From: Meiothermus ruber DSM 1279
GTDB taxonomy: Bacteria > Deinococcota > Deinococci > Deinococcales > Thermaceae
DNA length: 64,000 bases
Direction of reading: 5' to 3'
NCBI RefSeq assembly: GCF_000024425.1
Contig: NC_013946.1
Coordinates: 1,302,001-1,366,000, forward strand
The notes below the pieces were generated by a model, which did not search any database, was not told where the DNA came from, and was given only the letters and a program-made list of their open reading frames with translations. This document shows positions 1 through 64,000 of the stretch, one piece after another (the first letter of the stretch is position 1; each line of letters starts with the position of its first letter). A program made the translations under genes and the position numbers.

Positions 1-1
1 C

Positions 2-550
2 AGCGTGATGATTGATGCTTCACATCTGCCGCTGGAGGAGAATATCTTGCTCACGCGCGAGGCAGCCCAGATGGCCCACGCGGTGGGGGTGAGCCTGGAG
101 GGGGAACTGGGCCAGATCGGCGGTAAGGAAGAGGAAATTGTCTCCGAAGGGCTGTTAACCGATCCGGAGATGGTGCCGTACTTTGTGGAAGCTACCGGCC
201 TGGATGTTCTGGCAGCCTCCTTCGGTTCGATCCATCAAAAGGCCACACGGGATGCGCATTTAGATCTGCCCCGGCTGGAAAGGATCGCCGCGGCCACGCC
301 GTTGCCCCTGGTGCTGCACGGGGGCTCGGGTGTCCCCAACAACATGCTCCAGGCCGCTGCGGGGCGGGGGGTGGCTAAGGTCAACGTGGGAACCGAACTT
401 CAGCGCACCTTTGCCCGTGCCCTGCGTAATACACTGCAGTTACAGCCTGAGGAGTGGGACGTGCGCAAGCTGCTCAAGCCCAGCATCAAGGCCATCGCCT
501 CGGTTGTGCGAGAGCGGCTTGAGGTGCTGGGTAGCGTAGGTAGGGCCTGA
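2..550 (+). CDS. Class II (zinc) ketose-bisphosphate aldolase, 5' truncated by window edge
   Basis: This is the C-terminal 182 codons of a fructose-bisphosphate/tagatose-bisphosphate aldolase class II family member; the N-terminal third lies outside the window. The frame is open from base 2 and starts within the family motif S-V-M-I-D-A-S-H-L-P-x-E-E-N. The zinc-ligand histidines of the family are visible in SFGSIHQ and VLHGGSG, followed by VNVGTEL where the family has the substrate phosphate loop. Expected reaction: reversible aldol cleavage of a ketose 1,6-bisphosphate (or 1-phosphate) to DHAP plus an aldehyde. The stop is 14 nt before the next aldolase gene, so it is the first visible gene of the sugar operon. 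Substrate cannot be told from sequence; GatY/KbaY/IolJ-like specificities are all possible. Confidence 0.88.
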   Translation, partial: SVMIDASHLPLEENILLTREAAQMAHAVGVSLEGELGQIGGKEEEIVSEGLLTDPEMVPYFVEATGLDVLAASFGSIHQKATRDAHLDLPRLERIAAATPLPLVLHGGSGVPNNMLQAAAGRGVAKVNVGTELQRTFARALRNTLQLQPEEWDVRKLLKPSIKAIASVVRERLEVLGSVGRA

Positions 551-564
551 GAGGAGAAGCGAGC

Positions 565-1323
565 ATGAAGACACTAAACCAACGCCTGCACCGCGTTCTT
601 CCTCCAGATCGTAAAGCCCTGATTGTTCCCATCGATCATGGTCTGAGCCTGGGCAACCTGCAGGGCCTGGAAAACCCTCGAGCCACGCTGCAGGCCCTCC
701 GCGAGGCCGGGGTGGACGGTACTTTGATGTCAGCCGGGCTTGCTAAACAGCTCGGCCTGGAGCGGGGCGAAATGAGCCTGACCCTGACTATGGACTCACA
801 GCTCTGGGGTAACCGCCCAGGGACTTTGGAGCAAATCAAAGCCGCAATTCCCGTTGCGACAATGCGCCGTGCTGCAGCGCTGGGGGCGGATGCAGTAAAA
901 GTTCTTTTTCCCTGGGGCCTAAACCTCGAGGTGATTGAGGCCAATATCCGCCTGATTGCTCAGGTGGCCGAAGAGGCTGATCAGTACGGCTTTCCGCTGA
1001 TGATCGAACCCCTGTGGATGGGCGGGGTCTTGCCGCTGGAGGAGCACGACCAGGCTATTGTTCACGGGGCGCGCATCGCTATGGAGTTGGGGGCCGATAT
1101 CCTGAAAATTCCGGCGGTGGGGTTGAGCGCCCTCGAGCAGATCCTGGCCTGGGAAGTGCCCACGGTTTTTCTGGGTGGAGCTAAACAGGACAACCCTGAG
1201 GTGCTATACCGGCGCATCTCGGAGGGGCTTAGGAGCGGAGCCCGTGGGGTGGTGATTGGGCGCAACGTCTGGCAGCGCCCAGATATGGCTGAGGCTATCC
1301 AGGCCATCCGTGCGTTGATGTAA
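565..1323 (+). CDS. Class I aldolase of the DhnA/FbaB (DeoC-LacD) type
   Basis: 252 residues with the TIM-barrel pattern of the archaeal-type class I fructose-bisphosphate aldolase family: VPIDHG near residue 22, a central VKVLFPWG strand, MIEPLWM around 146, and GADILKIP in which Lys181 is the likely Schiff-base lysine. GGAKQD and VVIGRNVWQ near the C-terminus fit the phosphate-binding strands. It would cleave a sugar phosphate to DHAP plus an aldehyde, without metal. The ATG follows GAGGAGAAGCGAGC, a good ribosome binding site. It sits between a class II aldolase and a PfkB kinase, an odd pairing because the two aldolase folds are unrelated and would seem redundant. Alternatives within the family include LsrF-like thiolases and ADH synthase-like enzymes. 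Confidence 0.85.
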   Translation: MKTLNQRLHRVLPPDRKALIVPIDHGLSLGNLQGLENPRATLQALREAGVDGTLMSAGLAKQLGLERGEMSLTLTMDSQLWGNRPGTLEQIKAAIPVATMRRAAALGADAVKVLFPWGLNLEVIEANIRLIAQVAEEADQYGFPLMIEPLWMGGVLPLEEHDQAIVHGARIAMELGADILKIPAVGLSALEQILAWEVPTVFLGGAKQDNPEVLYRRISEGLRSGARGVVIGRNVWQRPDMAEAIQAIRALM

Positions 1324-1324
1324 G

Positions 1325-2299
1325 GTGCGGTTTAAGGATGAGGAGATGAGGGCTATAGAAGCGGTTTCAGTGGGTATTCTGGTGGCAGATGTGATCGCCA
1401 GACCGGTACGGGGTACCGCCGAGAAAGGCCGCCTGGAGCTGGTAGACGAGGTCTTGCTCTGTTCGGGAGGGTCGGCGGCCAATACCGGGTATGTCCTGGC
1501 GCGCTTTGGCATCCCCACGGCGGTGATCGGACGTGTCGGGCAGGATGGCTTTGGTGACTTCCTGGTTGCCGAGGCCCGGCGACATGGGGCCGAAAGCCTG
1601 CTCATCCGCGATCCTTCAGCAGCCACCTCGGCGACCCAGGTGCTGGTGGATGAGGAAGGGGAGCGTACCTTCATCCACGCCATCGGGGCCAACGCCAGGC
1701 TGGTACCAGGTGACGTGCCCCTGGAAGACTTGCGAGCCCGGGGAGCCAGGTTGCTGCACCTGGCGGGGTACTTTGCCCTGCCCGGGATGGAAGGGGTGGA
1801 CGGGGGCCCAGCACGAGACCTTTTTGCCCGCGCTGTGCAACTCGGCTATGTTACTTCGCTGGACAACGTCTGGAATGCCAGAGGAAACTGGGAGCTGATA
1901 AATCCACTGCTGCCCCACACCGATATCTTCTGTCCCAGCATCCACGATGCTCGTCACATTACCCGAGCCCACGAACCCTACCTCGTAGCGCAAAAGCTAT
2001 TCGAGCTGGGTGTGCGCCGGGTGGTAGCGCTCAAGATGGGCGCCGAGGGGTCTTTGGTGATGAGCCGCGAGGGTGAGAGCTATCAGCTACCCATTGTTCC
2101 GATCCACACGGTAGATGGCACTGGCTCGGGCGACGCGTTTATCGCTGGTTTCCTGGCAGCCTGGTTGCGCGGCATGAGCCTTGAGGCCTGTGCTAAGTAT
2201 GGCAATGCGGGGGGGGCCATGGCGGCGCGGGCGATGGGTGCGATGAATGGAATCACCGACTGGGGCGAGCTCGAGATCCTCGCAAAGCAGATCCTCTAA
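1325..2299 (+). CDS. PfkB-family carbohydrate kinase
   Basis: 324 residues of the ribokinase/PfkB family. The N-terminal sugar-binding region has CSGGSAANTGYVLARFG (about residues 47-62), and the C-terminal signature VDGTGSGDAFIAGF carries the catalytic Asp at about residue 270. It should transfer phosphate from ATP to a hydroxyl of a sugar or sugar phosphate in the cytosol, giving a substrate for the adjacent aldolases. A GTG start at 1325 directly abuts the upstream stop; an in-frame ATG at 1346, after TAAGGATGAGGAG, is an alternative that loses only seven residues. The operon partners (two aldolases, a lyxose/mannose-type isomerase) point to an isomerase-kinase-aldolase route. Exact substrate unknown. 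Confidence 0.88.
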   Translation: MRFKDEEMRAIEAVSVGILVADVIARPVRGTAEKGRLELVDEVLLCSGGSAANTGYVLARFGIPTAVIGRVGQDGFGDFLVAEARRHGAESLLIRDPSAATSATQVLVDEEGERTFIHAIGANARLVPGDVPLEDLRARGARLLHLAGYFALPGMEGVDGGPARDLFARAVQLGYVTSLDNVWNARGNWELINPLLPHTDIFCPSIHDARHITRAHEPYLVAQKLFELGVRRVVALKMGAEGSLVMSREGESYQLPIVPIHTVDGTGSGDAFIAGFLAAWLRGMSLEACAKYGNAGGAMAARAMGAMNGITDWGELEILAKQIL

Positions 2300-2344
2300 G
2301 GCAAACTTCACCCTGGGGTTTGCATAGGTTTTTAGGGATAGCAT

Positions 2345-3052
2345 ATGAAACGTTCCGAAATCAACCGTATCATTCGCGATGCAGAGACCTTCGTGCGGGC
2401 GCAAGGGTTTTTCCTACCGCCTTTTGCAGACTGGACTCCCCAGGAATGGCAGTCCAGAGGCCCCGAAGCTGCCGAGATCGTGCATAACAGCCTCGGATGG
2501 GATGTGACGGACTTCGGCCTGGGTGAGTACGAGAAAAAAGGTGTGCTACTCTTTACCATCCGCAACGGCACGCTCGAGGAGCTTTCCAAGGGTGTGGGCA
2601 AAGTCTATTGTGAGAAAATCCTGGTCTGCAATCCTGGCCAGATGGTGCTGCATCATTTTCACTGGCGCAAGACCGAGGACATTATCAATCGCGGCGGAGG
2701 AAAACTGGAAATTGTGCTGCACCAGGCTGATGCCAATGGGCGGCTTTCCAATGAGGATGTCCGTGTGAATTGCGACGGGCTCTGGCACACGGTGCCGGCT
2801 GGCGGCCGCATCGTGCTTTCCCCTGGCGAGTCTATTACCCTCAGACCCTTCCAGTACCACCAGTTTTCTGCCCTTGAGGCCCCGGTGTTGGTGGGAGAAG
2901 TCTCCACGGTAAACGATGATGCTAGCGACAACCACTTCCTCGAGCCGGTGGGCCGCTTCCCTCAAGTGGAGGAAGACGAAGAACCCTACCGCCTGCTTGT
3001 AATCGATTACCCACGGTATTACCCATATGCTCGAGGGAGCCGCGCAGGGTAA
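2345..3052 (+). CDS. D-lyxose ketol-isomerase-like cupin sugar isomerase
   Basis: 235 residues matching the cupin-type D-lyxose isomerase family (EC 5.3.1.15), whose members also interconvert D-mannose and D-fructose. The N-terminus MKRSEINRIIRDAE and LPPFADWTPQEW are typical; the metal site is seen in HHFHWRKTEDIINRGGG (His, His, Lys, Glu/Asp cluster near residues 100-113) with a second-strand His in FQYHQFSA. The family size is about 225-230, so it is complete. It lies 45 nt after the kinase and probably closes the operon, supplying a ketose for phosphorylation and aldol cleavage. The next gene is on the other strand, with only 8 nt between the two stop codons. Confidence 0.87.
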   Translation: MKRSEINRIIRDAETFVRAQGFFLPPFADWTPQEWQSRGPEAAEIVHNSLGWDVTDFGLGEYEKKGVLLFTIRNGTLEELSKGVGKVYCEKILVCNPGQMVLHHFHWRKTEDIINRGGGKLEIVLHQADANGRLSNEDVRVNCDGLWHTVPAGGRIVLSPGESITLRPFQYHQFSALEAPVLVGEVSTVNDDASDNHFLEPVGRFPQVEEDEEPYRLLVIDYPRYYPYARGSRAG

Positions 3053-3060
3053 TAGCCAAC

Positions 3061-3828
3061 TCAACTTCTTTGTGCAACCTGCCGCCCCGCCTCGAGCGCC
3101 CGCACCCCATGCACAATGGCCCGCCGCGCGGTGTTGGAATCGGTGTAACCTGAGCGGAAAAACTCCCAGGCGCACAGATAGAAGCCGGCGTAGTCGGCGG
3201 CCAGTTGCTCCTGCCCGGCGGCCTCGAGCCGGCCCACCAGGTGGGTGCGGTTGTGGCCCCAGGCCTCCTCGAAGCTGCTACCCAGGAGCGAGAGTACCCG
3301 TGAGGCGGTGGGCCCTACCCGCCAGGTGAGTTGCCTCAGGCAGTGGAACAGGTACTTGCCGGGCATATCGATGAAGTTGAGGGGAAAGGCTTTCAGATCC
3401 TCGGGTTTGGCACGCTCGAGCAGGCCCCAGCGGTCGGCCTCCCGCACGGCTTCGCGGTCGGTGAGGGGGTGCACCTCGGTATAGGGCATACCGAAGAGGG
3501 TCTGCACGATTGCGGCAGGGGAGGGCGAGAAATTGGGGTCGCTCAGGTACGGGTTGATAACCATGATCTGGGGGCGGGGCAGGTGCAGGGGCTGCGGAAC
3601 ACGTTGAAAAAAGCGACGCTCCATCTCAGCCTGCACCGCCAGGGCCAGCTCGATGTCGTTAAGAAGCGCTGGATCGCGAAGGACAAGCTGCACGTCTATA
3701 TCGGAGAGTTCGGGCACGTAGTCGAGCGGGCTGTCCCAGGGCTTAAGCGCCGAGCCCTTGGCGTAGATGCCCACGAAGGCCTCCTCTCCGAGCTGGTTCA
3801 GCAAGGCCCCCAGCACCGATTCGAGCAT
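3061..3828 (-). CDS. Nucleotidyltransferase-domain protein of unknown role
   Basis: About 255 residues with a minimal nucleotidyltransferase (Pol beta-like) active-site pattern: GIYAKGSALKP (G-S motif) followed by PELSDIDVQLVL (D-x-D), then a downstream acidic strand region. The remainder is helical and has no further motif I recognise. I place the start at the ATG at 3828 (MLESVLG...), since the longer frame to 3900 adds a low-complexity leader. It may transfer a nucleotide to a small molecule or protein, or be the nucleotidyltransferase half of an aminoglycoside-adenylyltransferase-like enzyme. It stands alone, convergent with the sugar operon and 131 nt after the stop of the next leftward gene. 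No antitoxin-like partner is adjacent. Confidence 0.7.
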   Translation of the reverse strand: MLESVLGALLNQLGEEAFVGIYAKGSALKPWDSPLDYVPELSDIDVQLVLRDPALLNDIELALAVQAEMERRFFQRVPQPLHLPRPQIMVINPYLSDPNFSPSPAAIVQTLFGMPYTEVHPLTDREAVREADRWGLLERAKPEDLKAFPLNFIDMPGKYLFHCLRQLTWRVGPTASRVLSLLGSSFEEAWGHNRTHLVGRLEAAGQEQLAADYAGFYLCAWEFFRSGYTDSNTARRAIVHGVRALEAGRQVAQRS

Positions 3829-4031
3829 GACGACAACCTCTAGCTGTAGCTGGGTTTTGGGGGGATAGCCATTCTCCCAGCGGGGTGGGCTTATAAGCAT
3901 AGGCCGCCCATCCTAACAGGTTTTCTGCGCAGGCTCAAGGCACCCCCTGCGCCTTGCTGCAGGGGTGTTTGAGGTGGTTAAAGACATTCTGTGTGCGGCC
4001 CTGCGGCTTCAGCGCACTCCACACCCAACCT

Positions 4032-4655
4032 CTAGACATCCAGACGCCGGGCCAGCCACCCCTTGGCGGCCTCCAGCTCCTCCGGGTGCAGCTCATGGCC
4101 GGCCTCCTGCCAGCGCAGCTCAACCTGGGCGCCGGCCCGCTCAAGCCAGCCCGCCAGGGCCTCCACGCGCTCAACAGGAGCCCAGGGGTCGCGACGGCCC
4201 GCGGCCAGGAAAGCGGCTTTGCCGGAAAGGCTGGGTGGGCGAGAAGGCTCCAGGGGCAGCACCGGGCGGAGCAGCACGCCCCCGGCCAGCGCCTCGGGGT
4301 GCAGCAGCATCAGGGCGGCGGCCATGTTGGCGCCGTTGGAGTAGCCCAGGGCGTAGACCCGGCCCGCATCGAAGCCGTAGCGTTCGGCAGCTTCCTGCAC
4401 GAAGCGGGCGAGGTTGGCGGCCTGGGCCATAAGGTCGGCCTGGTCAAACACCCCCATCGCCAGCCGCCGGAAGAAGCGCGGGGCGCCGTTCTCGAGCACC
4501 TTCCCACGGGGGGAGAGCAGGTTGGCCGCCGGGGCCATCTGGCGGGCCAGCTCCACCAGGCTGTGCTCGTTGCCCCCGGTGCCGTGCAGCAGGAGCAGCG
4601 TGGCCCGCGCGCTACCGGGCTCGTAGCAGTGGACGAAGCCCAGCTCGGGGGTCAT
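4032..4655 (-). CDS. Alpha/beta hydrolase, MhqD-like carboxylesterase
   Basis: 207 residues of the phospholipase/carboxylesterase branch of the alpha/beta hydrolase fold. LLLLHGTGGNEHS forms the oxyanion loop near residue 19, GYSNGANMA holds the nucleophilic Ser near residue 103, RDPW supplies the acid, and AGHELHP the catalytic His near residue 185. It overlaps the upstream ring-cleaving dioxygenase by 4 nt (ATGA), so the two are translationally coupled. In Bacillus the MhqD hydrolase and MhqE/MhqO dioxygenases act together against quinones and similar electrophiles; by analogy this pair may detoxify quinone-type aromatics. Substrate is inferred from the pairing only. Confidence 0.83.
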   Translation of the reverse strand: MTPELGFVHCYEPGSARATLLLLHGTGGNEHSLVELARQMAPAANLLSPRGKVLENGAPRFFRRLAMGVFDQADLMAQAANLARFVQEAAERYGFDAGRVYALGYSNGANMAAALMLLHPEALAGGVLLRPVLPLEPSRPPSLSGKAAFLAAGRRDPWAPVERVEALAGWLERAGAQVELRWQEAGHELHPEELEAAKGWLARRLDV

Positions 4656-5605
4656 GGCTCCACCTCCGGCGCGGGCAGGTGCAGCTTGGGCAGCGCGGCT
4701 TCGATGCGGGGGCGCGCCGGCTCGAGCCAGGGTGGCAGCACCAGCCGCTCGCCCAGGTGGGCGGGGTCTTCGTCTACGGCGAAGCCGGGGCCGTCGGTAG
4801 CCAGCTCAAAGAGCGCCCCACCCGGCTCGTTGAAGTAGACCGACTTGAACCAGAAACGGTCGATCGGCGGTGTGGCCCGCATGCCGCTGTCCTCGATGCG
4901 CGCCCGCACCGCCATCTGGTGGGCGCTGTCCTCCACCCGCCAGGCCAGGTGGTGGATGCTGCCCCGGCCCCAGCGGCCCTGGGGCAGGTTGGGGAGCTCC
5001 TTGATGTCCAGGAAATTGCCCGAGCCGCCGCCATTCACCACGAAGCGGTTCCAGCCTTTCTCCTGGCCCGCCCCCACAAAGCCCAGAGCCTGGCCCAGGA
5101 ACTGCGCGGTGGGGTAGAGCTCCCGCACCCACAGCCGCGCACCGTGCAGGCCCATAATTTGCTTGTCTTCGGGAACGGGGCTTTCCTCCCAGGGGGTGAA
5201 GGGGCGGGGGCCGGTTTCCACCAGGGCCACCTCGAGGCCGTCCGGATCCTGGAAGGGCAGGGCCCGTTCCCCGAAGCGCACCTCCACCGCCCCCACCTTG
5301 ACCCCGTAGCGCTGCAAGCGCCCGGCCCAGAACTCCAGGCTGCCCTGGGGCACGGCGAGCTGCACCTCCACGGCCAGGCCGGTGCCCTTGCGCGGGGCGG
5401 CCAGGTTCTCCCAGGGGAAGAAGGTAAGGTCGGTGCCAGGGCGGCCCTCGGCGTCGGCGTAGAAGAGGTGGTAGGTGCTGGGGTCGTCCTGGTTGACGCT
5501 CCGCTTCACCAGCCGCATCCCCAGAATCCCGGCGTAAAAGTCCAGGTTGCGCTGGGCCTGGGTGGCCATGGCGGTGACGTGGTGCAGGCCGTTCACCCCC
5601 CTCAT
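4652..5605 (-). CDS. MhqO-like ring-cleaving extradiol dioxygenase (glyoxalase/VOC fold)
   Basis: 317 residues with two paired VOC modules. The likely Fe/Mn ligands are His in NGLHHVTAM near residue 7, His in SIHHLAWRVED near residue 213, and Glu in GGALFELATDGPGF near residue 258. The size fits the MhqE/MhqO family (about 310). The start at 5605 (ATG overlapping the stop of a 24-residue upstream ORF as ATGA) is preferred to the longer frame up to 5758, whose extra residues do not resemble the family and would cross the promoter. Downstream it overlaps the hydrolase gene by 4 nt. Predicted role: oxidative cleavage of hydroquinone or thiol-quinone adducts in the cytosol. Confidence 0.85.
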   Translation of the reverse strand: MRGVNGLHHVTAMATQAQRNLDFYAGILGMRLVKRSVNQDDPSTYHLFYADAEGRPGTDLTFFPWENLAAPRKGTGLAVEVQLAVPQGSLEFWAGRLQRYGVKVGAVEVRFGERALPFQDPDGLEVALVETGPRPFTPWEESPVPEDKQIMGLHGARLWVRELYPTAQFLGQALGFVGAGQEKGWNRFVVNGGGSGNFLDIKELPNLPQGRWGRGSIHHLAWRVEDSAHQMAVRARIEDSGMRATPPIDRFWFKSVYFNEPGGALFELATDGPGFAVDEDPAHLGERLVLPPWLEPARPRIEAALPKLHLPAPEVEP

Positions 5606-5676
5606 GCCCGCACCCCCGCGCCCGGTTGGGCGAGCCCCAGTGCTGGCGTGTGGTGAATTCCGTTGGTTTTCTCCAT
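5602..5676 (-). CDS. Small upstream ORF (24 aa) coupled to the dioxygenase
   Basis: A 24-codon ORF, starting MEKTNGIHHTPALG, has a strong ribosome binding site (GAGGGAGAA 6 nt before the ATG), whereas the dioxygenase ATG has none as good. Its TGA overlaps the dioxygenase ATG as ATGA, the arrangement of a translationally coupled leader. Its NGIHH segment resembles the N-terminus NGLHHVTAM of the dioxygenase downstream, which suggests an origin by partial duplication or a past frameshift. No function is known; it may be a leader that delivers ribosomes to the dioxygenase start. Confidence 0.5.
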   Translation of the reverse strand: MEKTNGIHHTPALGLAQPGAGVRA

Positions 5677-5702
5677 GGTGTGTTCTCCCTCGAGTGCACT
5701 CC

Positions 5703-5742
5703 TTAGTAATATTATACATAGCACTATAAATAATCAAGTAAA
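5703..5742 (-). promoter_or_regulatory. Promoter and imperfect palindrome upstream of the dioxygenase operon
   Basis: On the minus strand a perfect -10 TATAAT (5711-5716) has TTGATT 15 nt, or TACTTG 18 nt, upstream of it. The same AT-rich stretch forms an imperfect inverted repeat, TTAGTAATATTATACATAG against CTATAAATAATCAAGTAA, in which ATTAT and ATAG blocks are conserved in both arms. A palindrome over the core promoter would suit a MarR-type repressor like MhqR, but no regulator gene is adjacent, so the assignment is a guess. Confidence 0.5.
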
Positions 5743-5775
5743 TGGCCGGCCCCTCCACACCGCCGGATCGCCTCT

Positions 5776-5792
5776 AAAAAGCCCGTATGGGC
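5776..5792 (-). terminator. Weak Rho-independent terminator after proV
   Basis: Read on the minus strand, GCCC-ATAC-GGGC is followed by TTTTTAG, 6 nt after the proV stop codon. The stem is only 4 bp, but the U run and position fit the end of the proXWV transcripts. Confidence 0.4.
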
Positions 5793-5797
5793 CCAGG

Positions 5798-6991
5798 CTA
5801 TTGAGGCACGTAACGCCCCGCCATGGCCGCGATCAACCGGCCCCGCGTCACCACCCCTAGGAGCCGCCCTTTCTCGTCCAGTATGGGCAAGGGCAGCGCG
5901 GTTTCACTGAACAGCGGCAGGGCCTCTTCCAGGGTCTGACCGGGCGAAAGCGCGGGTAGGGGTTCCAGGAGGCTCTCCAGCCCACCACGCTCCCCTTCGG
6001 CCTTAAGCGCTTCGGCCAACTTTTCAGCTCGCACCATCCCCTGAAAAAATCCGCTACGATTTACCACATAGGCATTCACAGCACCGGCCTGGCCCATCTT
6101 GCGCAGGGCTGAGCGCAGGCCCTCCCGTTCCAGCACCACGGTCACGGGTTCCTGCACCAGCTCCTCCACCTTGTAGATTTTGGCGGGATTAACACCGGAC
6201 AAAAAGGCGGCCACATAATCGTCTGCAGGGCGGGCCAGAATCTCCTCCGCGGTTCCTACCTGCACCACCTCCCCGTCCCGCATGATGGCGATACGGTCTC
6301 CCAGGCGCATGGCCTCATCCAGGTCGTGGGTTACAAAGACGATGGTCTTTTTTAACTCTTGCTGCAGACGCAAAAGTTCGTCCTGCATCTCCTTGCGGAT
6401 CAGGGGATCCAGCGCGCTGAAGGCCTCGTCCATGAGCAGGATGGGAGGGTTTGCGCAAAGGGCCCGCGCCAGGCCAACCCGCTGTTTCTGTCCACCAGAC
6501 AACTGCCCTGGGTAATGCTTCTCATAGCCGGAAAGCCCCACCCGCTCTAACCAGGCCATGCCCTGCTCCTCCCGCTCCTTACGGGAAAGCCCTTTGAGCT
6601 CCAGCGGGAAAGCCACGTTGCGCAGAATGTTGTAGTGAGGAAGCAAAGCAAAGTGCTGGAAAACCATACCGAAGGTGTCCTGGCGGAAACGCAGAAGCTC
6701 TTTGTGCGGGAGGGTGGTTACCTCGGTATCACCGACCAAAACCCGACCTGCTGTGGGCTCGATCAGGCGGTTGAGCACCCGAAGCAGGGTGGACTTGCCC
6801 GACCCCGAAAGCCCCATGATCACAAAAAATTCGCCCTGCTTCACCTCCAGGTTGATCCTGTTCAGGCCCAGCACGTGGCGGGTCTTTTGAAAAAGCGTGT
6901 CTTTATCGGTGCCCCCCTGCACCATTTCCAGGGCTTGTCCGGCCTTTGGGCCGAAGATCTTGTATAGGTTTTCTACACGTATAAAACTCAT
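5798..6991 (-). CDS. proV: Glycine betaine/proline ABC transporter ATP-binding protein with CBS pair
   Basis: 397 residues of the ProV/OpuAA family. Walker A is GLSGSGKST near residue 59, the ABC signature LSGGQKQRVGLARAL near residue 165, and Walker B ILLMDEAFSALDP near residue 186. The N-terminal extension containing YKIFG and the C-terminal CBS-like region (about residues 280-395) are typical of the osmoregulatory subclass, where CBS domains sense ionic strength. It energises uptake of compatible solutes such as glycine betaine. Its ATG overlaps the stop of the permease gene by 4 nt. Confidence 0.93.
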   Translation of the reverse strand: MSFIRVENLYKIFGPKAGQALEMVQGGTDKDTLFQKTRHVLGLNRINLEVKQGEFFVIMGLSGSGKSTLLRVLNRLIEPTAGRVLVGDTEVTTLPHKELLRFRQDTFGMVFQHFALLPHYNILRNVAFPLELKGLSRKEREEQGMAWLERVGLSGYEKHYPGQLSGGQKQRVGLARALCANPPILLMDEAFSALDPLIRKEMQDELLRLQQELKKTIVFVTHDLDEAMRLGDRIAIMRDGEVVQVGTAEEILARPADDYVAAFLSGVNPAKIYKVEELVQEPVTVVLEREGLRSALRKMGQAGAVNAYVVNRSGFFQGMVRAEKLAEALKAEGERGGLESLLEPLPALSPGQTLEEALPLFSETALPLPILDEKGRLLGVVTRGRLIAAMAGRYVPQ

Positions 6992-7827
6992 CGCTCCTCC
7001 CGGTAACGTTTAACGGCCCGTTGCCCGGCTGCCTGAATCAGTCGATCCAGCACGATGGCCAGGGCCACAATGGCCACCCCTGCCACCGCGCCCCGGCCCA
7101 CATCCAGGCGCTGGATTCCCAGAAGAACCTCCTCCCCGAGACCTCGAGCCCCAATCATAGAGGCGATAACCACCATCGCCAGGGCCATCATGGTGGTCTG
7201 GTTCAACCCTGCCAGGAGGTTGGGCAAGGCCAGAGGCAGCTCCACCTTAAGCAGCCGCTGCCACGAAGTGGCCCCGAAGGCCTCGGCAGCCTCCATAACC
7301 TCCCGCTGCACCATGCGCAGCCCAAGGTCGGTAAGGCGGATCATGGGGGGAACCGCATAGATGACCGTGGCGATCAGGGCTGGAACCTTTCCCAGACCAA
7401 AGAGCAGCAGAGCCGGAATCAGATACACGAAACTGGGCATGGTCTGCATGGCGTCCAGAATTGGCAGCATGAACCCGCGGAAGCGGTCGCTCCGCCCCAT
7501 CAGGATTCCCAGAGGGAGGCCGATAATTACCGAAACCGCCACCGCAGCTAGCACCAGGGCCAGGGTCTGCATGCCTTTGTCCCACAGACCCAGCGCCTCT
7601 ATCAGCCACACGCCAAGCCCCATGCCCAGGGCAAAGACCAGGCGGCGGCTCAACCACCAGCCCGCCAGAAACACCAAGCCGGCTACCCAGAACCAGGAAA
7701 GATCCCGCAACAACCCCTCAAAGAACAGAAGGAAGCTCAGGAGGCCCTGAGAAATCGCCTCAAAGGTCTCTCCGTAGTTTTGAACCAGCCAGCGCACAAA
7801 GGCATTGATTGCCTCCGCAAGATCCAT
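6988..7827 (-). CDS. proW: Glycine betaine/proline ABC transporter permease
   Basis: 279 residues, strongly hydrophobic, with about six to seven membrane segments. The inner-membrane-component signature is visible in EAAEAFGATSWQRLLKVELPLALP (about residues 193-216), the EAA loop that contacts the ATPase, after PLGILMGR and DAMQTMPSFVYLIP, both typical of ProW/OpuAB. It forms the translocation path for the osmolyte. It sits between proX (61 nt upstream) and proV (4-nt overlap) and so belongs to one operon. Confidence 0.93.
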   Translation of the reverse strand: MDLAEAINAFVRWLVQNYGETFEAISQGLLSFLLFFEGLLRDLSWFWVAGLVFLAGWWLSRRLVFALGMGLGVWLIEALGLWDKGMQTLALVLAAVAVSVIIGLPLGILMGRSDRFRGFMLPILDAMQTMPSFVYLIPALLLFGLGKVPALIATVIYAVPPMIRLTDLGLRMVQREVMEAAEAFGATSWQRLLKVELPLALPNLLAGLNQTTMMALAMVVIASMIGARGLGEEVLLGIQRLDVGRGAVAGVAIVALAIVLDRLIQAAGQRAVKRYREER

Positions 7828-7887
7828 AGATTTACACCTCCAAAGAAAGGGAGGGGGAACCGAGGCCCCCCACCCCCATGGCTAGCG

Positions 7888-8892
7888 TTAGAGCGCTCGC
7901 TTCACTCTTTCAGCAACTTCAGCAGGCACCCAGGCCGTCCAGAGCTCTGGATGGGTTTTCAGAAAGTGGCGGGCCACCTCCTCCTCCTTGGCCCGGTTTT
8001 CCTCCATGTAGGCCAGCAGCTCGCTGGTTAGGGCGTTGGAGGTGCGGTACTTCTTTAGGAACTCCACCACGGAAGGAGCCTCACGGGCTAGACGTGTATT
8101 GACTGCGTTGTAAACCGTTTCCATGGGGAAGGCGGTGGCCTTGGAGGGGTTGTCCTGCCCTATAAGGGCATTCCAAGTCTCGGCATCATAGGAGGGTTCT
8201 TCCAGCATGGTCAGGTCGTATTTACCCAGAACCCAGGTAGGCCCCCAGTAGTAAAAGACGATGGGACGCCCCCGCTCGTAGGCCGAAGCAATGGCCGCCA
8301 CCAGGGCATCGGAGGTGCCGGGGCGGAAGTTGGTGAAGTGGGCCTCGAGGCCGTAGGCTTTGAGCTTTTTGGTGTTAACCCTTTCCGCGAACCAACCCAG
8401 CACCCCGTTGTAGAAGCGCCCTTTGCTGGGCTCCTCGGGGTCGCGGAAAAGCGTCTTGTACTTTGGAAGGTCAAAAACGGACTTCAGGTCGGGCGCCATG
8501 GGCCTGATACCCCTTTGGGAATCGCCCTTAATCACGTAAGTGGGTACAAACCATCCCTGCACCGCATCGGGAAAGGTTACCCCAAGGCGCTGTATCTTCC
8601 CCTCCGTTTCCAGTTGAGTAACCACGTCGCGGGTCAGGTTGTACCAGATTTCCATGGATACATCGATGTCCCCCCGGCCCAGTCCGGTGATCAGCGGGAT
8701 GGAAGTGCCCGGTAGGGCGTCTGTCTTACACCCGTAGCCCTTCTCTAGGATGAACTGAGCAATCCGGTTATGCACGCGGGCGCTTTCCCAATCGTAGTCG
8801 GCAAAGACGATGGGCCGATTTACCTCGCATTGCTGGCCCATAGCAGTGCCAAAGGCCACGACGAGACTGAGTAGAACAAGTTTTCCTCGCAT
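7888..8892 (-). CDS. proX: Glycine betaine-type substrate-binding protein
   Basis: 334 residues. A signal peptide is clear (MRGKLVLLSLVVAFGTAMG), with cleavage expected before QQCEVN. The mature protein has the OpuAC fold features RPIVFADYDWESARVHNRIAQ, SIPLITGLGRGDIDVSMEIW and FYYWGPTWVLGKYDL; the Trp/Tyr residues in these segments are the kind that form the aromatic cage for quaternary amines. The ATG at 8892 is fixed by the ribosome binding site GGAGGTGGTA; the longer frame to 9030 would put an unrelated segment before the signal peptide. It would capture the osmolyte in the periplasm and deliver it to ProW. Confidence 0.92.
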   Translation of the reverse strand: MRGKLVLLSLVVAFGTAMGQQCEVNRPIVFADYDWESARVHNRIAQFILEKGYGCKTDALPGTSIPLITGLGRGDIDVSMEIWYNLTRDVVTQLETEGKIQRLGVTFPDAVQGWFVPTYVIKGDSQRGIRPMAPDLKSVFDLPKYKTLFRDPEEPSKGRFYNGVLGWFAERVNTKKLKAYGLEAHFTNFRPGTSDALVAAIASAYERGRPIVFYYWGPTWVLGKYDLTMLEEPSYDAETWNALIGQDNPSKATAFPMETVYNAVNTRLAREAPSVVEFLKKYRTSNALTSELLAYMEENRAKEEEVARHFLKTHPELWTAWVPAEVAERVKRAL

Positions 8893-9330
8893 TACCACCT
8901 CCGCAGGCAACTCTATTGCGGTTGCTTGACGGACTTGTGAGGGGTGGAAGCGAAGGGGTTCATTCTCACCTATGAGAACCACCTCGAGCCAGGTTGGAAA
9001 AAAGGTTTTTTCTACAAGGCTGGTGGGCACATGAAAGAAGACTTAAGTGCTTTAGGTGTATCTCACATACCCAACACATACTTCACACACACTTCCTATG
9101 CTGCTGAACTGGTTGGGGGACTTAGGAGTAGGTAATGTTTTTTGTATTACAAAATATATCAAGTATATGTAACAGCTTACGAGATGTATTTTCCTGATCA
9201 TGAGAAAATTATAGTGATATACTCACGCCTGGCTATGCGGAATAGCTGACTCCAGAACGACACTATCATGTGTCTGGAGATTATTTGCTATTAGAGCATG
9301 GCAACAAATTAGGACAGAGGTGAAAAGAAA
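8893..9330. other. Divergent intergenic region between proX and the CsgG-like gene
   Basis: This 438-bp stretch holds no convincing gene. Its right half (about 9120-9330) is much more AT-rich than its surroundings. A stem CTCCAGA/TCTGGAG (9250-9256 with 9273-9279) lies in the leader of the lipoprotein gene, and TATACT at 9218-9223 could be its -10. A short frame at 8944-9135 has no ribosome binding site and no coding character. The proX side contains the inverted repeat listed separately. Confidence 0.5.
8963..8978. promoter_or_regulatory. Inverted repeat upstream of proX, possible operator
   Basis: TTCTCA-CCTA-TGAGAA is a perfect 6-bp inverted repeat 70 bp upstream of the proX start, embedded in a second, wider one (GGTTC...GAACC, 8958-8980). 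This nesting is unlikely to be coding constraint because no gene covers it. It may bind an osmotic-stress regulator; nothing in the window identifies which. Confidence 0.35.
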
Positions 9331-10113
9331 ATGAAAAGAATGGGAGCAGTGATTTTTCTTTTTTCTGCGCTTCTGCTTGCGGGGTGCGCTCCTTCGGTTT
9401 CCACATCCGTTGCTGGCAAAGAAATTAAGAAAGTCGACTACTCGAGCTATAAAGGACCAAGGGCTCGGGTCGTGGTGGCCAGCTTCGAATGCAACAGCCC
9501 TCAATGTGGTACTGGCCCTGCAGTTTCTGGTGGAGCAGCTCAGGTGCTCAACTTTTTTGGGATTAGCATTCCTGTTGCCACCTCTGGTATAGGCGCTGAT
9601 GTATCCACCATGCTCAACACTGCGCTGGTGAGCAGCAACCACTTTGTGGTTTACGATCGCAGCATCATTACACAACTGCGTAGCGAGGCTGCTTTGTCGA
9701 ACCAGCAAAACTCTTTCACCGGGGCCGATCTTATTATCACCGGTGTAATCACGGGGTTTGAGCCCAATGCGTCCGGAAGCAGTGGGCTGGGAGCCATTCC
9801 GTTTATTGGCGGCCTCGTTCAGCAAAAGAAATCCTACATCCGCGTGGATATGCGCATTGTGGATACCCGTACTGGTGCCATTATTGCCGCCTTCCCTGTG
9901 GAGGCAGAAGCCACCGACACTAATTTCGCGGGGGTCGGTGCTGGGCTTTTGCCTGGAGGCCTTGGTGGGCTTGTAGGTGGCTTGCGTACATACAGCAACA
10001 CGCCTATGGCAAAAGCGCTTGCGCTTATGATTGAAGCTGCAACACAAGCAATCATAGAGCGCGTGCCCGAGAGCTACATGAAATACGATGCCACCGGTAA
10101 GCCAATCCAGTAA
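9331..10113 (+). CDS. CsgG/HfaB-family outer-membrane lipoprotein
   Basis: 260 residues starting with a lipoprotein signal peptide whose lipobox is LLAGC (Cys19). The mature part has the CsgG-family pattern: ARVVVASFE early, a STMLNTALVSSNHFVVYDR segment where subunits meet, GADLIITGVITGFEP, and YIRVDMRIVDTRTGAIIAAF. CsgG proteins form nonameric outer-membrane secretion channels for curli, and HfaB-type relatives serve other surface fibres. No curli subunit or CsgE/F homologue is nearby, so it is an orphan and its cargo is unknown. A Gly-rich loop (GAGLLPGGLGGLVGG) late in the protein could be membrane-inserting. AGAGGTG before the ATG is a reasonable ribosome binding site. Confidence 0.8.
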   Translation: MKRMGAVIFLFSALLLAGCAPSVSTSVAGKEIKKVDYSSYKGPRARVVVASFECNSPQCGTGPAVSGGAAQVLNFFGISIPVATSGIGADVSTMLNTALVSSNHFVVYDRSIITQLRSEAALSNQQNSFTGADLIITGVITGFEPNASGSSGLGAIPFIGGLVQQKKSYIRVDMRIVDTRTGAIIAAFPVEAEATDTNFAGVGAGLLPGGLGGLVGGLRTYSNTPMAKALALMIEAATQAIIERVPESYMKYDATGKPIQ

Positions 10114-10150
10114 TGTAAACCCAGCGCCATACGAATGACATAAACCGTGG

Positions 10151-10201
10151 GATTGCCGGTGTTGCCCAGAGAGAAGAGGCAAAACCGGCAATCTCGTTTT
10201 T
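10151..10201 (+). terminator. Strong Rho-independent terminator after the CsgG-like gene
   Basis: GATTGCCGGTGTTGCC pairs with GGCAAAACCGGCAATC (16-bp stem with one mismatch, 11-nt loop) and is followed by TCGTTTTT. It begins 37 nt after the lipoprotein stop codon. Confidence 0.9.
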
Positions 10202-10638
10202 CGGGCTCTTGTAAGGGCTTCGGGAAGGATGCCAGGAGCGATGAAATGGGGGTTTTCATGAGCATCCATCAGGCGTTATCTAAACGGGATCAGCCGGGAG
10301 CTTGTCCTCTCGGCTTTCTCTTGTACCCGGCTCCAGCCACTGTCCGCTACCGCACCGCCCCATGGTACTAGGAGACGCGGTTGGGTTGGACAAGACCCCG
10401 CGCACCAGGCCAACCCGGGTGCGGTGCCGCCCAGCCCGGCAAGGCCTCACGGGCCCGCACCTTCTGTCTGCACGTCCCCAGCATCGGATTACCTTCCGCC
10501 ACCCAAAGCTCCAGCATTCTGCCCAGGACACGGGCCAGGTGGGTCGTATCCAGTCTTTCCAGCATTCAACAAATAGCCACCACCCACAGCCCCAGTAAAG
10601 CAGGCAGGGGATGCGCCCGGCCCTGTCTGCGGCCACGG
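10202..10638. other. Non-coding stretch, possibly with a decayed gene fragment
   Basis: About 440 bp between the terminator and the VWA gene. Several frames are open in it but none has a ribosome binding site. The only protein-like one is on the minus strand (10368-10565, 65 residues, starting MLERLDTTHLARVLGRMLEL), with a preceding in-frame segment rich in Leu and Trp. It could be the remnant of a transposase or another lost gene; I cannot identify the family, and no terminal repeats were seen. Confidence 0.35.
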
Positions 10639-10670
10639 TTGCTTTTTCATACCACCCGATACTCGATAAT
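10639..10670 (+). promoter_or_regulatory. Leaderless-type promoter of the VWA gene
   Basis: TTGCTT (10639-10644) and GATAAT (10665-10670) lie just before the ATG at 10677. The 20-nt spacer is long, but the -10 hexamer 6 nt before the start codon fits the leaderless arrangement common in this phylum and argues for the 10677 start over the upstream ATG at 10611. Confidence 0.45.
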
Positions 10671-10676
10671 ACGGTC

Positions 10677-12845
10677 ATGCTGGCAGGGCTTCGGGCCGCC
10701 GTTATCGGTTTGCTGCTCCTGGCCTTCTGGGGGCCCAGCCTGCCGTTGCAGCCGCTGCAAACCGTGGTTCTGCTGGATCAGAGCCCCTCGGCCCGGGAGG
10801 CGGTCTGGCAGGTTGCGCCCCGGCTTCAGCTACCTGGTGCCCAGTATGTGGCTTTTGCCAGTGGGGCCATCCAGGTGGCGGGCCCGACAGCCCGGCGTCT
10901 TGACCTGGGCGAGGGCACCCGTCTGGGGGAAGCCCTGGCGAAAGCGCGGGAGCTGAAAGCGGATCGGATAGTGCTGGTGTCGGATGGGTTGTTTCAGGAT
11001 AGGGCCGAGCCCATTGGCATACCCATCTACAGCCTTTACCAGCCGCCCAGCCCCAACCTTTCGGTTGTTCTAACCGGGCCGGCGCTTCCAGCCAAGGGCG
11101 AGACTGTCGAGGTGCGGGCCGTGCTGGAGTCGACCACGGCGGTGCGGGCTCAGCTTACCTTCAACGGGCCGGCTGGGGTTGTGGAGCGGGCGGTGCAGCT
11201 CGAGCCCGGTCGCAGCAGTGTGGGGTATCGTTTCCGGCTGGATGGGCCCAGCACGGTCACGGTGCGGGTGGAGAGCCCCCTGGGCCTCGAGCAGGGCCGC
11301 CTCGAGCTGAGCCCCACGGACTCGACGCGGGTCTGGGTGCTGGGGGATGCGGCCCTGGCCCGCTATTTGCGAGCCCAGGGCTTTAGCGTGGAGGAGCGAA
11401 AGGAGATCACCCTCCCCATCCGGGCCGAGGTGGTGGCCTTGGGGGTGGGGGCGCGGGATCTGTCGGCTGCTGAGCTGGATGCCTTGCAGAGCTTTTTGAA
11501 CCAGGGTGGGAGCCTGCTCTGGACTGCGACCCCCCAGGGCTTGTTTTTTGGCGGTTGGGAGCGCACCAGTCTGGCCGATAGCCTGCCGGTGGAGCCGGTG
11601 GAGGAGCCGGGTGGGGTGGGGATTGTGCTGGTGTTGGATGTCTCGGGCAGCATGCTCGAGGACGACAAGCTGGGGCTGGCGGTGACGGGTTCGCTCGAGC
11701 TGATCCGCTCGGCCCGCCCCCAGGACTACATCGGGGTGGTGGTCTTCTCCGACCGCCCGCGCTGGCTGTTCCGCCCCCGGCCCATGACCGAGCAGGGCCG
11801 CAAGGAGGCCGAGAGCCTCCTGCTCTCCACCCAGGCTGGGGGCGGCACCATGATCCGCCGGGCCTACCTGGAGGCCCTGGAAGCACTGGAGCAGGTTCCC
11901 ACCGAGTCCAAACAGGTGATAGCCCTCACCGATGGGCTGGCCGCCGATGTAACCCCCGACCTGTTTGATGCCGCCCGCGAGGCCAGCCCCAGGATCAAAA
12001 CCAACACCGTGGCCATCGGGGCTGATGCCGACGGCCGGTTTTTGCGCGAGCTGGCCCAGGCCGGGGATGGCACCTACTGGGATGTGCCCCGCCCAGAGGA
12101 TCTACCCCGATTCTTCTTGGAAGAAGCCCAGCGGGTTTTCCGGCGCGAGGCCCTGGAGGGCAGCTTCCCGGTGGCCGTGCGACCCCACCCCATCACCCGC
12201 GCCGCCAACCCCCCGCCCCTCTCGGTGATCCTCCCGGCTAAAACCAAGCCCTGGGCCCAGACCCTGCTCAGCTCCGGCGAGGGTACCGTGCTGGCCGTGG
12301 GGGAGAGCGGGCGGGGCCGGGTGGCCGCCCTCACCACCGACCTCTCGCGCTCCTGGCAAGGCTGGCAGGGCGCCCCGGCGCTGCTGGGTGAACTCCTGCG
12401 CTGGCTTTCGCAGACCCCCGCGCGGCCCCGGGTGCAGGCTGTGCGCGAGCTGGACGGGGTGCGCGTGACCCTGGAGGGCCAGTTCGAACGGCCCCGCCTG
12501 CGCGCGGCAGGCCAGGAGCAGCCCATGGCCCCGGTCGGGCCGCTGCGCTTTGAAACCTGGCTGCCCCGAGAAGCCGTGGGGGAGGCTGTGGTATTCGAAA
12601 ACGAGCAGCCACGCTTGCGCTTGCAGCTACCCAGTCTGCCCGAATGGCGCCTGGAGGATGGGCGGGAAAACCTGCGCCGCCTCTCGGAGCTGAGCGGGGG
12701 CCGGCTTTTGGCCGATGCCACTGAGCTGCGAGAACTTGCAGGCCGCAAGGCTTACAACCTGCAATGGCCCCTCATCGCGCTGGCGGTGGTGCTTTTTTTG
12801 CTGGAGCGTTACCTCGAGCGAAGACGAGGCCATCGCGGCTTATGA
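10677..12845 (+). CDS. Large VWA-domain membrane protein
   Basis: About 722 residues. A membrane segment near the start (AVIGLLLLAFWG) is followed by a beta-rich extracytoplasmic region and a strand-rich segment resembling a glutamine-amidotransferase-like fold (about residues 225-310). A von Willebrand A domain follows, with an intact metal site: VLDVSGSM, the GTMIR threonine and ALTDGLA. The tail ends in a membrane helix (WPLIALAVVLFLLERYLERR). Proteins of this architecture often accompany MoxR ATPases; here the MoxR/VWA operon is 35 kb away. The last 11 codons run into the first copy of a 74-bp tandem repeat, which supplies the stop codon. Without the repeats the frame would continue about 20 codons into unique DNA, so the C-terminus has been altered. 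Confidence 0.8.
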   Translation: MLAGLRAAVIGLLLLAFWGPSLPLQPLQTVVLLDQSPSAREAVWQVAPRLQLPGAQYVAFASGAIQVAGPTARRLDLGEGTRLGEALAKARELKADRIVLVSDGLFQDRAEPIGIPIYSLYQPPSPNLSVVLTGPALPAKGETVEVRAVLESTTAVRAQLTFNGPAGVVERAVQLEPGRSSVGYRFRLDGPSTVTVRVESPLGLEQGRLELSPTDSTRVWVLGDAALARYLRAQGFSVEERKEITLPIRAEVVALGVGARDLSAAELDALQSFLNQGGSLLWTATPQGLFFGGWERTSLADSLPVEPVEEPGGVGIVLVLDVSGSMLEDDKLGLAVTGSLELIRSARPQDYIGVVVFSDRPRWLFRPRPMTEQGRKEAESLLLSTQAGGGTMIRRAYLEALEALEQVPTESKQVIALTDGLAADVTPDLFDAAREASPRIKTNTVAIGADADGRFLRELAQAGDGTYWDVPRPEDLPRFFLEEAQRVFRREALEGSFPVAVRPHPITRAANPPPLSVILPAKTKPWAQTLLSSGEGTVLAVGESGRGRVAALTTDLSRSWQGWQGAPALLGELLRWLSQTPARPRVQAVRELDGVRVTLEGQFERPRLRAAGQEQPMAPVGPLRFETWLPREAVGEAVVFENEQPRLRLQLPSLPEWRLEDGRENLRRLSELSGGRLLADATELRELAGRKAYNLQWPLIALAVVLFLLERYLERRRGHRGL

Positions 12846-13047
12846 GGAATTGCTCGCCAGTTTGTTTTACTGCTCGCGCCTGCGGCCTCGAGCGAAGACG
12901 AGGCCATCGCGGCTTATGAGGAATTGCTCGCCAGTTTGTTTTACTGCTCGCGCCTGCGGCCTCGAGCGAAGACGAGGCCATCGCGGCTTATGAGGAATTG
13001 CTCGCCAGTTTGTTTTACTGCTCGCGCCTGCGGCCTCGAGCGAAGAC
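12812..13047. repeat. Tandem repeat, 74-bp unit, about 3.2 copies
   Basis: Identical 74-bp units start at 12812, 12886 and 12960, and a 15-bp partial copy (CCTCGAGCGAAGACG) starts at 13034. I see no mismatch among the copies, so the expansion is recent or kept uniform. Each unit begins with CCTCGAGCGAAGACG, which also flanks the far junction, so slipped replication or unequal recombination at this 15-bp sequence is a simple origin. Three units are 222 bp, a multiple of three, yet each carries TGA in the VWA frame. It overlaps the 3' end of the VWA gene. Confidence 0.97.
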
Positions 13048-13117
13048 GGGCTTATCTCCAAAGAAACCCTGTACCTTGGCCTGCCCCACGCTCGGCGATA
13101 ATTTGGTCAAATCCGGC

Positions 13118-13145
13118 TTGACTTCTACCGCACCGGCGCTAGTGT
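13118..13145 (+). promoter_or_regulatory. Promoter of the subtilisin-like gene
   Basis: TTGACT (13118-13123) and TAGTGT (13140-13145) are separated by 16 nt, with the -10 only 7 nt before the ATG at 13153. GGGAGAG between them could also serve as a short ribosome binding site. Confidence 0.5.
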
Positions 13146-13152
13146 GGGAGAG

Positions 13153-15090
13153 ATGCGGCGGTACCCGGTTTTGATTCTGCTGTCTGCGCTACTGGTGGGT
13201 TGTGGTTCCAATGGGGCTTTGGTGTCGGCCATCCCCAAAGAGGTAGTGCTGGAGGGGCTCGAGGGTAGCCTGGTGCTACCGGTGGGCTCCAACGTGGCCT
13301 GGAAGATCGAGAGCTACAGCACCTGGCTGAGCGTGACGCCGCAAGCCGGTATCGGCCCAAAAGTTGTGCAAATCCGGGCCGAGTTTGCCGACGGAATTCA
13401 AGAACAGCCCGAATACACCGGCAGCCTCCGCCTTACGGGTGATCTGGAAGCTGAGGTGCTGGTTCGGCTGCCGTTGGTGAAGGTTACGGGTGGGGTGGTG
13501 GACTCGAGCCTGACCGCTGCCTCGGTGAGCGGGGCGCCCCTGGCCTCCCAGTCGTTGCCTAGCCAGAGCGCCCCGGCTCCCAGCGCTGCTAGCAATGAAA
13601 TTCTGGTCAAGTACCGTACCGATCTGCGCGCCGCTGTCCTGCCACAGGGGAGCCGGGTTCTATCCCACGACCGCATCAGCCGTATCACCAAGCTGCGGGC
13701 TGCCAATCCAGAAGCCTTGCTGCAACGCCTGCGCCTCGACCCCAGCGTGGAGTGGGCCGAAATCAACGGAACCGTGCGCGCCCAGGGTGAGCCCACCGAC
13801 CAGTACTACCCACAGCAGTGGCACCTGCGCAGCACCGGGGCGCGCTTTACTTATCTACAAAACTACACGACCCCCATCACGGTGGCGGTGGTGGATTCCG
13901 GTGTGCGTTACGATCACCCTGACCTGGCCGGGCGGCTGTGGCGGCCGGGCGAGGGGGCTTACGATTTTGTGGGCGATGCTGCGCCACCTGACAACCCCGC
14001 CGACCCCTACGATCCTTGCGGTGCGCCTGCCCCGGACACCTTGGGTGACGATGACCCCACCGATCCCTGTGACCTTAATGGAACCACCGGTGGAAGCCAT
14101 GGCACCCATGTGACCGGCCTCATTGTGGCAAACAGCGGGTCGTTTGCGCCGCCCTGCGCCAATTGCTCGGCCTCGGGGGTGGTGGGAATGGCCTACAATG
14201 CCCCCGTCAAGGTGCTGCCGTTGCGGGTACTGGATTCGGGCGGTAGCGGTACGTTTGAGAACGTGGCCCTGGCGGTGCGCTATGCGGCGGGCATCCCGGT
14301 GGAGCTGGGCGGCCAGCTTGTACAGAACCCGCACCCAGCCCAGGTGATTAACCTTTCGCTGGGCTCAATCAACTACTCCAACGCCATGTGCGAGGCGGTG
14401 GCGGATGTGGTGGCTCGAGGGGTGCTGGTGGTGGCAGCGGCGGGCAATTTCCAGAACCGCAATCCGGGTGCGCTGGTCTACCCAGCGGCCTGCCCTGGGG
14501 CCATCTCGGTCGCGGCCACCGATATGTACAACCAGGTGGCGTACTACAGCCAGCAGAATGGCGAGGTAGACATTGCCGCGCCGGGCGGCAACACAACCCA
14601 GCCAGGGGGCGGTGTGCTCTCTACCACCTGGAATTATCAAACCAACCTGCCCAACTATACCTTTTACATGGGCACTTCCCAGGCTGCTCCCCAGGTGGCG
14701 GCAGCGCTGGCCATGGTGCTGTCCAGCGGACGCGCTACCAACGCGGAAGAAGCCTGGAACCTGATCCGCTCGAGCGCCACCGATCTGGGTGCGCCGGGCC
14801 GGGACAATGCCTACGGGTATGGCCTGCTCAACCTGCCGGGGGCTTTTGGCTGGACGCTGCCCCGGGGCGAGCTTCTGGTAAGCCTGAGCGGCCCCATTGC
14901 CCGGCGGGTGCCGGTGGTCAACGGGCGCTTCGAGACCTTTTTGCTGCCGGGGCGCTACACCCTGGTAGCCTGCCGCGACGATTCGGGCAACAGCTTGTGC
15001 GATAGCGGCGAGCCGCAAGTGGAGCGTCAGGTGCAGGTGAATGGGGGGAACACCCTCGACCTGGGAATCATCCAGATAGGGTCGCAGTAA
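13153..15090 (+). CDS. Subtilisin-like (S8) serine protease lipoprotein
   Basis: 645 residues. A lipobox LLVGC gives an acylated Cys17, so the protease is probably anchored to a membrane facing outward. Residues about 25-110 look like an immunoglobulin-like BACON-type domain (strands ending in STWLSVTP). Next comes a propeptide-like region with EILVKYR and the typical WAEINGTVRAQG, then the catalytic domain: Asp248 in VAVVDSGVRYDHPD, His316 in GSHGTHVTG, oxyanion Asn432 in AAAGNFQN, and Ser509 in MGTSQAAPQVA. An Asp/Pro/Cys-rich insertion (about residues 274-312) between Asp and His may bind calcium. The C-terminal 80 residues form a small beta domain with four-residue turns (DDSGNSLCDSGEPQ) of the carboxypeptidase-regulatory type. 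All catalytic residues are present. Confidence 0.92.
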   Translation: MRRYPVLILLSALLVGCGSNGALVSAIPKEVVLEGLEGSLVLPVGSNVAWKIESYSTWLSVTPQAGIGPKVVQIRAEFADGIQEQPEYTGSLRLTGDLEAEVLVRLPLVKVTGGVVDSSLTAASVSGAPLASQSLPSQSAPAPSAASNEILVKYRTDLRAAVLPQGSRVLSHDRISRITKLRAANPEALLQRLRLDPSVEWAEINGTVRAQGEPTDQYYPQQWHLRSTGARFTYLQNYTTPITVAVVDSGVRYDHPDLAGRLWRPGEGAYDFVGDAAPPDNPADPYDPCGAPAPDTLGDDDPTDPCDLNGTTGGSHGTHVTGLIVANSGSFAPPCANCSASGVVGMAYNAPVKVLPLRVLDSGGSGTFENVALAVRYAAGIPVELGGQLVQNPHPAQVINLSLGSINYSNAMCEAVADVVARGVLVVAAAGNFQNRNPGALVYPAACPGAISVAATDMYNQVAYYSQQNGEVDIAAPGGNTTQPGGGVLSTTWNYQTNLPNYTFYMGTSQAAPQVAAALAMVLSSGRATNAEEAWNLIRSSATDLGAPGRDNAYGYGLLNLPGAFGWTLPRGELLVSLSGPIARRVPVVNGRFETFLLPGRYTLVACRDDSGNSLCDSGEPQVERQVQVNGGNTLDLGIIQIGSQ

Positions 15091-15227
15091 GGATTGCACG
15101 GTACCAGACCCGAAAGAACCCCGGGGCGGTTTGGGGGTAGGGAGGGGGTGTGCTCGAGAACCGTAGCAGGGCCTGGCATCCAGCAAGCCAACCTTCGAGC
15201 GGCCGCACCACCGCAAGCTGAGCGCGG

Positions 15228-17996
15228 CTACTCCCCACCAAAGTACTCCGGTAGCTGGTCGCGGGTAATCAGCACATCCCGGGGCTTGCTGCCCTGGTGC
15301 GGCCCCACGATGCCCATGGCCTCGAGGGCGTCCACCAGCTTGCCGGCCCGGGCGTGCCCCACCGAGAGGCGGCGCTGGAGCCGGCTGACCGAGGCGTAAC
15401 CCTCCTCGATCACAATCTCGGCGGCTTTTTTGAGCAGAGGATCGCCGAAGTCGATTTCACCGGCATCGGGGCCGCCACCCCCGCCCAGGTTCAAGGGGCC
15501 TTCGAAGTCGGGGCCGTACTGGGCCACGAAGGCGTCCTCGAAGCTTTGTTCCCGTAAGAACCCGGCGATGCGGTGCACCTCGGTTTCCGAGAGGAAAGGG
15601 CCCTGCAGGCGCACCGGCTTGGGCAGGCCCGGCTGGTGGAAGAGCATATCGCCCTGGCCCACCAGCCGCTCGGCCCCGTAGGTATCCAGGATGGTGCGGG
15701 AGTCGAAGCCCGAGGAGACCGCAAAGGCCATGCGGGCCGGGATATTGACCTTGATGAGCGAGGTCAGGATGTCCACCGAGGGGCGCTGGGTGGCCAGAAT
15801 CAGGTGCATGCCGGTGGCGCGGGCCATCTGGGCCAGGCGTAAAATGGCCTGCTCGACCTCTTTGGGGGCGGTAATCATCAGGTCGGCCAGCTCGTCAATC
15901 ACAATCACCAGGTAGGGCAAGGTGGCCTCGCCGGCGGCCCGCATTTTGTGGTTGAACTGCTCGAGGTTGCGCGCCCCCACCTGGCTCATCATCTTGTAGC
16001 GCCGCTCCATGTGGGCCACCGCGCCCAGAAGCACCCCGGCGGCGTCGGCGGGGTTGGTCACCACCGGCCGCACCAGGTGGGGGATGCCCTCGTAGGGGGT
16101 GAGTTCCACCATCTTGGGGTCGATCATCAGAAAGCGCAGCTCGGTGGGAAGGTATTTGAAGAGCAGGCTGGTGATGAGGGTGTTCACCGCCACCGACTTG
16201 CCCGAACCGGTGGAGCCCGCGATGAGCAGGTGGGGCATTTTGGCCAGGTCGCGCACCCAGACCTCGCCGTCGATGCTTTTGCCCAGCACCATCGGCAGGG
16301 TGTCTTTGCTACGGGTGAAGGCGCTGGACTGGACGGCCTCGCTGTAGCGCACCAGTTCGCGCTCGGTGTTGGGCACCTCGAGGCCAATCACGCTCTTGCC
16401 GGGGATGGGGGCTTCGATGCGCACCGAGCCGGCGGCCAGGGCCAGGGCCAGGTCGTTGTGCAGGTTCTGTACCCGGCTGATTTTTTCGCCGGGGGCGGGC
16501 TCGAGCTCGAACCGCGTCACCGTGGGCCCGCGCGACCAGCTCACCACCCGGGCCTCCACCCCGTGGTGCTTGAGGGTGTTGTTGATGAGCTCAACCTGCC
16601 GCTGGGTGATGAGTTCCAGCGCCTTGGGGTCGTAGCGTGGTGGCTCGGGCGGGTCGAGCAGGTCAAAGCCGGGAAGCTCGAGGGCGGTGGAGGTTCGGGT
16701 GACGACCGGGGGCGTGGGAGCGGCTTTAGCTAGGCTAGGCCTGGGGCTTTCCTGTGCGGGTTTGCTGGGGGTTGGTGCTTTATCGGGCTCGGGGAAGACC
16801 AGGTCAAAGTCGAAAGGGGGCTCGGTGGGGGGCTTGGCGGTTGCGACGGCAAAGGCTGGCGGCTCGGCTTGCAAGCCTTTTTCCAATAGAGCCCGCAGCC
16901 CGGCGGGGTGGGCTTCCAGCGGCGCAGACTCTACCCATTCGGCCCAGCGCAGCCAGCCATCCACGCGCCGCTCGAGGTCAAGCGTCAACGCCTCGCTTTC
17001 CTGCCAGGCCGCCAGGCGGCCCTGGTGTTCGTCCAGGGTGGTGAGCAGGGCCTGGGTGGTGATGGGGTGAACCAGCGCGCGCGCCGCGGCCTCACCCTGG
17101 CGGGTCAGGGTCTGGGCCTTGGTGAGCAACGCGCCGACCTCCAGTACCAAAGCGGTGCGCCGTTCTTCCAGGGCCTGGGCCAGGCCTTCGCCTTTGAGCG
17201 GCGCGGCCAGGGCGGCGGCCAGGCGCTCGAGGCGCGCTGGAAGGGGGCGCGCTTCCGTGGCCAGCCTGCCCGCCAGCTCCTTGGTGCGCTCGGTTTTGAA
17301 GTCGTCCAGAAGCTTGGCCAGCCCCTCAATGACCTCCGGGTCTTTAGGTGTGCGCCTGAAGGCCTCGAGGTCTTGTTGCAGGACGCGCAAAGCTTTGTGC
17401 TCGGGGTAGCGTTCCGATAAGGCCCGAACCTCCCCCAGCAGGCGCTGGGCGGCCTGCGCGAGGCGATAGGCATGGTGCAGCCGCCTGCCCGCCAGCACGA
17501 TCCGGCGCAGACCTCTGCTCAAAAGAAAACCGGGCCGCTGGCGAAGGGCCAGGTCGGCTACCAAACTGAGGGCCAGCAGCGGGATGAGGAGGCCAAAGTT
17601 GCCCAGGTTGTCTACCAGTAGGCTATGCAGGCTGCTGCCCAGCAACCCCCCGTAGGGCTTGGCGAAGTGGGCTACAAGCGGTAGGGTGAGCAGGCCCGCT
17701 GTAAAAACCAGCCCCACGTTTCTGGCAAACCTGCCCAGGGGTCGGTCTAATAATAGCCACAGGCCCAACAACGCAAATGCCGGTGGAATGAGCCAGGCCA
17801 CGTACCCCAGGTGGCCCCAGAGCAAGGCTTGCAGGCCATGCCCAATCTGTCCAGCCAGGTTGGAGCCAAAATAAATGGCGGCAGCGAGCAGTGCGGCCAC
17901 CCCTAAAACCAGCAAAGCCAGGGCCTCGAGGTCGCGCTTGCGTTCGGTTGAGGCGGCCCTACCCGCTTTGTCTGCTTTGGATTTGCCCTTCGCCAT
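15228..17996 (-). CDS. ftsK: FtsK/SpoIIIE DNA translocase
   Basis: 922 residues. Four membrane segments lie in about residues 25-170, followed by a long, mostly helical region (about 190-400) that is unusual in extent, then a Pro-rich linker. The alpha-beta motor follows with [17 protein letters not shown], Walker A GSTGSGKS near residue 595 and Walker [14 protein letters not shown] near 700. The C-terminal gamma winged-helix domain ([21 protein letters not shown]) recognises KOPS-type sequences. It pumps chromosomal DNA through the division septum and activates XerCD at dif. The ATG at 17996 lies 8 nt after TACAAT (18005-18010 on the minus strand), so the mRNA is probably leaderless. Confidence 0.95.
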
Positions 17997-18076
17997 CGCT
18001 TACGATTGTAACATACCCAGTAAACCTCGAAGGGCTGCGTTCTAGACGCCAAATCTTGCTGGGCTGGTATAAAGGC

Positions 18077-18113
18077 GCGAACCACAGGCTGCTGAAAAAT
18101 ACCTGTGGCTCGC
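18077..18113 (-). terminator. Terminator of the OmpH/Skp operon
   Basis: On the minus strand GCGAGCCACAGG pairs with CCTGTGGTTCGC (12-bp stem with one G-U pair) and is followed by GCCTTTAT. It begins 10 nt after the stop codon of the downstream OmpH paralogue. Confidence 0.7.
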
Positions 18114-18123
18114 GATGGTTGGC

Positions 18124-18615
18124 TTACTTAGGAAGGGCTTTGATCACCGCATCGGTGATCTCGAGTTCGTCGGCAGCATAAACCACCAGACCGCTGGTGG
18201 CCGCCACTTTTTTGTCCAATATCATGGCAAAACCCTGCTGCTGGGCGACCCGTGCAATCACCTGATCGATCTCCTCGGTAATCGGTTTGAGCGCGGCGTT
18301 GGTCCGGTCGCTCCACTTTTTGCCCGCTTCTTGCAGGCTCTGGGCCAGCACCCGGTAGTCCTGCTGATCCTTGGCGGTGGCATTGCCGGCCCGCAGCTTG
18401 GCCTCGAGGGGTTGGAGCTGATCGCGTAAGGGTTTCAGCTCGCGCTCGGCCTGGTTACGGATATCCTGCACTTTTTTGAAGTCCTTGTGGGCCTGCACCA
18501 CCTTTTCGGCGTCCACATAACCGATGCGGGTGGGGGTGGTACGGTTTTGTGCGATGAGCGAACCGCCCAACAGCAAGCTTAGGAGCATTACGACAAACAA
18601 CCAGTTTTTGCTCAT
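18124..18615 (-). CDS. OmpH/Skp-family periplasmic chaperone, paralogue 1
   Basis: 163 residues with a signal peptide (MSKNWLFVVMLLSLLLGG, cleavage expected after LIA). The mature protein has the Skp pattern: a short N-terminal strand RIGYVDAEKVVQAH, a long charged helical hairpin (about residues 50-110) forming the tentacle, and C-terminal strands FAMILDKKVAATSGLVVYAADELEIT. Skp trimers hold unfolded outer-membrane proteins in the periplasm. It lies 12 nt after the restored end of a close paralogue, indicating a tandem duplication in one operon, and is followed by a terminator. Confidence 0.88.
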   Translation of the reverse strand: MSKNWLFVVMLLSLLLGGSLIAQNRTTPTRIGYVDAEKVVQAHKDFKKVQDIRNQAERELKPLRDQLQPLEAKLRAGNATAKDQQDYRVLAQSLQEAGKKWSDRTNAALKPITEEIDQVIARVAQQQGFAMILDKKVAATSGLVVYAADELEITDAVIKALPK

Positions 18616-18659
18616 AGTTCTTCTCCGCTACTTAGGTAAGGCCTGCAAGATGGCTGGGG

Positions 18660-19118
18660 TCAGGTCGAGCCCTGCGCCGCATAAACGACCAATCCACTGC
18701 TGGCCGCTACTTCCTGATCCAAAACGATGGCAAAACCCTGTTCCTTGGCTACTTTACTCACAATTTTGTCGATGTCTTCGGTGATGGGTCGAAGCACGCT
18801 GTTTTGCTGCTCAGTCCACTTTTGGCTGGCGGCCTGTAGATCCTGGGCCAGGGTGCGGTAGTTTTGCTGTTCCTGGGCAGTGGCGTTGCCTGCGCGGATT
18901 TTGGCCTCCAGGGACTGTAGCTCAGCTTTTAGGGGGTTGAGCTCTGCTTCCGCCTTGGCCTGAACCTCCTTGACCTTGGCAAACTGGGGGTGGGCTTCTA
19001 CCACAGCCCGCGCGTTAAGGTAGCCAATCTTGTCGGCTGTGGGTTGAGTTTGTGCCCCCAGCAGGCCGCTCAGGAGCAGTCCGGCCAGGGCGGGCACAAA
19101 CAGCGAGAATCGCTTCAT
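18660..19118 (-). CDS. OmpH/Skp-family chaperone, paralogue 2, with apparent C-terminal frameshift
   Basis: 152 residues: signal peptide MKRFSLFVPALAGLLLSGLLG, strand KIGYLNARAVVEAH, helical hairpin, and C-terminal strands FAIVLDQEVAASSGLVVYAA. After VVYAA the frame reads only QGST and stops at 18660. In the other frame the DNA continues GLDLTPAILQALPK and stops at 18628, matching the paralogue's ELEITDAVIKALPK residue for residue in length. One missing base near 18672-18680 therefore explains the short end. Whether this is a real mutation, a sequencing error or recoding cannot be decided here. The ATG at 19118 follows TACAGT by 9 nt, a leaderless-like layout; the gene is divergent from 19219. 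Confidence 0.85.
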   Translation of the reverse strand: MKRFSLFVPALAGLLLSGLLGAQTQPTADKIGYLNARAVVEAHPQFAKVKEVQAKAEAELNPLKAELQSLEAKIRAGNATAQEQQNYRTLAQDLQAASQKWTEQQNSVLRPITEDIDKIVSKVAKEQGFAIVLDQEVAASSGLVVYAAQGST

Positions 19119-19218
19119 ATCGGCCATACTGTAAGGGTGTGGCCTTAGCGTAGCGTGAGAGCGAACCCCCTGGTCATTTAGGCCGACCTGGGCTATGGTA
19201 TCGCCTGTGAGGTGTGCC

Positions 19219-19656
19219 ATGAAGCGTTTACCTGTTTTGATCGTCTTGCTGTTGCTGGTGTTTGCCTCTACAGGCTTTGCGCAACGCTCCTTCCAGCTTC
19301 GCATCTCAGTGCCCTCGCCCACATTGGGGTTTGGCCTCGAGGCCAACCTGCAGCGCGACCTGGTGGCCCTGGTCTACGGCGATGTGATCTTTCAGGGGCC
19401 CGGCTTCCTGATCGGGGGCGAGGTGCTCTTTAAGCCCGATCTGGGCCAGTTCGACCGTGATCTGCGGGGTATCAAGCCCTACTTTGGTGGGGGGCTGGGC
19501 CTGCGGCTGCCCAACGCCAACTTTGCTCTCACCCTGGACGCTGGCCTCGAGTTCGCCCTCGACCGCGATACCGGCCTTTTTATCGGCGGCCAGAGCGTTT
19601 TTCCCCTTAACAGCTCGCCCTATGGACGGGTGCTGTTTGGGGCCACCTTCCGCTAG
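19219..19656 (+). CDS. Small outer-membrane-like beta protein
   Basis: 145 residues with a signal peptide (MKRLPVLIVLLLLVFASTGFA). The mature part alternates short hydrophobic strands and turns (FQLRISVPS, LVALVYGDVIFQG, GFLIGGEVLF, YFGGGLGLRL, FALTLDAGLEFAL) and ends in the aromatic residue pattern VLFGATFR, which fits a small outer-membrane beta-barrel (perhaps eight strands). I do not recognise a named family. It is divergent from the Skp-like chaperone genes, a neighbourhood that also suits an outer-membrane client. GAGGTG 4 nt before the ATG sets the start. Confidence 0.72.
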   Translation: MKRLPVLIVLLLLVFASTGFAQRSFQLRISVPSPTLGFGLEANLQRDLVALVYGDVIFQGPGFLIGGEVLFKPDLGQFDRDLRGIKPYFGGGLGLRLPNANFALTLDAGLEFALDRDTGLFIGGQSVFPLNSSPYGRVLFGATFR

Positions 19657-19680
19657 CCCCAAAACCTCGCCCAGGCCACA

Positions 19681-19708
19681 GCGCCCTAATTGCGGGGCGC
19701 TTGTTTTA
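19681..19708 (+). terminator. Rho-independent terminator after the outer-membrane-like gene
   Basis: GCGCCC-TAATTGCG-GGGCGC is followed by TTGTTTTA. It lies 24 nt after the stop of the plus-strand gene and touches the 3' end of the convergent pheA. Confidence 0.75.
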
Positions 19709-20548
19709 TGGCTCCCTGAGCAGGCCCCAGCTTGTGACAGCGGGGTAGGAGCCCAGCACTTTGACAAACGAGGCCCTGCGCAACAGGGTCAGCAAGGCCT
19801 GGGAGGGGCCGGGGTCTTCGGCGTGACCCTCGAAGTCGGCGTAGAAGATGGGGGAGAAGGGGCGGTCGGGGTCGCGGCGGGGGCGGGACTCGAGCTTGGT
19901 CAGGTTGATGCCCTGGTCGGCAAAAGCCTGCAAAGCGGCCAAAAGCTCGCCGGGCCGGTGGCGGGTGGTGAAGACCACCGAGGTTTTGTAGGGCCCCTCG
20001 CGGCGGGGGAAGTCTTCGCGTGAGAGTACAAAAAAGCGCGTGTAGTTACCAATAAAGTCCTGGATGCCTTCGGCGATGACCTCCAGGCCGTAGCGCTCGG
20101 CGGCGCGGCGGCTGGCGATGGCCGCCAGGCCAGGCTGGGGGTGTTCGGCCAGCTCACGGGCGGCCCCGGCGGTGTCGTAGACCGGTTCGGCCTCGAGCTT
20201 GTACCGGGCGATGAAGCCGTCGCACTGGGCCAGGCCCTGGGGGTGGCTCTTGACCTTACGAATATCCTCCAGCCGGGTTCCGGGCGGGGCCAGCAGGCAG
20301 TGGTCTACTTTCAGCACCAGTTCACCCACCACGTGCAGGTCGGTCTCGAGGAGCAGGTCGTAGGTCTGGTTGATGATGCCGGCGGTGGTGTTCTCAACCG
20401 GTACCACCCCCAGGTCTACCTCGTAGTTGGTTACTGCTGCAAATACCTGATGAAATGTGGGCAGGCCGATGGTCTCAGCATCTGGAAAGGCTTTGAGTGA
20501 GGCTTCTTCGCTATAGGCACCCTCGGTTCCCTGAAAAGCGATCCGCAT
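19706..20548 (-). CDS. pheA: Prephenate dehydratase
   Basis: 280 residues. The catalytic domain begins MRIAFQGTEGAYSEEA and contains VPVENTTAGIINQTYDLL and the essential Thr-Arg-Phe motif in GNYTRFFVLS. The C-terminal ACT domain (about residues 195-275) has LTKLESRP, the ESRP motif involved in feedback binding of phenylalanine. The enzyme converts prephenate to phenylpyruvate in phenylalanine synthesis. There is no chorismate mutase domain, so it is the monofunctional type. The start at 20548 is chosen over 20587 because the family begins at MRIAFQG and a TATACT -10 lies 10 nt upstream. Confidence 0.94.
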   Translation of the reverse strand: MRIAFQGTEGAYSEEASLKAFPDAETIGLPTFHQVFAAVTNYEVDLGVVPVENTTAGIINQTYDLLLETDLHVVGELVLKVDHCLLAPPGTRLEDIRKVKSHPQGLAQCDGFIARYKLEAEPVYDTAGAARELAEHPQPGLAAIASRRAAERYGLEVIAEGIQDFIGNYTRFFVLSREDFPRREGPYKTSVVFTTRHRPGELLAALQAFADQGINLTKLESRPRRDPDRPFSPIFYADFEGHAEDPGPSQALLTLLRRASFVKVLGSYPAVTSWGLLREP

Positions 20549-20598
20549 AACGTAGCTCAGTATAAGTTTTTTGTGCGGATAGGGCATAATGGTGGTTT

Positions 20599-21621
20599 GT
20601 GCTAAGGCAGGAATCCATTTCCGACCCCGCCACTTGGAACCAGATGGTGTCTTCGCTACCCATTACCAGTGCATTGCAGTCCTGGGGTTGGGGTGAAGTT
20701 AAGAAGCTCTCGGGCTGGCAGCCAGAGCGCTGGGCGCTGTTTGAAGGCCAGCAGCTTATTGCGGCGGTGCAGCTTTTTCGTCGGCAGTTGGTGGGGCCGG
20801 TCTCCATGCTGTACGCCCCCCGCGGGCCAGCGCTGCGGGACTTAAGCGATCTGCCCAGGGTGGTACAGGCCCTCAAACAGCGGGCGGGGGGGGCGGTTTA
20901 CCTGAAGCTCGAGCCCGAAGTGGGGTTTCCGGCTGATTTATCGGTTCCCGAGTTTCCCCCGGCACGGCTTGAAGAGACCATCCAGCCCGAATACTCCATC
21001 TGGCTCGACCTGTCGCTGGGCCGTGAAGGCCTGCTGGCCCAGATGGACAACATGCACCGCCGCAACACCAGGCTGGCCGAAAAGCGGGTGGTGACCACCA
21101 TAGAGGGGATGGAGGCTTTCGAGGAATTCTGGCGGCTGTTTGAGGAGACCAACCGCCGGGCCCGGCTGCTACAGCATTCCAAAGCCTACTATCAAACCGT
21201 CCTCACGGCCATGAACCAGCCCTTTGGAACGGCTTTTATCTCGATTGCCCGCCAGGAGGGCCGGGCGCTAGCCGCGGGCTTGTTTGTGGCTTTTGGGGGT
21301 AAGGTGGACTACCTCTATGGGGGCAGCAGCCGGGAAAACTCCAACGCCAAGGCCCCCAACGGTATGCACTGGGGGGCCATTAACTGGGGTATTGAAAAGG
21401 GCTACCGTATATACGATTTGTGGGGCGTGCCGCGGCGCAACGAGGGTAGCCACGCCGCTGGCATCGATGCCTTCAAGGAGGGTTTTGGCGGGCAGCGGGT
21501 GCGCTTCCCGGCCTACGATGTGGCCTTTTCGCCCCTGTATGGGCCCCTTAAAAAAGCTTTGCGCCTGAGGAAAAATTGGGTCAACTACCGCACCCGCGGC
21601 ACAACCCGGGATGTGCTCTGA
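20599..21621 (+). CDS. FemAB-family peptidoglycan branching aminoacyltransferase
   Basis: 340 residues with two GNAT-like halves as in FemX/FemAB. Recognisable pieces are SWGWGEVKK, MLYAPRGPAL, the helical insertion around residue 150 with NMHRRNTRLAEKR, and the C-terminal DYLYGGSSREN, GMHWGAINWGIEKGYRIYDLWG and FKEGFGG. Such enzymes transfer amino acids from aminoacyl-tRNA onto lipid II; Thermus and relatives carry a diglycine branch on ornithine, which would fit a glycyl transferase. The GTG start lies 8 nt after CATAAT (20585-20590), so the transcript is probably leaderless. It is divergent from pheA, with 50 nt between the two starts. Confidence 0.85.
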   Translation: MLRQESISDPATWNQMVSSLPITSALQSWGWGEVKKLSGWQPERWALFEGQQLIAAVQLFRRQLVGPVSMLYAPRGPALRDLSDLPRVVQALKQRAGGAVYLKLEPEVGFPADLSVPEFPPARLEETIQPEYSIWLDLSLGREGLLAQMDNMHRRNTRLAEKRVVTTIEGMEAFEEFWRLFEETNRRARLLQHSKAYYQTVLTAMNQPFGTAFISIARQEGRALAAGLFVAFGGKVDYLYGGSSRENSNAKAPNGMHWGAINWGIEKGYRIYDLWGVPRRNEGSHAAGIDAFKEGFGGQRVRFPAYDVAFSPLYGPLKKALRLRKNWVNYRTRGTTRDVL

Positions 21622-21644
21622 AGTAGGCTTTCTGGTCTGGTTTT

Positions 21645-22247
21645 TTATATGAGCTGGTGCAGGGTATGTGCTTGCAAACGGTGCCGGAGCACCAGAAAGA
21701 GCTCGGCTGTAGCAAGGGCATCCCAGAGAGCATGGTGCTCGAGGTGGCCGGGCAGCCCAAAGGTAGCCCTGGCAGCCCCCAGCGCACCGGGGTAGGGCTG
21801 GCTGTGGGGCTCGAGCCACCTTTTTCGTTCGTTTAGTCGGGCCAGCAATACCGCTGTATCCACTACCAAGGGCTTTGGCCAGGGCCGGCCCAGGGTCTTA
21901 TAGCTTTGCCGGAGAAAGCTTAGATCAATCGAACTGAAGTGCAAAATCAGCACGTCCTGGCCGATGCGCTGCTCCATTTCGTCGAGCACCTGGGCCAGGG
22001 GTGGGGCGGCCTCCAGTTCGCTGGGTAGAATATGGTGCGCCTGGATGCCTTCAACCGAGAGCGCCTGGGGCCGCACGGGCCGAACCAGGCTATAGTAGTG
22101 TGCGCCAAACTCGATAACCCCCCCCCGGATGGGCACCATCCCCACCGAAAGAATCTGATCGGATGGCTCCAGGCCGCTGGTTTCCAGATCCAAAGCCCAG
22201 TAGTTGATCTCGTTCCAGGCGGGGCTTTTGCGCAAAGGCCAGATCAT
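21645..22247 (-). CDS. DnaQ-like (DEDDh) 3'-5' exonuclease
   Basis: 200 residues of the DNA polymerase III epsilon/RNase T exonuclease superfamily. ExoI is WALDLETSGL with Asp20 and Glu22, ExoII is HFSSIDLSFL, and ExoIII is HHALWDALATAELFL with the DEDDh His and Asp. It lies 10 nt after the cNMP/CBS/DUF294 protein in what is a recurrent bacterial arrangement with an acetate-type symporter. The biological reason for a nuclease in that unit is not known; it is too short and lacks the partners to be the replicative proofreading subunit for certain. Confidence 0.88.
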   Translation of the reverse strand: MIWPLRKSPAWNEINYWALDLETSGLEPSDQILSVGMVPIRGGVIEFGAHYYSLVRPVRPQALSVEGIQAHHILPSELEAAPPLAQVLDEMEQRIGQDVLILHFSSIDLSFLRQSYKTLGRPWPKPLVVDTAVLLARLNERKRWLEPHSQPYPGALGAARATFGLPGHLEHHALWDALATAELFLVLRHRLQAHTLHQLI

Positions 22248-22257
22248 GGGCGGTGGT

Positions 22258-24063
22258 CTAACCCAGGCGGTCGGTATGGAAGCGCTGGCCCATGGCCTCC
22301 TGCATCTCGCGAATCTGCAAGAAGGCTTCCTTGAGATGGCGGCGCTCGAGCGAGGAAAGCTGCTCGAGGCGAATCTTGTTATCGGGTGGGAGTTCCTGCC
22401 GCAGGTTGGTGAGTTGTTGCCGTAGACGGATTTTCATTAGAAAACCGAAGGCCTCGATTAGGGTTTCGGCCCCCTCTGGGCTCAGCTTGTTTTCCTGGGC
22501 GGCGATTTTCAGGCGTTCGACGGTGCTCTTGGCCAGGCTGCCGGCCTCCAGGGCGTGTACCCGGGCCAGGCTGACGATGGGGGCGATGCCCCCTTTCTTG
22601 ATATCCACACCGCCGTCTTCTTCCCTGATCTGCCGAAAAAAGCCGATGGGGGGGCGGAAGTGCAGTGAGGCCTTGGCTAGGTGAGCCAGGAAGATGGACT
22701 CCTCGCCGCTGCTAGCCACGATGCGCTCGAGCGGCTCCAGGGAGAGTTCACCGTACACACTGCGGAAATCGAAGAAAATCTGGGCCTCGAGCAACTCCTG
22801 GGGGGTGGGCATCTTTACCCAGTGCTGGAAGAGCCTTTGCCACTCCGCGATGGGTTTGCGCCAGCGGGTGGCCATATAGCCGCCCGGGCAGGGTGGGAAG
22901 CCGGCCTGGATCAGGCCGCTCACCACATACTCCGCCAGCTCGGCAAAGTACCGCTGGGCCTCAGGGCTTTCCTCGGCATAGACCAGGGCGTTGTCCTGGT
23001 CGGTAAGCAGGGCCTGCTCCATGCGCCCTTCGGAGCCGAAAACAATCCAGGCGTAAGGTGTGGGGGGCGGCCCCAGGCGTTCTTCAGCCAGACGGAGCAG
23101 CGTCCGAACCAGGTGGTCGTTAAGCGAGCTAACGCTGCGGCCAATTTCGCTGGCCCCCAGGCCCCCGGCCAGAAGGGACTCAGCGATACCGCTCAGCTCC
23201 TGGCCGTAGCCTTTGAGGTCTTCTGGGTTGTGGGTGCGCTCGAGCCGCCTGAGCAGGTGGAGGGGGCTGCGGGCCTGCTGCCGCATGAAGACCGTGTCGG
23301 TTACCACCCCCACAATCCGGCCGTCCTGCTCGAGCGGCAGGTGGTGTATGCCCTGGCGAACCATGAAGGTTAGCGCTTCAAACAAAGGGGTGCTGGCCGG
23401 TAGGATTTTGGCCGGGGCGCTCATTACATCGGCCAGGGGGGTCTCGGGGCCTTTCCCCTCGGCCAGCACCCGGTTGCGCAGGTCGCGGTCGGTCAGGATG
23501 CCCAGCGGGCTGCCTTCGACCAGAATCGAGCTAATCTGGTGTTCGCGCATGGCTTTGGCTGCTTCCTGTACGGTGGCGTTGCGGGCGATGAAGACCGGGG
23601 GACGGGTTATCAGCTCGCCTACCGGCAGACTCAGGTCGATGGGGGCGGCCTCGAGGCCCTCTTGCTGGGTTACCAGACGCAGGCGGGCGGCCAGACCTTT
23701 GGTAAAAAACTCTGCGAAAGGGCGATGGGTCATCAGCTCACGAAAAACCCGTTCTGGCCAGCGGTAGACCAACAAATCTTCCTCGGCGATCACGTCGAAG
23801 GCCGGGGCATCTTGCGAGATCAGGGAGGGGTAGCCAAAAACCTCCCCCTCCTCGAGGTACATCATGGCCTGGCCGTCGCGCTCGAGGCGGGCCGTGCCCT
23901 TGCGAATCATGTACAGGTGCTGGCTTTTAAGTCCATGCCGGGCCAGCACCTTGCTGCTTTTGGGGAAAAAGGTAATTTCCAGACCCTGCTCCACCTGTGC
24001 CAGTGCTTCTTGGGGTAGCAGATTAAACGGGGTGTGGGCACGGATGAACTCAAGTGGGTTCAC
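22258..24063 (-). CDS. cNMP-binding / CBS / DUF294 nucleotidyltransferase-like signalling protein
   Basis: 601 residues in four parts. Residues 1-130 are a cyclic-nucleotide-binding-like beta roll (GTARLERDG, YLEEGEVFGYPSLI). Residues about 145-275 are a CBS pair (SSILVEGSPLGILTDRDLRNR; GIHHLPLEQDGRIVGVVTD). Residues about 280-430 are the DUF294 nucleotidyltransferase-like domain with IVFGSEGRMEQALLTDQDNAL, where the G-S and D-x-D residues are intact. The last 170 residues are the helical DUF294 C-terminal domain. This architecture resembles GlnD-like regulators and regularly sits beside SSS acetate symporters, so it may sense nucleotides and modify transport or acetate activation. Target unknown. 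Confidence 0.9.
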   Translation of the reverse strand: MNPLEFIRAHTPFNLLPQEALAQVEQGLEITFFPKSSKVLARHGLKSQHLYMIRKGTARLERDGQAMMYLEEGEVFGYPSLISQDAPAFDVIAEEDLLVYRWPERVFRELMTHRPFAEFFTKGLAARLRLVTQQEGLEAAPIDLSLPVGELITRPPVFIARNATVQEAAKAMREHQISSILVEGSPLGILTDRDLRNRVLAEGKGPETPLADVMSAPAKILPASTPLFEALTFMVRQGIHHLPLEQDGRIVGVVTDTVFMRQQARSPLHLLRRLERTHNPEDLKGYGQELSGIAESLLAGGLGASEIGRSVSSLNDHLVRTLLRLAEERLGPPPTPYAWIVFGSEGRMEQALLTDQDNALVYAEESPEAQRYFAELAEYVVSGLIQAGFPPCPGGYMATRWRKPIAEWQRLFQHWVKMPTPQELLEAQIFFDFRSVYGELSLEPLERIVASSGEESIFLAHLAKASLHFRPPIGFFRQIREEDGGVDIKKGGIAPIVSLARVHALEAGSLAKSTVERLKIAAQENKLSPEGAETLIEAFGFLMKIRLRQQLTNLRQELPPDNKIRLEQLSSLERRHLKEAFLQIREMQEAMGQRFHTDRLG

Positions 24064-24067
24064 AGAC

Positions 24068-24508
24068 CTATTGTGCCGACTTGGCAGGGGAATTTTGCCC
24101 CTCTTCGGGCAGGCGAATAATCAGACCCGAACTGATCCAGGCCGATAAAGGCAGGATGATGCTCAAGGCCTGGTTGGCTCCGGAAAAAACCTGCAAGGCG
24201 TAGCCAAATAACAAGGCAGGCAGCAGCATGAAAAAGATTCTGAAAATGCGCTCGAGGCCGGGCGTGGGCGGCAGGGGCCAGAAACGCGAAAAGATTAGCC
24301 CCAAAAGCCCCCCCAACACCACCGCCGAGGCGATGCGTAAAAGGTCGAATGGGGTGGGGAAGGGCCAGCCGGTCAGATAGTGCCCGACCACATAAAACAA
24401 AAACAAAAAGGCCGACATGCCGACCAGCAACCGCAGTAAACGCAGCGTTAAATCGGCGGGTATATAGACGTTGCTCTTTTTGGGTTCAATCTTTTTGTTT
24501 TTGCTCAT
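24068..24508 (-). CDS. Small integral membrane protein, unknown function
   Basis: 146 residues with a charged N-terminal tail (MSKNKKIEPKKS) and four predicted membrane segments (about 27-45, 57-75, 87-107 and 113-133). No catalytic motif or known family was recognised. It lies between the terminator of the symporter gene and the DUF294 gene, 4 nt from the latter, so the two are co-transcribed. The terminator upstream suggests that this trio (membrane protein, DUF294, exonuclease) has its own promoter or depends on read-through. Confidence 0.75.
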   Translation of the reverse strand: MSKNKKIEPKKSNVYIPADLTLRLLRLLVGMSAFLFLFYVVGHYLTGWPFPTPFDLLRIASAVVLGGLLGLIFSRFWPLPPTPGLERIFRIFFMLLPALLFGYALQVFSGANQALSIILPLSAWISSGLIIRLPEEGQNSPAKSAQ

Positions 24509-24530
24509 GACTGCAAATTGAGCTTATCAC

Positions 24531-24566
24531 AATAAAAAAGAACGGGGGTGGGGCATCCCCACCCCC
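24531..24566 (-). terminator. Terminator after the SSS symporter
   Basis: On the minus strand a perfect 10-bp stem GGGGGTGGGG-ATG-CCCCACCCCC is followed by GTTCTTTTTT. It begins 8 nt after the symporter stop codon. Confidence 0.93.
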
Positions 24567-24574
24567 AACTGGCT

Positions 24575-26302
24575 TTAGTGATAATGGGCCTCTTTGGCAC
24601 CGCGCGGGATGCGCACCGATTCCACCAGATCTTGTACTTCTTTGGGCGGCTCGGGGGTCATGCGCGAGACCACGATGGTGATGATCAGGTTGATCAACAT
24701 GCCCACGGTACCGATGCCTTCGGGGCTTACCCCAAAGAACCAGCGGGGCATACCAAAGTAGCTGGTGCCGATGATGTAACTGGCAGTGAAGACCAGACCC
24801 ACCACCATACCGGCGATGGCTCCCTCACGGGTGGTGCGCTTATCGAAGATGCCAAGCAGGATGGCGGGGAAGAAGCTGCTGGCAGCCAGCCCGAAGGCAA
24901 ACGCCACCAACTGCGCGATAAAGCCCGGTGGGTTTTGCCCAAAATATCCGGCGATCAGCACCGCTAGCAAAATTCCCACGCGGGCCACCAACAGACGCTG
25001 CCCCTCGGAGGCCCTTGGGTTGATGATGCGGTAATACAGGTCGTGTGAGAGCGCCGAAGAGATCACAATCAGCAGCCCCGATGCGGTGGAAAGCGCCGCG
25101 GCCAGACCACCTGCCGCCACCAGGGCGATGATCAGCGGGGCCAGCTTGGCTACCTCGGGGGTGGAAAGTACGATGATGTCGTTGTTGATGAACACCTCGT
25201 TGGCGCTGGTGGTATCGGGGTTGTTGACGTCGGGGCGGGTGGTGCCGGGGACAAACTTGAAGGCATTGCCCTTGGCAACAGTTACAATGCCGTTGCCGTC
25301 CTTATCCACAAAGCGCAGCAGACCGGTTTTCTCCCATTTGGCCACCCAGTCGATCTGGCGGACTTCCTCCAGGCTTTTACCGTGCAGGGTGTTGATCAGG
25401 TTGTAACGGGCAAACACCGAGACGGCCGGCGCGGTGGTGTAGAGCAGAGCGATGAAGAGCAAGGCCCAGCCAGCGGAGGCGCGTGCGTCCTTGACCGTGG
25501 GTACGGTGTAGAAGCGAATGATTACGTGGGGCAGGCCAGCCGTGCCGAACATCAAGCACGCTGTAATCAGCAGAATGTTCAGCATGTCGAAGCGCTGGAA
25601 CGGCTGGGTGTACTGGGTAAAGCCCAGGTCTACCTGTAGCTGGTTGAGCCGGCTGACGATGTCGCTAAAGGTAAGGGCTAGCTGGGGGATGGGGTTGCCG
25701 GTGAGGATGCTGGCAATGGCTACCGCTGGAATCAGGTAGGCGATAATCAGCACCGTGTACTGGGCCACCTGCGTCCAGGTGATGCCCTTCATCCCGCCCA
25801 GTACGGCGAAGAGTGCGGTAACGGCCACACCCACCCACAACCCGGTGGTGCTTTCGACCCCCAGGTAGCGGGCAAAAACCGTACCCACCCCTACGAGTTG
25901 TGGGATCACGTAGGTGAACGAGACGAACACCGCGGCGATCACGGCGACCACCCGAGCAGTCTGGGAGTAGTAGCGGTCGCCCACAAAGTCCGGGACGGTA
26001 AACTTGCCAAACTTGCGCAGGTATGGCGCCAGCAGCAAAGCCAGCAGCACATAGCCGCCGGTCCAGCCCATCAGGTAGATGGTGCCGTCGTAGCCCAGGG
26101 TGGAGATCAAGCCGGCCATCGAGATAAAGCTGGCCGCGCTCATCCAGTCGGCAGCGGTGGCCATGCCGTTGGCAATGGGGGGTACTCCACGCCCGGCCAC
26201 ATAAAAGCCCTCGGTCTCACGCACACGGGCCCAGATGCCGATTCCCACGTACAGGCCGAAGGTCAGGAGCACGATGATCCATGTCCAGAGTTCTACGCTC
26301 AT
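24575..26302 (-). CDS. Sodium:solute symporter, ActP-like (acetate-type)
   Basis: 575 residues of the SSS family with about 13 membrane segments. The N-terminus has GFYVAGRGVPPIANGMATAADWMSAASF, typical of the acetate/monocarboxylate branch paired with DUF4212 proteins; FTVPDFVGDRYYS and ASGLLIVISSALSHDLYY follow. The extra hydrophilic loop (about residues 315-380) with GNGIVTVAKGN is also seen in that branch. It probably takes up acetate or similar short acids with Na+. The ATG at 26302 follows AGGGGGCC and lies 10 nt after the DUF4212 gene, whose product is thought to be its partner subunit. The acetyl-CoA synthetase genes upstream fit this substrate. Confidence 0.9.
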   Translation of the reverse strand: MSVELWTWIIVLLTFGLYVGIGIWARVRETEGFYVAGRGVPPIANGMATAADWMSAASFISMAGLISTLGYDGTIYLMGWTGGYVLLALLLAPYLRKFGKFTVPDFVGDRYYSQTARVVAVIAAVFVSFTYVIPQLVGVGTVFARYLGVESTTGLWVGVAVTALFAVLGGMKGITWTQVAQYTVLIIAYLIPAVAIASILTGNPIPQLALTFSDIVSRLNQLQVDLGFTQYTQPFQRFDMLNILLITACLMFGTAGLPHVIIRFYTVPTVKDARASAGWALLFIALLYTTAPAVSVFARYNLINTLHGKSLEEVRQIDWVAKWEKTGLLRFVDKDGNGIVTVAKGNAFKFVPGTTRPDVNNPDTTSANEVFINNDIIVLSTPEVAKLAPLIIALVAAGGLAAALSTASGLLIVISSALSHDLYYRIINPRASEGQRLLVARVGILLAVLIAGYFGQNPPGFIAQLVAFAFGLAASSFFPAILLGIFDKRTTREGAIAGMVVGLVFTASYIIGTSYFGMPRWFFGVSPEGIGTVGMLINLIITIVVSRMTPEPPKEVQDLVESVRIPRGAKEAHYH

Positions 26303-26312
26303 TGGTGGCCCC

Positions 26313-26567
26313 CTATTCGTGCACGTCGAACTGCTGGTCAATCTTGTTCATCTGCGAGGCGTAGATGAAGATCAAGATGACGAAGATGATGATGGCACCC
26401 TGGTGGGCAAACCAAAAGCCCAGGGGAACCGACCCGAGCTTGATGTTGTTGAGCACATTAACCAACACAATCCCAAACCCATAGGAGACCACTGCCCAGA
26501 CGATGAGCAGGTTACGGATTAGGGTGATGTTGGCCTTCCAGTACGCATCGGCCTTTGCTTTATCCAT
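26313..26567 (-). CDS. DUF4212 small membrane partner of the symporter
   Basis: 84 residues with two membrane segments (LIRNLLIVWAVVSYGFGIVLV and FWFAHQGAIIIFVILIFIYA). The pattern AYWKAN near the start, the GFWFAHQG motif and the tail ending in NKIDQQFDVHE are those of the DUF4212 family found directly upstream of ActP-like symporters. The start at 26567 is fixed by GGAGGTAGGC. It probably stabilises or regulates the symporter. Confidence 0.92.
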   Translation of the reverse strand: MDKAKADAYWKANITLIRNLLIVWAVVSYGFGIVLVNVLNNIKLGSVPLGFWFAHQGAIIIFVILIFIYASQMNKIDQQFDVHE

Positions 26568-26967
26568 GCCTACCTCCATGTAGCACAAGTCCAGCCACCA
26601 TTGCTACGGGGGTGGTCGCTTTTGCGCGTTTCAGACTTGCGCCATGAATCTAATGCTCTTTTGTTGACTCGGTCAAGTTATTGCCAGTTTTTGTATATCT
26701 GCGAAAAGCGATGCAATTATTTGTTTTATGAGAATAGAGCGCATCGGCTCGGTGCCTATCTGGACGGTGCTGCAAGGGGCCAACACGCTGGTGAGCAGGC
26801 GAAACTTAAGCATCTGAAGCAAAGCAATGCTTATGAAAAACCAAGGCCTGCTTATCGCCGGGCCTGTGACCAATTGAGGAGGCGCTCCCTTTTGGGGGGC
26901 GGCATATATACCAACACATGATAGAGACAGCCTGTAGGGGTTTGAGGGCTGGTTTTTGAGACGGTGG
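26568..26967. other. Intergenic region upstream of the symporter operon
   Basis: This 400-bp stretch separates the ends of two minus-strand units. The symporter promoter (listed separately) is in its left half. Short plus-strand frames exist, such as 26728-26817 (29 codons), but none has a ribosome binding site or recognisable product. No clear terminator for the acs gene ending at 26968 was seen. Confidence 0.5.
26647..26676 (-). promoter_or_regulatory. Promoter of the DUF4212-symporter operon
   Basis: On the minus strand TTGACC (26671-26676) and TAGATT (26647-26652) are 18 nt apart, about 80 nt before the DUF4212 start. The -35 element lies within a small palindrome TTGAC-TCG-GTCAA (26664-26676) that could bind a regulator. 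Confidence 0.6.
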
Positions 26968-28851
26968 CTACTCCTCGAGCGTGCTCAAATCGCCGGGATC
27001 CCGCCCCATCTCCTGGGCCTTGAGCAGGCGGCGCAGAATTTTCCCGCTGCGGGTCTTGGGGAGCTTGTCCAGGAAAACCAGTTCACCGGGGGTGGCGATG
27101 GGGCCCAGCTCGAGCCGCACATGCTGCACGATTTCGTCTCGCAGGGCCTCGGTTTTTTCGTGTCCTACCCGTAAAACCACAAAAGCCTTGATGTTTTCAC
27201 CTTTGACAGGGTCGGGTACCCCAATTACCGCGGCCTCAGCCACCGCTGGGTGTGAGACCAGGGCGCTCTCTACGTCGGCGGTGCCGATGCGGTGCCCGGC
27301 CACGTTTAGCACATCGTCGGCCCGACCCAGCACCGCAAAGTAGCCCTCTGGGGTTTTGCTGGCCACGTCGCCGGCGGCATACACGTGGCCGGGGATTTCC
27401 GTCCAGTACTGGGCGTAGCGGGCGTGGTTGCCCCAGACCGTGCGCATCATGTGGGGGAAGGGGCGCTTGAGCGCGAGCAAGCCGCCGGTTCCGGGGGCTA
27501 CCTCGTGGCCCTCGGCATCCACCACCGTGGCCTCCACGCCGGGCAGGGGCACCCCTACAAAGCCGGGCCGGCCCTCCAGGGTGAGCGGGGTGCCCAGGGT
27601 GGGGCCGCCCAGTTCGGTCTGCCACCAGTTATCGGCCACAAAGCCGCGCTGGCCGCCCTCCATCAGGTGCTCAACCGCCCATTGCCAGGCCTCGGGGTTG
27701 AGGGGCTCGCCGGCCACCCCGATGAACCGCAGCGAGGAGAGGTCGTGCCGGGCGGGCCATTCGGGGCCAAACTTCATGAACATGCGAACCGCCGTGGGAG
27801 CGGTGAACATCACGTTGACCCGGTAGCGCTCGACGGCCTGCCAGATGGCGGCGGGGTTGGGGTGGTCGGGCGCGCCTTCCCGCAGCACGCTGGTGACGCC
27901 CTCGAGCAAAGGCGCGTACACGATGTAGCTGTGCCCCACAATCCAGCCGATGTCCGAGGTGGCCCAGTAGACATCGCTATCCTTCACATCGAAAAAGGTG
28001 CGCAGGTGGTAGGCGGTGCCCACCATGTAGCCCCCGTGCACGTGCACCACGCCCTTGGGTTTGCCGGTGGAGCCCGAGGTATAGAGGATAAACAGAGGGT
28101 GCTCGCTATCCAGCGGAACCGCTTCGGCCTCGGGTTTGTGCGACCAGAGCAGGTTGTTGAAGTCGTGAAAGCGAGGCCCCTCGGGCACGGCTTTGTTGCG
28201 GCAGAACCAGATGGTGTGAAGGTCTAGGTCTTCGATGGCCTGGAGCACGATGGACTCGAGGTCTACCGGCTTGCCCCGGCGGTAGCTCACGTCCCCGGCG
28301 ATTACCAGCCTGGCCCCGGCGTCCATGATGCGCTCGCGCAAGGCTGAAACCCCCAGCCCGGCATAGACCACCGAGTGAATGGCGCCAATGCGGGCACAGG
28401 CCAGCATGGCAATAACGCCTTCCAGGGTGAGGGGCATGTAGATGATGACCCGATCGCCTTTTTCCACCCCCAACGCTCTGAGCCCGCTTGCAAAGCGTGA
28501 GACCCGATCCAACAGCTCGCCATAGGTCAGCTTTTGCTCGCTGCCGTCCTCGCTTAAGTACAGGAGCGCGACCTGGTTGCGCTTGGCGCCCTGGGCATGG
28601 CGATCCAGGGCGTTGTAGGTGATGTTGGTCTGGCCGCCCACAAACCAGCGGTGGTCGGGGAAGTTCCACTCTAGCACCTGCCCAAAGGGCCGGAACCAGT
28701 GAAACCGCCGGGCCTGTTCACCCCAGAACGCCTCAGGGTCTTGCAGGCTGCGGGTGTACTCGGCCCAGAAGTCGGACAGGTTGGCCTGGTTTCGCTGGGC
28801 CTCGGGGGCCTGGTAGCTGACCTTGGGTTTTAGCAGTTGCTCGAGTTCCAT
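26968..28851 (-). CDS. AMP-forming acetyl-CoA synthetase-like acyl-CoA ligase
   Basis: 627 residues of the ANL superfamily, acetyl-CoA synthetase branch. The N-terminal ACAS-type segment has ARRFHWFRPFGQVLEWN; the phosphate loop is [15 protein letters not shown] (about residue 255), followed by TADLGW-like SDIGWIVGHSY, WWQTELGG near 395, and [17 protein letters not shown] with the catalytic A10 Lys near residue 603. It should activate acetate or another short acid to acyl-CoA using ATP. The start at 28851 (MELEQLL, ribosome site GGAGGC) is preferred because the frame upstream to 29550 only reads the antisense-free shadow of the adjacent gene. It is 154 nt downstream of the IclR-synthetase fusion and the two synthetases share a near-identical C-terminal end (GDLSTLE). 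Confidence 0.9.
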   Translation of the reverse strand: MELEQLLKPKVSYQAPEAQRNQANLSDFWAEYTRSLQDPEAFWGEQARRFHWFRPFGQVLEWNFPDHRWFVGGQTNITYNALDRHAQGAKRNQVALLYLSEDGSEQKLTYGELLDRVSRFASGLRALGVEKGDRVIIYMPLTLEGVIAMLACARIGAIHSVVYAGLGVSALRERIMDAGARLVIAGDVSYRRGKPVDLESIVLQAIEDLDLHTIWFCRNKAVPEGPRFHDFNNLLWSHKPEAEAVPLDSEHPLFILYTSGSTGKPKGVVHVHGGYMVGTAYHLRTFFDVKDSDVYWATSDIGWIVGHSYIVYAPLLEGVTSVLREGAPDHPNPAAIWQAVERYRVNVMFTAPTAVRMFMKFGPEWPARHDLSSLRFIGVAGEPLNPEAWQWAVEHLMEGGQRGFVADNWWQTELGGPTLGTPLTLEGRPGFVGVPLPGVEATVVDAEGHEVAPGTGGLLALKRPFPHMMRTVWGNHARYAQYWTEIPGHVYAAGDVASKTPEGYFAVLGRADDVLNVAGHRIGTADVESALVSHPAVAEAAVIGVPDPVKGENIKAFVVLRVGHEKTEALRDEIVQHVRLELGPIATPGELVFLDKLPKTRSGKILRRLLKAQEMGRDPGDLSTLEE

Positions 28852-29005
28852 AAGGGGCCTCCGGTTGTTGCGGCGCTGCTGCTTAACCGAGCGCTTCTCA
28901 AAACCTTGCCGCTGGGGCTTGTGGCAAAAATAGAGGAAACCGCTGTGGCAAGAACCCTGACCGGAGGGGGCTTGAAACACCTGGCCCAACGAGCTTGCTG
29001 CATAC

Positions 29006-31648
29006 TCACGGCTCCAGGGTGGACAGGTCGCCCGGATCGTTGCCGAGCTCCTGGGCTTTGAGCAGGCGGCGCAGGATTTTGCCGCTTTTGGTGCGGGGTA
29101 GCTGGTCGAGGATTTCGACCTCGGTGGGCAGGTGGATATTGCCCAGTTGGCGGCGCAGGTGGGCTTGCAGTTTGTCGGCCAGGATGGCGCGCACCTCGAG
29201 GCTGGCCTCGCGGGTTTTGAGCACCACGTATACCTTAATGACCTCACCGACCTCGGGGTTGGGAATCCCCACCGCGGCCACTTCGGCCACCGAAGGGTGC
29301 GAGAGCATGGCCCCCTCGATCTCAGCCGTACCGATACGCATCTCCCCGGCCTTGATGACGTCGTCGGAGCGGCCCAGCAGGGCGATATAGCCCTCTTTAT
29401 CCCGCACGGCGATATCGCCGGTGCTGTAGCAGCCGGGAATGCGGCTCCACTGCTCGAGGTAGCGCTCATCGTTGTTCCAGAAGGTGCGCATGAAATGGGG
29501 GAAGGGCTGGCTGATGACCAGGTGGCCTTTCTGGCCGGGGGGTAGCTCACGCCCCAAGGAGTCCACCACGCGCACCTCCACCCCTGGCAGGGGCAGGCCG
29601 ACCTTGCCGGGTTTGGCCGGCATGCACACGGGGGTGGAGAGGCACGGGCCCCCGGTCTCGGTCTGCCACCAGTGATCCACCACGTGGGCCAGGTGTTTGG
29701 CGGCCCAGTGCCAGATCTCGGGGGCCAGATACTCCCCCACGCTGGCCACCAGCCGGAGGTCGGAAAGCTGGGCCTTCTGGGCGAATTCGTCGCCGTGCTT
29801 GCGCAGGGTGCGTAGCCAGGTGGGGCTGATGATCAGTACGTTGACCCCGCAGTCCTCCAGGGTCTCATAGAAGCTGCTGGCATCGGGGTAGTCGAGCCGC
29901 TCGGCCCGCAGTACGGTGGTGAGTCCTTCCAGCAAGGGTGCATACAGCCCGTAGCTGTGCCCCACAATCCAGGAGAGGTCGGCGGTGGCCCAGGAGATCT
30001 CGCCGTCCTTCAGGTCGAAGAGGGTGCGCAGGTGGTAGGTGATGCCCACCATATAGCCCCCGTGCACGTGCACCACGCCCTTGGGCTTGCCGGTGGAACC
30101 CGAGGTGTACAGGATGAACAAGGGGTGTTCGCTGTCGACCGGCAGGGCGGGGGTGGTGGGCCGGTGGGCCTCGATTAAATCCCAGAATTCCAGCGGCCTG
30201 ACCGCGCCGCCCCGGCTGAACCACAGCACCGGTATATCCAGGCCCTGGATGGCCTCCTCGAGCACATGGCTGAAGTGCAGGGTGCGCCCGCCCTGGTACA
30301 TGCGGTCGGCCGCCACCAGCAGCCGGGCCTGGGTATCCTCCAGGCGTTCGCGCAGGGCCTGGCTGCCCAGGCCGGCAGGAATGGCCACGTGCACCGCCCC
30401 GATGCGGGCGCAGGCCAGAAAGGTCAGGGCCATCTCCAGCCCGGTGGGCATATACACCGCCACCCGGTCGCCGGGCTTGATGCCCAGCGACAGCAGCCCA
30501 CCGGCCAGCCGGGCGGCCAGGTCGCGCAGCTCGCGGTAGGTTAGCTTGTGCACTGTGCCGTCCCCGGCCAGGGCCATCAGGGCCAGTTGATTGCGGCGTG
30601 GCCCGTCGGCGTGCCGATCCAGGGCGTTGTAGGTGATGTTGGTGGTGGCCCCCACAAACCAGCGATGGTAGGGGCCGTCCACTTCGCGAACCCGCTTCCA
30701 GGGGTTGAACCAGTGGAAGCGCTCAGCCCATTCACCCCAAAAAGCCTCGGGCTGCTCGAGGCTGCGCCGATACTCGGCAGGGTAGTCCTTGAGGTTGGCT
30801 TTTTCCACCAGGGGCCTGGGGGCCCAGACGGGGGTTTCTTCGCTGGATGCGCCCAGGTAAACGGGCTCGCTGGAGGGTAAGGGCTTGCTATCGCTGGGTG
30901 GGGTGTGTTCGACCTGGACGCGGCTGGAAGCAGCCCTGGCTACCTCCTGCACAGCTTGCACCAGCCGGGTGAAGGCATAAGGAAAGCGCCTCGAGGGCAC
31001 CACCACCCCAAAGGCTCCTATCACCGTACCGTCCGGGCTGAAAATGGGGGCGGCCACCCCGGAGATGCCGTCGGCGTGCTCCTCGAGCTCCACGGCAAAC
31101 CCCATCTGGCGCACCTTGGCCAGCTCTTCCTCCAGGGTCAGGGGGTCGGTGATGGTGAGCCGGGTATAAGCCTTCAGATCTTGCAGGTGGGGGGCCTGGG
31201 CCTGGCTGTCCATATAGGCCAGCACGGCTTTGCCTAAAGCCAGGGCATGAAAGCCTTCAGACACCTGATCCACGAGGCCGGCCAGCTTGGGCAGGCCCTG
31301 CCGCCCGCGGGTGGACAGGCGCAGCTTGCCGTCGCGATCCAGCAGGGCCAGGTAGGTGCGCTCACGGGTGCGCAGGTAAAGCTCTTCCAGCGCATCCGAT
31401 AGCTTCTCAGGCTCGGCCAGGCGGTTGGGTGAGGGCGCCAGGGCGTTTTTGGATAGCCGGTAGGTGCTACCGTCCCGTTCGGCAAACCCTTCCGAGACCA
31501 GGCTGGCCAGCAGGGCGTAGGCGGTGGAAAGGCTTTTGCCTAAAAAAGCGGCCAGACGGGCAGCCTCCACCCCCTCGGGGTGTTCGGCCAGGTAGGCCAG
31601 CACCCTTAGCGCCGCTTGAACGGTGGTGAGTTTGCGACTCTGTGCCAT
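29006..31648 (-). CDS. IclR-type regulator fused to an acetyl-CoA-synthetase-like enzyme
   Basis: One uninterrupted 880-codon frame. Residues 1-60 are an IclR winged helix (TTVQAALRVLAYLAEHPEGVEAARLA, LSTAYALLASLVSEGFAER). Residues about 75-245 are the IclR effector-binding domain (LSTRGRQGLPKLAGLV, ALGKAVLAYM, GFAVELEEHADGISGVAAPIF, VIGAFGVVVPS). A Pro/Ser-rich linker (about 248-275) follows, then a complete AMP-forming synthetase: [27 protein letters not shown] near 515, [22 protein letters not shown] near 650, and PRTKSGKILRRLL with the A10 Lys near 860. All catalytic motifs of the enzyme and all parts of a DNA-binding regulator are present, so one protein could both activate a short acid and control transcription in response to it. 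It is divergent from acsA. No frameshift or stop separates the halves. Confidence 0.92.
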   Translation of the reverse strand: MAQSRKLTTVQAALRVLAYLAEHPEGVEAARLAAFLGKSLSTAYALLASLVSEGFAERDGSTYRLSKNALAPSPNRLAEPEKLSDALEELYLRTRERTYLALLDRDGKLRLSTRGRQGLPKLAGLVDQVSEGFHALALGKAVLAYMDSQAQAPHLQDLKAYTRLTITDPLTLEEELAKVRQMGFAVELEEHADGISGVAAPIFSPDGTVIGAFGVVVPSRRFPYAFTRLVQAVQEVARAASSRVQVEHTPPSDSKPLPSSEPVYLGASSEETPVWAPRPLVEKANLKDYPAEYRRSLEQPEAFWGEWAERFHWFNPWKRVREVDGPYHRWFVGATTNITYNALDRHADGPRRNQLALMALAGDGTVHKLTYRELRDLAARLAGGLLSLGIKPGDRVAVYMPTGLEMALTFLACARIGAVHVAIPAGLGSQALRERLEDTQARLLVAADRMYQGGRTLHFSHVLEEAIQGLDIPVLWFSRGGAVRPLEFWDLIEAHRPTTPALPVDSEHPLFILYTSGSTGKPKGVVHVHGGYMVGITYHLRTLFDLKDGEISWATADLSWIVGHSYGLYAPLLEGLTTVLRAERLDYPDASSFYETLEDCGVNVLIISPTWLRTLRKHGDEFAQKAQLSDLRLVASVGEYLAPEIWHWAAKHLAHVVDHWWQTETGGPCLSTPVCMPAKPGKVGLPLPGVEVRVVDSLGRELPPGQKGHLVISQPFPHFMRTFWNNDERYLEQWSRIPGCYSTGDIAVRDKEGYIALLGRSDDVIKAGEMRIGTAEIEGAMLSHPSVAEVAAVGIPNPEVGEVIKVYVVLKTREASLEVRAILADKLQAHLRRQLGNIHLPTEVEILDQLPRTKSGKILRRLLKAQELGNDPGDLSTLEP

Positions 31649-31787
31649 AGGTCTTCGGGTTGCTGCACCGTATGATCAAAGGAAGACCAGCGCAGGCTCA
31701 TCTGGGTTCTGCGGCTATGATGGCCTGGATTGCTCTGGGCTGTCAAGTAAAGCCGGGTTTCGCATATTTGCCGAAGCCCAGTCTTTC

Positions 31788-31816
31788 TTGACGCCGACCC
31801 CTGCCCCGCCTATGCT
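31788..31816 (+). promoter_or_regulatory. Promoter of acsA
   Basis: TTGACG (31788-31793), a 17-nt spacer and TATGCT (31811-31816) give a near-consensus sigma-70-type promoter 56 nt before the acsA ATG. Confidence 0.75.
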
Positions 31817-31837
31817 CACCAACAAACGACCCCTTGA

Positions 31838-31855
31838 TTCGGTAGCCTAACCGAA
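31838..31855. promoter_or_regulatory. Palindrome in the acsA leader, candidate IclR-type operator
   Basis: TTCGGT-AGCCTA-ACCGAA is a perfect 6-bp inverted repeat starting 21 nt after the acsA -10 element, in the divergent region shared with the IclR-synthetase fusion. Position and symmetry suit a roadblock operator for the fused regulator. It could also form an RNA hairpin in the leader. Confidence 0.5.
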
Positions 31856-31872
31856 CCCAGAAGAGGTAATTT

Positions 31873-33819
31873 ATGGAAAAAATCGAAGCGGTTCTAAAGG
31901 AGGAGCGGGTTTTTCAACCCTCGGAGGATTTTCGGCAGGCGGCCCGTATTCGTCGGCTCGAGGACTACGAGGCCCTTTACCGCGAGAGCCTCCAAGAGCC
32001 CGAAAAGTTCTGGAGCCGGGTAGCCTCGGAGCTACACTGGTTCAAGCCCTGGGATAAGGTGCTCGAGTGGAACCCCCCCAACGCCAAGTGGTTCATCGGG
32101 GGGCAGCTCAACCTTTCCTACAACTGCCTGGATCGCCACCTCGCAACCCGTGGCAACAAGGCTGCCATCATCTTTGAGGGGGAGCCGGGCGACTCGCGCA
32201 TCCTCACCTACCAGCAATTGCACCGCGAGGTGAGCAAGTTTGCCAACGTGCTTAAAGGGCTGGGGGTGCGGAAGGGCGACCGTGTGACCATCTACCTGCC
32301 CATGATCCCCGAGGCTGCCATCGCCATGCTGGCCTGTGTGCGCATTGGGGCGGTGCACTCGGTGGTGTTTGGGGGCTTCTCGGCCTCGGCCCTGGCCGAC
32401 CGGATTAATGACGCGCAGGCCAAGGTGCTCATCACCGCCGACGGTGGCTGGCGGCGGGGGAACGTGGTACCGCTCAAGGTCAACAGCGACGAGGCTTTAG
32501 CCGATGCCAAATCCGTTGAGCAGGTGGTGGTGGTGCGGCGCACCGGCCACGAGGTTCCTATGGAGCGGGGCCGCGACCACTGGTACCACGAGCTGATGGC
32601 CTCGGCCTCACCCGACTGCCCCCCCGAGCCCATGGACGCCGAAGACCCTCTTTTCATCCTGTATACCTCGGGTTCCACCGGCAAGCCCAAAGGGGTTTTG
32701 CACACCACCGGGGGCTACTCGGTGTATACCTACCTGACCGCCCAGTACATCTTCGACCTCAAGGAGTCCGATACCTACTTCTGCACGGCGGATGTGGGCT
32801 GGATTACCGGTCACAGCTATGTGGTGTATGGGCTGCTGCAAAACGGGGCCACCACCCTGATGTACGAAGGCGCGCCCAACACACCGGACGAGGGCCGCAT
32901 CTGGAGCATCATTGAAAAATACAGTGTGAGCATCCTGTACACCGCGCCCACGGCCATTCGCGCCTTTATGAAGTGGGGCGAGCAGTGGCCCCTCAAGTAC
33001 AACCTCTCGAGCCTCCGCCTGCTGGGCTCGGTAGGGGAGCCCATCAACCCCGAGGCCTGGTTCTGGTACTACAAGGTGATCGGCAAGGAGCGCTGCCCCA
33101 TCGTGGATACCTGGTGGCAGACCGAGACCGGCGGGATCATGATCACCACCCTGCCGGGTGTGCACCCCATGAAGCCCGGTCATGCCGGCAAGCCCTTCTT
33201 TGGGGTACAGCCCGAAATTGTAGACACCTCGGGCCAGCCGGTGAACAACCCCGACGAGGGCGGCCACCTGATCATCCAGAAACCCTGGCCCTCCATGCTG
33301 CGCACGGTCTGGGGCGACCCGGAGCGCTTCGAGCGGCAGTATTTTTCCCAGTACCCCGGCAACTACTTCACCGGCGACGGGGCCCGGCGCGACGAAGACG
33401 GCTATTACCTGATTCTGGGCCGGGTGGACGACGTGCTCAACGTTTCGGGTCACCGCCTGGGCACCATGGAGGTCGAAAGCGCCCTGGTCTCGCACCCGGC
33501 GGTGGCTGAGGCGGCGGTGGTGGGGCGGCCCGACCCCATCAAAGGTGAGGGCATTGTGGCCTTTGTAACCCTCAAGACCGGTTTCAGCCCCAGCGCTGAG
33601 CTGGCCCAGGAACTCAAGGCCCATGTGGTCAAGGCCATTGGGGCCATTGCCCGCCCCGACGAGATTCGCCTGACCGATGCCCTGCCCAAAACCCGCTCCG
33701 GCAAGATTATGCGCCGCCTGCTGCGGCAGGTGGCCTCGGGTGAGGAGATCAAGGGGGATACCAGCACCCTCGAGGATCGGGGGGTGGTGGAGCGGTTGAA
33801 ATCCACCCCCGCGCAGTAG
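31873..33819 (+). CDS. acsA: Acetyl-CoA synthetase (AMP-forming)
   Basis: 648 residues, the normal length of bacterial Acs. The ACAS N-terminal segment ([17 protein letters not shown]), [18 protein letters not shown], the phosphate loop [20 protein letters not shown] near 262, [25 protein letters not shown] near 415, [28 protein letters not shown] and the A10 region [14 protein letters not shown] near 606 (catalytic Lys, the usual site of reversible acetylation) are all present. It makes acetyl-CoA from acetate, ATP and CoA. AGAGGTAATTT precedes the ATG. It has its own promoter and is divergent from the IclR-synthetase fusion. Confidence 0.96.
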
Positions 33820-33842
33820 CTTTTATAAGGGAGCAGGGGTGT

Positions 33843-33983
33843 ATTCCGGCCGTATTGCTTAGGCTTTCAAAGGTGAACGATGCGGCCGGAATGCGCACTG
33901 CACAGCAAGCCACCCTTGGCATCGGAAAAAGCCAGGGAGTGCTGTGCACCGGACTCCAAAAGGTCATCCCCTGGAGTCCGGTG
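33843..33983. repeat. Cluster of three strong inverted repeats between convergent genes
   Basis: Three perfect stems occur in 141 bp: ATTCCGGCCG/CGGCCGGAAT (33843-33852 with 33883-33892), GCACAGCA/TGCTGTGC (33900-33907 with 33940-33947, enclosing a second CCCTTGGC/GCCAGGG helix), and CACCGGACTCCA/TGGAGTCCGGTG (33947-33958 with 33972-33983). None is followed by a T run on either strand. The block lies between acsA and prfB, which face each other. It may be a structured RNA, a bidirectional transcription end of Rho-dependent type, or a small palindromic mobile repeat. Confidence 0.7.
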
Positions 33984-34012
33984 ATGTTCTGTTGGGATTT
34001 GCGCGGGTGGCC

Positions 34013-35111
34013 CTACTCCTCGTCGGCGCTGGCGACCGCCTCCCGCCGCCCGGCTTTCCACTCCAGCCCGGCCCAGATGAGGCTCTCGAGGTCGCCGTCC
34101 AGCACGTTCTCGGGGTCGTGGCGCATCTCGCCGGTGCGGTGGTCTTTGATGTACTGCTTGTCCAGCACGTAGCTCCGGATCTGGCTGCCCCACTCGATAG
34201 GCCGTGACTCACCTTTGAGCCGGGCCAGCTCCTCCTGCTTTTTCTTCCACTCGATCTCGAACAGCTTCGAGCGCAGGATGTTCAGGGCCATCTCTTTGTT
34301 CTTCTGCTGGCTGCGGGTGACCTGGCACTTCACGAAAATGCCGGTGGGCAGGTGCACCACCCGCACCGCGGAGTCGGTGGTGTTGACCCCCTGGCCGCCC
34401 TTGCCCTGCGAGCGCATCACGTCAATGCGCAGGTCTTCGGGGGCAATTTGGATGTCCACCGATTCGTCTACCTCGGGCATCACCTCCACCGCGGCGAAGC
34501 TGGTCTGGCGCTTGCCCTGGGCGTTGAAGGGGGAGGGCCGTACCAGGCGGTGCACCCCGGCCTCGGCCGAGAGCAGGCCGTAGGCGTTCTCACCCCGCAC
34601 GATAAACTGGGCCTGGTCAATTCCGGCCTCGGCGCCGGGTTCTAAGTCCACAAGCTCTAGGCTGAAGCCCTTGCGCTCGGCAAAGCGGGTGTACATGCGG
34701 TAGAGCATCTGGGCCCAGTCGCAGGCCTCGGTGCCGCCCGCGCCGGGCTTGATGGTCACAATGGCTGCGTTTTCAGCGTAGGGAAAGCCGAGCAGGGTTT
34801 GGTGGTAAAGCTCCTCCAACTCGCGCCCAGCCCGCTCGAGTTCGGGTTGCATCTGCTCCCGCTCCTCGGGCGAAAGCTCCGGCCAGAGTTCCAACAGCCC
34901 TTGCAGGTCGGACTCCAGGCGGCGGTAGCCCTCCACCGCTTTGCGCAGCCGGGCTGCTTCCTGCGAGATTTTGCGGGCGTGGGCCGGGTCGTTCCAGAGG
35001 CTGGGGTCGTTGATTTGACGGTCTAGTTCCTTCAGGCGGGCTTCTTTACCCGCGATGTCAAAGATACCCCCGAAGGGCCTCGAGCCGGTGTTCTAGGGTC
35101 TCTAAATCCAT
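34013..35111 (-). CDS. prfB: Peptide chain release factor 2, with programmed +1 frameshift
   Basis: Residues 1-17 are read from the ATG at 35111 and end at an in-frame TGA (35058-35060). The site CGGGGGTATCTTTGAC is the classical RF2 autoregulatory site: an internal Shine-Dalgarno-like GGGGG, a CTT slippery codon and a TGA stop. After a +1 shift the frame continues from GAC at 35059 to the stop at 34013, giving about 365 residues, the normal RF2 length. The SPF stop-codon tripeptide is at about residues 193-195 and the GGQ hydrolysis motif at about 238-240. RF2 ends translation at UGA and UAA; low RF2 causes more frameshifting and so more RF2. Confidence 0.95.
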
Positions 35112-35178
35112 AGCACTTGAGTGTAGGCTTTCTGGGGCCAAACGTCAAACGTGGTTTGACCCGAAGCAACGGCCCCCA

Positions 35179-36462
35179 TCAATCAGCAGCCAGGGCCAGG
35201 TCGGGCATTTGCAGGCCGACCTGGGCCCCCAGGCTGCGCAGCCGGTTTTCGATGTCGTCGTAGCCGCGCTCGATGTACTGCATTCCGGTGATATGGCTTT
35301 CGCCTTCGGCAGCCAGGGCCGCGATAATCAGACCTCCTCCAGCCCGAATATCGCGGGCCTCAACGGCAGCCCCGGTGAGCTGGCGGCCCTGAATCACCAG
35401 GGTGCGGTCTTTTAAGGTGACATCGGCCCCCATGCGGGCCAGCTCGCTGGCGTGGGTGAAGCGGTCGGGGTAGACCCGATCCGAGACCAGCGAGGTGCCG
35501 TGCACGGTGGCCAGGTAAGCCGTGGCCGGGGGTTGCAGGTCGGTGACGAAGCCGGGGTATTCACGGGCCTCGAGGTTGAAAGGTTGGGGGTTGGGGGTGG
35601 CTTCCAGTCGAATCCAGTCCTGGCCGGTGGTGATGTGGTGGCCCGACTGCGCGAGCTTATCCAGCACCGCGTCCATGTGGAACGGTTCCACGTTGGTCAG
35701 GGTGATGGAGCCCCTGGTAGCGGCGGCGGCGAACAGATAGGTGCCGGCCTCAATGCGGTCGGGGATGACGGTGTAGCGCCCCCCCCGCAGACTGGGCTTA
35801 CCCTTGATGTGCAGGATGCTGCTCCCGATGCCCTTGATCTCGGCCCCCATCATGGTCAGGAAGTTGCACAGATCGACGATCTCAGGCTCCTGCGGGGTGT
35901 TTACCAGGACAGCCTCGCCGCCCAGGGCTGCGGCCATCAGGGCCTGCTCGGTACCGCCCAGGGTGGGAAGGTCGTAGACCACCCGACCCGAGGCCGGTTT
36001 GCGCCGGCGGGCGGTGTAGGCCAGGCCCTGCTCGGTGATCTCGGTGGTGACCTCGAAGCCCAGCGCACGCAGGGCTTTGATGTGCTGATCGACCGGCCGC
36101 TCAGCGAAGTTGCAGCCACCCGGCAGGGGCACGGTACCCTCGCCGGCCCGTGCGGCCAGGGCGCCCAGGACGTTGAAGCTGGCCCGCATCTTGCCGACCA
36201 GCTCGAAAGGGGCCTGGGTAGAACGAATTTCGGGTGTGTGCAGGTGCAGGGTACGGCCCTCCCAGGCGTGGCGGGTGCCCAGGTGGCCCAGGAGCTCGAG
36301 CAAAACGTCAATATCACGCAGGCGCGGAACCTCTGTGAGGGTAACCGGCTCTGCGGTAAGAATGCTGGCGGCCATTAGCTTGAGCGCCGAGTTTTTGGCC
36401 GGAAAAATCCGCAGCTCACCACTAAGGGGAACACCGCCGCGAATAGTTAAGATTCTATTCAT
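35179..36462 (-). CDS. murA: UDP-N-acetylglucosamine 1-carboxyvinyltransferase
   Basis: 427 residues of the EPSP synthase fold. The PEP-binding Lys is in IFPAKNSALKLM (about residue 23) and the active-site Cys, the target of fosfomycin in sensitive enzymes, is Cys117 in LPGGCNFAERPVDQH. GDAHIT-like end segments GLIIAALAAEGESHI and ERGYDDIENRLRSLGA are typical. It catalyses the first committed step of peptidoglycan synthesis. The ATG at 36462 lies downstream of a near-consensus promoter. Confidence 0.96.
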   Translation of the reverse strand: MNRILTIRGGVPLSGELRIFPAKNSALKLMAASILTAEPVTLTEVPRLRDIDVLLELLGHLGTRHAWEGRTLHLHTPEIRSTQAPFELVGKMRASFNVLGALAARAGEGTVPLPGGCNFAERPVDQHIKALRALGFEVTTEITEQGLAYTARRRKPASGRVVYDLPTLGGTEQALMAAALGGEAVLVNTPQEPEIVDLCNFLTMMGAEIKGIGSSILHIKGKPSLRGGRYTVIPDRIEAGTYLFAAAATRGSITLTNVEPFHMDAVLDKLAQSGHHITTGQDWIRLEATPNPQPFNLEAREYPGFVTDLQPPATAYLATVHGTSLVSDRVYPDRFTHASELARMGADVTLKDRTLVIQGRQLTGAAVEARDIRAGGGLIIAALAAEGESHITGMQYIERGYDDIENRLRSLGAQVGLQMPDLALAAD

Positions 36463-36527
36463 ACAGGATCGCGTCTCCTGGGTGTGCTCGAGCGTTGTTG
36501 TGCATGTTACACATCACACTCACTATG

Positions 36528-36556
36528 AGCATAGTAAGCCAGAACCGTATTGTCAA
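36528..36556 (-). promoter_or_regulatory. Promoter of murA
   Basis: On the minus strand TTGACA (36551-36556), a 17-nt spacer and TATGCT (36528-36533) make a near-consensus promoter about 65 nt before the murA start. On the opposite strand a short AGCAC...GTGCT repeat (36555-36573) precedes the small plus-strand gene. Confidence 0.8.
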
Positions 36557-36645
36557 GCACAAATGTAACGTGCTAAATTATAGCCAGAAACGCATGCGAG
36601 TATTCTACCGTAACCATACTCGTGCAGTGCTTAGACCAACCGGTT

Positions 36646-36867
36646 ATGCCTAAGAAAGAGAAAAAGCGCCTCCAGGTAGTCATCAGCGACGATCAGGACG
36701 CCCTCCTGACCAAGCTGGCCTACGAGCTTTCCAGCCCGGAACAACTGGTTTCCAAGTCGGAGGTGGTGCGGCTCGCCATCGAAAAGCTCGCCGACGGGAT
36801 GGAAGAAGGCCAGCAAAAAGCTGAATTAAAAGCGCTTCTGAAGCGGCTCGAGGAGCAGGAAGAGTAA
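36646..36867 (+). CDS. Small ribbon-helix-helix-like protein
   Basis: 73 residues (start MPKKEKKRLQVVISDDQ). A basic N-terminal strand (KKRLQVVIS), a first helix (DQDALLTKLAYEL) and a second helix after LVSKSEVVRLAIEKLA match the layout of ribbon-helix-helix DNA-binding proteins, with an acidic coiled tail (AELKALLKRLEEQEE). No ribosome binding site is evident; an upstream GTG at 36622 in the same frame is less likely. It is divergent from murA, so it might act there, but no toxin partner is adjacent. Function unknown. Confidence 0.65.
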   Translation: MPKKEKKRLQVVISDDQDALLTKLAYELSSPEQLVSKSEVVRLAIEKLADGMEEGQQKAELKALLKRLEEQEE

Positions 36868-36881
36868 ACCCGCCCGGCGTA

Positions 36882-38641
<1,760 letters not shown>

Positions 38642-38718
38642 ACAGTTAGGTGGAGGTAGGGGTGTTGTTTCAGACTGGCTGCAACCCGCGGTCAGACGGG
38701 GCTTCCAGCAGCAAAAAA

Positions 38719-38804
38719 TGGTGCCGGGAATGGGACTCGAACCCACACGCCCTTGCGGGCAACGGATTTTAAGTCCGTAGCGTCTACCATTCCGCCATCC
38801 CGGC
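38719..38804 (-). tRNA. tRNA-Leu (anticodon UAA)
   Basis: On the minus strand the 86-nt sequence begins GCCGGGATGGCGGAATGG and ends ATTCCCGGCACCA, with the CCA encoded. The anticodon stem and loop read ACGGACTTAAAATCCGT, giving anticodon TAA. A long variable arm (GCCCGCAAGGGC) marks a class II tRNA, and GGTTCGAGTCC is the T loop. The acceptor stem pairs fully. Confidence 0.96.
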
Positions 38805-39008
38805 AGACCCGCTCTCTAGTTTAGCCGTTATACGCAATCTGGCAAGATAAATCGCAGCAATACAGCAATGGATACTTTTGTTGAGCCCTGAGACGATTTG
38901 TTATCCCAGGTGATACTCATGCGTTACTTATTTATGAGAACAAGCAAAGTACTACTATTGTGTAGCCTCATAAACATACTTTGTGTTGCGGGTAGTGGAG
39001 GAAAATTT

Positions 39009-39131
39009 ATGCATATTAGCCGGGTAGTAGAGGAGAAATTTCACATGAAAAGCCGACAAAACCTGAACGAGCCGGTTCTACCCCTACTTTTTGATCAAAC
39101 CGACACACCTGAACAGGTAGCGTTACTGTAA
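39009..39131 (+). CDS. Possible 40-residue peptide upstream of the glycosyltransferase
   Basis: The ATG at 39009 follows GGAGGAAAATTT, a strong ribosome binding site with good spacing, and a second one (GAGGAG) precedes an internal ATG at 39045. The product (MHISRVVEEKF... ending DTPEQVALL) has no membrane segment or known motif. The frame is open upstream to 38898, but that part lacks a ribosome site. It could be a small regulatory peptide or the remnant of a gene. Confidence 0.4.
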   Translation: MHISRVVEEKFHMKSRQNLNEPVLPLLFDQTDTPEQVALL

Positions 39132-39200
39132 GACACAAAAAGCTGGAAGGCTTGGCGGCCAGCAGCTAAAAATCATCCATATAGCACTGCTTGGCTCAGT

Positions 39201-39220
39201 GATTTACCTCCCAGTAAATC
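39201..39220. promoter_or_regulatory. Inverted repeat before the glycosyltransferase
   Basis: GATTTAC-CTCCCA-GTAAATC is a perfect 7-bp inverted repeat followed by TTCCCTTTTATTTG, 37 nt before the glycosyltransferase ATG. It may be a weak terminator/attenuator after the small ORF or an operator for the polysaccharide genes. Confidence 0.45.
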
Positions 39221-39256
39221 TTCCCTTTTATTTGGAAACACTTGCGAGAGGTATGT

Positions 39257-40885
39257 ATGCCTGATTTTATTGGAGCAGTATTGGTGCTGGTCTGCTTTGG
39301 ATACCTTGTTGCCATCTTTGACGACCTGATTTTCGATGCGGCCTACCTGTTTCGAAGACGCCGTTTTCAGCAGGCCGGTCTTTCGAAGGAGGAACTTGAA
39401 AGCGACAACCCCAAGCGCATCGCAGTAATGGTGGCAGCCTGGCAGGAAGCTGGGGTGGTGGCCAAGATGGCGAAGGCCACGTATCGTCTAATGCGTTATC
39501 CGGAGGATCGGATCGAGTTTTTTATTGGGGTATACCCCAACGACGAGGCCACGTTGCATGAAGTACGCGAACTGTCCAAGAGCAACCCTCGAGTACATTG
39601 CGTAGTTAATCAGAAACCGGGGCCAACTAGCAAAAGCCAGAACCTTAATGAGGTTTTTGCCTTTATCCAAGACCTCGAGAACATCCGGAATCAGGCGTTT
39701 GATGTTATTGCTCTACATGACGCAGAGGACGTGATTCACCCTTATGCCTTTCGCTTCTACAGCGCCCTGCTTAGCCGCCATGACATGGTGCAATTGCCGG
39801 TGATTGCCATGTTTCCCAGGCTGCCCTGGTGGCGGTGGCTAAACCGCATTGTTTCCGGCACTTATGCCGACGAATTTGCAGAGAGCCACCTTCACCACAT
39901 GCCGATACGCGAGGGGTTTGGCTTGTTTGTGCCCAGTGCTGGTACCGGCTTCGCTTTGCGACGAGAAGTGGTGAGCTTTTTGGCGGCTGAAGGCCCGGTT
40001 TTCCGAGAGGGAAACCTGACCGAGGATTACGACATGTCGTTGCGCTTGTGGCAAAAAGGCTTTCGGGTGCACTTCCACGTGCAGCGGCTCAAGCGCATAG
40101 ATGATCGAGGCCGGGTTTGCAACGAGGTAGTGGGAATTAAGGAGTACTTTCCTTTTGAAATACCGGCTGCTGTAAAGCAAAAGGCGCGCTGGATTTATGG
40201 CATTACCATGCAGAGCCCCAAGGAGACTGGCCTCAAAAGACTGCGCTTAAAGGAACGACTGATACTCTGGCGTGATTGGAAGGGGAAATATACCAACCTG
40301 ATCCATTTTGTGGGCTATCCACTGGCTTTGTACTCTGTACTGGCCTACTTCCTCGACTGGCCGCATGCAGATCCCCGGTTAATGCTGGTGCTCAGTGGTG
40401 GTGTTCTGCTGATCACCCTCGAGCGCCTCCTGATGCGCTTTGCTGCAATCAAATCTGTATATGGGGTAGCCGAAGCACTACAGGCCACCGTGGTGCTGCC
40501 ATTGTTTCCCTTGAGGTGGTTTGTGGGAAACATCATCAATGCTCTGGCTACTCTGAGGGCCTGGCGTATGTACTTCTGGCCCGCTCGAGGGGCCCGCAAA
40601 GGTGCGACCCCAGTTTGGGATAAAACCGAGCGCAAGAGCTATGTGCCTGCTGAGGTGCTTGAGTCTGTTCGCCGTCGCTTGGGGGATGTGCTGCTCTTTT
40701 ACGGTGATGTAAGCCCCCAAGAGCTGGCTTTAGCCTTGCGCACAAAGCCTTCCGGAGTGCCCTTGGGTGAAATTTTATTGCGCAACCAAACGCTTGATCC
40801 CGATCGCCTCAGGCTGCGCATTACCGAGACCCAGGAACGCCTGCAGAACGAATCCAAAGTATCAGCCATTACAGCGAATAAATGA
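39257..40885 (+). CDS. NfrB-like membrane glycosyltransferase with MshEN-like domain
   Basis: 542 residues. An N-terminal membrane segment is followed by a GT2 catalytic domain (about 50-320) with IAVMVAAWQE, the DxD-like ALHDAEDVIHP, the acceptor acid in LTEDYDMSLRLW, and KQKARW, the QxxRW signature of processive synthases. Two or three membrane segments follow (about 355-440). The last 70 residues (from about 472) read RRLGDVLLFYG...ELALALR...PLGEILLRN, the double L-G-E/D-I-L pattern of MshEN domains that bind c-di-GMP. The same layout is found in E. coli NfrB, which makes a c-di-GMP-controlled glycan. The ATG at 39257 follows GAGAGGT. Two lipoproteins that look like polysaccharide-modifying enzymes lie downstream. 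Confidence 0.85.
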   Translation: MPDFIGAVLVLVCFGYLVAIFDDLIFDAAYLFRRRRFQQAGLSKEELESDNPKRIAVMVAAWQEAGVVAKMAKATYRLMRYPEDRIEFFIGVYPNDEATLHEVRELSKSNPRVHCVVNQKPGPTSKSQNLNEVFAFIQDLENIRNQAFDVIALHDAEDVIHPYAFRFYSALLSRHDMVQLPVIAMFPRLPWWRWLNRIVSGTYADEFAESHLHHMPIREGFGLFVPSAGTGFALRREVVSFLAAEGPVFREGNLTEDYDMSLRLWQKGFRVHFHVQRLKRIDDRGRVCNEVVGIKEYFPFEIPAAVKQKARWIYGITMQSPKETGLKRLRLKERLILWRDWKGKYTNLIHFVGYPLALYSVLAYFLDWPHADPRLMLVLSGGVLLITLERLLMRFAAIKSVYGVAEALQATVVLPLFPLRWFVGNIINALATLRAWRMYFWPARGARKGATPVWDKTERKSYVPAEVLESVRRRLGDVLLFYGDVSPQELALALRTKPSGVPLGEILLRNQTLDPDRLRLRITETQERLQNESKVSAITANK

Positions 40886-40918
40886 CGTATTGCGTTGGAT
40901 TGGCAAAGGAGCGGTGGT

Positions 40919-42739
40919 ATGAACCTAGCAAAATGGCTCGAGGCGGTCAAGCATTACAGCAAAACTTTGCTTCTGCTGCTCGGCCTGCTGATTTTGGCAG
41001 CTTGTGGCAGCTCTCCAAGGCCGAACGTGCAGGACATACAAGACAACCAGGGGGGTGGAGTTAATACGCAGGCAGTCACCCCGGTGCTGATTCTTTATCC
41101 TGATGGGCTGGGTACATTTGCTGAATCCGACGGAGTTTCTTTACAAGGTAAGGCCAAAATTGGGTCTGTGCAACTCAAACCAGGCCTGGCCTACGACAGT
41201 TCGACACGCCCTAAGAAAAGCGCTAAAGACAAGCGCGGCCAGACGGGGGCACAGGCGCTGGGTGACGTGCAGACCCAGGCCTTCTCCTATCCCGATGCGG
41301 CCCAGATCTATGCCATCATGCTGACCAACCTGTTGGGCCGCTACGCCGATGTGGTGGTAACCCGCAAGGCGATTTCTGCCTACACGGCTGGAGAGGCCAA
41401 CCAGTACTATCGCACCTTTTACATTGGCAGCACTTACGAAGACCCAATTCCGCCCGCGTTCATCTCGGACATCATGGCCGGTGCAAAAGTTACCTGGCTC
41501 AACTACAACATCTGGCGTCTGGATAACGCCGCCATCGGGGCCAGCCTGAGCCAGCTCGGCTTGCGCTATGTGGCCTTGTACCCGGAGTATCAGCCGTCTG
41601 AGTTTTCGACTGGCTTCAACAGGATTGATTATCGGGGTTATGCTTTCAAAAAATACATCCCGGGCTTGCTGGAAGTGCCTATCGAGATGATGGAGGTGGC
41701 CCCCGAGTCTCCCAGCGTGATCGTACACGCCTGGGCCAGAAATAGCGCAGGGCGGCAGATACCTTACGCCTTGCAAAGCGGCAACTTTTGGTACATCGCC
41801 GACAATCCCTTCACCTATATTCATGAGCAGGATCGCTATCTGATTTTTGCGGATCTCATTGCGCCCATGATGGGCCGGGACACCACCTGTGCGCCCAGGG
41901 CCTTGGCCCGCATGGAAGATTTGAGCCCAAACGACCAGGGCGCTGATCTCAAGCGCATGCTGGATATCATCAACCGGGTAGGAATTCCCTTCCTGGCTAC
42001 GGCCATACCCCTGTACATCGACAACAACACCACGCCGGTAACTCAAATTCGCTGGACGCAAAACAGCGGGGCCCTCGCCCAGCTTCGCCGCATACCCAGG
42101 ATTCGCGGCAGAATTTTCCAGCATGGCTACACCCATCAGTTTGAAAATCTGAAGAATCCTTCTGGTATATCGGGTGATGACTGGGAATTCTGGCGGGTGG
42201 AGCTGGATGCCAGCGGCAATCGCATTACCAGCACGCCCATACCGGGGATGACCGCCAGCAGTGCGCTGCAGCGCATTCAGACCGGGCGCTCGATTTTGAG
42301 CAGCCTGAGCACTGCGCTGTCCAACTTAACCCCCGTTGGCTGGACAACCCCTCATTACGAGGCAGACCCCAGCTACTACGCTACCTTCAACCAGACGTAC
42401 AACCGGGCTATGGAACGGCGCATCTACCGGGTGGGTTCGGTTATTGCAGGGCAGTTTTTCCCCTATCCAGTGCGCGATGTGAATGGCACCCTGATGCTTC
42501 CTGAAAACCTTGGCAGCGTGCAGCCCAACTACCTGCTGCCCATGGTAGAGGAAGCGGCTCGAGCCAACCGGGTGTTGCGTTGCCCCTGGGCGGGCCATTT
42601 CTTCCACGCCTACACCATTGACCCAAGTTACACCGGCCCCAATGCCTACTCGGCGGCGCAGTTTGAAAGTTTCCTGGGCTATATTCGCAATACCCTGGGC
42701 TACACGTATGTAGACCCCACGGGCGTCACCACGCAGTAG
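40919..42739 (+). CDS. DUF2334 (polysaccharide-deacetylase-like) lipoprotein
   Basis: 606 residues with lipobox LAAC. The N-terminal 290 residues include QIYAIMLTNLLGRYADV and are of unknown fold. The DUF2334 domain, related to NodB-type deacetylases, begins near residue 320 with LARMEDLSP (the acidic metal-site motif) and has IFQHGYTHQ near 405, where the His pair would bind metal. A probable role is N- or O-deacetylation of the glycan made by the upstream synthase, outside the cytoplasm. AAGGAG lies 7 nt before the ATG; the gap to the glycosyltransferase is 33 nt, so they form an operon. Confidence 0.82.
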   Translation: MNLAKWLEAVKHYSKTLLLLLGLLILAACGSSPRPNVQDIQDNQGGGVNTQAVTPVLILYPDGLGTFAESDGVSLQGKAKIGSVQLKPGLAYDSSTRPKKSAKDKRGQTGAQALGDVQTQAFSYPDAAQIYAIMLTNLLGRYADVVVTRKAISAYTAGEANQYYRTFYIGSTYEDPIPPAFISDIMAGAKVTWLNYNIWRLDNAAIGASLSQLGLRYVALYPEYQPSEFSTGFNRIDYRGYAFKKYIPGLLEVPIEMMEVAPESPSVIVHAWARNSAGRQIPYALQSGNFWYIADNPFTYIHEQDRYLIFADLIAPMMGRDTTCAPRALARMEDLSPNDQGADLKRMLDIINRVGIPFLATAIPLYIDNNTTPVTQIRWTQNSGALAQLRRIPRIRGRIFQHGYTHQFENLKNPSGISGDDWEFWRVELDASGNRITSTPIPGMTASSALQRIQTGRSILSSLSTALSNLTPVGWTTPHYEADPSYYATFNQTYNRAMERRIYRVGSVIAGQFFPYPVRDVNGTLMLPENLGSVQPNYLLPMVEEAARANRVLRCPWAGHFFHAYTIDPSYTGPNAYSAAQFESFLGYIRNTLGYTYVDPTGVTTQ

Positions 42740-42755
42740 CCGGTGCTGTGGCCCT

Positions 42756-43802
42756 ATGCAACGAATCGGTGCTTTGCTGATCTTGCTGATGCTGGGAGGG
42801 TGTTATGACTTCACCCTCCCGCCTGGGCCTGTGAACCCCAAGCCGCCGCTGGTCAGGAGAATAGGGGTGCCCCCCTCTGGTACGCTTTACCACGGTGTGT
42901 ATCCGGGTCAAAAGGATCGGGAGGAGTACCAGATAACACCTTCCTCGCTGGAGGCCTATGAGCAGGCCGTCAACCGTAGGGTGGCCTGGGTCTATTTTTC
43001 CAACGACTGGTTTGCTGGTCGGGATTTTCCTACCGCTACCGCTGAGTGGATTCGGGCGAGGAATGCCGTTCCATATATCCGACTGATGTTGCGCAGTAGC
43101 AGCGAGACGTATGTTCCCGAGCCGCTGTACAGTTTGCAGGCGATTCTACGAGGCGACTTTGACCCCGATCTCAGGGCCTGGGGCCGGGCGGCCCAAAATT
43201 TTGGCACGCCCCTCTTGGTGGAATGGGGCACCGAGGTCAACGGCCAGTGGTTTTCCTGGAACGGCCGGTGGAATGGCGGGCCTACGCTGGGCCCCGAACG
43301 CTTCCGTGAGGCGTATCGCCACATTGTTCAGACCATTCGATCGGTTGGGGCCGACAATTTAACCTGGGTGTGGCACGTGGATGCCTACGATGATCCTGCC
43401 GCTGAGTGGAACCGTTTGGAGAATTACTACCCTGGCGACGATGTGGTGGACTGGATTGGTGTTTCTGTTTATGGGGCACAGGAACCGACGGAGAACAATT
43501 CCCAAACCTTTGCAGATGGTATGGATGCGGTTATGCCCCGCCTGTTACGGCTGGCGCCGACCAAGCCTGTGGTGGTGGCGGAGTTTGGGGTTACAGCCGG
43601 CAACCCGGGTGTGAATGCTGTGCAGTGGGCTGAGGCTGCCCTCACCGATCTGCTGGCCAACCGCTGGCCAGCGGTGCGTGGGTTTTCCTGGTGGAACGAG
43701 GCCTTTGATCAAACGGAGATGCGGGTGCAGGTGATTCCTGGTCTGAGGGAAGTGTTTCGTAGCAAACTGGATTCGCCAAAGGTGTTGGATCACCCTTTAT
43801 GA
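42756..43802 (+). CDS. GH26-like glycoside hydrolase lipoprotein
   Basis: 348 residues with lipobox LGGC. The barrel has features of the GH26 mannanase clan: YIRLMLRSSSE on an early strand, the likely acid/base Glu in VEWGTEVNGQWFSWNG near residue 160, TWVWHVDA, a strand DVVDWIGVSVYG, and the likely nucleophile Glu in VVVAEFGVT near residue 273, followed by GFSWWNEAF. It would cut a beta-linked polysaccharide such as a mannan. It lies 16 nt after the DUF2334 gene, and a synthase-deacetylase-hydrolase set is typical of exopolysaccharide loci, where the hydrolase trims or releases the chain. Confidence 0.82.
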   Translation: MQRIGALLILLMLGGCYDFTLPPGPVNPKPPLVRRIGVPPSGTLYHGVYPGQKDREEYQITPSSLEAYEQAVNRRVAWVYFSNDWFAGRDFPTATAEWIRARNAVPYIRLMLRSSSETYVPEPLYSLQAILRGDFDPDLRAWGRAAQNFGTPLLVEWGTEVNGQWFSWNGRWNGGPTLGPERFREAYRHIVQTIRSVGADNLTWVWHVDAYDDPAAEWNRLENYYPGDDVVDWIGVSVYGAQEPTENNSQTFADGMDAVMPRLLRLAPTKPVVVAEFGVTAGNPGVNAVQWAEAALTDLLANRWPAVRGFSWWNEAFDQTEMRVQVIPGLREVFRSKLDSPKVLDHPL

Positions 43803-43929
43803 GCAGGTGCGCCTGGGCGGCCCGGTAGAAGCTGCCCTGGGCGTTGCGCAGAGGTTGATCTGCTTTACGGGAAGCTGTCGCAGCAAACAGCGTTTCTCTG
43901 CTTGAGAACCCCTGGTTATTATCTTGACT

Positions 43930-44802
43930 ATGAAAGCAGCTTTTATCGGACTGGGCGCTATGGGGTATCCGCTGGCTGGACATCTGGCAAAACGATACGA
44001 GACCCTGGTTTGGAATCGCACCTTTGATAAGGCCCTGGCCCACGCCAAGGCCTATGGCTCCAGGCCAGCCGATCTGAGCGAACTCGGCCAGGCCGATATT
44101 CTGTTCACCTGTCTGCCCACTTCCCTCGAGGTTGATGAGATGGCCCACAAGCTACTGCCCTACCTGCGCCCCGGCACGCTTTGGGTGGATCACACCTCGG
44201 GCGAGCCCGAGCTGGCCAGGAAGACCGCCCAGGTGCTGCAGGAGAAAGGGGTTTCCTACCTGGATGCCTGCCTGTCAGGTGGCGTGGCCGGTGCGGTTCA
44301 GGGCAGGGCCACTGTGATGGCCGGGGGTTCAGCCGAAGATTTTGCCCGTGCCAGGCCGGTCATGGAGGTCTATGCCGCAAAAATTGTGCACGTAGGGCCG
44401 CTGGGGTCGGGGCATGCGGTCAAGGCGGTGAATAATGCCTTGCTGGCGGTTAACCTGTGGGCCCTGAGTGAAGGCATGGTGGCCCTGGTCAAGCAAGGGG
44501 TGGATGCCAGGCTGGCCCTCGAGGTCATCAACGCCTCCTCGGGCCGCTCCAACGTGAGCGAGAACCTGTTTGGTCAGCGGGTGCTGAGCCGCCAGTTTAC
44601 CAACACCTTTGCGCTGGGCTTGCTAGCTAAAGATCTGGGTATTTGCGCCAAGGTGCTCGAGGCCGCCGGCACCCCGGCCCCCCTGCTGCGGCAGATGCGG
44701 GAGTTTTTCGAGATTGCCAAGCGCGAGGTGGGCAGCACAGACGTGGATCACACCGCTGTGGCCCGGCTGCTCGAGCAGTGGTCGGGGGTTGAAATCAGGT
44801 AA
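43930..44802 (+). CDS. NAD(P)-dependent beta-hydroxyacid dehydrogenase
   Basis: 290 residues of the 3-hydroxyisobutyrate dehydrogenase family. The Rossmann motif is AAFIGLGAMGYPLAGHLAKR, substrate binding is in YLDACLSGGVAGAVQGRATVMAGG (about 115-138), and the catalytic Lys is in GSGHAVKAVNNALLAVNLWA near residue 166. It oxidises a beta-hydroxyacid or reduces a semialdehyde. Substrate is not clear; 3-hydroxyisobutyrate, tartronate semialdehyde or succinic semialdehyde are all possible. It stands alone; TATTAT ends 7 nt before the ATG, so the transcript is probably leaderless. Confidence 0.9.
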   Translation: MKAAFIGLGAMGYPLAGHLAKRYETLVWNRTFDKALAHAKAYGSRPADLSELGQADILFTCLPTSLEVDEMAHKLLPYLRPGTLWVDHTSGEPELARKTAQVLQEKGVSYLDACLSGGVAGAVQGRATVMAGGSAEDFARARPVMEVYAAKIVHVGPLGSGHAVKAVNNALLAVNLWALSEGMVALVKQGVDARLALEVINASSGRSNVSENLFGQRVLSRQFTNTFALGLLAKDLGICAKVLEAAGTPAPLLRQMREFFEIAKREVGSTDVDHTAVARLLEQWSGVEIR

Positions 44803-44929
44803 TCGCAGGGCTGTGTTCCGTTGCGATTTCGCCATGGAAAGTGGTTTATGGCCGCTGCTGATGAGAAATTGGGGGTTCAAACGTAGGGCATTCTCAGATT
44901 GAACCCAGTATTGCATCATAAAGTAAAGC

Positions 44930-45415
44930 ATGGAAAAGCTCAGGCTGGGTGGGTTGGGTAAACCGGTTGTGGCCGCCCTGGCGCTGCTGGCTGTGTTTGC
45001 TGCGGGTTACGCGATCGGGTTGCGGTCGGCGCCCAGGGCATGGGCGGTGGGGGCCTCTGAACCGCGCTTGGGACAGCCCCGTTGGGTACAGTTTGACCAG
45101 CAGCAGCCGCTCCAACCGATGCCCGATCCCCGTGAGCTGATTCCACTTCAGCCGGGGCCGGGGCCCGGCCAGCCGCAGCCCGGGCAGGAGCCGGCTGCGG
45201 AGTGTCCCATTCTGATTTACCAGGATGGTCAGCTATACCGCTTTGACCTGCCCGGACAGCCCATGCCGGGGCCCGGAGGCCCGCAGCCAGGGCCCGGTAT
45301 GCCGGGGGGCTCCCCAGAGCTGATTCCCCTCGAGCCCAACACCCCCTCCCTGCCCAGCCCTCCCCCGCAACCCACCCCCACCCCTCCCGACAGCAATCCG
45401 GATCAGAGCATCTAA
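44930..45415 (+). CDS. Membrane-anchored Pro/Gln-rich protein
   Basis: 161 residues. One membrane segment near the N-terminus (VVAALALLAVFAAGYAIGL) is followed by an extracytoplasmic tail very rich in Pro, Gly and Gln (repeated GPGPGQPQPG-like stretches) with a short ordered core CPILIYQDGQLYRFDLPG. No enzyme motif is present. It precedes the MoxR operon by 45 nt and may be part of it, perhaps as a membrane tether. Function unknown. Confidence 0.65.
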   Translation: MEKLRLGGLGKPVVAALALLAVFAAGYAIGLRSAPRAWAVGASEPRLGQPRWVQFDQQQPLQPMPDPRELIPLQPGPGPGQPQPGQEPAAECPILIYQDGQLYRFDLPGQPMPGPGGPQPGPGMPGGSPELIPLEPNTPSLPSPPPQPTPTPPDSNPDQSI

Positions 45416-45460
45416 AACCACCTACCGCACCTCGTGTGTTTGTTTTCTGGAGAGGTTGTT

Positions 45461-46513
<1,053 letters not shown>

Positions 46514-46525
46514 GCAGGACGAGTT

Positions 46526-47548
46526 ATGCTGCTGCGACGACCGCGCAAGAGCCAGATCGAAGTCACCCTCGAGGCCGAACCCACGAAGGCCCCACCCCGC
46601 CCGCGCGAGCTGCCCACTGAGCTGCTGCGCAGGCTCGAGTTCCGGGTTTTGAAGCGGCTGGACGGGTTTTTGTTTGGCGACTACACCGGCTTTTTCTACG
46701 GCCCCAGCCTGGATCTGGCCGAGGTGCGGGAGTACCAGCCCGGCGACGAGGTGCGCCGCATAGACTGGAACGTGACCGCCCGCACCGGCAAAATCCACAT
46801 CCGGCAGTACCGCGAAGAAAAAGAGGTCACGGTCTGGTTGATTGTCGATCTCTCGGCCTCGATGCGCTTTGGTACCCGGCGGGTGCTCAAGCTCGAGGAG
46901 GCCCTGGAGTTTGTGGGCACCGCGGCGGCCATTGCGGGGCGGCACGGCGACAAGGTGGGCGCTATAGGTTTTTCGGAAGCTGGGATGCGGATCGTACCGC
47001 CCGGTACGGGCCGGCGGCAGGCGCTGCGGATTCTACACGAGCTGTACGGACTGGTGGCCGCACACCAGGGGGCTGTTCCCGGCTCAAAACAGCGGGCAAA
47101 GCCGGTAGAACAACCCAGTCCTGCCGGTGGCTCGCTGGAACAGGCGCTCGAGCACGCGGCCAAAACCCTCAAGCGCCGGGTTCTGCTGTTTGTGGTCTCC
47201 GACTTTCTCAGTCAAAACCCCGAGCAGGAGCCCCTTTGGGCTTCTGGCCTGCGGCGGCTGGCCTATCGCCATGATGTGGTGGCGGTGCGCATCTTCGACC
47301 CTGCCGAAAAAGAGCTGCCCAACGCGGGCGAGCTACGCCTGCGCGACCTCGAGAGCGGTGAGGAGATCTGGATTGATACCAGCGACCCCAGGGTGCGCCG
47401 GGCCCATGCGGCTTTGGTGCAGGCCCGCGAAGCTATGCTCGAGCGCACCCTGCGGGCGGCCCAGGTGGATGCGCTGCACCTGTCTACCGCCCAGGAAATT
47501 GTGGAGCCGCTCCTCAAGTTCACCTTGCGCAGAAGGGGGCGAAGATGA
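46526..47548 (+). CDS. DUF58-domain protein
   Basis: 340 residues. The DUF58 signature is VREYQPGDEVRRIDWNVTARTGKIHIRQY (about residues 69-97), and the domain continues into a VWA-like fold with VWLIVDLSASMRFG, an intact metal-site DxSxS. It lies 12 nt after the MoxR gene and overlaps the next VWA gene by 4 nt. DUF58 proteins are adaptors between MoxR and the membrane VWA proteins. No membrane segment is evident here. Confidence 0.92.
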   Translation: MLLRRPRKSQIEVTLEAEPTKAPPRPRELPTELLRRLEFRVLKRLDGFLFGDYTGFFYGPSLDLAEVREYQPGDEVRRIDWNVTARTGKIHIRQYREEKEVTVWLIVDLSASMRFGTRRVLKLEEALEFVGTAAAIAGRHGDKVGAIGFSEAGMRIVPPGTGRRQALRILHELYGLVAAHQGAVPGSKQRAKPVEQPSPAGGSLEQALEHAAKTLKRRVLLFVVSDFLSQNPEQEPLWASGLRRLAYRHDVVAVRIFDPAEKELPNAGELRLRDLESGEEIWIDTSDPRVRRAHAALVQAREAMLERTLRAAQVDALHLSTAQEIVEPLLKFTLRRRGRR

Positions 47549-48609
47549 GCTTTACCTGGCCTGCTTTCTTGTGGCTGCTGCTGCTAATTCCTGCGTTTAT
47601 TGGGTTCCTGGCCTGGGTCAACCGGCGACGGGAACGCACCGCCGAGGCTTTCGCCGACGCGCATTTGTTGGGTAGCGTGGTGCGCCGGCCGCCCAAGGCC
47701 CACGTGCGCTGGCCTTTGGCGCTGCAGTTGCTGGCCCTGTGCTTGCTGCTGCTTGCCGCGGCCCGTCCGGTGGCCAGTCCCCCCTTGCCGACCAATAAGG
47801 CGGCCATTGTGCTGGCAGTGGATACCTCGCGCTCCATGCTGGCCACCGACCTCAATCCCAACCGATTGGAGGCCGCCAAGGCCACCGCCCGCAAGTTTAT
47901 CGAGCTGGCCCCGCCCACCACCCAGATTGGCCTGGTCAGCTTCTCCGACTCGGCCTCGGCTTTGGTGATGCCCACCACCGACCGCCAGAAGCTGCTGGAA
48001 GCCATCGAGCGGCTCAAGCCAGCCCAGAACACCTCCATCGAGAATGCCATCATCACCGGGGTGCGGATGCTGCCGGGGCGCAACACCCTCAGACCCCCTG
48101 CCGAGCTACAACCCCCCGGTCTGAGCCAGCCTGACCCCTTGCAGGGCATCCCCGATCTGCCGCTGCCCCAGCAGGCCCAGCCCCCGGCCAACCTGCCGCC
48201 GGGCAGCCTGGTGATTCTGTCGGACGGGGCCTCCAACGTGAGCAGCAATCCCACGCTGCCCACCCGCACCACCCTCGAGGTCGCGGCCCGCTTTGCCAAA
48301 AACGCCAACGTGAGGCTGTACACCTTCCCCATGGGACAGCCTGGCGGTGCGGTGACCCAGATTGAAGGGCGGCACTACTACATCCCTTTTGAACCCAGGA
48401 ACCTCGAGCAGCTCGCCCAGGCCACCGGGGGGAAAAACACCTACCCACCCACCGAGGAGGCCCTCCGGGCGATTGTTAAGGAACTGGGGGTGGTCATCCG
48501 CTGGGAGGGTACCAAGACCGAGGTTTCCTCGCTGCTCTCGGCCCTGGCCGCCGCGCTGATGATTCTGGCGGCCGGGCTGAGCCTGCGCTGGCAGCGCCGG
48601 GTGCCGTAG
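47545..48609 (+). CDS. BatA-like VWA membrane protein 1
   Basis: 354 residues. Two N-terminal membrane segments (FLWLLLLIPAFIGFLAW; LALQLLALCLLLLAAARPV) flank a short cytosolic loop. The VWA domain follows with an intact metal site (VDTSRSML, the NTSIENA threonine/serine region, ILSDGAS). A Pro-rich loop (about residues 185-215) interrupts the domain, and a final membrane helix (LLSALAAALMILAAGLSL) ends it. It starts inside the DUF58 stop (ATGA overlap) and is the first of three paralogues. Confidence 0.92.
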   Translation: MSFTWPAFLWLLLLIPAFIGFLAWVNRRRERTAEAFADAHLLGSVVRRPPKAHVRWPLALQLLALCLLLLAAARPVASPPLPTNKAAIVLAVDTSRSMLATDLNPNRLEAAKATARKFIELAPPTTQIGLVSFSDSASALVMPTTDRQKLLEAIERLKPAQNTSIENAIITGVRMLPGRNTLRPPAELQPPGLSQPDPLQGIPDLPLPQQAQPPANLPPGSLVILSDGASNVSSNPTLPTRTTLEVAARFAKNANVRLYTFPMGQPGGAVTQIEGRHYYIPFEPRNLEQLAQATGGKNTYPPTEEALRAIVKELGVVIRWEGTKTEVSSLLSALAAALMILAAGLSLRWQRRVP

Positions 48610-48621
48610 GGGTTTGTAGCC

Positions 48622-49518
48622 ATGGGCTTTCTCGCACCCTGGAACCTGTGGGCCCTGCTGGGTCTGGTGGCCCTGGGTGTGCTGTACTGGCGATGGCGGC
48701 AGGGGCGCTCGAGCGGCCATGTCTGGTATCCGGGGATAGGCCCCATGGCTGGCACGAACCAGCAGAACATCTGGTTTTACCTGCCCCTGATCGGCTTTTT
48801 CCTGGCCCTGGCTGCGGCCCTTCTCGCCACCGCCCGCCCCACCCTCCGGCTGATGATGCCCGAGAACCTGGCCGGGGTGATTCTGGCGATTGAAAACGGC
48901 TGGTCTATGCGCCAGACCGATATCGCCCCCAACCGCATGGTAGCCACCCAGATGGCCGCCAAGGCCCTGGTGGATAAACTCCCCAGGCACATCAAGGTGG
49001 GGGTGGTGACCTTTTCCGGCTATGGAACCTTGCTGCTGCCGCCTACCACCGATCGCAAGGCCATTCGCCAGGCTATTGATAACCTCGACCTGGGTGGGGG
49101 CTTCTCCTTTACCTACGGACTGCTGGCCGCCCTGGAGGCCCTCCCCCAAACCCCTCCCGAGGGCTCGAGGCCCGGGGTGATTGTGCTGTTTTCGCACGGT
49201 CACGACGTTTCTGGCAACGACCCGCTCAAAATCGCCGATCAGGCCCTCGAGCGCGGCATCCAGGTACACGCCATCGGGGTGGGCACCCACGGTCACAACT
49301 TCGACGAGGAGATGCTCAAAAAAGTAGCCGACCGAACCGGGGGCCGCTACTACCCCATCTTTTCGGCCAGCGACCTGAGCAAAGCCCATGCCGACCTGGG
49401 GCGGGTGCTGGCCTGGCGCCCCCAGACCACCGAGGTTAGCGGCCTTTTGAGCTTACTGGCTGCGCTGTTGCTGGGCTTTAGCCTGGGGTTGTCGGCCTGG
49501 CGGCGACGGGTGATCTGA
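48622..49518 (+). CDS. VWA membrane protein 2, degenerate metal site
   Basis: 298 residues with the same layout as its neighbours: two N-terminal membrane segments, a VWA domain (about 88-265) and a C-terminal membrane helix. The expected DxSxS reads AIENGWSM, so the first Asp is Glu and the first Ser is Gly; the later SDG-type acidic motif reads SHGHDVSG. Metal-dependent binding is therefore probably lost or changed, and a structural role is more likely. It ends directly against the start of the third paralogue. Confidence 0.88.
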   Translation: MGFLAPWNLWALLGLVALGVLYWRWRQGRSSGHVWYPGIGPMAGTNQQNIWFYLPLIGFFLALAAALLATARPTLRLMMPENLAGVILAIENGWSMRQTDIAPNRMVATQMAAKALVDKLPRHIKVGVVTFSGYGTLLLPPTTDRKAIRQAIDNLDLGGGFSFTYGLLAALEALPQTPPEGSRPGVIVLFSHGHDVSGNDPLKIADQALERGIQVHAIGVGTHGHNFDEEMLKKVADRTGGRYYPIFSASDLSKAHADLGRVLAWRPQTTEVSGLLSLLAALLLGFSLGLSAWRRRVI

Positions 49519-50475
49519 ATGAGCTTGCTGTGGCCCTGGGCGCTGGCGCTGTTGCTGCTGGTTTCCCTGCTGGTCTGGCTGTACGGGCGTGCTTTGCGGC
49601 CGCCCTCCGAGCTGGTGGTGCTGCACCCCGACGCGGGAGCGCTGGCCCGCTCTCGGAAAGCTCTTGGCGGATGGCAGCACCTCCCGGCTGGGCTGTATCT
49701 GCTGGCCTTGCTGGCAGCGGTGCTGGCCCTGGCCCGGCCCTCCCTGCCGGTGTGGCAGGCTGATCCCAAGGCGGCGGTGGTGCTGGCGGTGGATATCAGC
49801 CTCTCGATGCAGGCCACCGATGTGCAGCCCAGCCGCTTTGAGGCGGCCCGGGCGGCCCTGCGCACCTTCATCCGTGAGCTACCGGAGGGTTTGCGGCTGG
49901 CCCTGGTCACCTTTGCGCGGGATGCCCATCTGGTGGTGCCCCTCACCACCGACCGGGGGCGCTTGCTGGAGGCAGTGGATTTTTTGCAGTTGAACCTGGG
50001 CACGGCCATCGGCGATGCCATCCTGGAGAGCATCCAGGCCCTGCCCCCCCTTTCCGAGCGCGCCGAAGACCCCGACCCCAGGCGGCTGGCGACCATCATC
50101 CTGCTTACCGATGGGCGGAGTCTGGGTGGGGTTGACCCGGTGGTGGCGGCCCAGGAGGCGGCCCGCCAGCAGATCCGGGTGCACACCATCGGCATTGGCC
50201 GTACCACCAGCGGCCCGGTGCCGGGTCTGCCCGAGGTATACGCGCAGGCCGCGCTCTTCGACGAGGAGACCCTCAAAGAGGTGGCCCGGGTGGGCGATGG
50301 GCAGTACTTTTATGTCGATTCGGCGGAAAAGCTCAAAGAGGCCTACCGCGACCTGACCCGCCCGCTGCTGTGGCGCATCCGCCAGGACGAGGTCACGGCA
50401 ATTTTTGCCTTGCTCTCGGCCGCGCTGCTGCTACTCAGCCTGGGGATAGCCCAGATGCGGCGCCGGGTGGCGTAA
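49519..50475 (+). CDS. BatA-like VWA membrane protein 3
   Basis: 318 residues: two N-terminal membrane segments, a VWA domain with intact VDISLSM and LTDGRSLGG motifs, and a C-terminal membrane helix (AIFALLSAALLLLSLGIA) ending RRRVA. It is the last gene of the MoxR operon and stops 1 nt from the convergent LON-domain gene. With paralogue 1 it gives two metal-competent VWA proteins around a degenerate one. Confidence 0.92.
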   Translation: MSLLWPWALALLLLVSLLVWLYGRALRPPSELVVLHPDAGALARSRKALGGWQHLPAGLYLLALLAAVLALARPSLPVWQADPKAAVVLAVDISLSMQATDVQPSRFEAARAALRTFIRELPEGLRLALVTFARDAHLVVPLTTDRGRLLEAVDFLQLNLGTAIGDAILESIQALPPLSERAEDPDPRRLATIILLTDGRSLGGVDPVVAAQEAARQQIRVHTIGIGRTTSGPVPGLPEVYAQAALFDEETLKEVARVGDGQYFYVDSAEKLKEAYRDLTRPLLWRIRQDEVTAIFALLSAALLLLSLGIAQMRRRVA

Positions 50476-50476
50476 T

Positions 50477-51085
50477 TCAGGCCTCGGCGCTGCTGCCGGC
50501 CATTGAGCCCTGGCGCATGAGGGTCTGGGCCAGCTCGAGCCGGGCGATAAGGGAAGGGGCCTCGAGCAAAGCCTGCCGATCCAGCGCCGAGACCCGCAGG
50601 TTCACGCACAGAAAAGAGGCCTGGTAAAGGGGGTCGTCGGGCAGGTTGGCGATGGCCTCTTCCAGGGCGCTGGGGTCGGCGAACCCAGCCATGTAGCTGC
50701 GGAAAGCCTCCATGGCATCCCAGGCCACCACGATCTCCTCGCTGCGGGCGCTGCGCTCGAGGGGCCAGGGGATGTCCAGGGTGGTCTGGTACAGGTTCTT
50801 TTCAAAAACCCCCACCCCCTCCACCCGGCAGCGCTCCCCACCCCGGCAGACGATGTTGAAGGTGCCGTCGGGGTTTTCCGAGGCCGCCAGTAAGTCCACA
50901 TACCCCCCCACCGCCCGGAAGCCCTGCGCGGTAGCCAGGGTAATCACAAAGCGCCGCTGGTCTTCGCCCTGGGCCAGCAAGTCCCGCACCATCTGCTTGT
51001 AGCGCTCCTCGAAGATGTACAGCGGAATCAGCAGCCCTGGAAAAACCACGGTCTCGGGCAGGGGGAAGAGGGGGAGGCGCTTCAC
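50477..51085 (-). CDS. LON substrate-binding-domain protein
   Basis: 202 residues. LPLFPLPETVVFPGLLIPLYIFEERYKQMV at the N-terminus is the signature of the Lon N-terminal domain, and the helical second part (about 115-190) is also present. There is no ATPase or protease domain, so it is the stand-alone LonN type of unknown function, perhaps a substrate or protein-binding module. It is convergent with the VWA operon. Confidence 0.88.
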   Translation of the reverse strand: MKRLPLFPLPETVVFPGLLIPLYIFEERYKQMVRDLLAQGEDQRRFVITLATAQGFRAVGGYVDLLAASENPDGTFNIVCRGGERCRVEGVGVFEKNLYQTTLDIPWPLERSARSEEIVVAWDAMEAFRSYMAGFADPSALEEAIANLPDDPLYQASFLCVNLRVSALDRQALLEAPSLIARLELAQTLMRQGSMAGSSAEA

Positions 51086-51131
51086 GGTATCAGGTTAAGG
51101 GGTACAGACGGCGGTGTGCAAAGGTGTTGCT

Positions 51132-51566
51132 TCACTTATGCTGTTCCTGCCAGCGCGCCTGCAGCTTCTCGAAAATTCGCAGCAGCTTGGCCCTGGGCAG
51201 GATCACCTGCTCGGTGTAGCCCACCCCAATCTGGTCGCCCAGCTCGTTCCAGGCGGTGCACTGGGCGTGCACCCGGTTGCCTTCGGTGCGCAGGTGCTCG
51301 GCCACAATGCGCACCTTCATGCCGGGCAGGGCCGAGGCCAGGTGATCCACGCTCACCTTGGAGCCGATGCCCTCCTCGCCCTCTTCTAAGAAAGGCAGGA
51401 TGATCTTGCGCCCGGCCAGTTCCATGTGTTTGGCCATCCAGTAAGTGGCGTAGACCGGGTGCAGCTTGCCCAGTTGGGGGTCGTCGGGGTGCTCGAAGTC
51501 CACGGTCATCTCTTCGGTGACAGTGGTCTCGAAGCTGGCCTGATAGCCGGGGGGAATGGGTTTCAT
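51132..51566 (-). CDS. Hotdog-fold thioesterase
   Basis: 144 residues resembling the hotdog thioesterase family of the FlK type: LHPVYATYWMAKHMELAGRKI on the central helix, GIGSKVSVDHLASALPGMKVRIVAE on the following strands. It probably hydrolyses a short or aromatic acyl-CoA. It lies 10 nt after paaK and is likely co-transcribed, which suggests a housekeeping role in recovering CoA from dead-end aromatic thioesters. Confidence 0.82.
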   Translation of the reverse strand: MKPIPPGYQASFETTVTEEMTVDFEHPDDPQLGKLHPVYATYWMAKHMELAGRKIILPFLEEGEEGIGSKVSVDHLASALPGMKVRIVAEHLRTEGNRVHAQCTAWNELGDQIGVGYTEQVILPRAKLLRIFEKLQARWQEQHK

Positions 51567-51576
51567 AGACTGGGTG

Positions 51577-52920
<1,344 letters not shown>

Positions 52921-53014
52921 GGGCATAGGCACCTCGAGGTCTGTGGGCTTCAGAACGACAGTTTACACCTGTGGCAGGGTTGTGCTTTGGTGAACCGGCG
53001 GATCGAAGCTCAGC

Positions 53015-53760
53015 TCATAGCGCGGTCATCCCCCCGTCCACGGCCAAGACCTGCCCGGTTACGTAGTCCGAGGCCGGGCTGCACAGGTACAGGGCGGCGG
53101 CGGCCAGCTCGCCGGTTTTCCCGATGCGGCCCAGCGGTGTGCGCTCGCGCACGAGCTGCTCGGTGCGGGCCAGCAGTTTTTCGGTCATGCGGGTGGGGAA
53201 GAAGCCCGGCGCCAGGGCGTTCACGCGGATGCCAAAGGGCCCCCACTTGACCGCCAGATCGCGCGTCAGGGCGATGAGCGCGCCTTTGGAGGCCGAGTAG
53301 GCGGCGGCGTCCATCACCTCGCTGGGGCTGCCGGCCAGGCCCGCGACCGAGGCAATGTTGAGGATTTTGCCGTAGCCGCGGGCTTTCATGCCGCGGGCGG
53401 CAATCCTCGAGGCCAGAAAAGCCCCGGTTACATTGATGTCCAGCACCTCGCGGATCTTCTCCACCGGTACCTCCAGGGCGTCCTGGCCCCAGGTCACCCC
53501 GGCGGCGTTGACCAGGACCTCCACCGGGCCCACCCGGGCAAAAGCGGCCTCGAGGCTCGCTTCGTCCTGCACGTTGCCCACAATGGGTATCGCATCGGGG
53601 ATGAGCTTCAGGGCCTCTGCAAAGAAGCTTTCGCGCCGGGCCAGCAGGGCCACCCGGGCCCCGGCCTCGCGCAGGCCGCAGGCAATCTCCAGGCCCAGGC
53701 CCCGCGAGCCCCCGGTCACCAGGGCGGTTTTGCCCTGGAGGTTGAACTGCTCGAGCACCC

Positions 53761-53764
<4 letters not shown>
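53015..53764 (-). CDS. Short-chain dehydrogenase/reductase
   Basis: 249 residues of the classical SDR family: [16 protein letters not shown] (cofactor), NAAGVTW, catalytic Ser in ILNIASVAG, and [10 protein letters not shown] with the Tyr-x-x-x-Lys pair, then the end [15 protein letters not shown]. It resembles 3-oxoacyl-ACP/CoA reductases and gluconate 5-dehydrogenases. It starts inside the thiolase stop (ATGA overlap), so it probably acts on a CoA intermediate of the same aromatic pathway; the exact step is unknown. Confidence 0.88.
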
Positions 53765-54969
<1,205 letters not shown>

Positions 54970-55021
54970 AAGGTGTTTTATCCTATCGGGGTCGTATCCA
55001 CAAGCGCCTTTTGCGAACAGG

Positions 55022-55396
55022 CTAACCTTCGGCAAAGCGGAAGACCGTGCCGGTAAAGAGGGCTACCACGCGCCCATTGCTGCGAACCTCGATGCGGTAG
55101 GTGGCGGTGCGCCGGCCCAGGTGCTCCTCGAGGGCGTGGGCCTCGAGGTGCTCACCAGCCTGCACGGCCTTGAAGTACTGCATCTGGGTGGTGAGGGCCA
55201 CCGCGGCGGTGCCGTGCGAGTTGGAGGCTAGGGCAAAAGCCGCGTCGGCCAGGCTGTACAGGAAGCCGCCGTGGCAGGCCCCGTGGATGTTGAGGTGCTC
55301 AGGCCTGACCTGCGCGGCCACCACGGCCCGGCCAGGCTCCACCAGCCGGGTTTCCAGGCCCAAAAGCTGCATGTAGGGGTCGGTGAGGGTGTGCAT
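55022..55396 (-). CDS. paaI: PaaI-type thioesterase
   Basis: 124 residues of the hotdog fold. NIHGACHGGFLYSLADAAFALASNS contains the active-site His-Gly-Gly and the Asp of the ADxAF pattern, typical of PaaI. PaaI removes CoA from ring-hydroxylated phenylacetyl-CoA side products, protecting the CoA pool. It lies 2 nt after the ABC ATPase gene and 52 nt before the thiolase. Confidence 0.92.
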   Translation of the reverse strand: MHTLTDPYMQLLGLETRLVEPGRAVVAAQVRPEHLNIHGACHGGFLYSLADAAFALASNSHGTAAVALTTQMQYFKAVQAGEHLEAHALEEHLGRRTATYRIEVRSNGRVVALFTGTVFRFAEG

Positions 55397-55398
55397 GA

Positions 55399-56130
55399 TC
55401 AGACTTCGGTCTTGGTGCGGATGCCCAGGTAGGACTCGATCACCCGCGGGTCGTGTAGCAAGTCCTGGCCGCGGCCTTCCATCACCAGCTCGCCGGCCTC
55501 GAGCACGTACCCCCGGTCGGCCAGCTTGAGGGCCATGCGGGCGTTCTGCTCCACCACCAGGATGGGGGTGCCCTGGGCTTTGAGCTCGCCCAGGATGTGA
55601 AAAATCTCCTGCACGATCAGGGGGGCCAGCCCCAGGCTGGGCTCGTCCAGCAGCAGCAGCTTGGGTCGGGCCATCAGGGCCCGCCCAATTGCCAGCATCT
55701 GCTGCTCGCCCCCGGACATGGTGCCGGCCAGCTGCTTGCGCCGCTCGCGCAGGCGAGGAAAAAGGGTATAGACGCGCTCGAGGTCTTCCCGGATGCCTTT
55801 CTCGCGGCGCTGGAAGCGGGTAAAGGCCCCCAGCAGCAGGTTGTCCTCTACCTCCATCGAGGCGAAGAGTTCCCGCTTCTCGGGCACCATCACCAGGCCC
55901 TGGGCGGCCAGGGCTTCCGGGCTGCGCTGGCCTTGGGCCTGCCCCTGGTAGCGCACCGTGCCGCTGGCGCTCACCAGCCCCACAATCCCCTTGAGGGTGC
56001 TGCTCTTGCCGGCCCCGTTGGGGCCGATGAGGGTGATGGCCTCGCCCGCCCCTACCGTGAGGGACAGGTTGCGCACGGCCTCCACGGCCCCGTAGCGCAC
56101 GGTGAGGTTTTGCACTTCCAGCACGCTCAT
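55399..56130 (-). CDS. Branched-chain-type ABC transporter ATPase (LivF-like)
   Basis: 243 residues. Walker A is GPNGAGKSST near residue 39, the signature MSGGEQQMLAIGRALM near 138 and Walker B LLLLDEPSLGLAP near 158, the last being LivF-typical. It overlaps the upstream permease-ATPase gene by 4 nt. The operon context (paaI, thiolase, PaaK) suggests the substrate is an aromatic acid rather than branched-chain amino acids. Confidence 0.94.
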   Translation of the reverse strand: MSVLEVQNLTVRYGAVEAVRNLSLTVGAGEAITLIGPNGAGKSSTLKGIVGLVSASGTVRYQGQAQGQRSPEALAAQGLVMVPEKRELFASMEVEDNLLLGAFTRFQRREKGIREDLERVYTLFPRLRERRKQLAGTMSGGEQQMLAIGRALMARPKLLLLDEPSLGLAPLIVQEIFHILGELKAQGTPILVVEQNARMALKLADRGYVLEAGELVMEGRGQDLLHDPRVIESYLGIRTKTEV

Positions 56131-57899
56131 GCGGCCTCCCCCAGGTAGGCCTCGATCACCCTGGGATTGCGCTGTACTTCGGCAGGGGTGCCTTCGGCCA
56201 GCTTTTCCCCATAATGCATCACCACCACCCGGTCTACCAGCCCCATCACCAGATCCATGTCGTGGTCTACCAGAAGCACCGTCACCCCTTCGTTCACCAG
56301 CTTGCGAATCAGGGCGGCAAACTGGCGCTTCTCGCCTGCCCGCAACCCCGCCGCTGGCTCGTCCAGGAGCAGCACCTCGGGCCCCGAGGCCAGGGCGCGG
56401 GCAATCTCCAGCAGCCTGAGCTGACCGATGGCCAGCCCATCGGCTTTTTGGTGGGCCAGATGGGCCAGGCCCACCCGCTCCAGCGCCCGGTAGGCCTCGG
56501 CCAGGGCCGCCGCCTCCTCGGCCCGGTTGAGCCCCAACATGGAGGCCAGCAGGCCCCGCTGGGTGCGGGCGTAGGTGCCCAGGGCGGCGTTTTCCAGCAC
56601 GGTCATCTCGGGGAAGAGGTGGGGGTGCTGGAAGGTACGGGCAATCCCCAGCCGGTGCACCTCGTAGGGCATCCGGCCCGCGAGGGGCTGGCCCTTGAAG
56701 CGCACCGTGCCTTGGCTGGGCGCATAGACCGAGGTAATCATGTTGAAGCAGGTGGACTTGCCGGCCCCGTTGGGGCCAATCAGGGCCAGAATCTCGCCCC
56801 TGCGGAGCTGAAAACTCATGCCGTTGACCGCCAGCAGACCGCCGAAGCTTTTGCTCAGGTTGTCAACCTCGAGCACCACCTCACCCGGCTTTCCCACAAC
56901 CAGCCGGCCCGGCAGGCCGCTGCCAGCAGGGTTTTGCGGGCGGGCTTTGGGTAGGTAGCGCTCGAGGAAGGGCCACAGCCCTTTGGGGGCAAACATCAGA
57001 ATGAGCACCAGAATCAGGCCATAGGCGATGATCTCGTAGTTGCCGGTGCGGCCGAAAATGCGCGGCAGCAGGCCCTTGAGCACCTCCTCGAGGCCCGTCA
57101 CCAGCCCCGAGCCCAGAATGACCCCCGGGATGCTGCCCACGCCCCCGGCCACCGCCGCAATCAGGTACTTGATGGAGGCGTCCAGGCTGAAGGGGGTGGG
57201 GTTGATAAACTTCTGGTAATGCACATAAAGCCAGCCGGCCACACCGGCGTAGATGGCCGAGAGCACGAAGACCTGTAGCTTGAGCACCGCCGGATTCACC
57301 CCAAAGCTGGCCGCGGCAATGGCATCCCCCTTGGAAGCCCGCATGGCCCGCCCGATGCGGCTGTTGGTCAGGTTCCAGGCCGTCCAGGCCCCCAGCAGTA
57401 CGAAAAACCAGGCCAGGTAAAAGTAGCTTCTGCTGTCGTTCAAACTCCAGCCAAACACCGAGACGGAGGGAATGCCGCGCAGGCCGGTATGCCCGCCGGT
57501 AAGCTCAATCCAGCTCCCCATCACGATGTACAGGGCCATACACCAGGCGATGGTGGAGAGGGGCAGGTAGTGGCCTTTGAGCCGGGCGGTGATGCCGCCC
57601 AGCACCACCGCGCCCACCACCGCCGCCAGCACCCCCAGCGGCAGGGTCAGCCAGGGGTTCAGGCCCTGGCCAATGGTCAGGAGGGCGCTGGTGTAGGCGG
57701 CCAGCCCCATGAAGGCCGCCTGGCCGAAACTGGTCATGCCCGATAGGCCGGTGAGCAGGTACAGCCCCAGCGCGACCAGGGCGCCAAAGGCGATGTAGTT
57801 GCCCACCGTCAGGTAAAACGAGGACGGGGGTAGCAAGAGCGGCAGCAAGAGCAGCAGTCCAACGGCCACCAGGGTGATGGGGGATAGCTGAAGCCTCAT
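56127..57899 (-). CDS. Fused LivM permease - LivG ATPase
   Basis: About 590 residues. Residues 1-315 are a LivM-type permease with about eight membrane segments (GLSGMTSFGQAAFMGLGAYTS-like region, AIAAASFGVNP). After a short Pro-rich linker (about 315-335) a complete LivG ATPase follows: Walker A IGPNGAGKSTCF near 379, LAIGQLRLLEIARALA near 500 in place of a canonical LSGG, and VLLLDEPAAGLRAGE near 520. Permease-ATPase fusions occur in this transporter family. The start at 57899 overlaps the livH stop as TGATG. Confidence 0.92.
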   Translation of the reverse strand: MRLQLSPITLVAVGLLLLLPLLLPPSSFYLTVGNYIAFGALVALGLYLLTGLSGMTSFGQAAFMGLAAYTSALLTIGQGLNPWLTLPLGVLAAVVGAVVLGGITARLKGHYLPLSTIAWCMALYIVMGSWIELTGGHTGLRGIPSVSVFGWSLNDSRSYFYLAWFFVLLGAWTAWNLTNSRIGRAMRASKGDAIAAASFGVNPAVLKLQVFVLSAIYAGVAGWLYVHYQKFINPTPFSLDASIKYLIAAVAGGVGSIPGVILGSGLVTGLEEVLKGLLPRIFGRTGNYEIIAYGLILVLILMFAPKGLWPFLERYLPKARPQNPAGSGLPGRLVVGKPGEVVLEVDNLSKSFGGLLAVNGMSFQLRRGEILALIGPNGAGKSTCFNMITSVYAPSQGTVRFKGQPLAGRMPYEVHRLGIARTFQHPHLFPEMTVLENAALGTYARTQRGLLASMLGLNRAEEAAALAEAYRALERVGLAHLAHQKADGLAIGQLRLLEIARALASGPEVLLLDEPAAGLRAGEKRQFAALIRKLVNEGVTVLLVDHDMDLVMGLVDRVVVMHYGEKLAEGTPAEVQRNPRVIEAYLGEAA

Positions 57900-58930
57900 C
57901 AGTCCTCCTCCCCCAGCTCGTGGCTTTGCAGGCTGCGCCACAAGAGGATGGGCAGCAGCAGGGCAAACACGATGGCATCTTTATAGGCGCTGGCCTGGAA
58001 CGAGGCCCAGGACTCCATGGCCCCCACCAGCAAAGCCCCCACCACCGCCAGCGGATAGCTAATCAGGCCGCCCAGAATGCCGGCCACAAAGCCCTTGAGC
58101 CCCAGCAAGAAGCCCTGGAAGTAGGCTGGGGAGATGAGGGGGGCCAGCAGCAACCCGCTCACACCGGCGATGAGGGTGGCAATGCCAAAGGAAACATAGC
58201 CGGCCTGGCTGGGGCTGATGCCCAGGAGCCGGGCCCCGTAGCGGTTGACCGCGCAGGCCCGCAGGGCCTTGCCGTAGATGCTTTTGGTGAAAAACAGAAA
58301 CAGGCCCACCATGGCTAAAAGCGCAAAACCGTAGACCAGGAAGGCCTGGTTGTTGACCGGTACCAGCCCAATGGTGGTCTGCCCCCCCAGGATGGGGGGT
58401 AGGCGGAACTGTTCGGGGCCAAAAAACACCAGCCCCAGGCCCATAAAAGCAAAGTGCAGCCCCACCGCAATAATCAGGTAGGTGAGCACGCTGGCATTCT
58501 TGGCGGGTTCAAAGAAAAGCCGGTAGGAGGCGGGGCCAATCGGCAGCACCACCAGGAGGGCCAGCAGCCAGCCCAGCCACAGCGGCACCCCCTGGGCCCC
58601 CCACCAGGCCAGGCCCAGCACCCCCAGCGCACTCAAAGCCAACCAACCGGCCCGTCTAAGGTTTTTTCGGTCTAAAATGGCCCACCATAGCAGCATGGTC
58701 GCCGCCAGCCAGGCCGTGCCGGGAATCTGGCCCTGCAGGTTCAGCCCGCTCACCTCGGGGGGGAGAAACCACACATAGGTGAGGGGGGCATAGACCAAAA
58801 ACTCCCCCAATGGAACCAGAATCACCCGGGTTACCGCAAAGACCAGCACCAGCGAGAGCGCCAGCAGCGCGTAGATGGTGCCGTTTTGCAGGGCATCGGC
58901 GGTGAGAAAAGAGACAATCGTCCAGTCCAT
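57899..58930 (-). CDS. Branched-chain-type ABC transporter permease (LivH-like)
   Basis: 343 residues with about nine membrane segments. NGTIYALLALSLVLVFAVTRVILVPLGEFLVYA at the N-terminus and ALRACAVNRYGARLLGI in the EAA-like loop identify LivH. The ATG at 58930 has only a poor ribosome site and lies 16 nt after a strong stem-loop, which may lower its expression relative to the binding protein. It forms the translocation pore with the LivM part of the next gene. Confidence 0.92.
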   Translation of the reverse strand: MDWTIVSFLTADALQNGTIYALLALSLVLVFAVTRVILVPLGEFLVYAPLTYVWFLPPEVSGLNLQGQIPGTAWLAATMLLWWAILDRKNLRRAGWLALSALGVLGLAWWGAQGVPLWLGWLLALLVVLPIGPASYRLFFEPAKNASVLTYLIIAVGLHFAFMGLGLVFFGPEQFRLPPILGGQTTIGLVPVNNQAFLVYGFALLAMVGLFLFFTKSIYGKALRACAVNRYGARLLGISPSQAGYVSFGIATLIAGVSGLLLAPLISPAYFQGFLLGLKGFVAGILGGLISYPLAVVGALLVGAMESWASFQASAYKDAIVFALLLPILLWRSLQSHELGEED

Positions 58931-58945
58931 AAAGCTCGGGTGGCC

Positions 58946-58982
58946 GGTGGCCAATAGCCTGGGCTACCAGCTACTGGCCACC
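58946..58982 (-). promoter_or_regulatory. Intergenic stem-loop between binding-protein and permease genes
   Basis: On the minus strand GGTGGCCAGTAGC pairs with GCTATTGGCCACC (13 bp, one G-U) around an 11-nt loop. There is no T run. Such hairpins between a periplasmic binding protein and its permeases stabilise the upstream message or reduce read-through, giving more binding protein than permease. Confidence 0.65.
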
Positions 58983-58994
58983 GCCATCTGCCTC

Positions 58995-60188
58995 CTACCT
59001 AAAGGTTCGCAGCAGCCTCCAGTCCAGCTTCCCGGCCGGTGTCTTAACGACCTCGACCATCACCGCGGCTTCGTTGAAGCGCAGGCCCAGGTGGTCGGTG
59101 GGGGACATGTTGAAGATACCGTGGGTGCCCACCACATTGCGGGTGGCCTCGAGCTCGTCGCGCAGCACCCGGCGGAAGGCGGCCAGGTTGGTGGGCTGTT
59201 CGCGGCGCAGCGCGCGCTCGAGGGCCGGGCGCAAAATAGCCCAGGCATCGTAGGCGTGGCCGCCAAAGGTGGAGTAGCTGCCGATGCCGAAGCGGGCCTC
59301 GTACTGCTGTACGTAGTTGGTAGCCACCTGCCGGTTGGGGAAGTCGGGGGGGAGCTGGTCGAAGACCAGCACCGGGCCGGCGGGCAGGCGGGTGCCGATC
59401 AGCACATCGCCGCCCACCCGCAGGAAGTCGGGGTTGGCCACGCCGTGGGTCTGGTAGATGAGGCCCCGGTAGCCGCGCTCGCGCAGGGTGCGCTGGGGCA
59501 GCACCGGCGCGGTGCCCGAGCCGCCGATCAGCACCGCATCGGGGTTGCGGGCCAGGATGCGCAGCACCTGACCGGCCACCGAGGTGTCGGTGCGGGCAAA
59601 GCGCTCGGAGGCTACCACCTGAATGCCGGCCTCGCGGGCCGCTGCCTCGAAGGCCCGGGCCCAGCCCTCGCCGTAGGCGTCGTTAAAGCCGATGTAGGCT
59701 GCGGTCTTGACCCCGGAAGCGGCCATGTCCCGCACGATGGGCTGGCTCATCTGCTGCTCGGTCTGGGGGGTTTTGAAGACCCAGCGCCGCTTTTCATCCA
59801 CCGGGAAGACGATCTCGAGGTTGGCTGCCAGGGAGATTTTGGGCACACCGGCCTCGGCCACGGGGTCAATCATGCCCAGGCTGGCCGGGGTGGTGGTGGT
59901 GCCGATAATCGCCAGCACCTGGTCTTCCTGGATCAGGCGTCGGGTGGCCCGCACCGCCTGGGTGGTGTCCGAGGCGTCGTCCAGAATGATGAACTGCACC
60001 GGACGGCCCGCCACCCCACCCCGGCGGTTGACCTGCTCTTCCAGGAGCACCAGGGTGTTGCGCTCGGGGATGCCCAGGCTGGCGGCGGGGCCGGTGGCCG
60101 AGACCACCACCCCGATCTTCAGGGGGGCCTGCTGGGCCAGGCCCAGCCCCAGTCCAAGGGCCAGAAGTCCTATCAACGCTCGCTTCAT
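58995..60188 (-). CDS. Branched-chain-type ABC substrate-binding protein
   Basis: 397 residues with a signal peptide (MKRALIGLLALGLGLGLAQ). The mature part is a LivJ-like bilobed protein: LKIGVVVSATGPAASLGIPERN, AIIGTTTTPASLGM, AYIGFNDAYGEG, and FGGHAYDAWAIL. The Ser/Thr residues of the TTTTPAS loop would bind the carboxylate of the ligand but the side-chain pocket is not predictable; an aromatic acid is likely from the operon. AAGGAGGCAAG before the ATG at 60188 fixes the start, which overlaps the upstream stop by 4 nt. Confidence 0.92.
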   Translation of the reverse strand: MKRALIGLLALGLGLGLAQQAPLKIGVVVSATGPAASLGIPERNTLVLLEEQVNRRGGVAGRPVQFIILDDASDTTQAVRATRRLIQEDQVLAIIGTTTTPASLGMIDPVAEAGVPKISLAANLEIVFPVDEKRRWVFKTPQTEQQMSQPIVRDMAASGVKTAAYIGFNDAYGEGWARAFEAAAREAGIQVVASERFARTDTSVAGQVLRILARNPDAVLIGGSGTAPVLPQRTLRERGYRGLIYQTHGVANPDFLRVGGDVLIGTRLPAGPVLVFDQLPPDFPNRQVATNYVQQYEARFGIGSYSTFGGHAYDAWAILRPALERALRREQPTNLAAFRRVLRDELEATRNVVGTHGIFNMSPTDHLGLRFNEAAVMVEVVKTPAGKLDWRLLRTFR

Positions 60189-61765
60189 CTTGCCTCCTTT
60201 ACACCGCTTTTTTGCCAATCTCCCTCAGCGCCCGCGGCCAAGGATAGATTTCCGAACGATTCCAAACCCGCTGCTACCATCCGGCGTAGCAGGGGGTGCG
60301 GGCGGTAGCGATCCTCGCCTAGCTCGGCGTGAAGCCCTTCCAGGGCCCGCAGCACCGGCTTGAGCCAGAGCCGCTCGGCCCATTCCAGGGGCCCCAGCGG
60401 GTAGCCCGTGCCCAGCCGCATGGCGCGGTTCAGATCGGCGGGGCCGGCCACGCCTTCGGCCAGGGCCGAGACGGCCTCGTTGATGAGCAGGGCCAGGATG
60501 CGGAAGCCCACCCCACCGGGCTGGTCGGGGAGTACCAGGGCGTGGTGGCCGTGGGCGTGGAAGTAGGCCTGGGCCAGCTCGAGGGCCTCGCTGGCCCCGC
60601 TCAGGGGTGCGAAAAGCTCGACGATGGCTTTTTCCCCGATGGGCGGCACCAGGCTAAAGCCGGCCACCGGGCGTCCTTTGAACTCGGCCTGCACGCTGCT
60701 GACCGAGTGTGCCCAGACCAGCGAGACCACCGGCAGATTCTCGAAAAAGTCGTGCTTGCGCTCGAGCTTGACCCGGCAGTCCAGCACAAACCGGGCCTCG
60801 GCGGGGTTTTCGGTGTGACGGAAGCGGGCCCGGAGCGCCTGGGCCAGCGGGTTGGGCCCGACAATCAGGGGAAGGGGAATTCCTTGGGTCTGCACCGGGG
60901 GCGGGGCGGGCGGTTTGGGCGGGCCGGGGGGGTAGGTGTACCAGCCCTGGCCGGTTTTGCGGCCCAGCATCCCCGCGGCCACCCGCTGGTACTGCAACGG
61001 GTGGGGCCGGTAGCGGGGCTCGCCGTAGAAAGCCTGATAGACCGAGGTCGAGGCGGCGTAGTTGACATCCAGCCCGATCAAGTCCATCAGCTCAAAGGGC
61101 CCCATGGGGAAGCCCAGGCCGCGCAGAATCCAGTCTATGTGCTCTTTGGCGATGCCCTCGCCGTGCAGCCTCAGGGCCTCACCGTAAAAGGGCCGGGCCA
61201 CCCGGTTCACCAGAAAGCCGGGGGCGTCCACCACCTGCACGGGCTCCTTGCCCCAGCTTCGCATCAGCTCCAGCGCGCGCTCCAGCAGCGCCGGGGCGGT
61301 CTGTAGCCCCCCCACCACCTCCACCAGCTTCATGCGCTGGGCGGGGTTGAAGAAGTGTAGCCCCAGCACCCGCTCGGGGTGCTTGACCCTGGCGGCGATG
61401 GCCGAGATGGAAAAGGTCGAGGTGTTGCTGGCCAGGGTGTTGTTCGGGTTGAGTTCGCCCAGCTGGCCCAGCAGCTCTTGCTTGAGCTCGAGCTGCTCCG
61501 GCGCTGCTTCGATAACCCAGGCGGCCTTCGCACACTCCTCCAGCGATTGGGTGGGTTGTATGCGGGCCAGAACCTCGTCCGGCGTGCCCGCCAGGCGGCC
61601 CTGCTCGGCCAGCTTTTGCAGGTCAGCGCGAATATCGGCCAGGGCGCGCTCGAGGGCGGCCTCGAGGGGGTCGTAGAGCCAGACCGCATGGCCGGCCAAA
61701 GCCGCCACCTCGGCGATGCCCCGACCCATCGTGCCTGCCCCCAGTATTGCTACCGTTTCCTTCAC
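60185..61765 (-). CDS. paaH: 3-hydroxyacyl-CoA dehydrogenase, PaaH-type
   Basis: About 526 residues. The NAD-binding site is VAILGAGTMGRGIAEVA near residue 6; SNTSTFSISAIA and GLHFFNPAQRMKLVEVVGG carry the catalytic Ser and His; then GFLVNRVARPFYGEALRL and GPFELMDLIGLD. A second, shorter C-terminal dehydrogenase helical module (about residues 390-510) is present, as in long PaaH/PaaC proteins, not a FadB-type hydratase. It should oxidise 3-hydroxyadipyl-CoA. The GTG at 61765 follows GGGAGG; the gene is first behind a strong promoter with a palindromic operator. Confidence 0.9.
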   Translation of the reverse strand: MKETVAILGAGTMGRGIAEVAALAGHAVWLYDPLEAALERALADIRADLQKLAEQGRLAGTPDEVLARIQPTQSLEECAKAAWVIEAAPEQLELKQELLGQLGELNPNNTLASNTSTFSISAIAARVKHPERVLGLHFFNPAQRMKLVEVVGGLQTAPALLERALELMRSWGKEPVQVVDAPGFLVNRVARPFYGEALRLHGEGIAKEHIDWILRGLGFPMGPFELMDLIGLDVNYAASTSVYQAFYGEPRYRPHPLQYQRVAAGMLGRKTGQGWYTYPPGPPKPPAPPPVQTQGIPLPLIVGPNPLAQALRARFRHTENPAEARFVLDCRVKLERKHDFFENLPVVSLVWAHSVSSVQAEFKGRPVAGFSLVPPIGEKAIVELFAPLSGASEALELAQAYFHAHGHHALVLPDQPGGVGFRILALLINEAVSALAEGVAGPADLNRAMRLGTGYPLGPLEWAERLWLKPVLRALEGLHAELGEDRYRPHPLLRRMVAAGLESFGNLSLAAGAEGDWQKSGVKEAR

Positions 61766-61781
61766 CAAGCCTCCCTCAACC

Positions 61782-61801
61782 AAACAAACACTCGTTTGTT
61801 T
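61782..61801. promoter_or_regulatory. PaaR-like palindromic operator
   Basis: AAACAAAC-ACTC-GTTTGTTT is a perfect 8-bp inverted repeat placed just after the predicted transcription start of the paaH operon. It differs at one position from the pseudo-palindrome CNAACGNNCGTTNG that I recall for the TetR-family regulator PaaR of Thermus thermophilus. Repression relieved by phenylacetyl-CoA would be expected. Confidence 0.65.
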
Positions 61802-61819
61802 AACCTTGTGTTGGGCGAC

Positions 61820-61848
61820 AGTCTAAACGCAGGTTTTCTCACTGTCAA
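61820..61848 (-). promoter_or_regulatory. Promoter of the paaH-transporter-paa operon
   Basis: On the minus strand TTGACA (61843-61848), a 17-nt spacer and TAGACT (61820-61825) form a near-consensus promoter 54 nt before the paaH GTG. Confidence 0.85.
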
Positions 61849-61916
61849 GAACGACAAACCAGGCTACAACTCCACCGTTTGGTCTGGCTTGAATCGGCCT
61901 GCTGGCCGACCTCGGC

Positions 61917-62888
61917 TCAGATCACGTGCTGTGGCAGCCCCTGTAACTCCGACTCCTGCGGCTCTACCCAGCCGCCCTCGAAGGCCTCCAAAAGCGAGCC
62001 CTCCAGGAACCAGCTCTTGGGGGTTTTGGCCCCCCACAAGGTCTGGCGGCGGGGGTCGTTGAGGCTCCAGCGGATGGGCTCGAAATCGGGGTCTACCGTG
62101 CTGTAGTCGGAGGTGTACAGCTCGATGCGGTGGCCGTCGGGGTCGCGCAGGTACAGGAAGAAGGCGTTGGAGACGCCGTGGCGTCCTGGCCCGCGCTCGA
62201 TGGCCTCGGTCTCTCTGGCCCCGGCCAGAATGTCGCAGGCCCGGATGATGCTCATGGCATCGGGCATCCAGTAGGCGAAGTGGTGCAGCCGGGGGCCGGT
62301 GCCGTTGGTGAGGGCCAGGTCGTGTACGTTGCCCTTGCGGTGAATCCAGGCCGCCCAGATTCGGCCGTCGTCGTCCTCGGTGTACTCCGAGAGGCGGAAG
62401 GCCAGCTTATCCATGTACCAGCGGGTCATGGCCTCCACCTGCGGCGTCATCACGTTGATGTGGTCAATGCGCTGGATGCCGGGGCCTTTGTGCAGGTCGT
62501 AGCGTTGCAGGAGCCAGGGGTACTTCTGGCTTTCGGCATAGAAGGCCACCGGAACCCCAAAGGGGTCTTGCAAGCGCAGCATTCTGGGCCGATCCTGCTC
62601 GCTCTCCCAGCGGTGGGGGAGGCCCAGGGTCTGGGCCAGCTCGGCCAGGAGTTGCAAATCCAGTTCGCCGGCCACCCGGTAGCCCAGGTGCTTGACGCCG
62701 GGTTCGGGGGCCAGCTCGAGCTTGAGGGTCCACTCGCGGTCCTCGGTGCCGCGTAGGTACAGGGCGCTCTGGCTTTCGTGCAGCACATTCAGGCCGAGTA
62801 AATCTACGTAGAAGTGGCGCGAACGCTCCAGATCGGTCACGTAGAACACCCCGTGGCCGATGCGGATGATGTTGGGCATCTGGGTCAT
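61917..62888 (-). CDS. hpaD: Homoprotocatechuate 2,3-dioxygenase
   Basis: About 323 residues of the type I extradiol dioxygenase family with two VOC-fold halves. The metal ligands are His in IDHINVMTP near residue 153, His in RLHHFAYWMPD near 213 and Glu in HRIELYTSDY near 265. It opens the ring of 3,4-dihydroxyphenylacetate between C2 and C3, the product of HpaBC. The start at 62888 follows GAGGTG; an alternative ATG at 62879 is possible. It is 12 nt after hpaC. Confidence 0.92.
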   Translation of the reverse strand: MTQMPNIIRIGHGVFYVTDLERSRHFYVDLLGLNVLHESQSALYLRGTEDREWTLKLELAPEPGVKHLGYRVAGELDLQLLAELAQTLGLPHRWESEQDRPRMLRLQDPFGVPVAFYAESQKYPWLLQRYDLHKGPGIQRIDHINVMTPQVEAMTRWYMDKLAFRLSEYTEDDDGRIWAAWIHRKGNVHDLALTNGTGPRLHHFAYWMPDAMSIIRACDILAGARETEAIERGPGRHGVSNAFFLYLRDPDGHRIELYTSDYSTVDPDFEPIRWSLNDPRRQTLWGAKTPKSWFLEGSLLEAFEGGWVEPQESELQGLPQHVI

Positions 62889-62900
62889 AGTCACCTCGCT

Positions 62901-63374
62901 TCAGGGCAGTTGCCGGTAGCCCCGGTTCCAGTAGAGCAAGGGACGCGTCCCGCTGCTAAGTCTCACGCGTTCCACCTGCCCCACCACAATCCTGTGGGTG
63001 CCCCCCGGATAGACCGCCCAGGTTCGGCAGAAGAGCGTGGCCAGGGCCCCCTCGAGGGCCGGGGGGTCTTCGGTGGTAAGGGGCTCGTAGCCCTCGATGG
63101 GGCGTCCGGCAAAGTGGTCGGAGATGTGTTCGTGCCCCTCGGGCAGGAGGTTCACGGAAAACTGCCCCGCGCGCTCCAGAATCGGCCAGAGCTGGGCTGT
63201 CTGGTTGATGCAGACCAAGATTAAAGGCGGCTCCAGGCTCACGCTGGTAAAGCTGCTGGCGGTCATGCCTCGAGCCTCCCCCTTAAAGCGGGCGGCGATC
63301 ACCGTGACCCCGCTGGGCCAGTGGCGCATGACCTGGCGGAGCTGGTCTTGCAGGGTGGGCTGGGTGGTTTCCAT
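62901..63374 (-). CDS. hpaC: Flavin reductase component of 4-hydroxyphenylacetate 3-monooxygenase
   Basis: 157 residues of the HpaC-like flavin reductase family: HWPSGVTVIAARFKGEARGMTASSFTSVSLEPPLILVC near the start binds flavin, GTHRIVVGQVERV near 130. It uses NADH to make free reduced FAD for HpaB. It lies 13 nt after hpaB. The longer frame to 63551 is a shadow of hpaB. Confidence 0.93.
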   Translation of the reverse strand: METTQPTLQDQLRQVMRHWPSGVTVIAARFKGEARGMTASSFTSVSLEPPLILVCINQTAQLWPILERAGQFSVNLLPEGHEHISDHFAGRPIEGYEPLTTEDPPALEGALATLFCRTWAVYPGGTHRIVVGQVERVRLSSGTRPLLYWNRGYRQLP

Positions 63375-63387
63375 AAGGTTTCTGGGG

Positions 63388-64000
63388 CTAGTCGCTGGCC
63401 ACCACCTCCGGCTGGGCCTGGGTTTTCCAGCCCAGATACTGCCGGATGCGCTCCTTGTAGGGCTCCTTGTCGTAGACCGCGTAGAGGGTCTGGTACATGC
63501 GCACCGGGTCGCCGAAGAAGAAGCGCTCGTAGAGGGTCTGGCGTGCGCCAAAGCCGCTAATGGTCATGTCCCAGGCCAGGCGGAAGAGCTGCACGCGCTC
63601 TCTGGCTGGCAGGGTGGCCGATTGCAGGAACTTTTCCAGGTAAGGGGCCAGGGGGGAGTTGAAGTCGTGTTCGGAGGGTAGGGTGATCAGGCCCGAGGCC
63701 GCTATCTGCTGGACGATCTCGTTGATGCGGGGATAGAGCCGGGGGTACAGGTTGCGCGCCCCATCCAGGGCCCCCCGGTCGGGGCAGACCAGACCGTACT
63801 TGTTGGGCTGGGCGTCGCGCTCGGCCCGGGCCCAGAAACCCTTCATGGCCTCTAGATACACGATTATTTCGGCGATTTTTTCCTGCACGTGGGGGAAGGT
63901 GTCGGCCCCGATGGTCTCGCCCAGCAGGGAAACCAGTCCCAAAAAGGCCTCGGTCTTGGCGTTTTTGAGCACCACCACCTGGTGGGCCATGTGCATCAGG
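63388..64000 (-). CDS. hpaB: 4-hydroxyphenylacetate 3-monooxygenase oxygenase component, 5' part outside window
   Basis: The C-terminal 203 codons of an HpaB-type acyl-CoA-dehydrogenase-fold hydroxylase. LLGETIGADTFPHVQEKIAEIIVYLEAMKGFW, the segment LYPRLYPRINEIVQQIAASGLITLPSE and the C-terminal WDMTISGFGARQTLYERFFFGDPVRM are characteristic. It hydroxylates 4-hydroxyphenylacetate to 3,4-dihydroxyphenylacetate with reduced FAD from HpaC and oxygen. The frame stays open to the window edge, so the start codon is further right. Confidence 0.93.
   Translation of the reverse strand, partial: LMHMAHQVVVLKNAKTEAFLGLVSLLGETIGADTFPHVQEKIAEIIVYLEAMKGFWARAERDAQPNKYGLVCPDRGALDGARNLYPRLYPRINEIVQQIAASGLITLPSEHDFNSPLAPYLEKFLQSATLPARERVQLFRLAWDMTISGFGARQTLYERFFFGDPVRMYQTLYAVYDKEPYKERIRQYLGWKTQAQPEVVASD

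Follow-up and report, generated by a model that had tools for sequence, protein, structure and literature searches.

The array of three identical 74-bp copies at the 3' end of a VWA-domain protein gene of Meiothermus ruber DSM 1279 probably arose by local amplification of one copy of a short (72-75 bp), non-autonomous and genus-specific mobile element. It lies in a window of 64,000 nucleotides (G000:C1:1302001-1366000), the whole stretch of DNA that was analysed. We call the element non-autonomous since a transposase gene would not fit into 72-75 bp, and we infer its mobility from the lineage-specific presence of its units. By analogy, the best reading of the VWA array is an element that works like the Rickettsia palindromic elements (RPE) and that was amplified here by tandem duplication.

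TRF found one perfect array in the window, at 12812-13048, with a period of 74, 3.2 copies, 100% matches, 0 indels and a score of 474. An earlier note on this DNA had described three identical copies of 74 bp and a further 15 bp, beginning in the final codons of a VWA gene; the repeat analysis confirmed this layout and moved the end of the array from 13047 to 13048, one base further, and the host is indeed a VWA gene by its Pfam match (PF13519, 4.2e-15). Unit 1 was matched over 12813-12892 at 58.6 bits by R1, an earlier profile model of which this unit is itself a part. The array is not a product of chance, since an 18-base motif taken from it occurs four times in the window when up to 3 mismatches are allowed and 0.04 times on average in shuffled sequences, and since related units are present elsewhere in the M. 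ruber genome and in the genus. The earlier note had proposed a genome search for single copies of the 74-mer: its matches in this genome were confined to the three array positions, but related units were found at two other M. ruber loci. A search of positions 12600-13300 against the curated RNA families of Rfam gave no match up to E = 1, and the array had no match among plasmid and phage records. Elsewhere in the window we noted a weak R1 match at 54199-54273 (10.1 bits, E 0.06; probably chance) and a 32-bp repeat of 2.1 copies and 77% matches at 38989-39055 (TRF). The hexamer CTCGAG was observed 143 times in the window for 112.5 expected by a Markov estimate, and it is not one of the window's six most over-represented six-base palindromes. 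The features at the array are collected in Table 1.

Table 1. Features of the VWA locus and its array, in window positions.
Feature	Position	Strand	Remarks
VWA-domain protein gene	10611..12845	+	744 aa; C-terminal hydrophobic stretch then LERYLERRR; stop codon within unit 1
Unit 1, 74 bp, beginning with CTCGAG and ending just ahead of the next one	12813..12886	+	holds the VWA stop, 12843-12845
Unit-unit junction core GCTCGCGCCTGCGGCCTCGAGCGAAGACGAGGCC	12872..12905	+	allows two hairpins to be drawn that overlap and exclude each other; a second such core at 12946-12979
Unit 2, identical to unit 1	12887..12960	+	R1 47.3 bits
Unit 3, identical to unit 1	12961..13034	+	R1 47.3 bits
Closing CTCGAG (13035-13040) with the LERRR codons, taken as native to the VWA gene	13035..13048	+	compare the empty site of G011 and the right flank of G016
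Probable former 3' end of the VWA frame, ending in WSNPA and a stop	13049..13121	+	
Downstream gene, S8 (subtilase) peptidase	13144..15090	+	648 aa

The VWA frame enters unit 1 and reads LERYLERRRGHRGL up to a TGA stop. The three units add 222 bp, a multiple of three, and the same frame past the array (inside an ORF at 12924-13121) reads ERRRAYLQRNPVPWPAPRSAIIWSNPA and a stop, with WSNPA as its last residues and the stop codon at 13119-13121. The continuation of about 20 codons that the earlier note predicted for the frame freed of the array is thus present as 23 residues after RRR. Five unit-free VWA orthologues (G014, G003, G006, G010, G004) end at a TGA inside CTTGAC as the frame past the array does, and for this reason that frame looks like the ancestral tail; the array, as had been proposed, rewrites the C-terminus by replacing what seems to be the ancestral sequence after LERRR. 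The 15 bp at 13034-13048, taken in the earlier note for a partial copy, find their simplest reading in the native LERRR codons (CTCGAGCGAAGACG), whose sequence is similar to the left end of the unit. These native codons (CTCGAGCGAAGAC) show the same likeness in the empty site of G011 and in G013; a target of CTCGAG alone would not account for this likeness, which may reflect chance, a wider target preference or a scar. The G013 site (G013:C5:39227-39282, L064) has no array, and about 35 bp after its CTCGAG resemble the start of the M. ruber unit (R1 E 0.004); this stretch is possibly the scar of a lost unit.

Units are present in four of the 18 VWA orthologues (G000 three, G008 two, G016 one, G015 one) and the other 14 have no complete unit. 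The earlier note expected the copy number to vary between strains; among species the number does differ at this site (3/2/1/1/0 over 18 genomes). The suggestion that copy number switches the protein tail did not hold: the stop is in unit 1, so that the tail is GHRGL whether there are one, two or three units, and only the presence or absence of a unit alters it. The membrane anchor and LERRR are untouched by the units, and only the tail after LERRR changes. Since the 18 orthologues have short tails that mostly share little with one another, we regard this exchange as probably near-neutral, with little effect expected. The earlier note also thought that copy number could alter the distance to the next promoter; each unit does place a further 74 bp ahead of the next gene, and a scan for sigma-70-like promoters over 12600-13400 found none.

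Used as a query, the array with its flanks hit 14 of 50 family genomes, in part only within VWA coding sequence and otherwise at related arrays, two of them in the M. ruber genome. Their common design is a unit of 72-75 bp between two CTCGAG sites, with a left end CTCGAGCG(n)AAGACGAGGC, a right end GCTCGCGCC(t)nnCGGCCTCGAG and an interior of about 38-40 bp; the ends are alike and the interiors diverge. An end pattern applied to chosen loci collected 61 distinct units (alignment A3) of 72 bp (20), 74 bp (20), 75 bp (15), 73 bp (5) and 66 bp (1), and as this pattern fixes much of the unit ends, it accounts in part for how conserved they look in A3. The profile of these 61 units, R2, gave 134 matches at E<=0.001, a few of them weak and the 61 by construction, in 17 of the 18 same-genus genomes; they merge into 85 loci, three of which (G006:C4:134184, G013:C2:112672, G016:C140:4066) were left out of the counts of hosts, boundaries, frames and neighbours. 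Among the 17 genomes support is weak for G006 (1 match, 22.8 bits, a partial unit), G012 (1 match, 22.1 bits) and G017 (3 matches, best 29.4 bits), and the eighteenth, G002, had no R2 match and one R1 match (5.7e-5). M. ruber itself has 11 R2 matches at three loci, the VWA array (3), 1.6929 Mb (5) and 1.997 Mb (3).

With stricter filters and E<=1e-4, R2 matched 15 of 111 class genomes, all Meiothermus, and none of the 93 others. With R1 at E<=0.01, four genomes of other genera were matched weakly (E 6.6e-4 to 0.009), and the one match that was read (L195, G048) lacked CTCGAG ends. A loose pattern scan, which proves no absence elsewhere, returned at least 117 stretches in genome contigs and 10 in viral contigs; 90 loci (the 80 genome-contig matches listed and the 10 viral ones) scored at most 19.5 bits with R2, mostly through the right end only, and were read as chance and not as members of the family. 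At four loci of several genomes (L057, L070, L071, L191) we saw a variant left end, CTCGAGCGAACC, which follows similar sequence in L070, L071 and L191. Locus L106 (G001:C15, 4994-5379) holds two 81-bp pieces among three ordinary units, with CTCGAG-like bounds and coding for ETLASGREA(E/Q)DTSPATDEPKRVRN, perhaps a second element. Among the open-licence papers listed by our searches we found no description of a CTCGAG-bounded Meiothermus element, which may be in print elsewhere.

In trpA and a PhnB-like gene, filled sites have the form CTCGAG-unit-CTCGAG and empty orthologous sites hold a single CTCGAG or a near match. The trpA gene of G016 carries 72 bp between two CTCGAG sites, and none of the 16 orthologous loci compared holds a unit: 15 have CTCGAG and one has CTGGAG. 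G013 had no trpA match. The PhnB-like gene of G015 likewise carries 72 bp, and all 11 orthologues compared are empty, nine with CTCGAG and the others with CTCCAG and CTCCTG; the protein was matched in 14 of 18 genomes, with the gaps visible in these matches too, of which the weak, distant G002 and G007 were left out of this comparison. At the VWA locus the 73 bp of G016 were set against eight orthologues, of which three counted as empty (G011 with 71/90 flank positions alike, G013 with 58 and G017 with 56) and only G011 cleanly so. The 75 bp in a DUF58 gene of G015 are a weaker case, as five of 17 orthologues reached the score and none had CTCGAG. Over the family CTCGAG is intact at both ends in 56 of 82 loci; the remaining 26 lack the left site only (19), the right site only (3) or both (4), an unevenness that is inflated by orthologues, since several of these loci are orthologous to each other, and one of them is cut by a contig end. 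The second CTCGAG of a filled site could be either a duplication or part of the element.

Units occur outside genes as well as within them, in frame, as insertions of 24-25 residues, and open frames span many units, including those of trpA, dnaG and priA. Pfam matched 16 of 20 unit-spanned proteins at 1e-5. The hosts include tryptophan synthase alpha chain, PriA domains, 3-hydroxyacyl-CoA dehydrogenase, an M20 peptidase, a Nudix protein, a menaquinone-biosynthesis protein, DnaG primase, DUF58, an ABC ATPase with a TOBE domain, 2-phosphosulpholactate phosphatase, a TetR regulator, pyroglutamyl peptidase and another ABC ATPase, which we would name as of the ABC-F type. In the Nudix protein the unit (L173, G016:C59:6940-7020) directly follows GGKLE, a position which we take to lie inside the Nudix box. 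Where a frame of 180 aa or longer spans the locus, the insert length is a multiple of three in 33 of 34 cases, a figure biased by the fact that a locus was called in a gene by its open frame; without such a frame it is so at 13 of 22 loci. The sole exception among the 34 is the G016 VWA locus, whose long frame differs from that of the VWA gene. TrpA of G016 (L178, G016:C104) has two units. The internal one adds exactly 24 residues to a protein that is otherwise 84-96% identical to 14 orthologues (14 of the 16 trpA orthologues were taken into the alignment). On an AF2 model of moderate confidence (mean pLDDT 65.6, with 54-62 and 199-209 also below 50) the insert is predicted as a loop, 146-167, with pLDDT below 50, between helix 134-143 and strand 170-174. 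The other unit, at the 3' end, supplies the stop and ends the protein at LER, much as unit 1 ends the M. ruber VWA protein.

The arrays have a single polarity. All 49 neighbouring pairs (up to 170 bp apart, on one strand) are head to tail by position, and no opposite-strand neighbours lie within 400 bp. When the interiors of 47 neighbouring pieces, cut at CTCGAG and including a few truncated or other pieces (56-81 bp), were compared, 15 were at least 90% alike and 23 less than 70%. We read these as two modes of growth, recent tandem duplication, as in the three identical units of the window, and older or independent insertions beside an existing unit. Unit number also differs at an orthologous protein of 803-850 aa (G008 3, G011 3, G016 2, G014 1, G003 1) and in an ABC ATPase (G014 4, G003 2). 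At 25 distinct junctions two overlapping hairpins with the common strand GGYCTCGAG can be drawn, and 99.5% and 97.1% of the cells are paired, percentages that are largely by construction as the collecting pattern fixes most of the paired letters. At a free position one pair per hairpin is changed on both sides in five sequences (GCACC/GGTC/GAGACC), which form one subfamily and thus represent one event. Neither the whole window unit (z = 0.12) nor the junction (z = -0.63) folds better than shuffled DNA, so recognition of the unit ends by hairpins is put forward here as a suggestion and not as a result. The predicted inverted match of the two ends is limited to CGAGC/GCTCG, 5 bp.

Rickettsia is described in PMC10969869 as the best-known case of small repeats lying in frame in conserved genes. 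RPE, according to PMC2229807 and PMC10969869, are small, repeated and non-autonomous; they lie between genes and also, in frame, within conserved protein genes, to which they add a peptide. The Meiothermus units resemble them in being short and non-autonomous at many unrelated places and in being inserted in frame into conserved genes whose orthologues are empty (trpA 16/16, PhnB-like 11/11). RPE measure 105-146 bp or about 150 bp and form long stem-loops in the accounts of these two papers, whereas the Meiothermus units are of 72-75 bp, have short end hairpins only, are bounded by CTCGAG and often stand in head-to-tail arrays, and no long stable stem-loop spans the window unit, as its z value shows. 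Bacterial MITEs (ERIC/RU-1, YPAL/RU-2, Correia/NEMIS) are also short and non-autonomous, and some are fused in frame to genes (PMC2229807). The presence of the target at both ends of a unit and once in most empty sites (15/16 for trpA, 9/11 for PhnB-like) is a further point in common; however, most bacterial MITEs as presented in PMC2229807 have terminal inverted repeats, TA ends and A+T-rich sequence, unlike the G+C-rich Meiothermus unit with its predicted 5-bp inverted match and its CTCGAG site. CGTC-tagged REP repeats are palindromic, some correspond to RPE families, and no dedicated transposase is known for them according to PMC3733652. The reverse strand of the left end of the Meiothermus unit holds CCTCGTC, but REPs are of 20-40 bp in that account and the unit, of 72-75 bp in 60 of 61 cases, has two different ends. 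The main text of PMC3733652 gives 0 occurrences of CGTC-tagged REPs for Meiothermus, Thermus and Deinococcus.

Several other explanations of the array were weighed. Its tandem identical copies, whose number differs between relatives at the species level, are what is seen in a VNTR or minisatellite, where a native stretch is duplicated by slippage with no mobile element involved. The confinement of the 74-mer to the array in M. ruber and the near-identical neighbours in other arrays (15 of 47) fit this as well, and it was very likely by such duplication that one copy became three. As a sole cause, local slippage is rejected by the dispersed single copies: these ends are shared by 85 loci of 17 genomes, at unrelated genes, and single units stand at precise places that are empty in relatives, as in trpA and the PhnB-like gene, so an ordinary minisatellite is quite improbable. 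Three perfect copies in one genome could also raise the thought of an assembly artefact in the type-strain genome, yet arrays of the same design and easily assembled single units in other genomes make this hardly credible. Just as little is to be said for CTCGAG restriction fragments ligated into cut host DNA without a dedicated element. CTCGAG does bound the units and is common in the window, but random joining would give both orientations and the 49 of 49 head-to-tail pairs disfavour it, and the unit ends are alike well inside CTCGAG.

It is unlikely that the units are REP/BIME-type elements moved by a RAYT (Y1, HUH) transposase, even though they are small, hairpins can be drawn at their ends next to a fixed site, Y1 matches occur in 11 of 18 genomes and the enzyme could act in trans or have since been lost. 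PF01797 had no match in the seven others, including G011 (99% complete, with 17 unit matches) and G016 (85% complete, with 24), so RAYT is not supported as the agent, and the units are about twice the length of REPs, lie in frame in genes and have CTCGAG on both sides. Retention of the units for a function, as an mRNA hairpin between genes or as a flexible peptide module in proteins, also seems to us rather unlikely. In its favour the two hairpins of a junction share one strand, a feature largely fixed by the collecting pattern, and in five genomes (G000, G001, G011, G013, G017) one protein has its units in a stretch rich in proline and alanine. Against it, folding is no better than in shuffles, units lie in both orientations in long open frames (24 of 42 in sense) and use several reading frames, and trpA has a unit in only one of 17 genomes.

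We therefore return to the mobile element and propose how it may work. A putative enzyme supplied in trans would recognise the unit ends (CTCGAGCGnAAGACGAGGC ... GCTCGCGCCtnnCGGCCTCGAG) and insert the unit at a CTCGAG of the host, leaving CTCGAG on both sides. Since every insertion would regenerate CTCGAG next to a unit end, further units could be added there in the same orientation, and runs of identical units such as that of the window would come from unequal crossing-over or slippage. Within genes mainly insertions that keep the frame would survive. At the VWA locus insertion at the LERRR codons, just after the membrane anchor, would have exchanged only a dispensable tail. The search for an autonomous partner covered PF01797 and found no mobilising enzyme. 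A further and tentative possibility, which we consider rather doubtful, is that Meiothermus has a still-active CTCGAG-specific insertion system, in which a putative trans recombinase and two hairpin ends place in-frame modules of 24-25 codons into housekeeping enzymes, with the target regenerated and units stacked head to tail. If true, this system would be a natural peptide-insertion mutagen in a thermophile.

The element gives a simple cause for the differences in unit number in Meiothermus proteins, and would make Meiothermus another lineage beside Rickettsia with small repeats in frame in conserved genes. With its defined target, lineage-specific insertions into enzymes and clean empty orthologues, it would make testable both how an element moves without a gene of its own and how far enzymes tolerate an inserted stretch of 24 residues.
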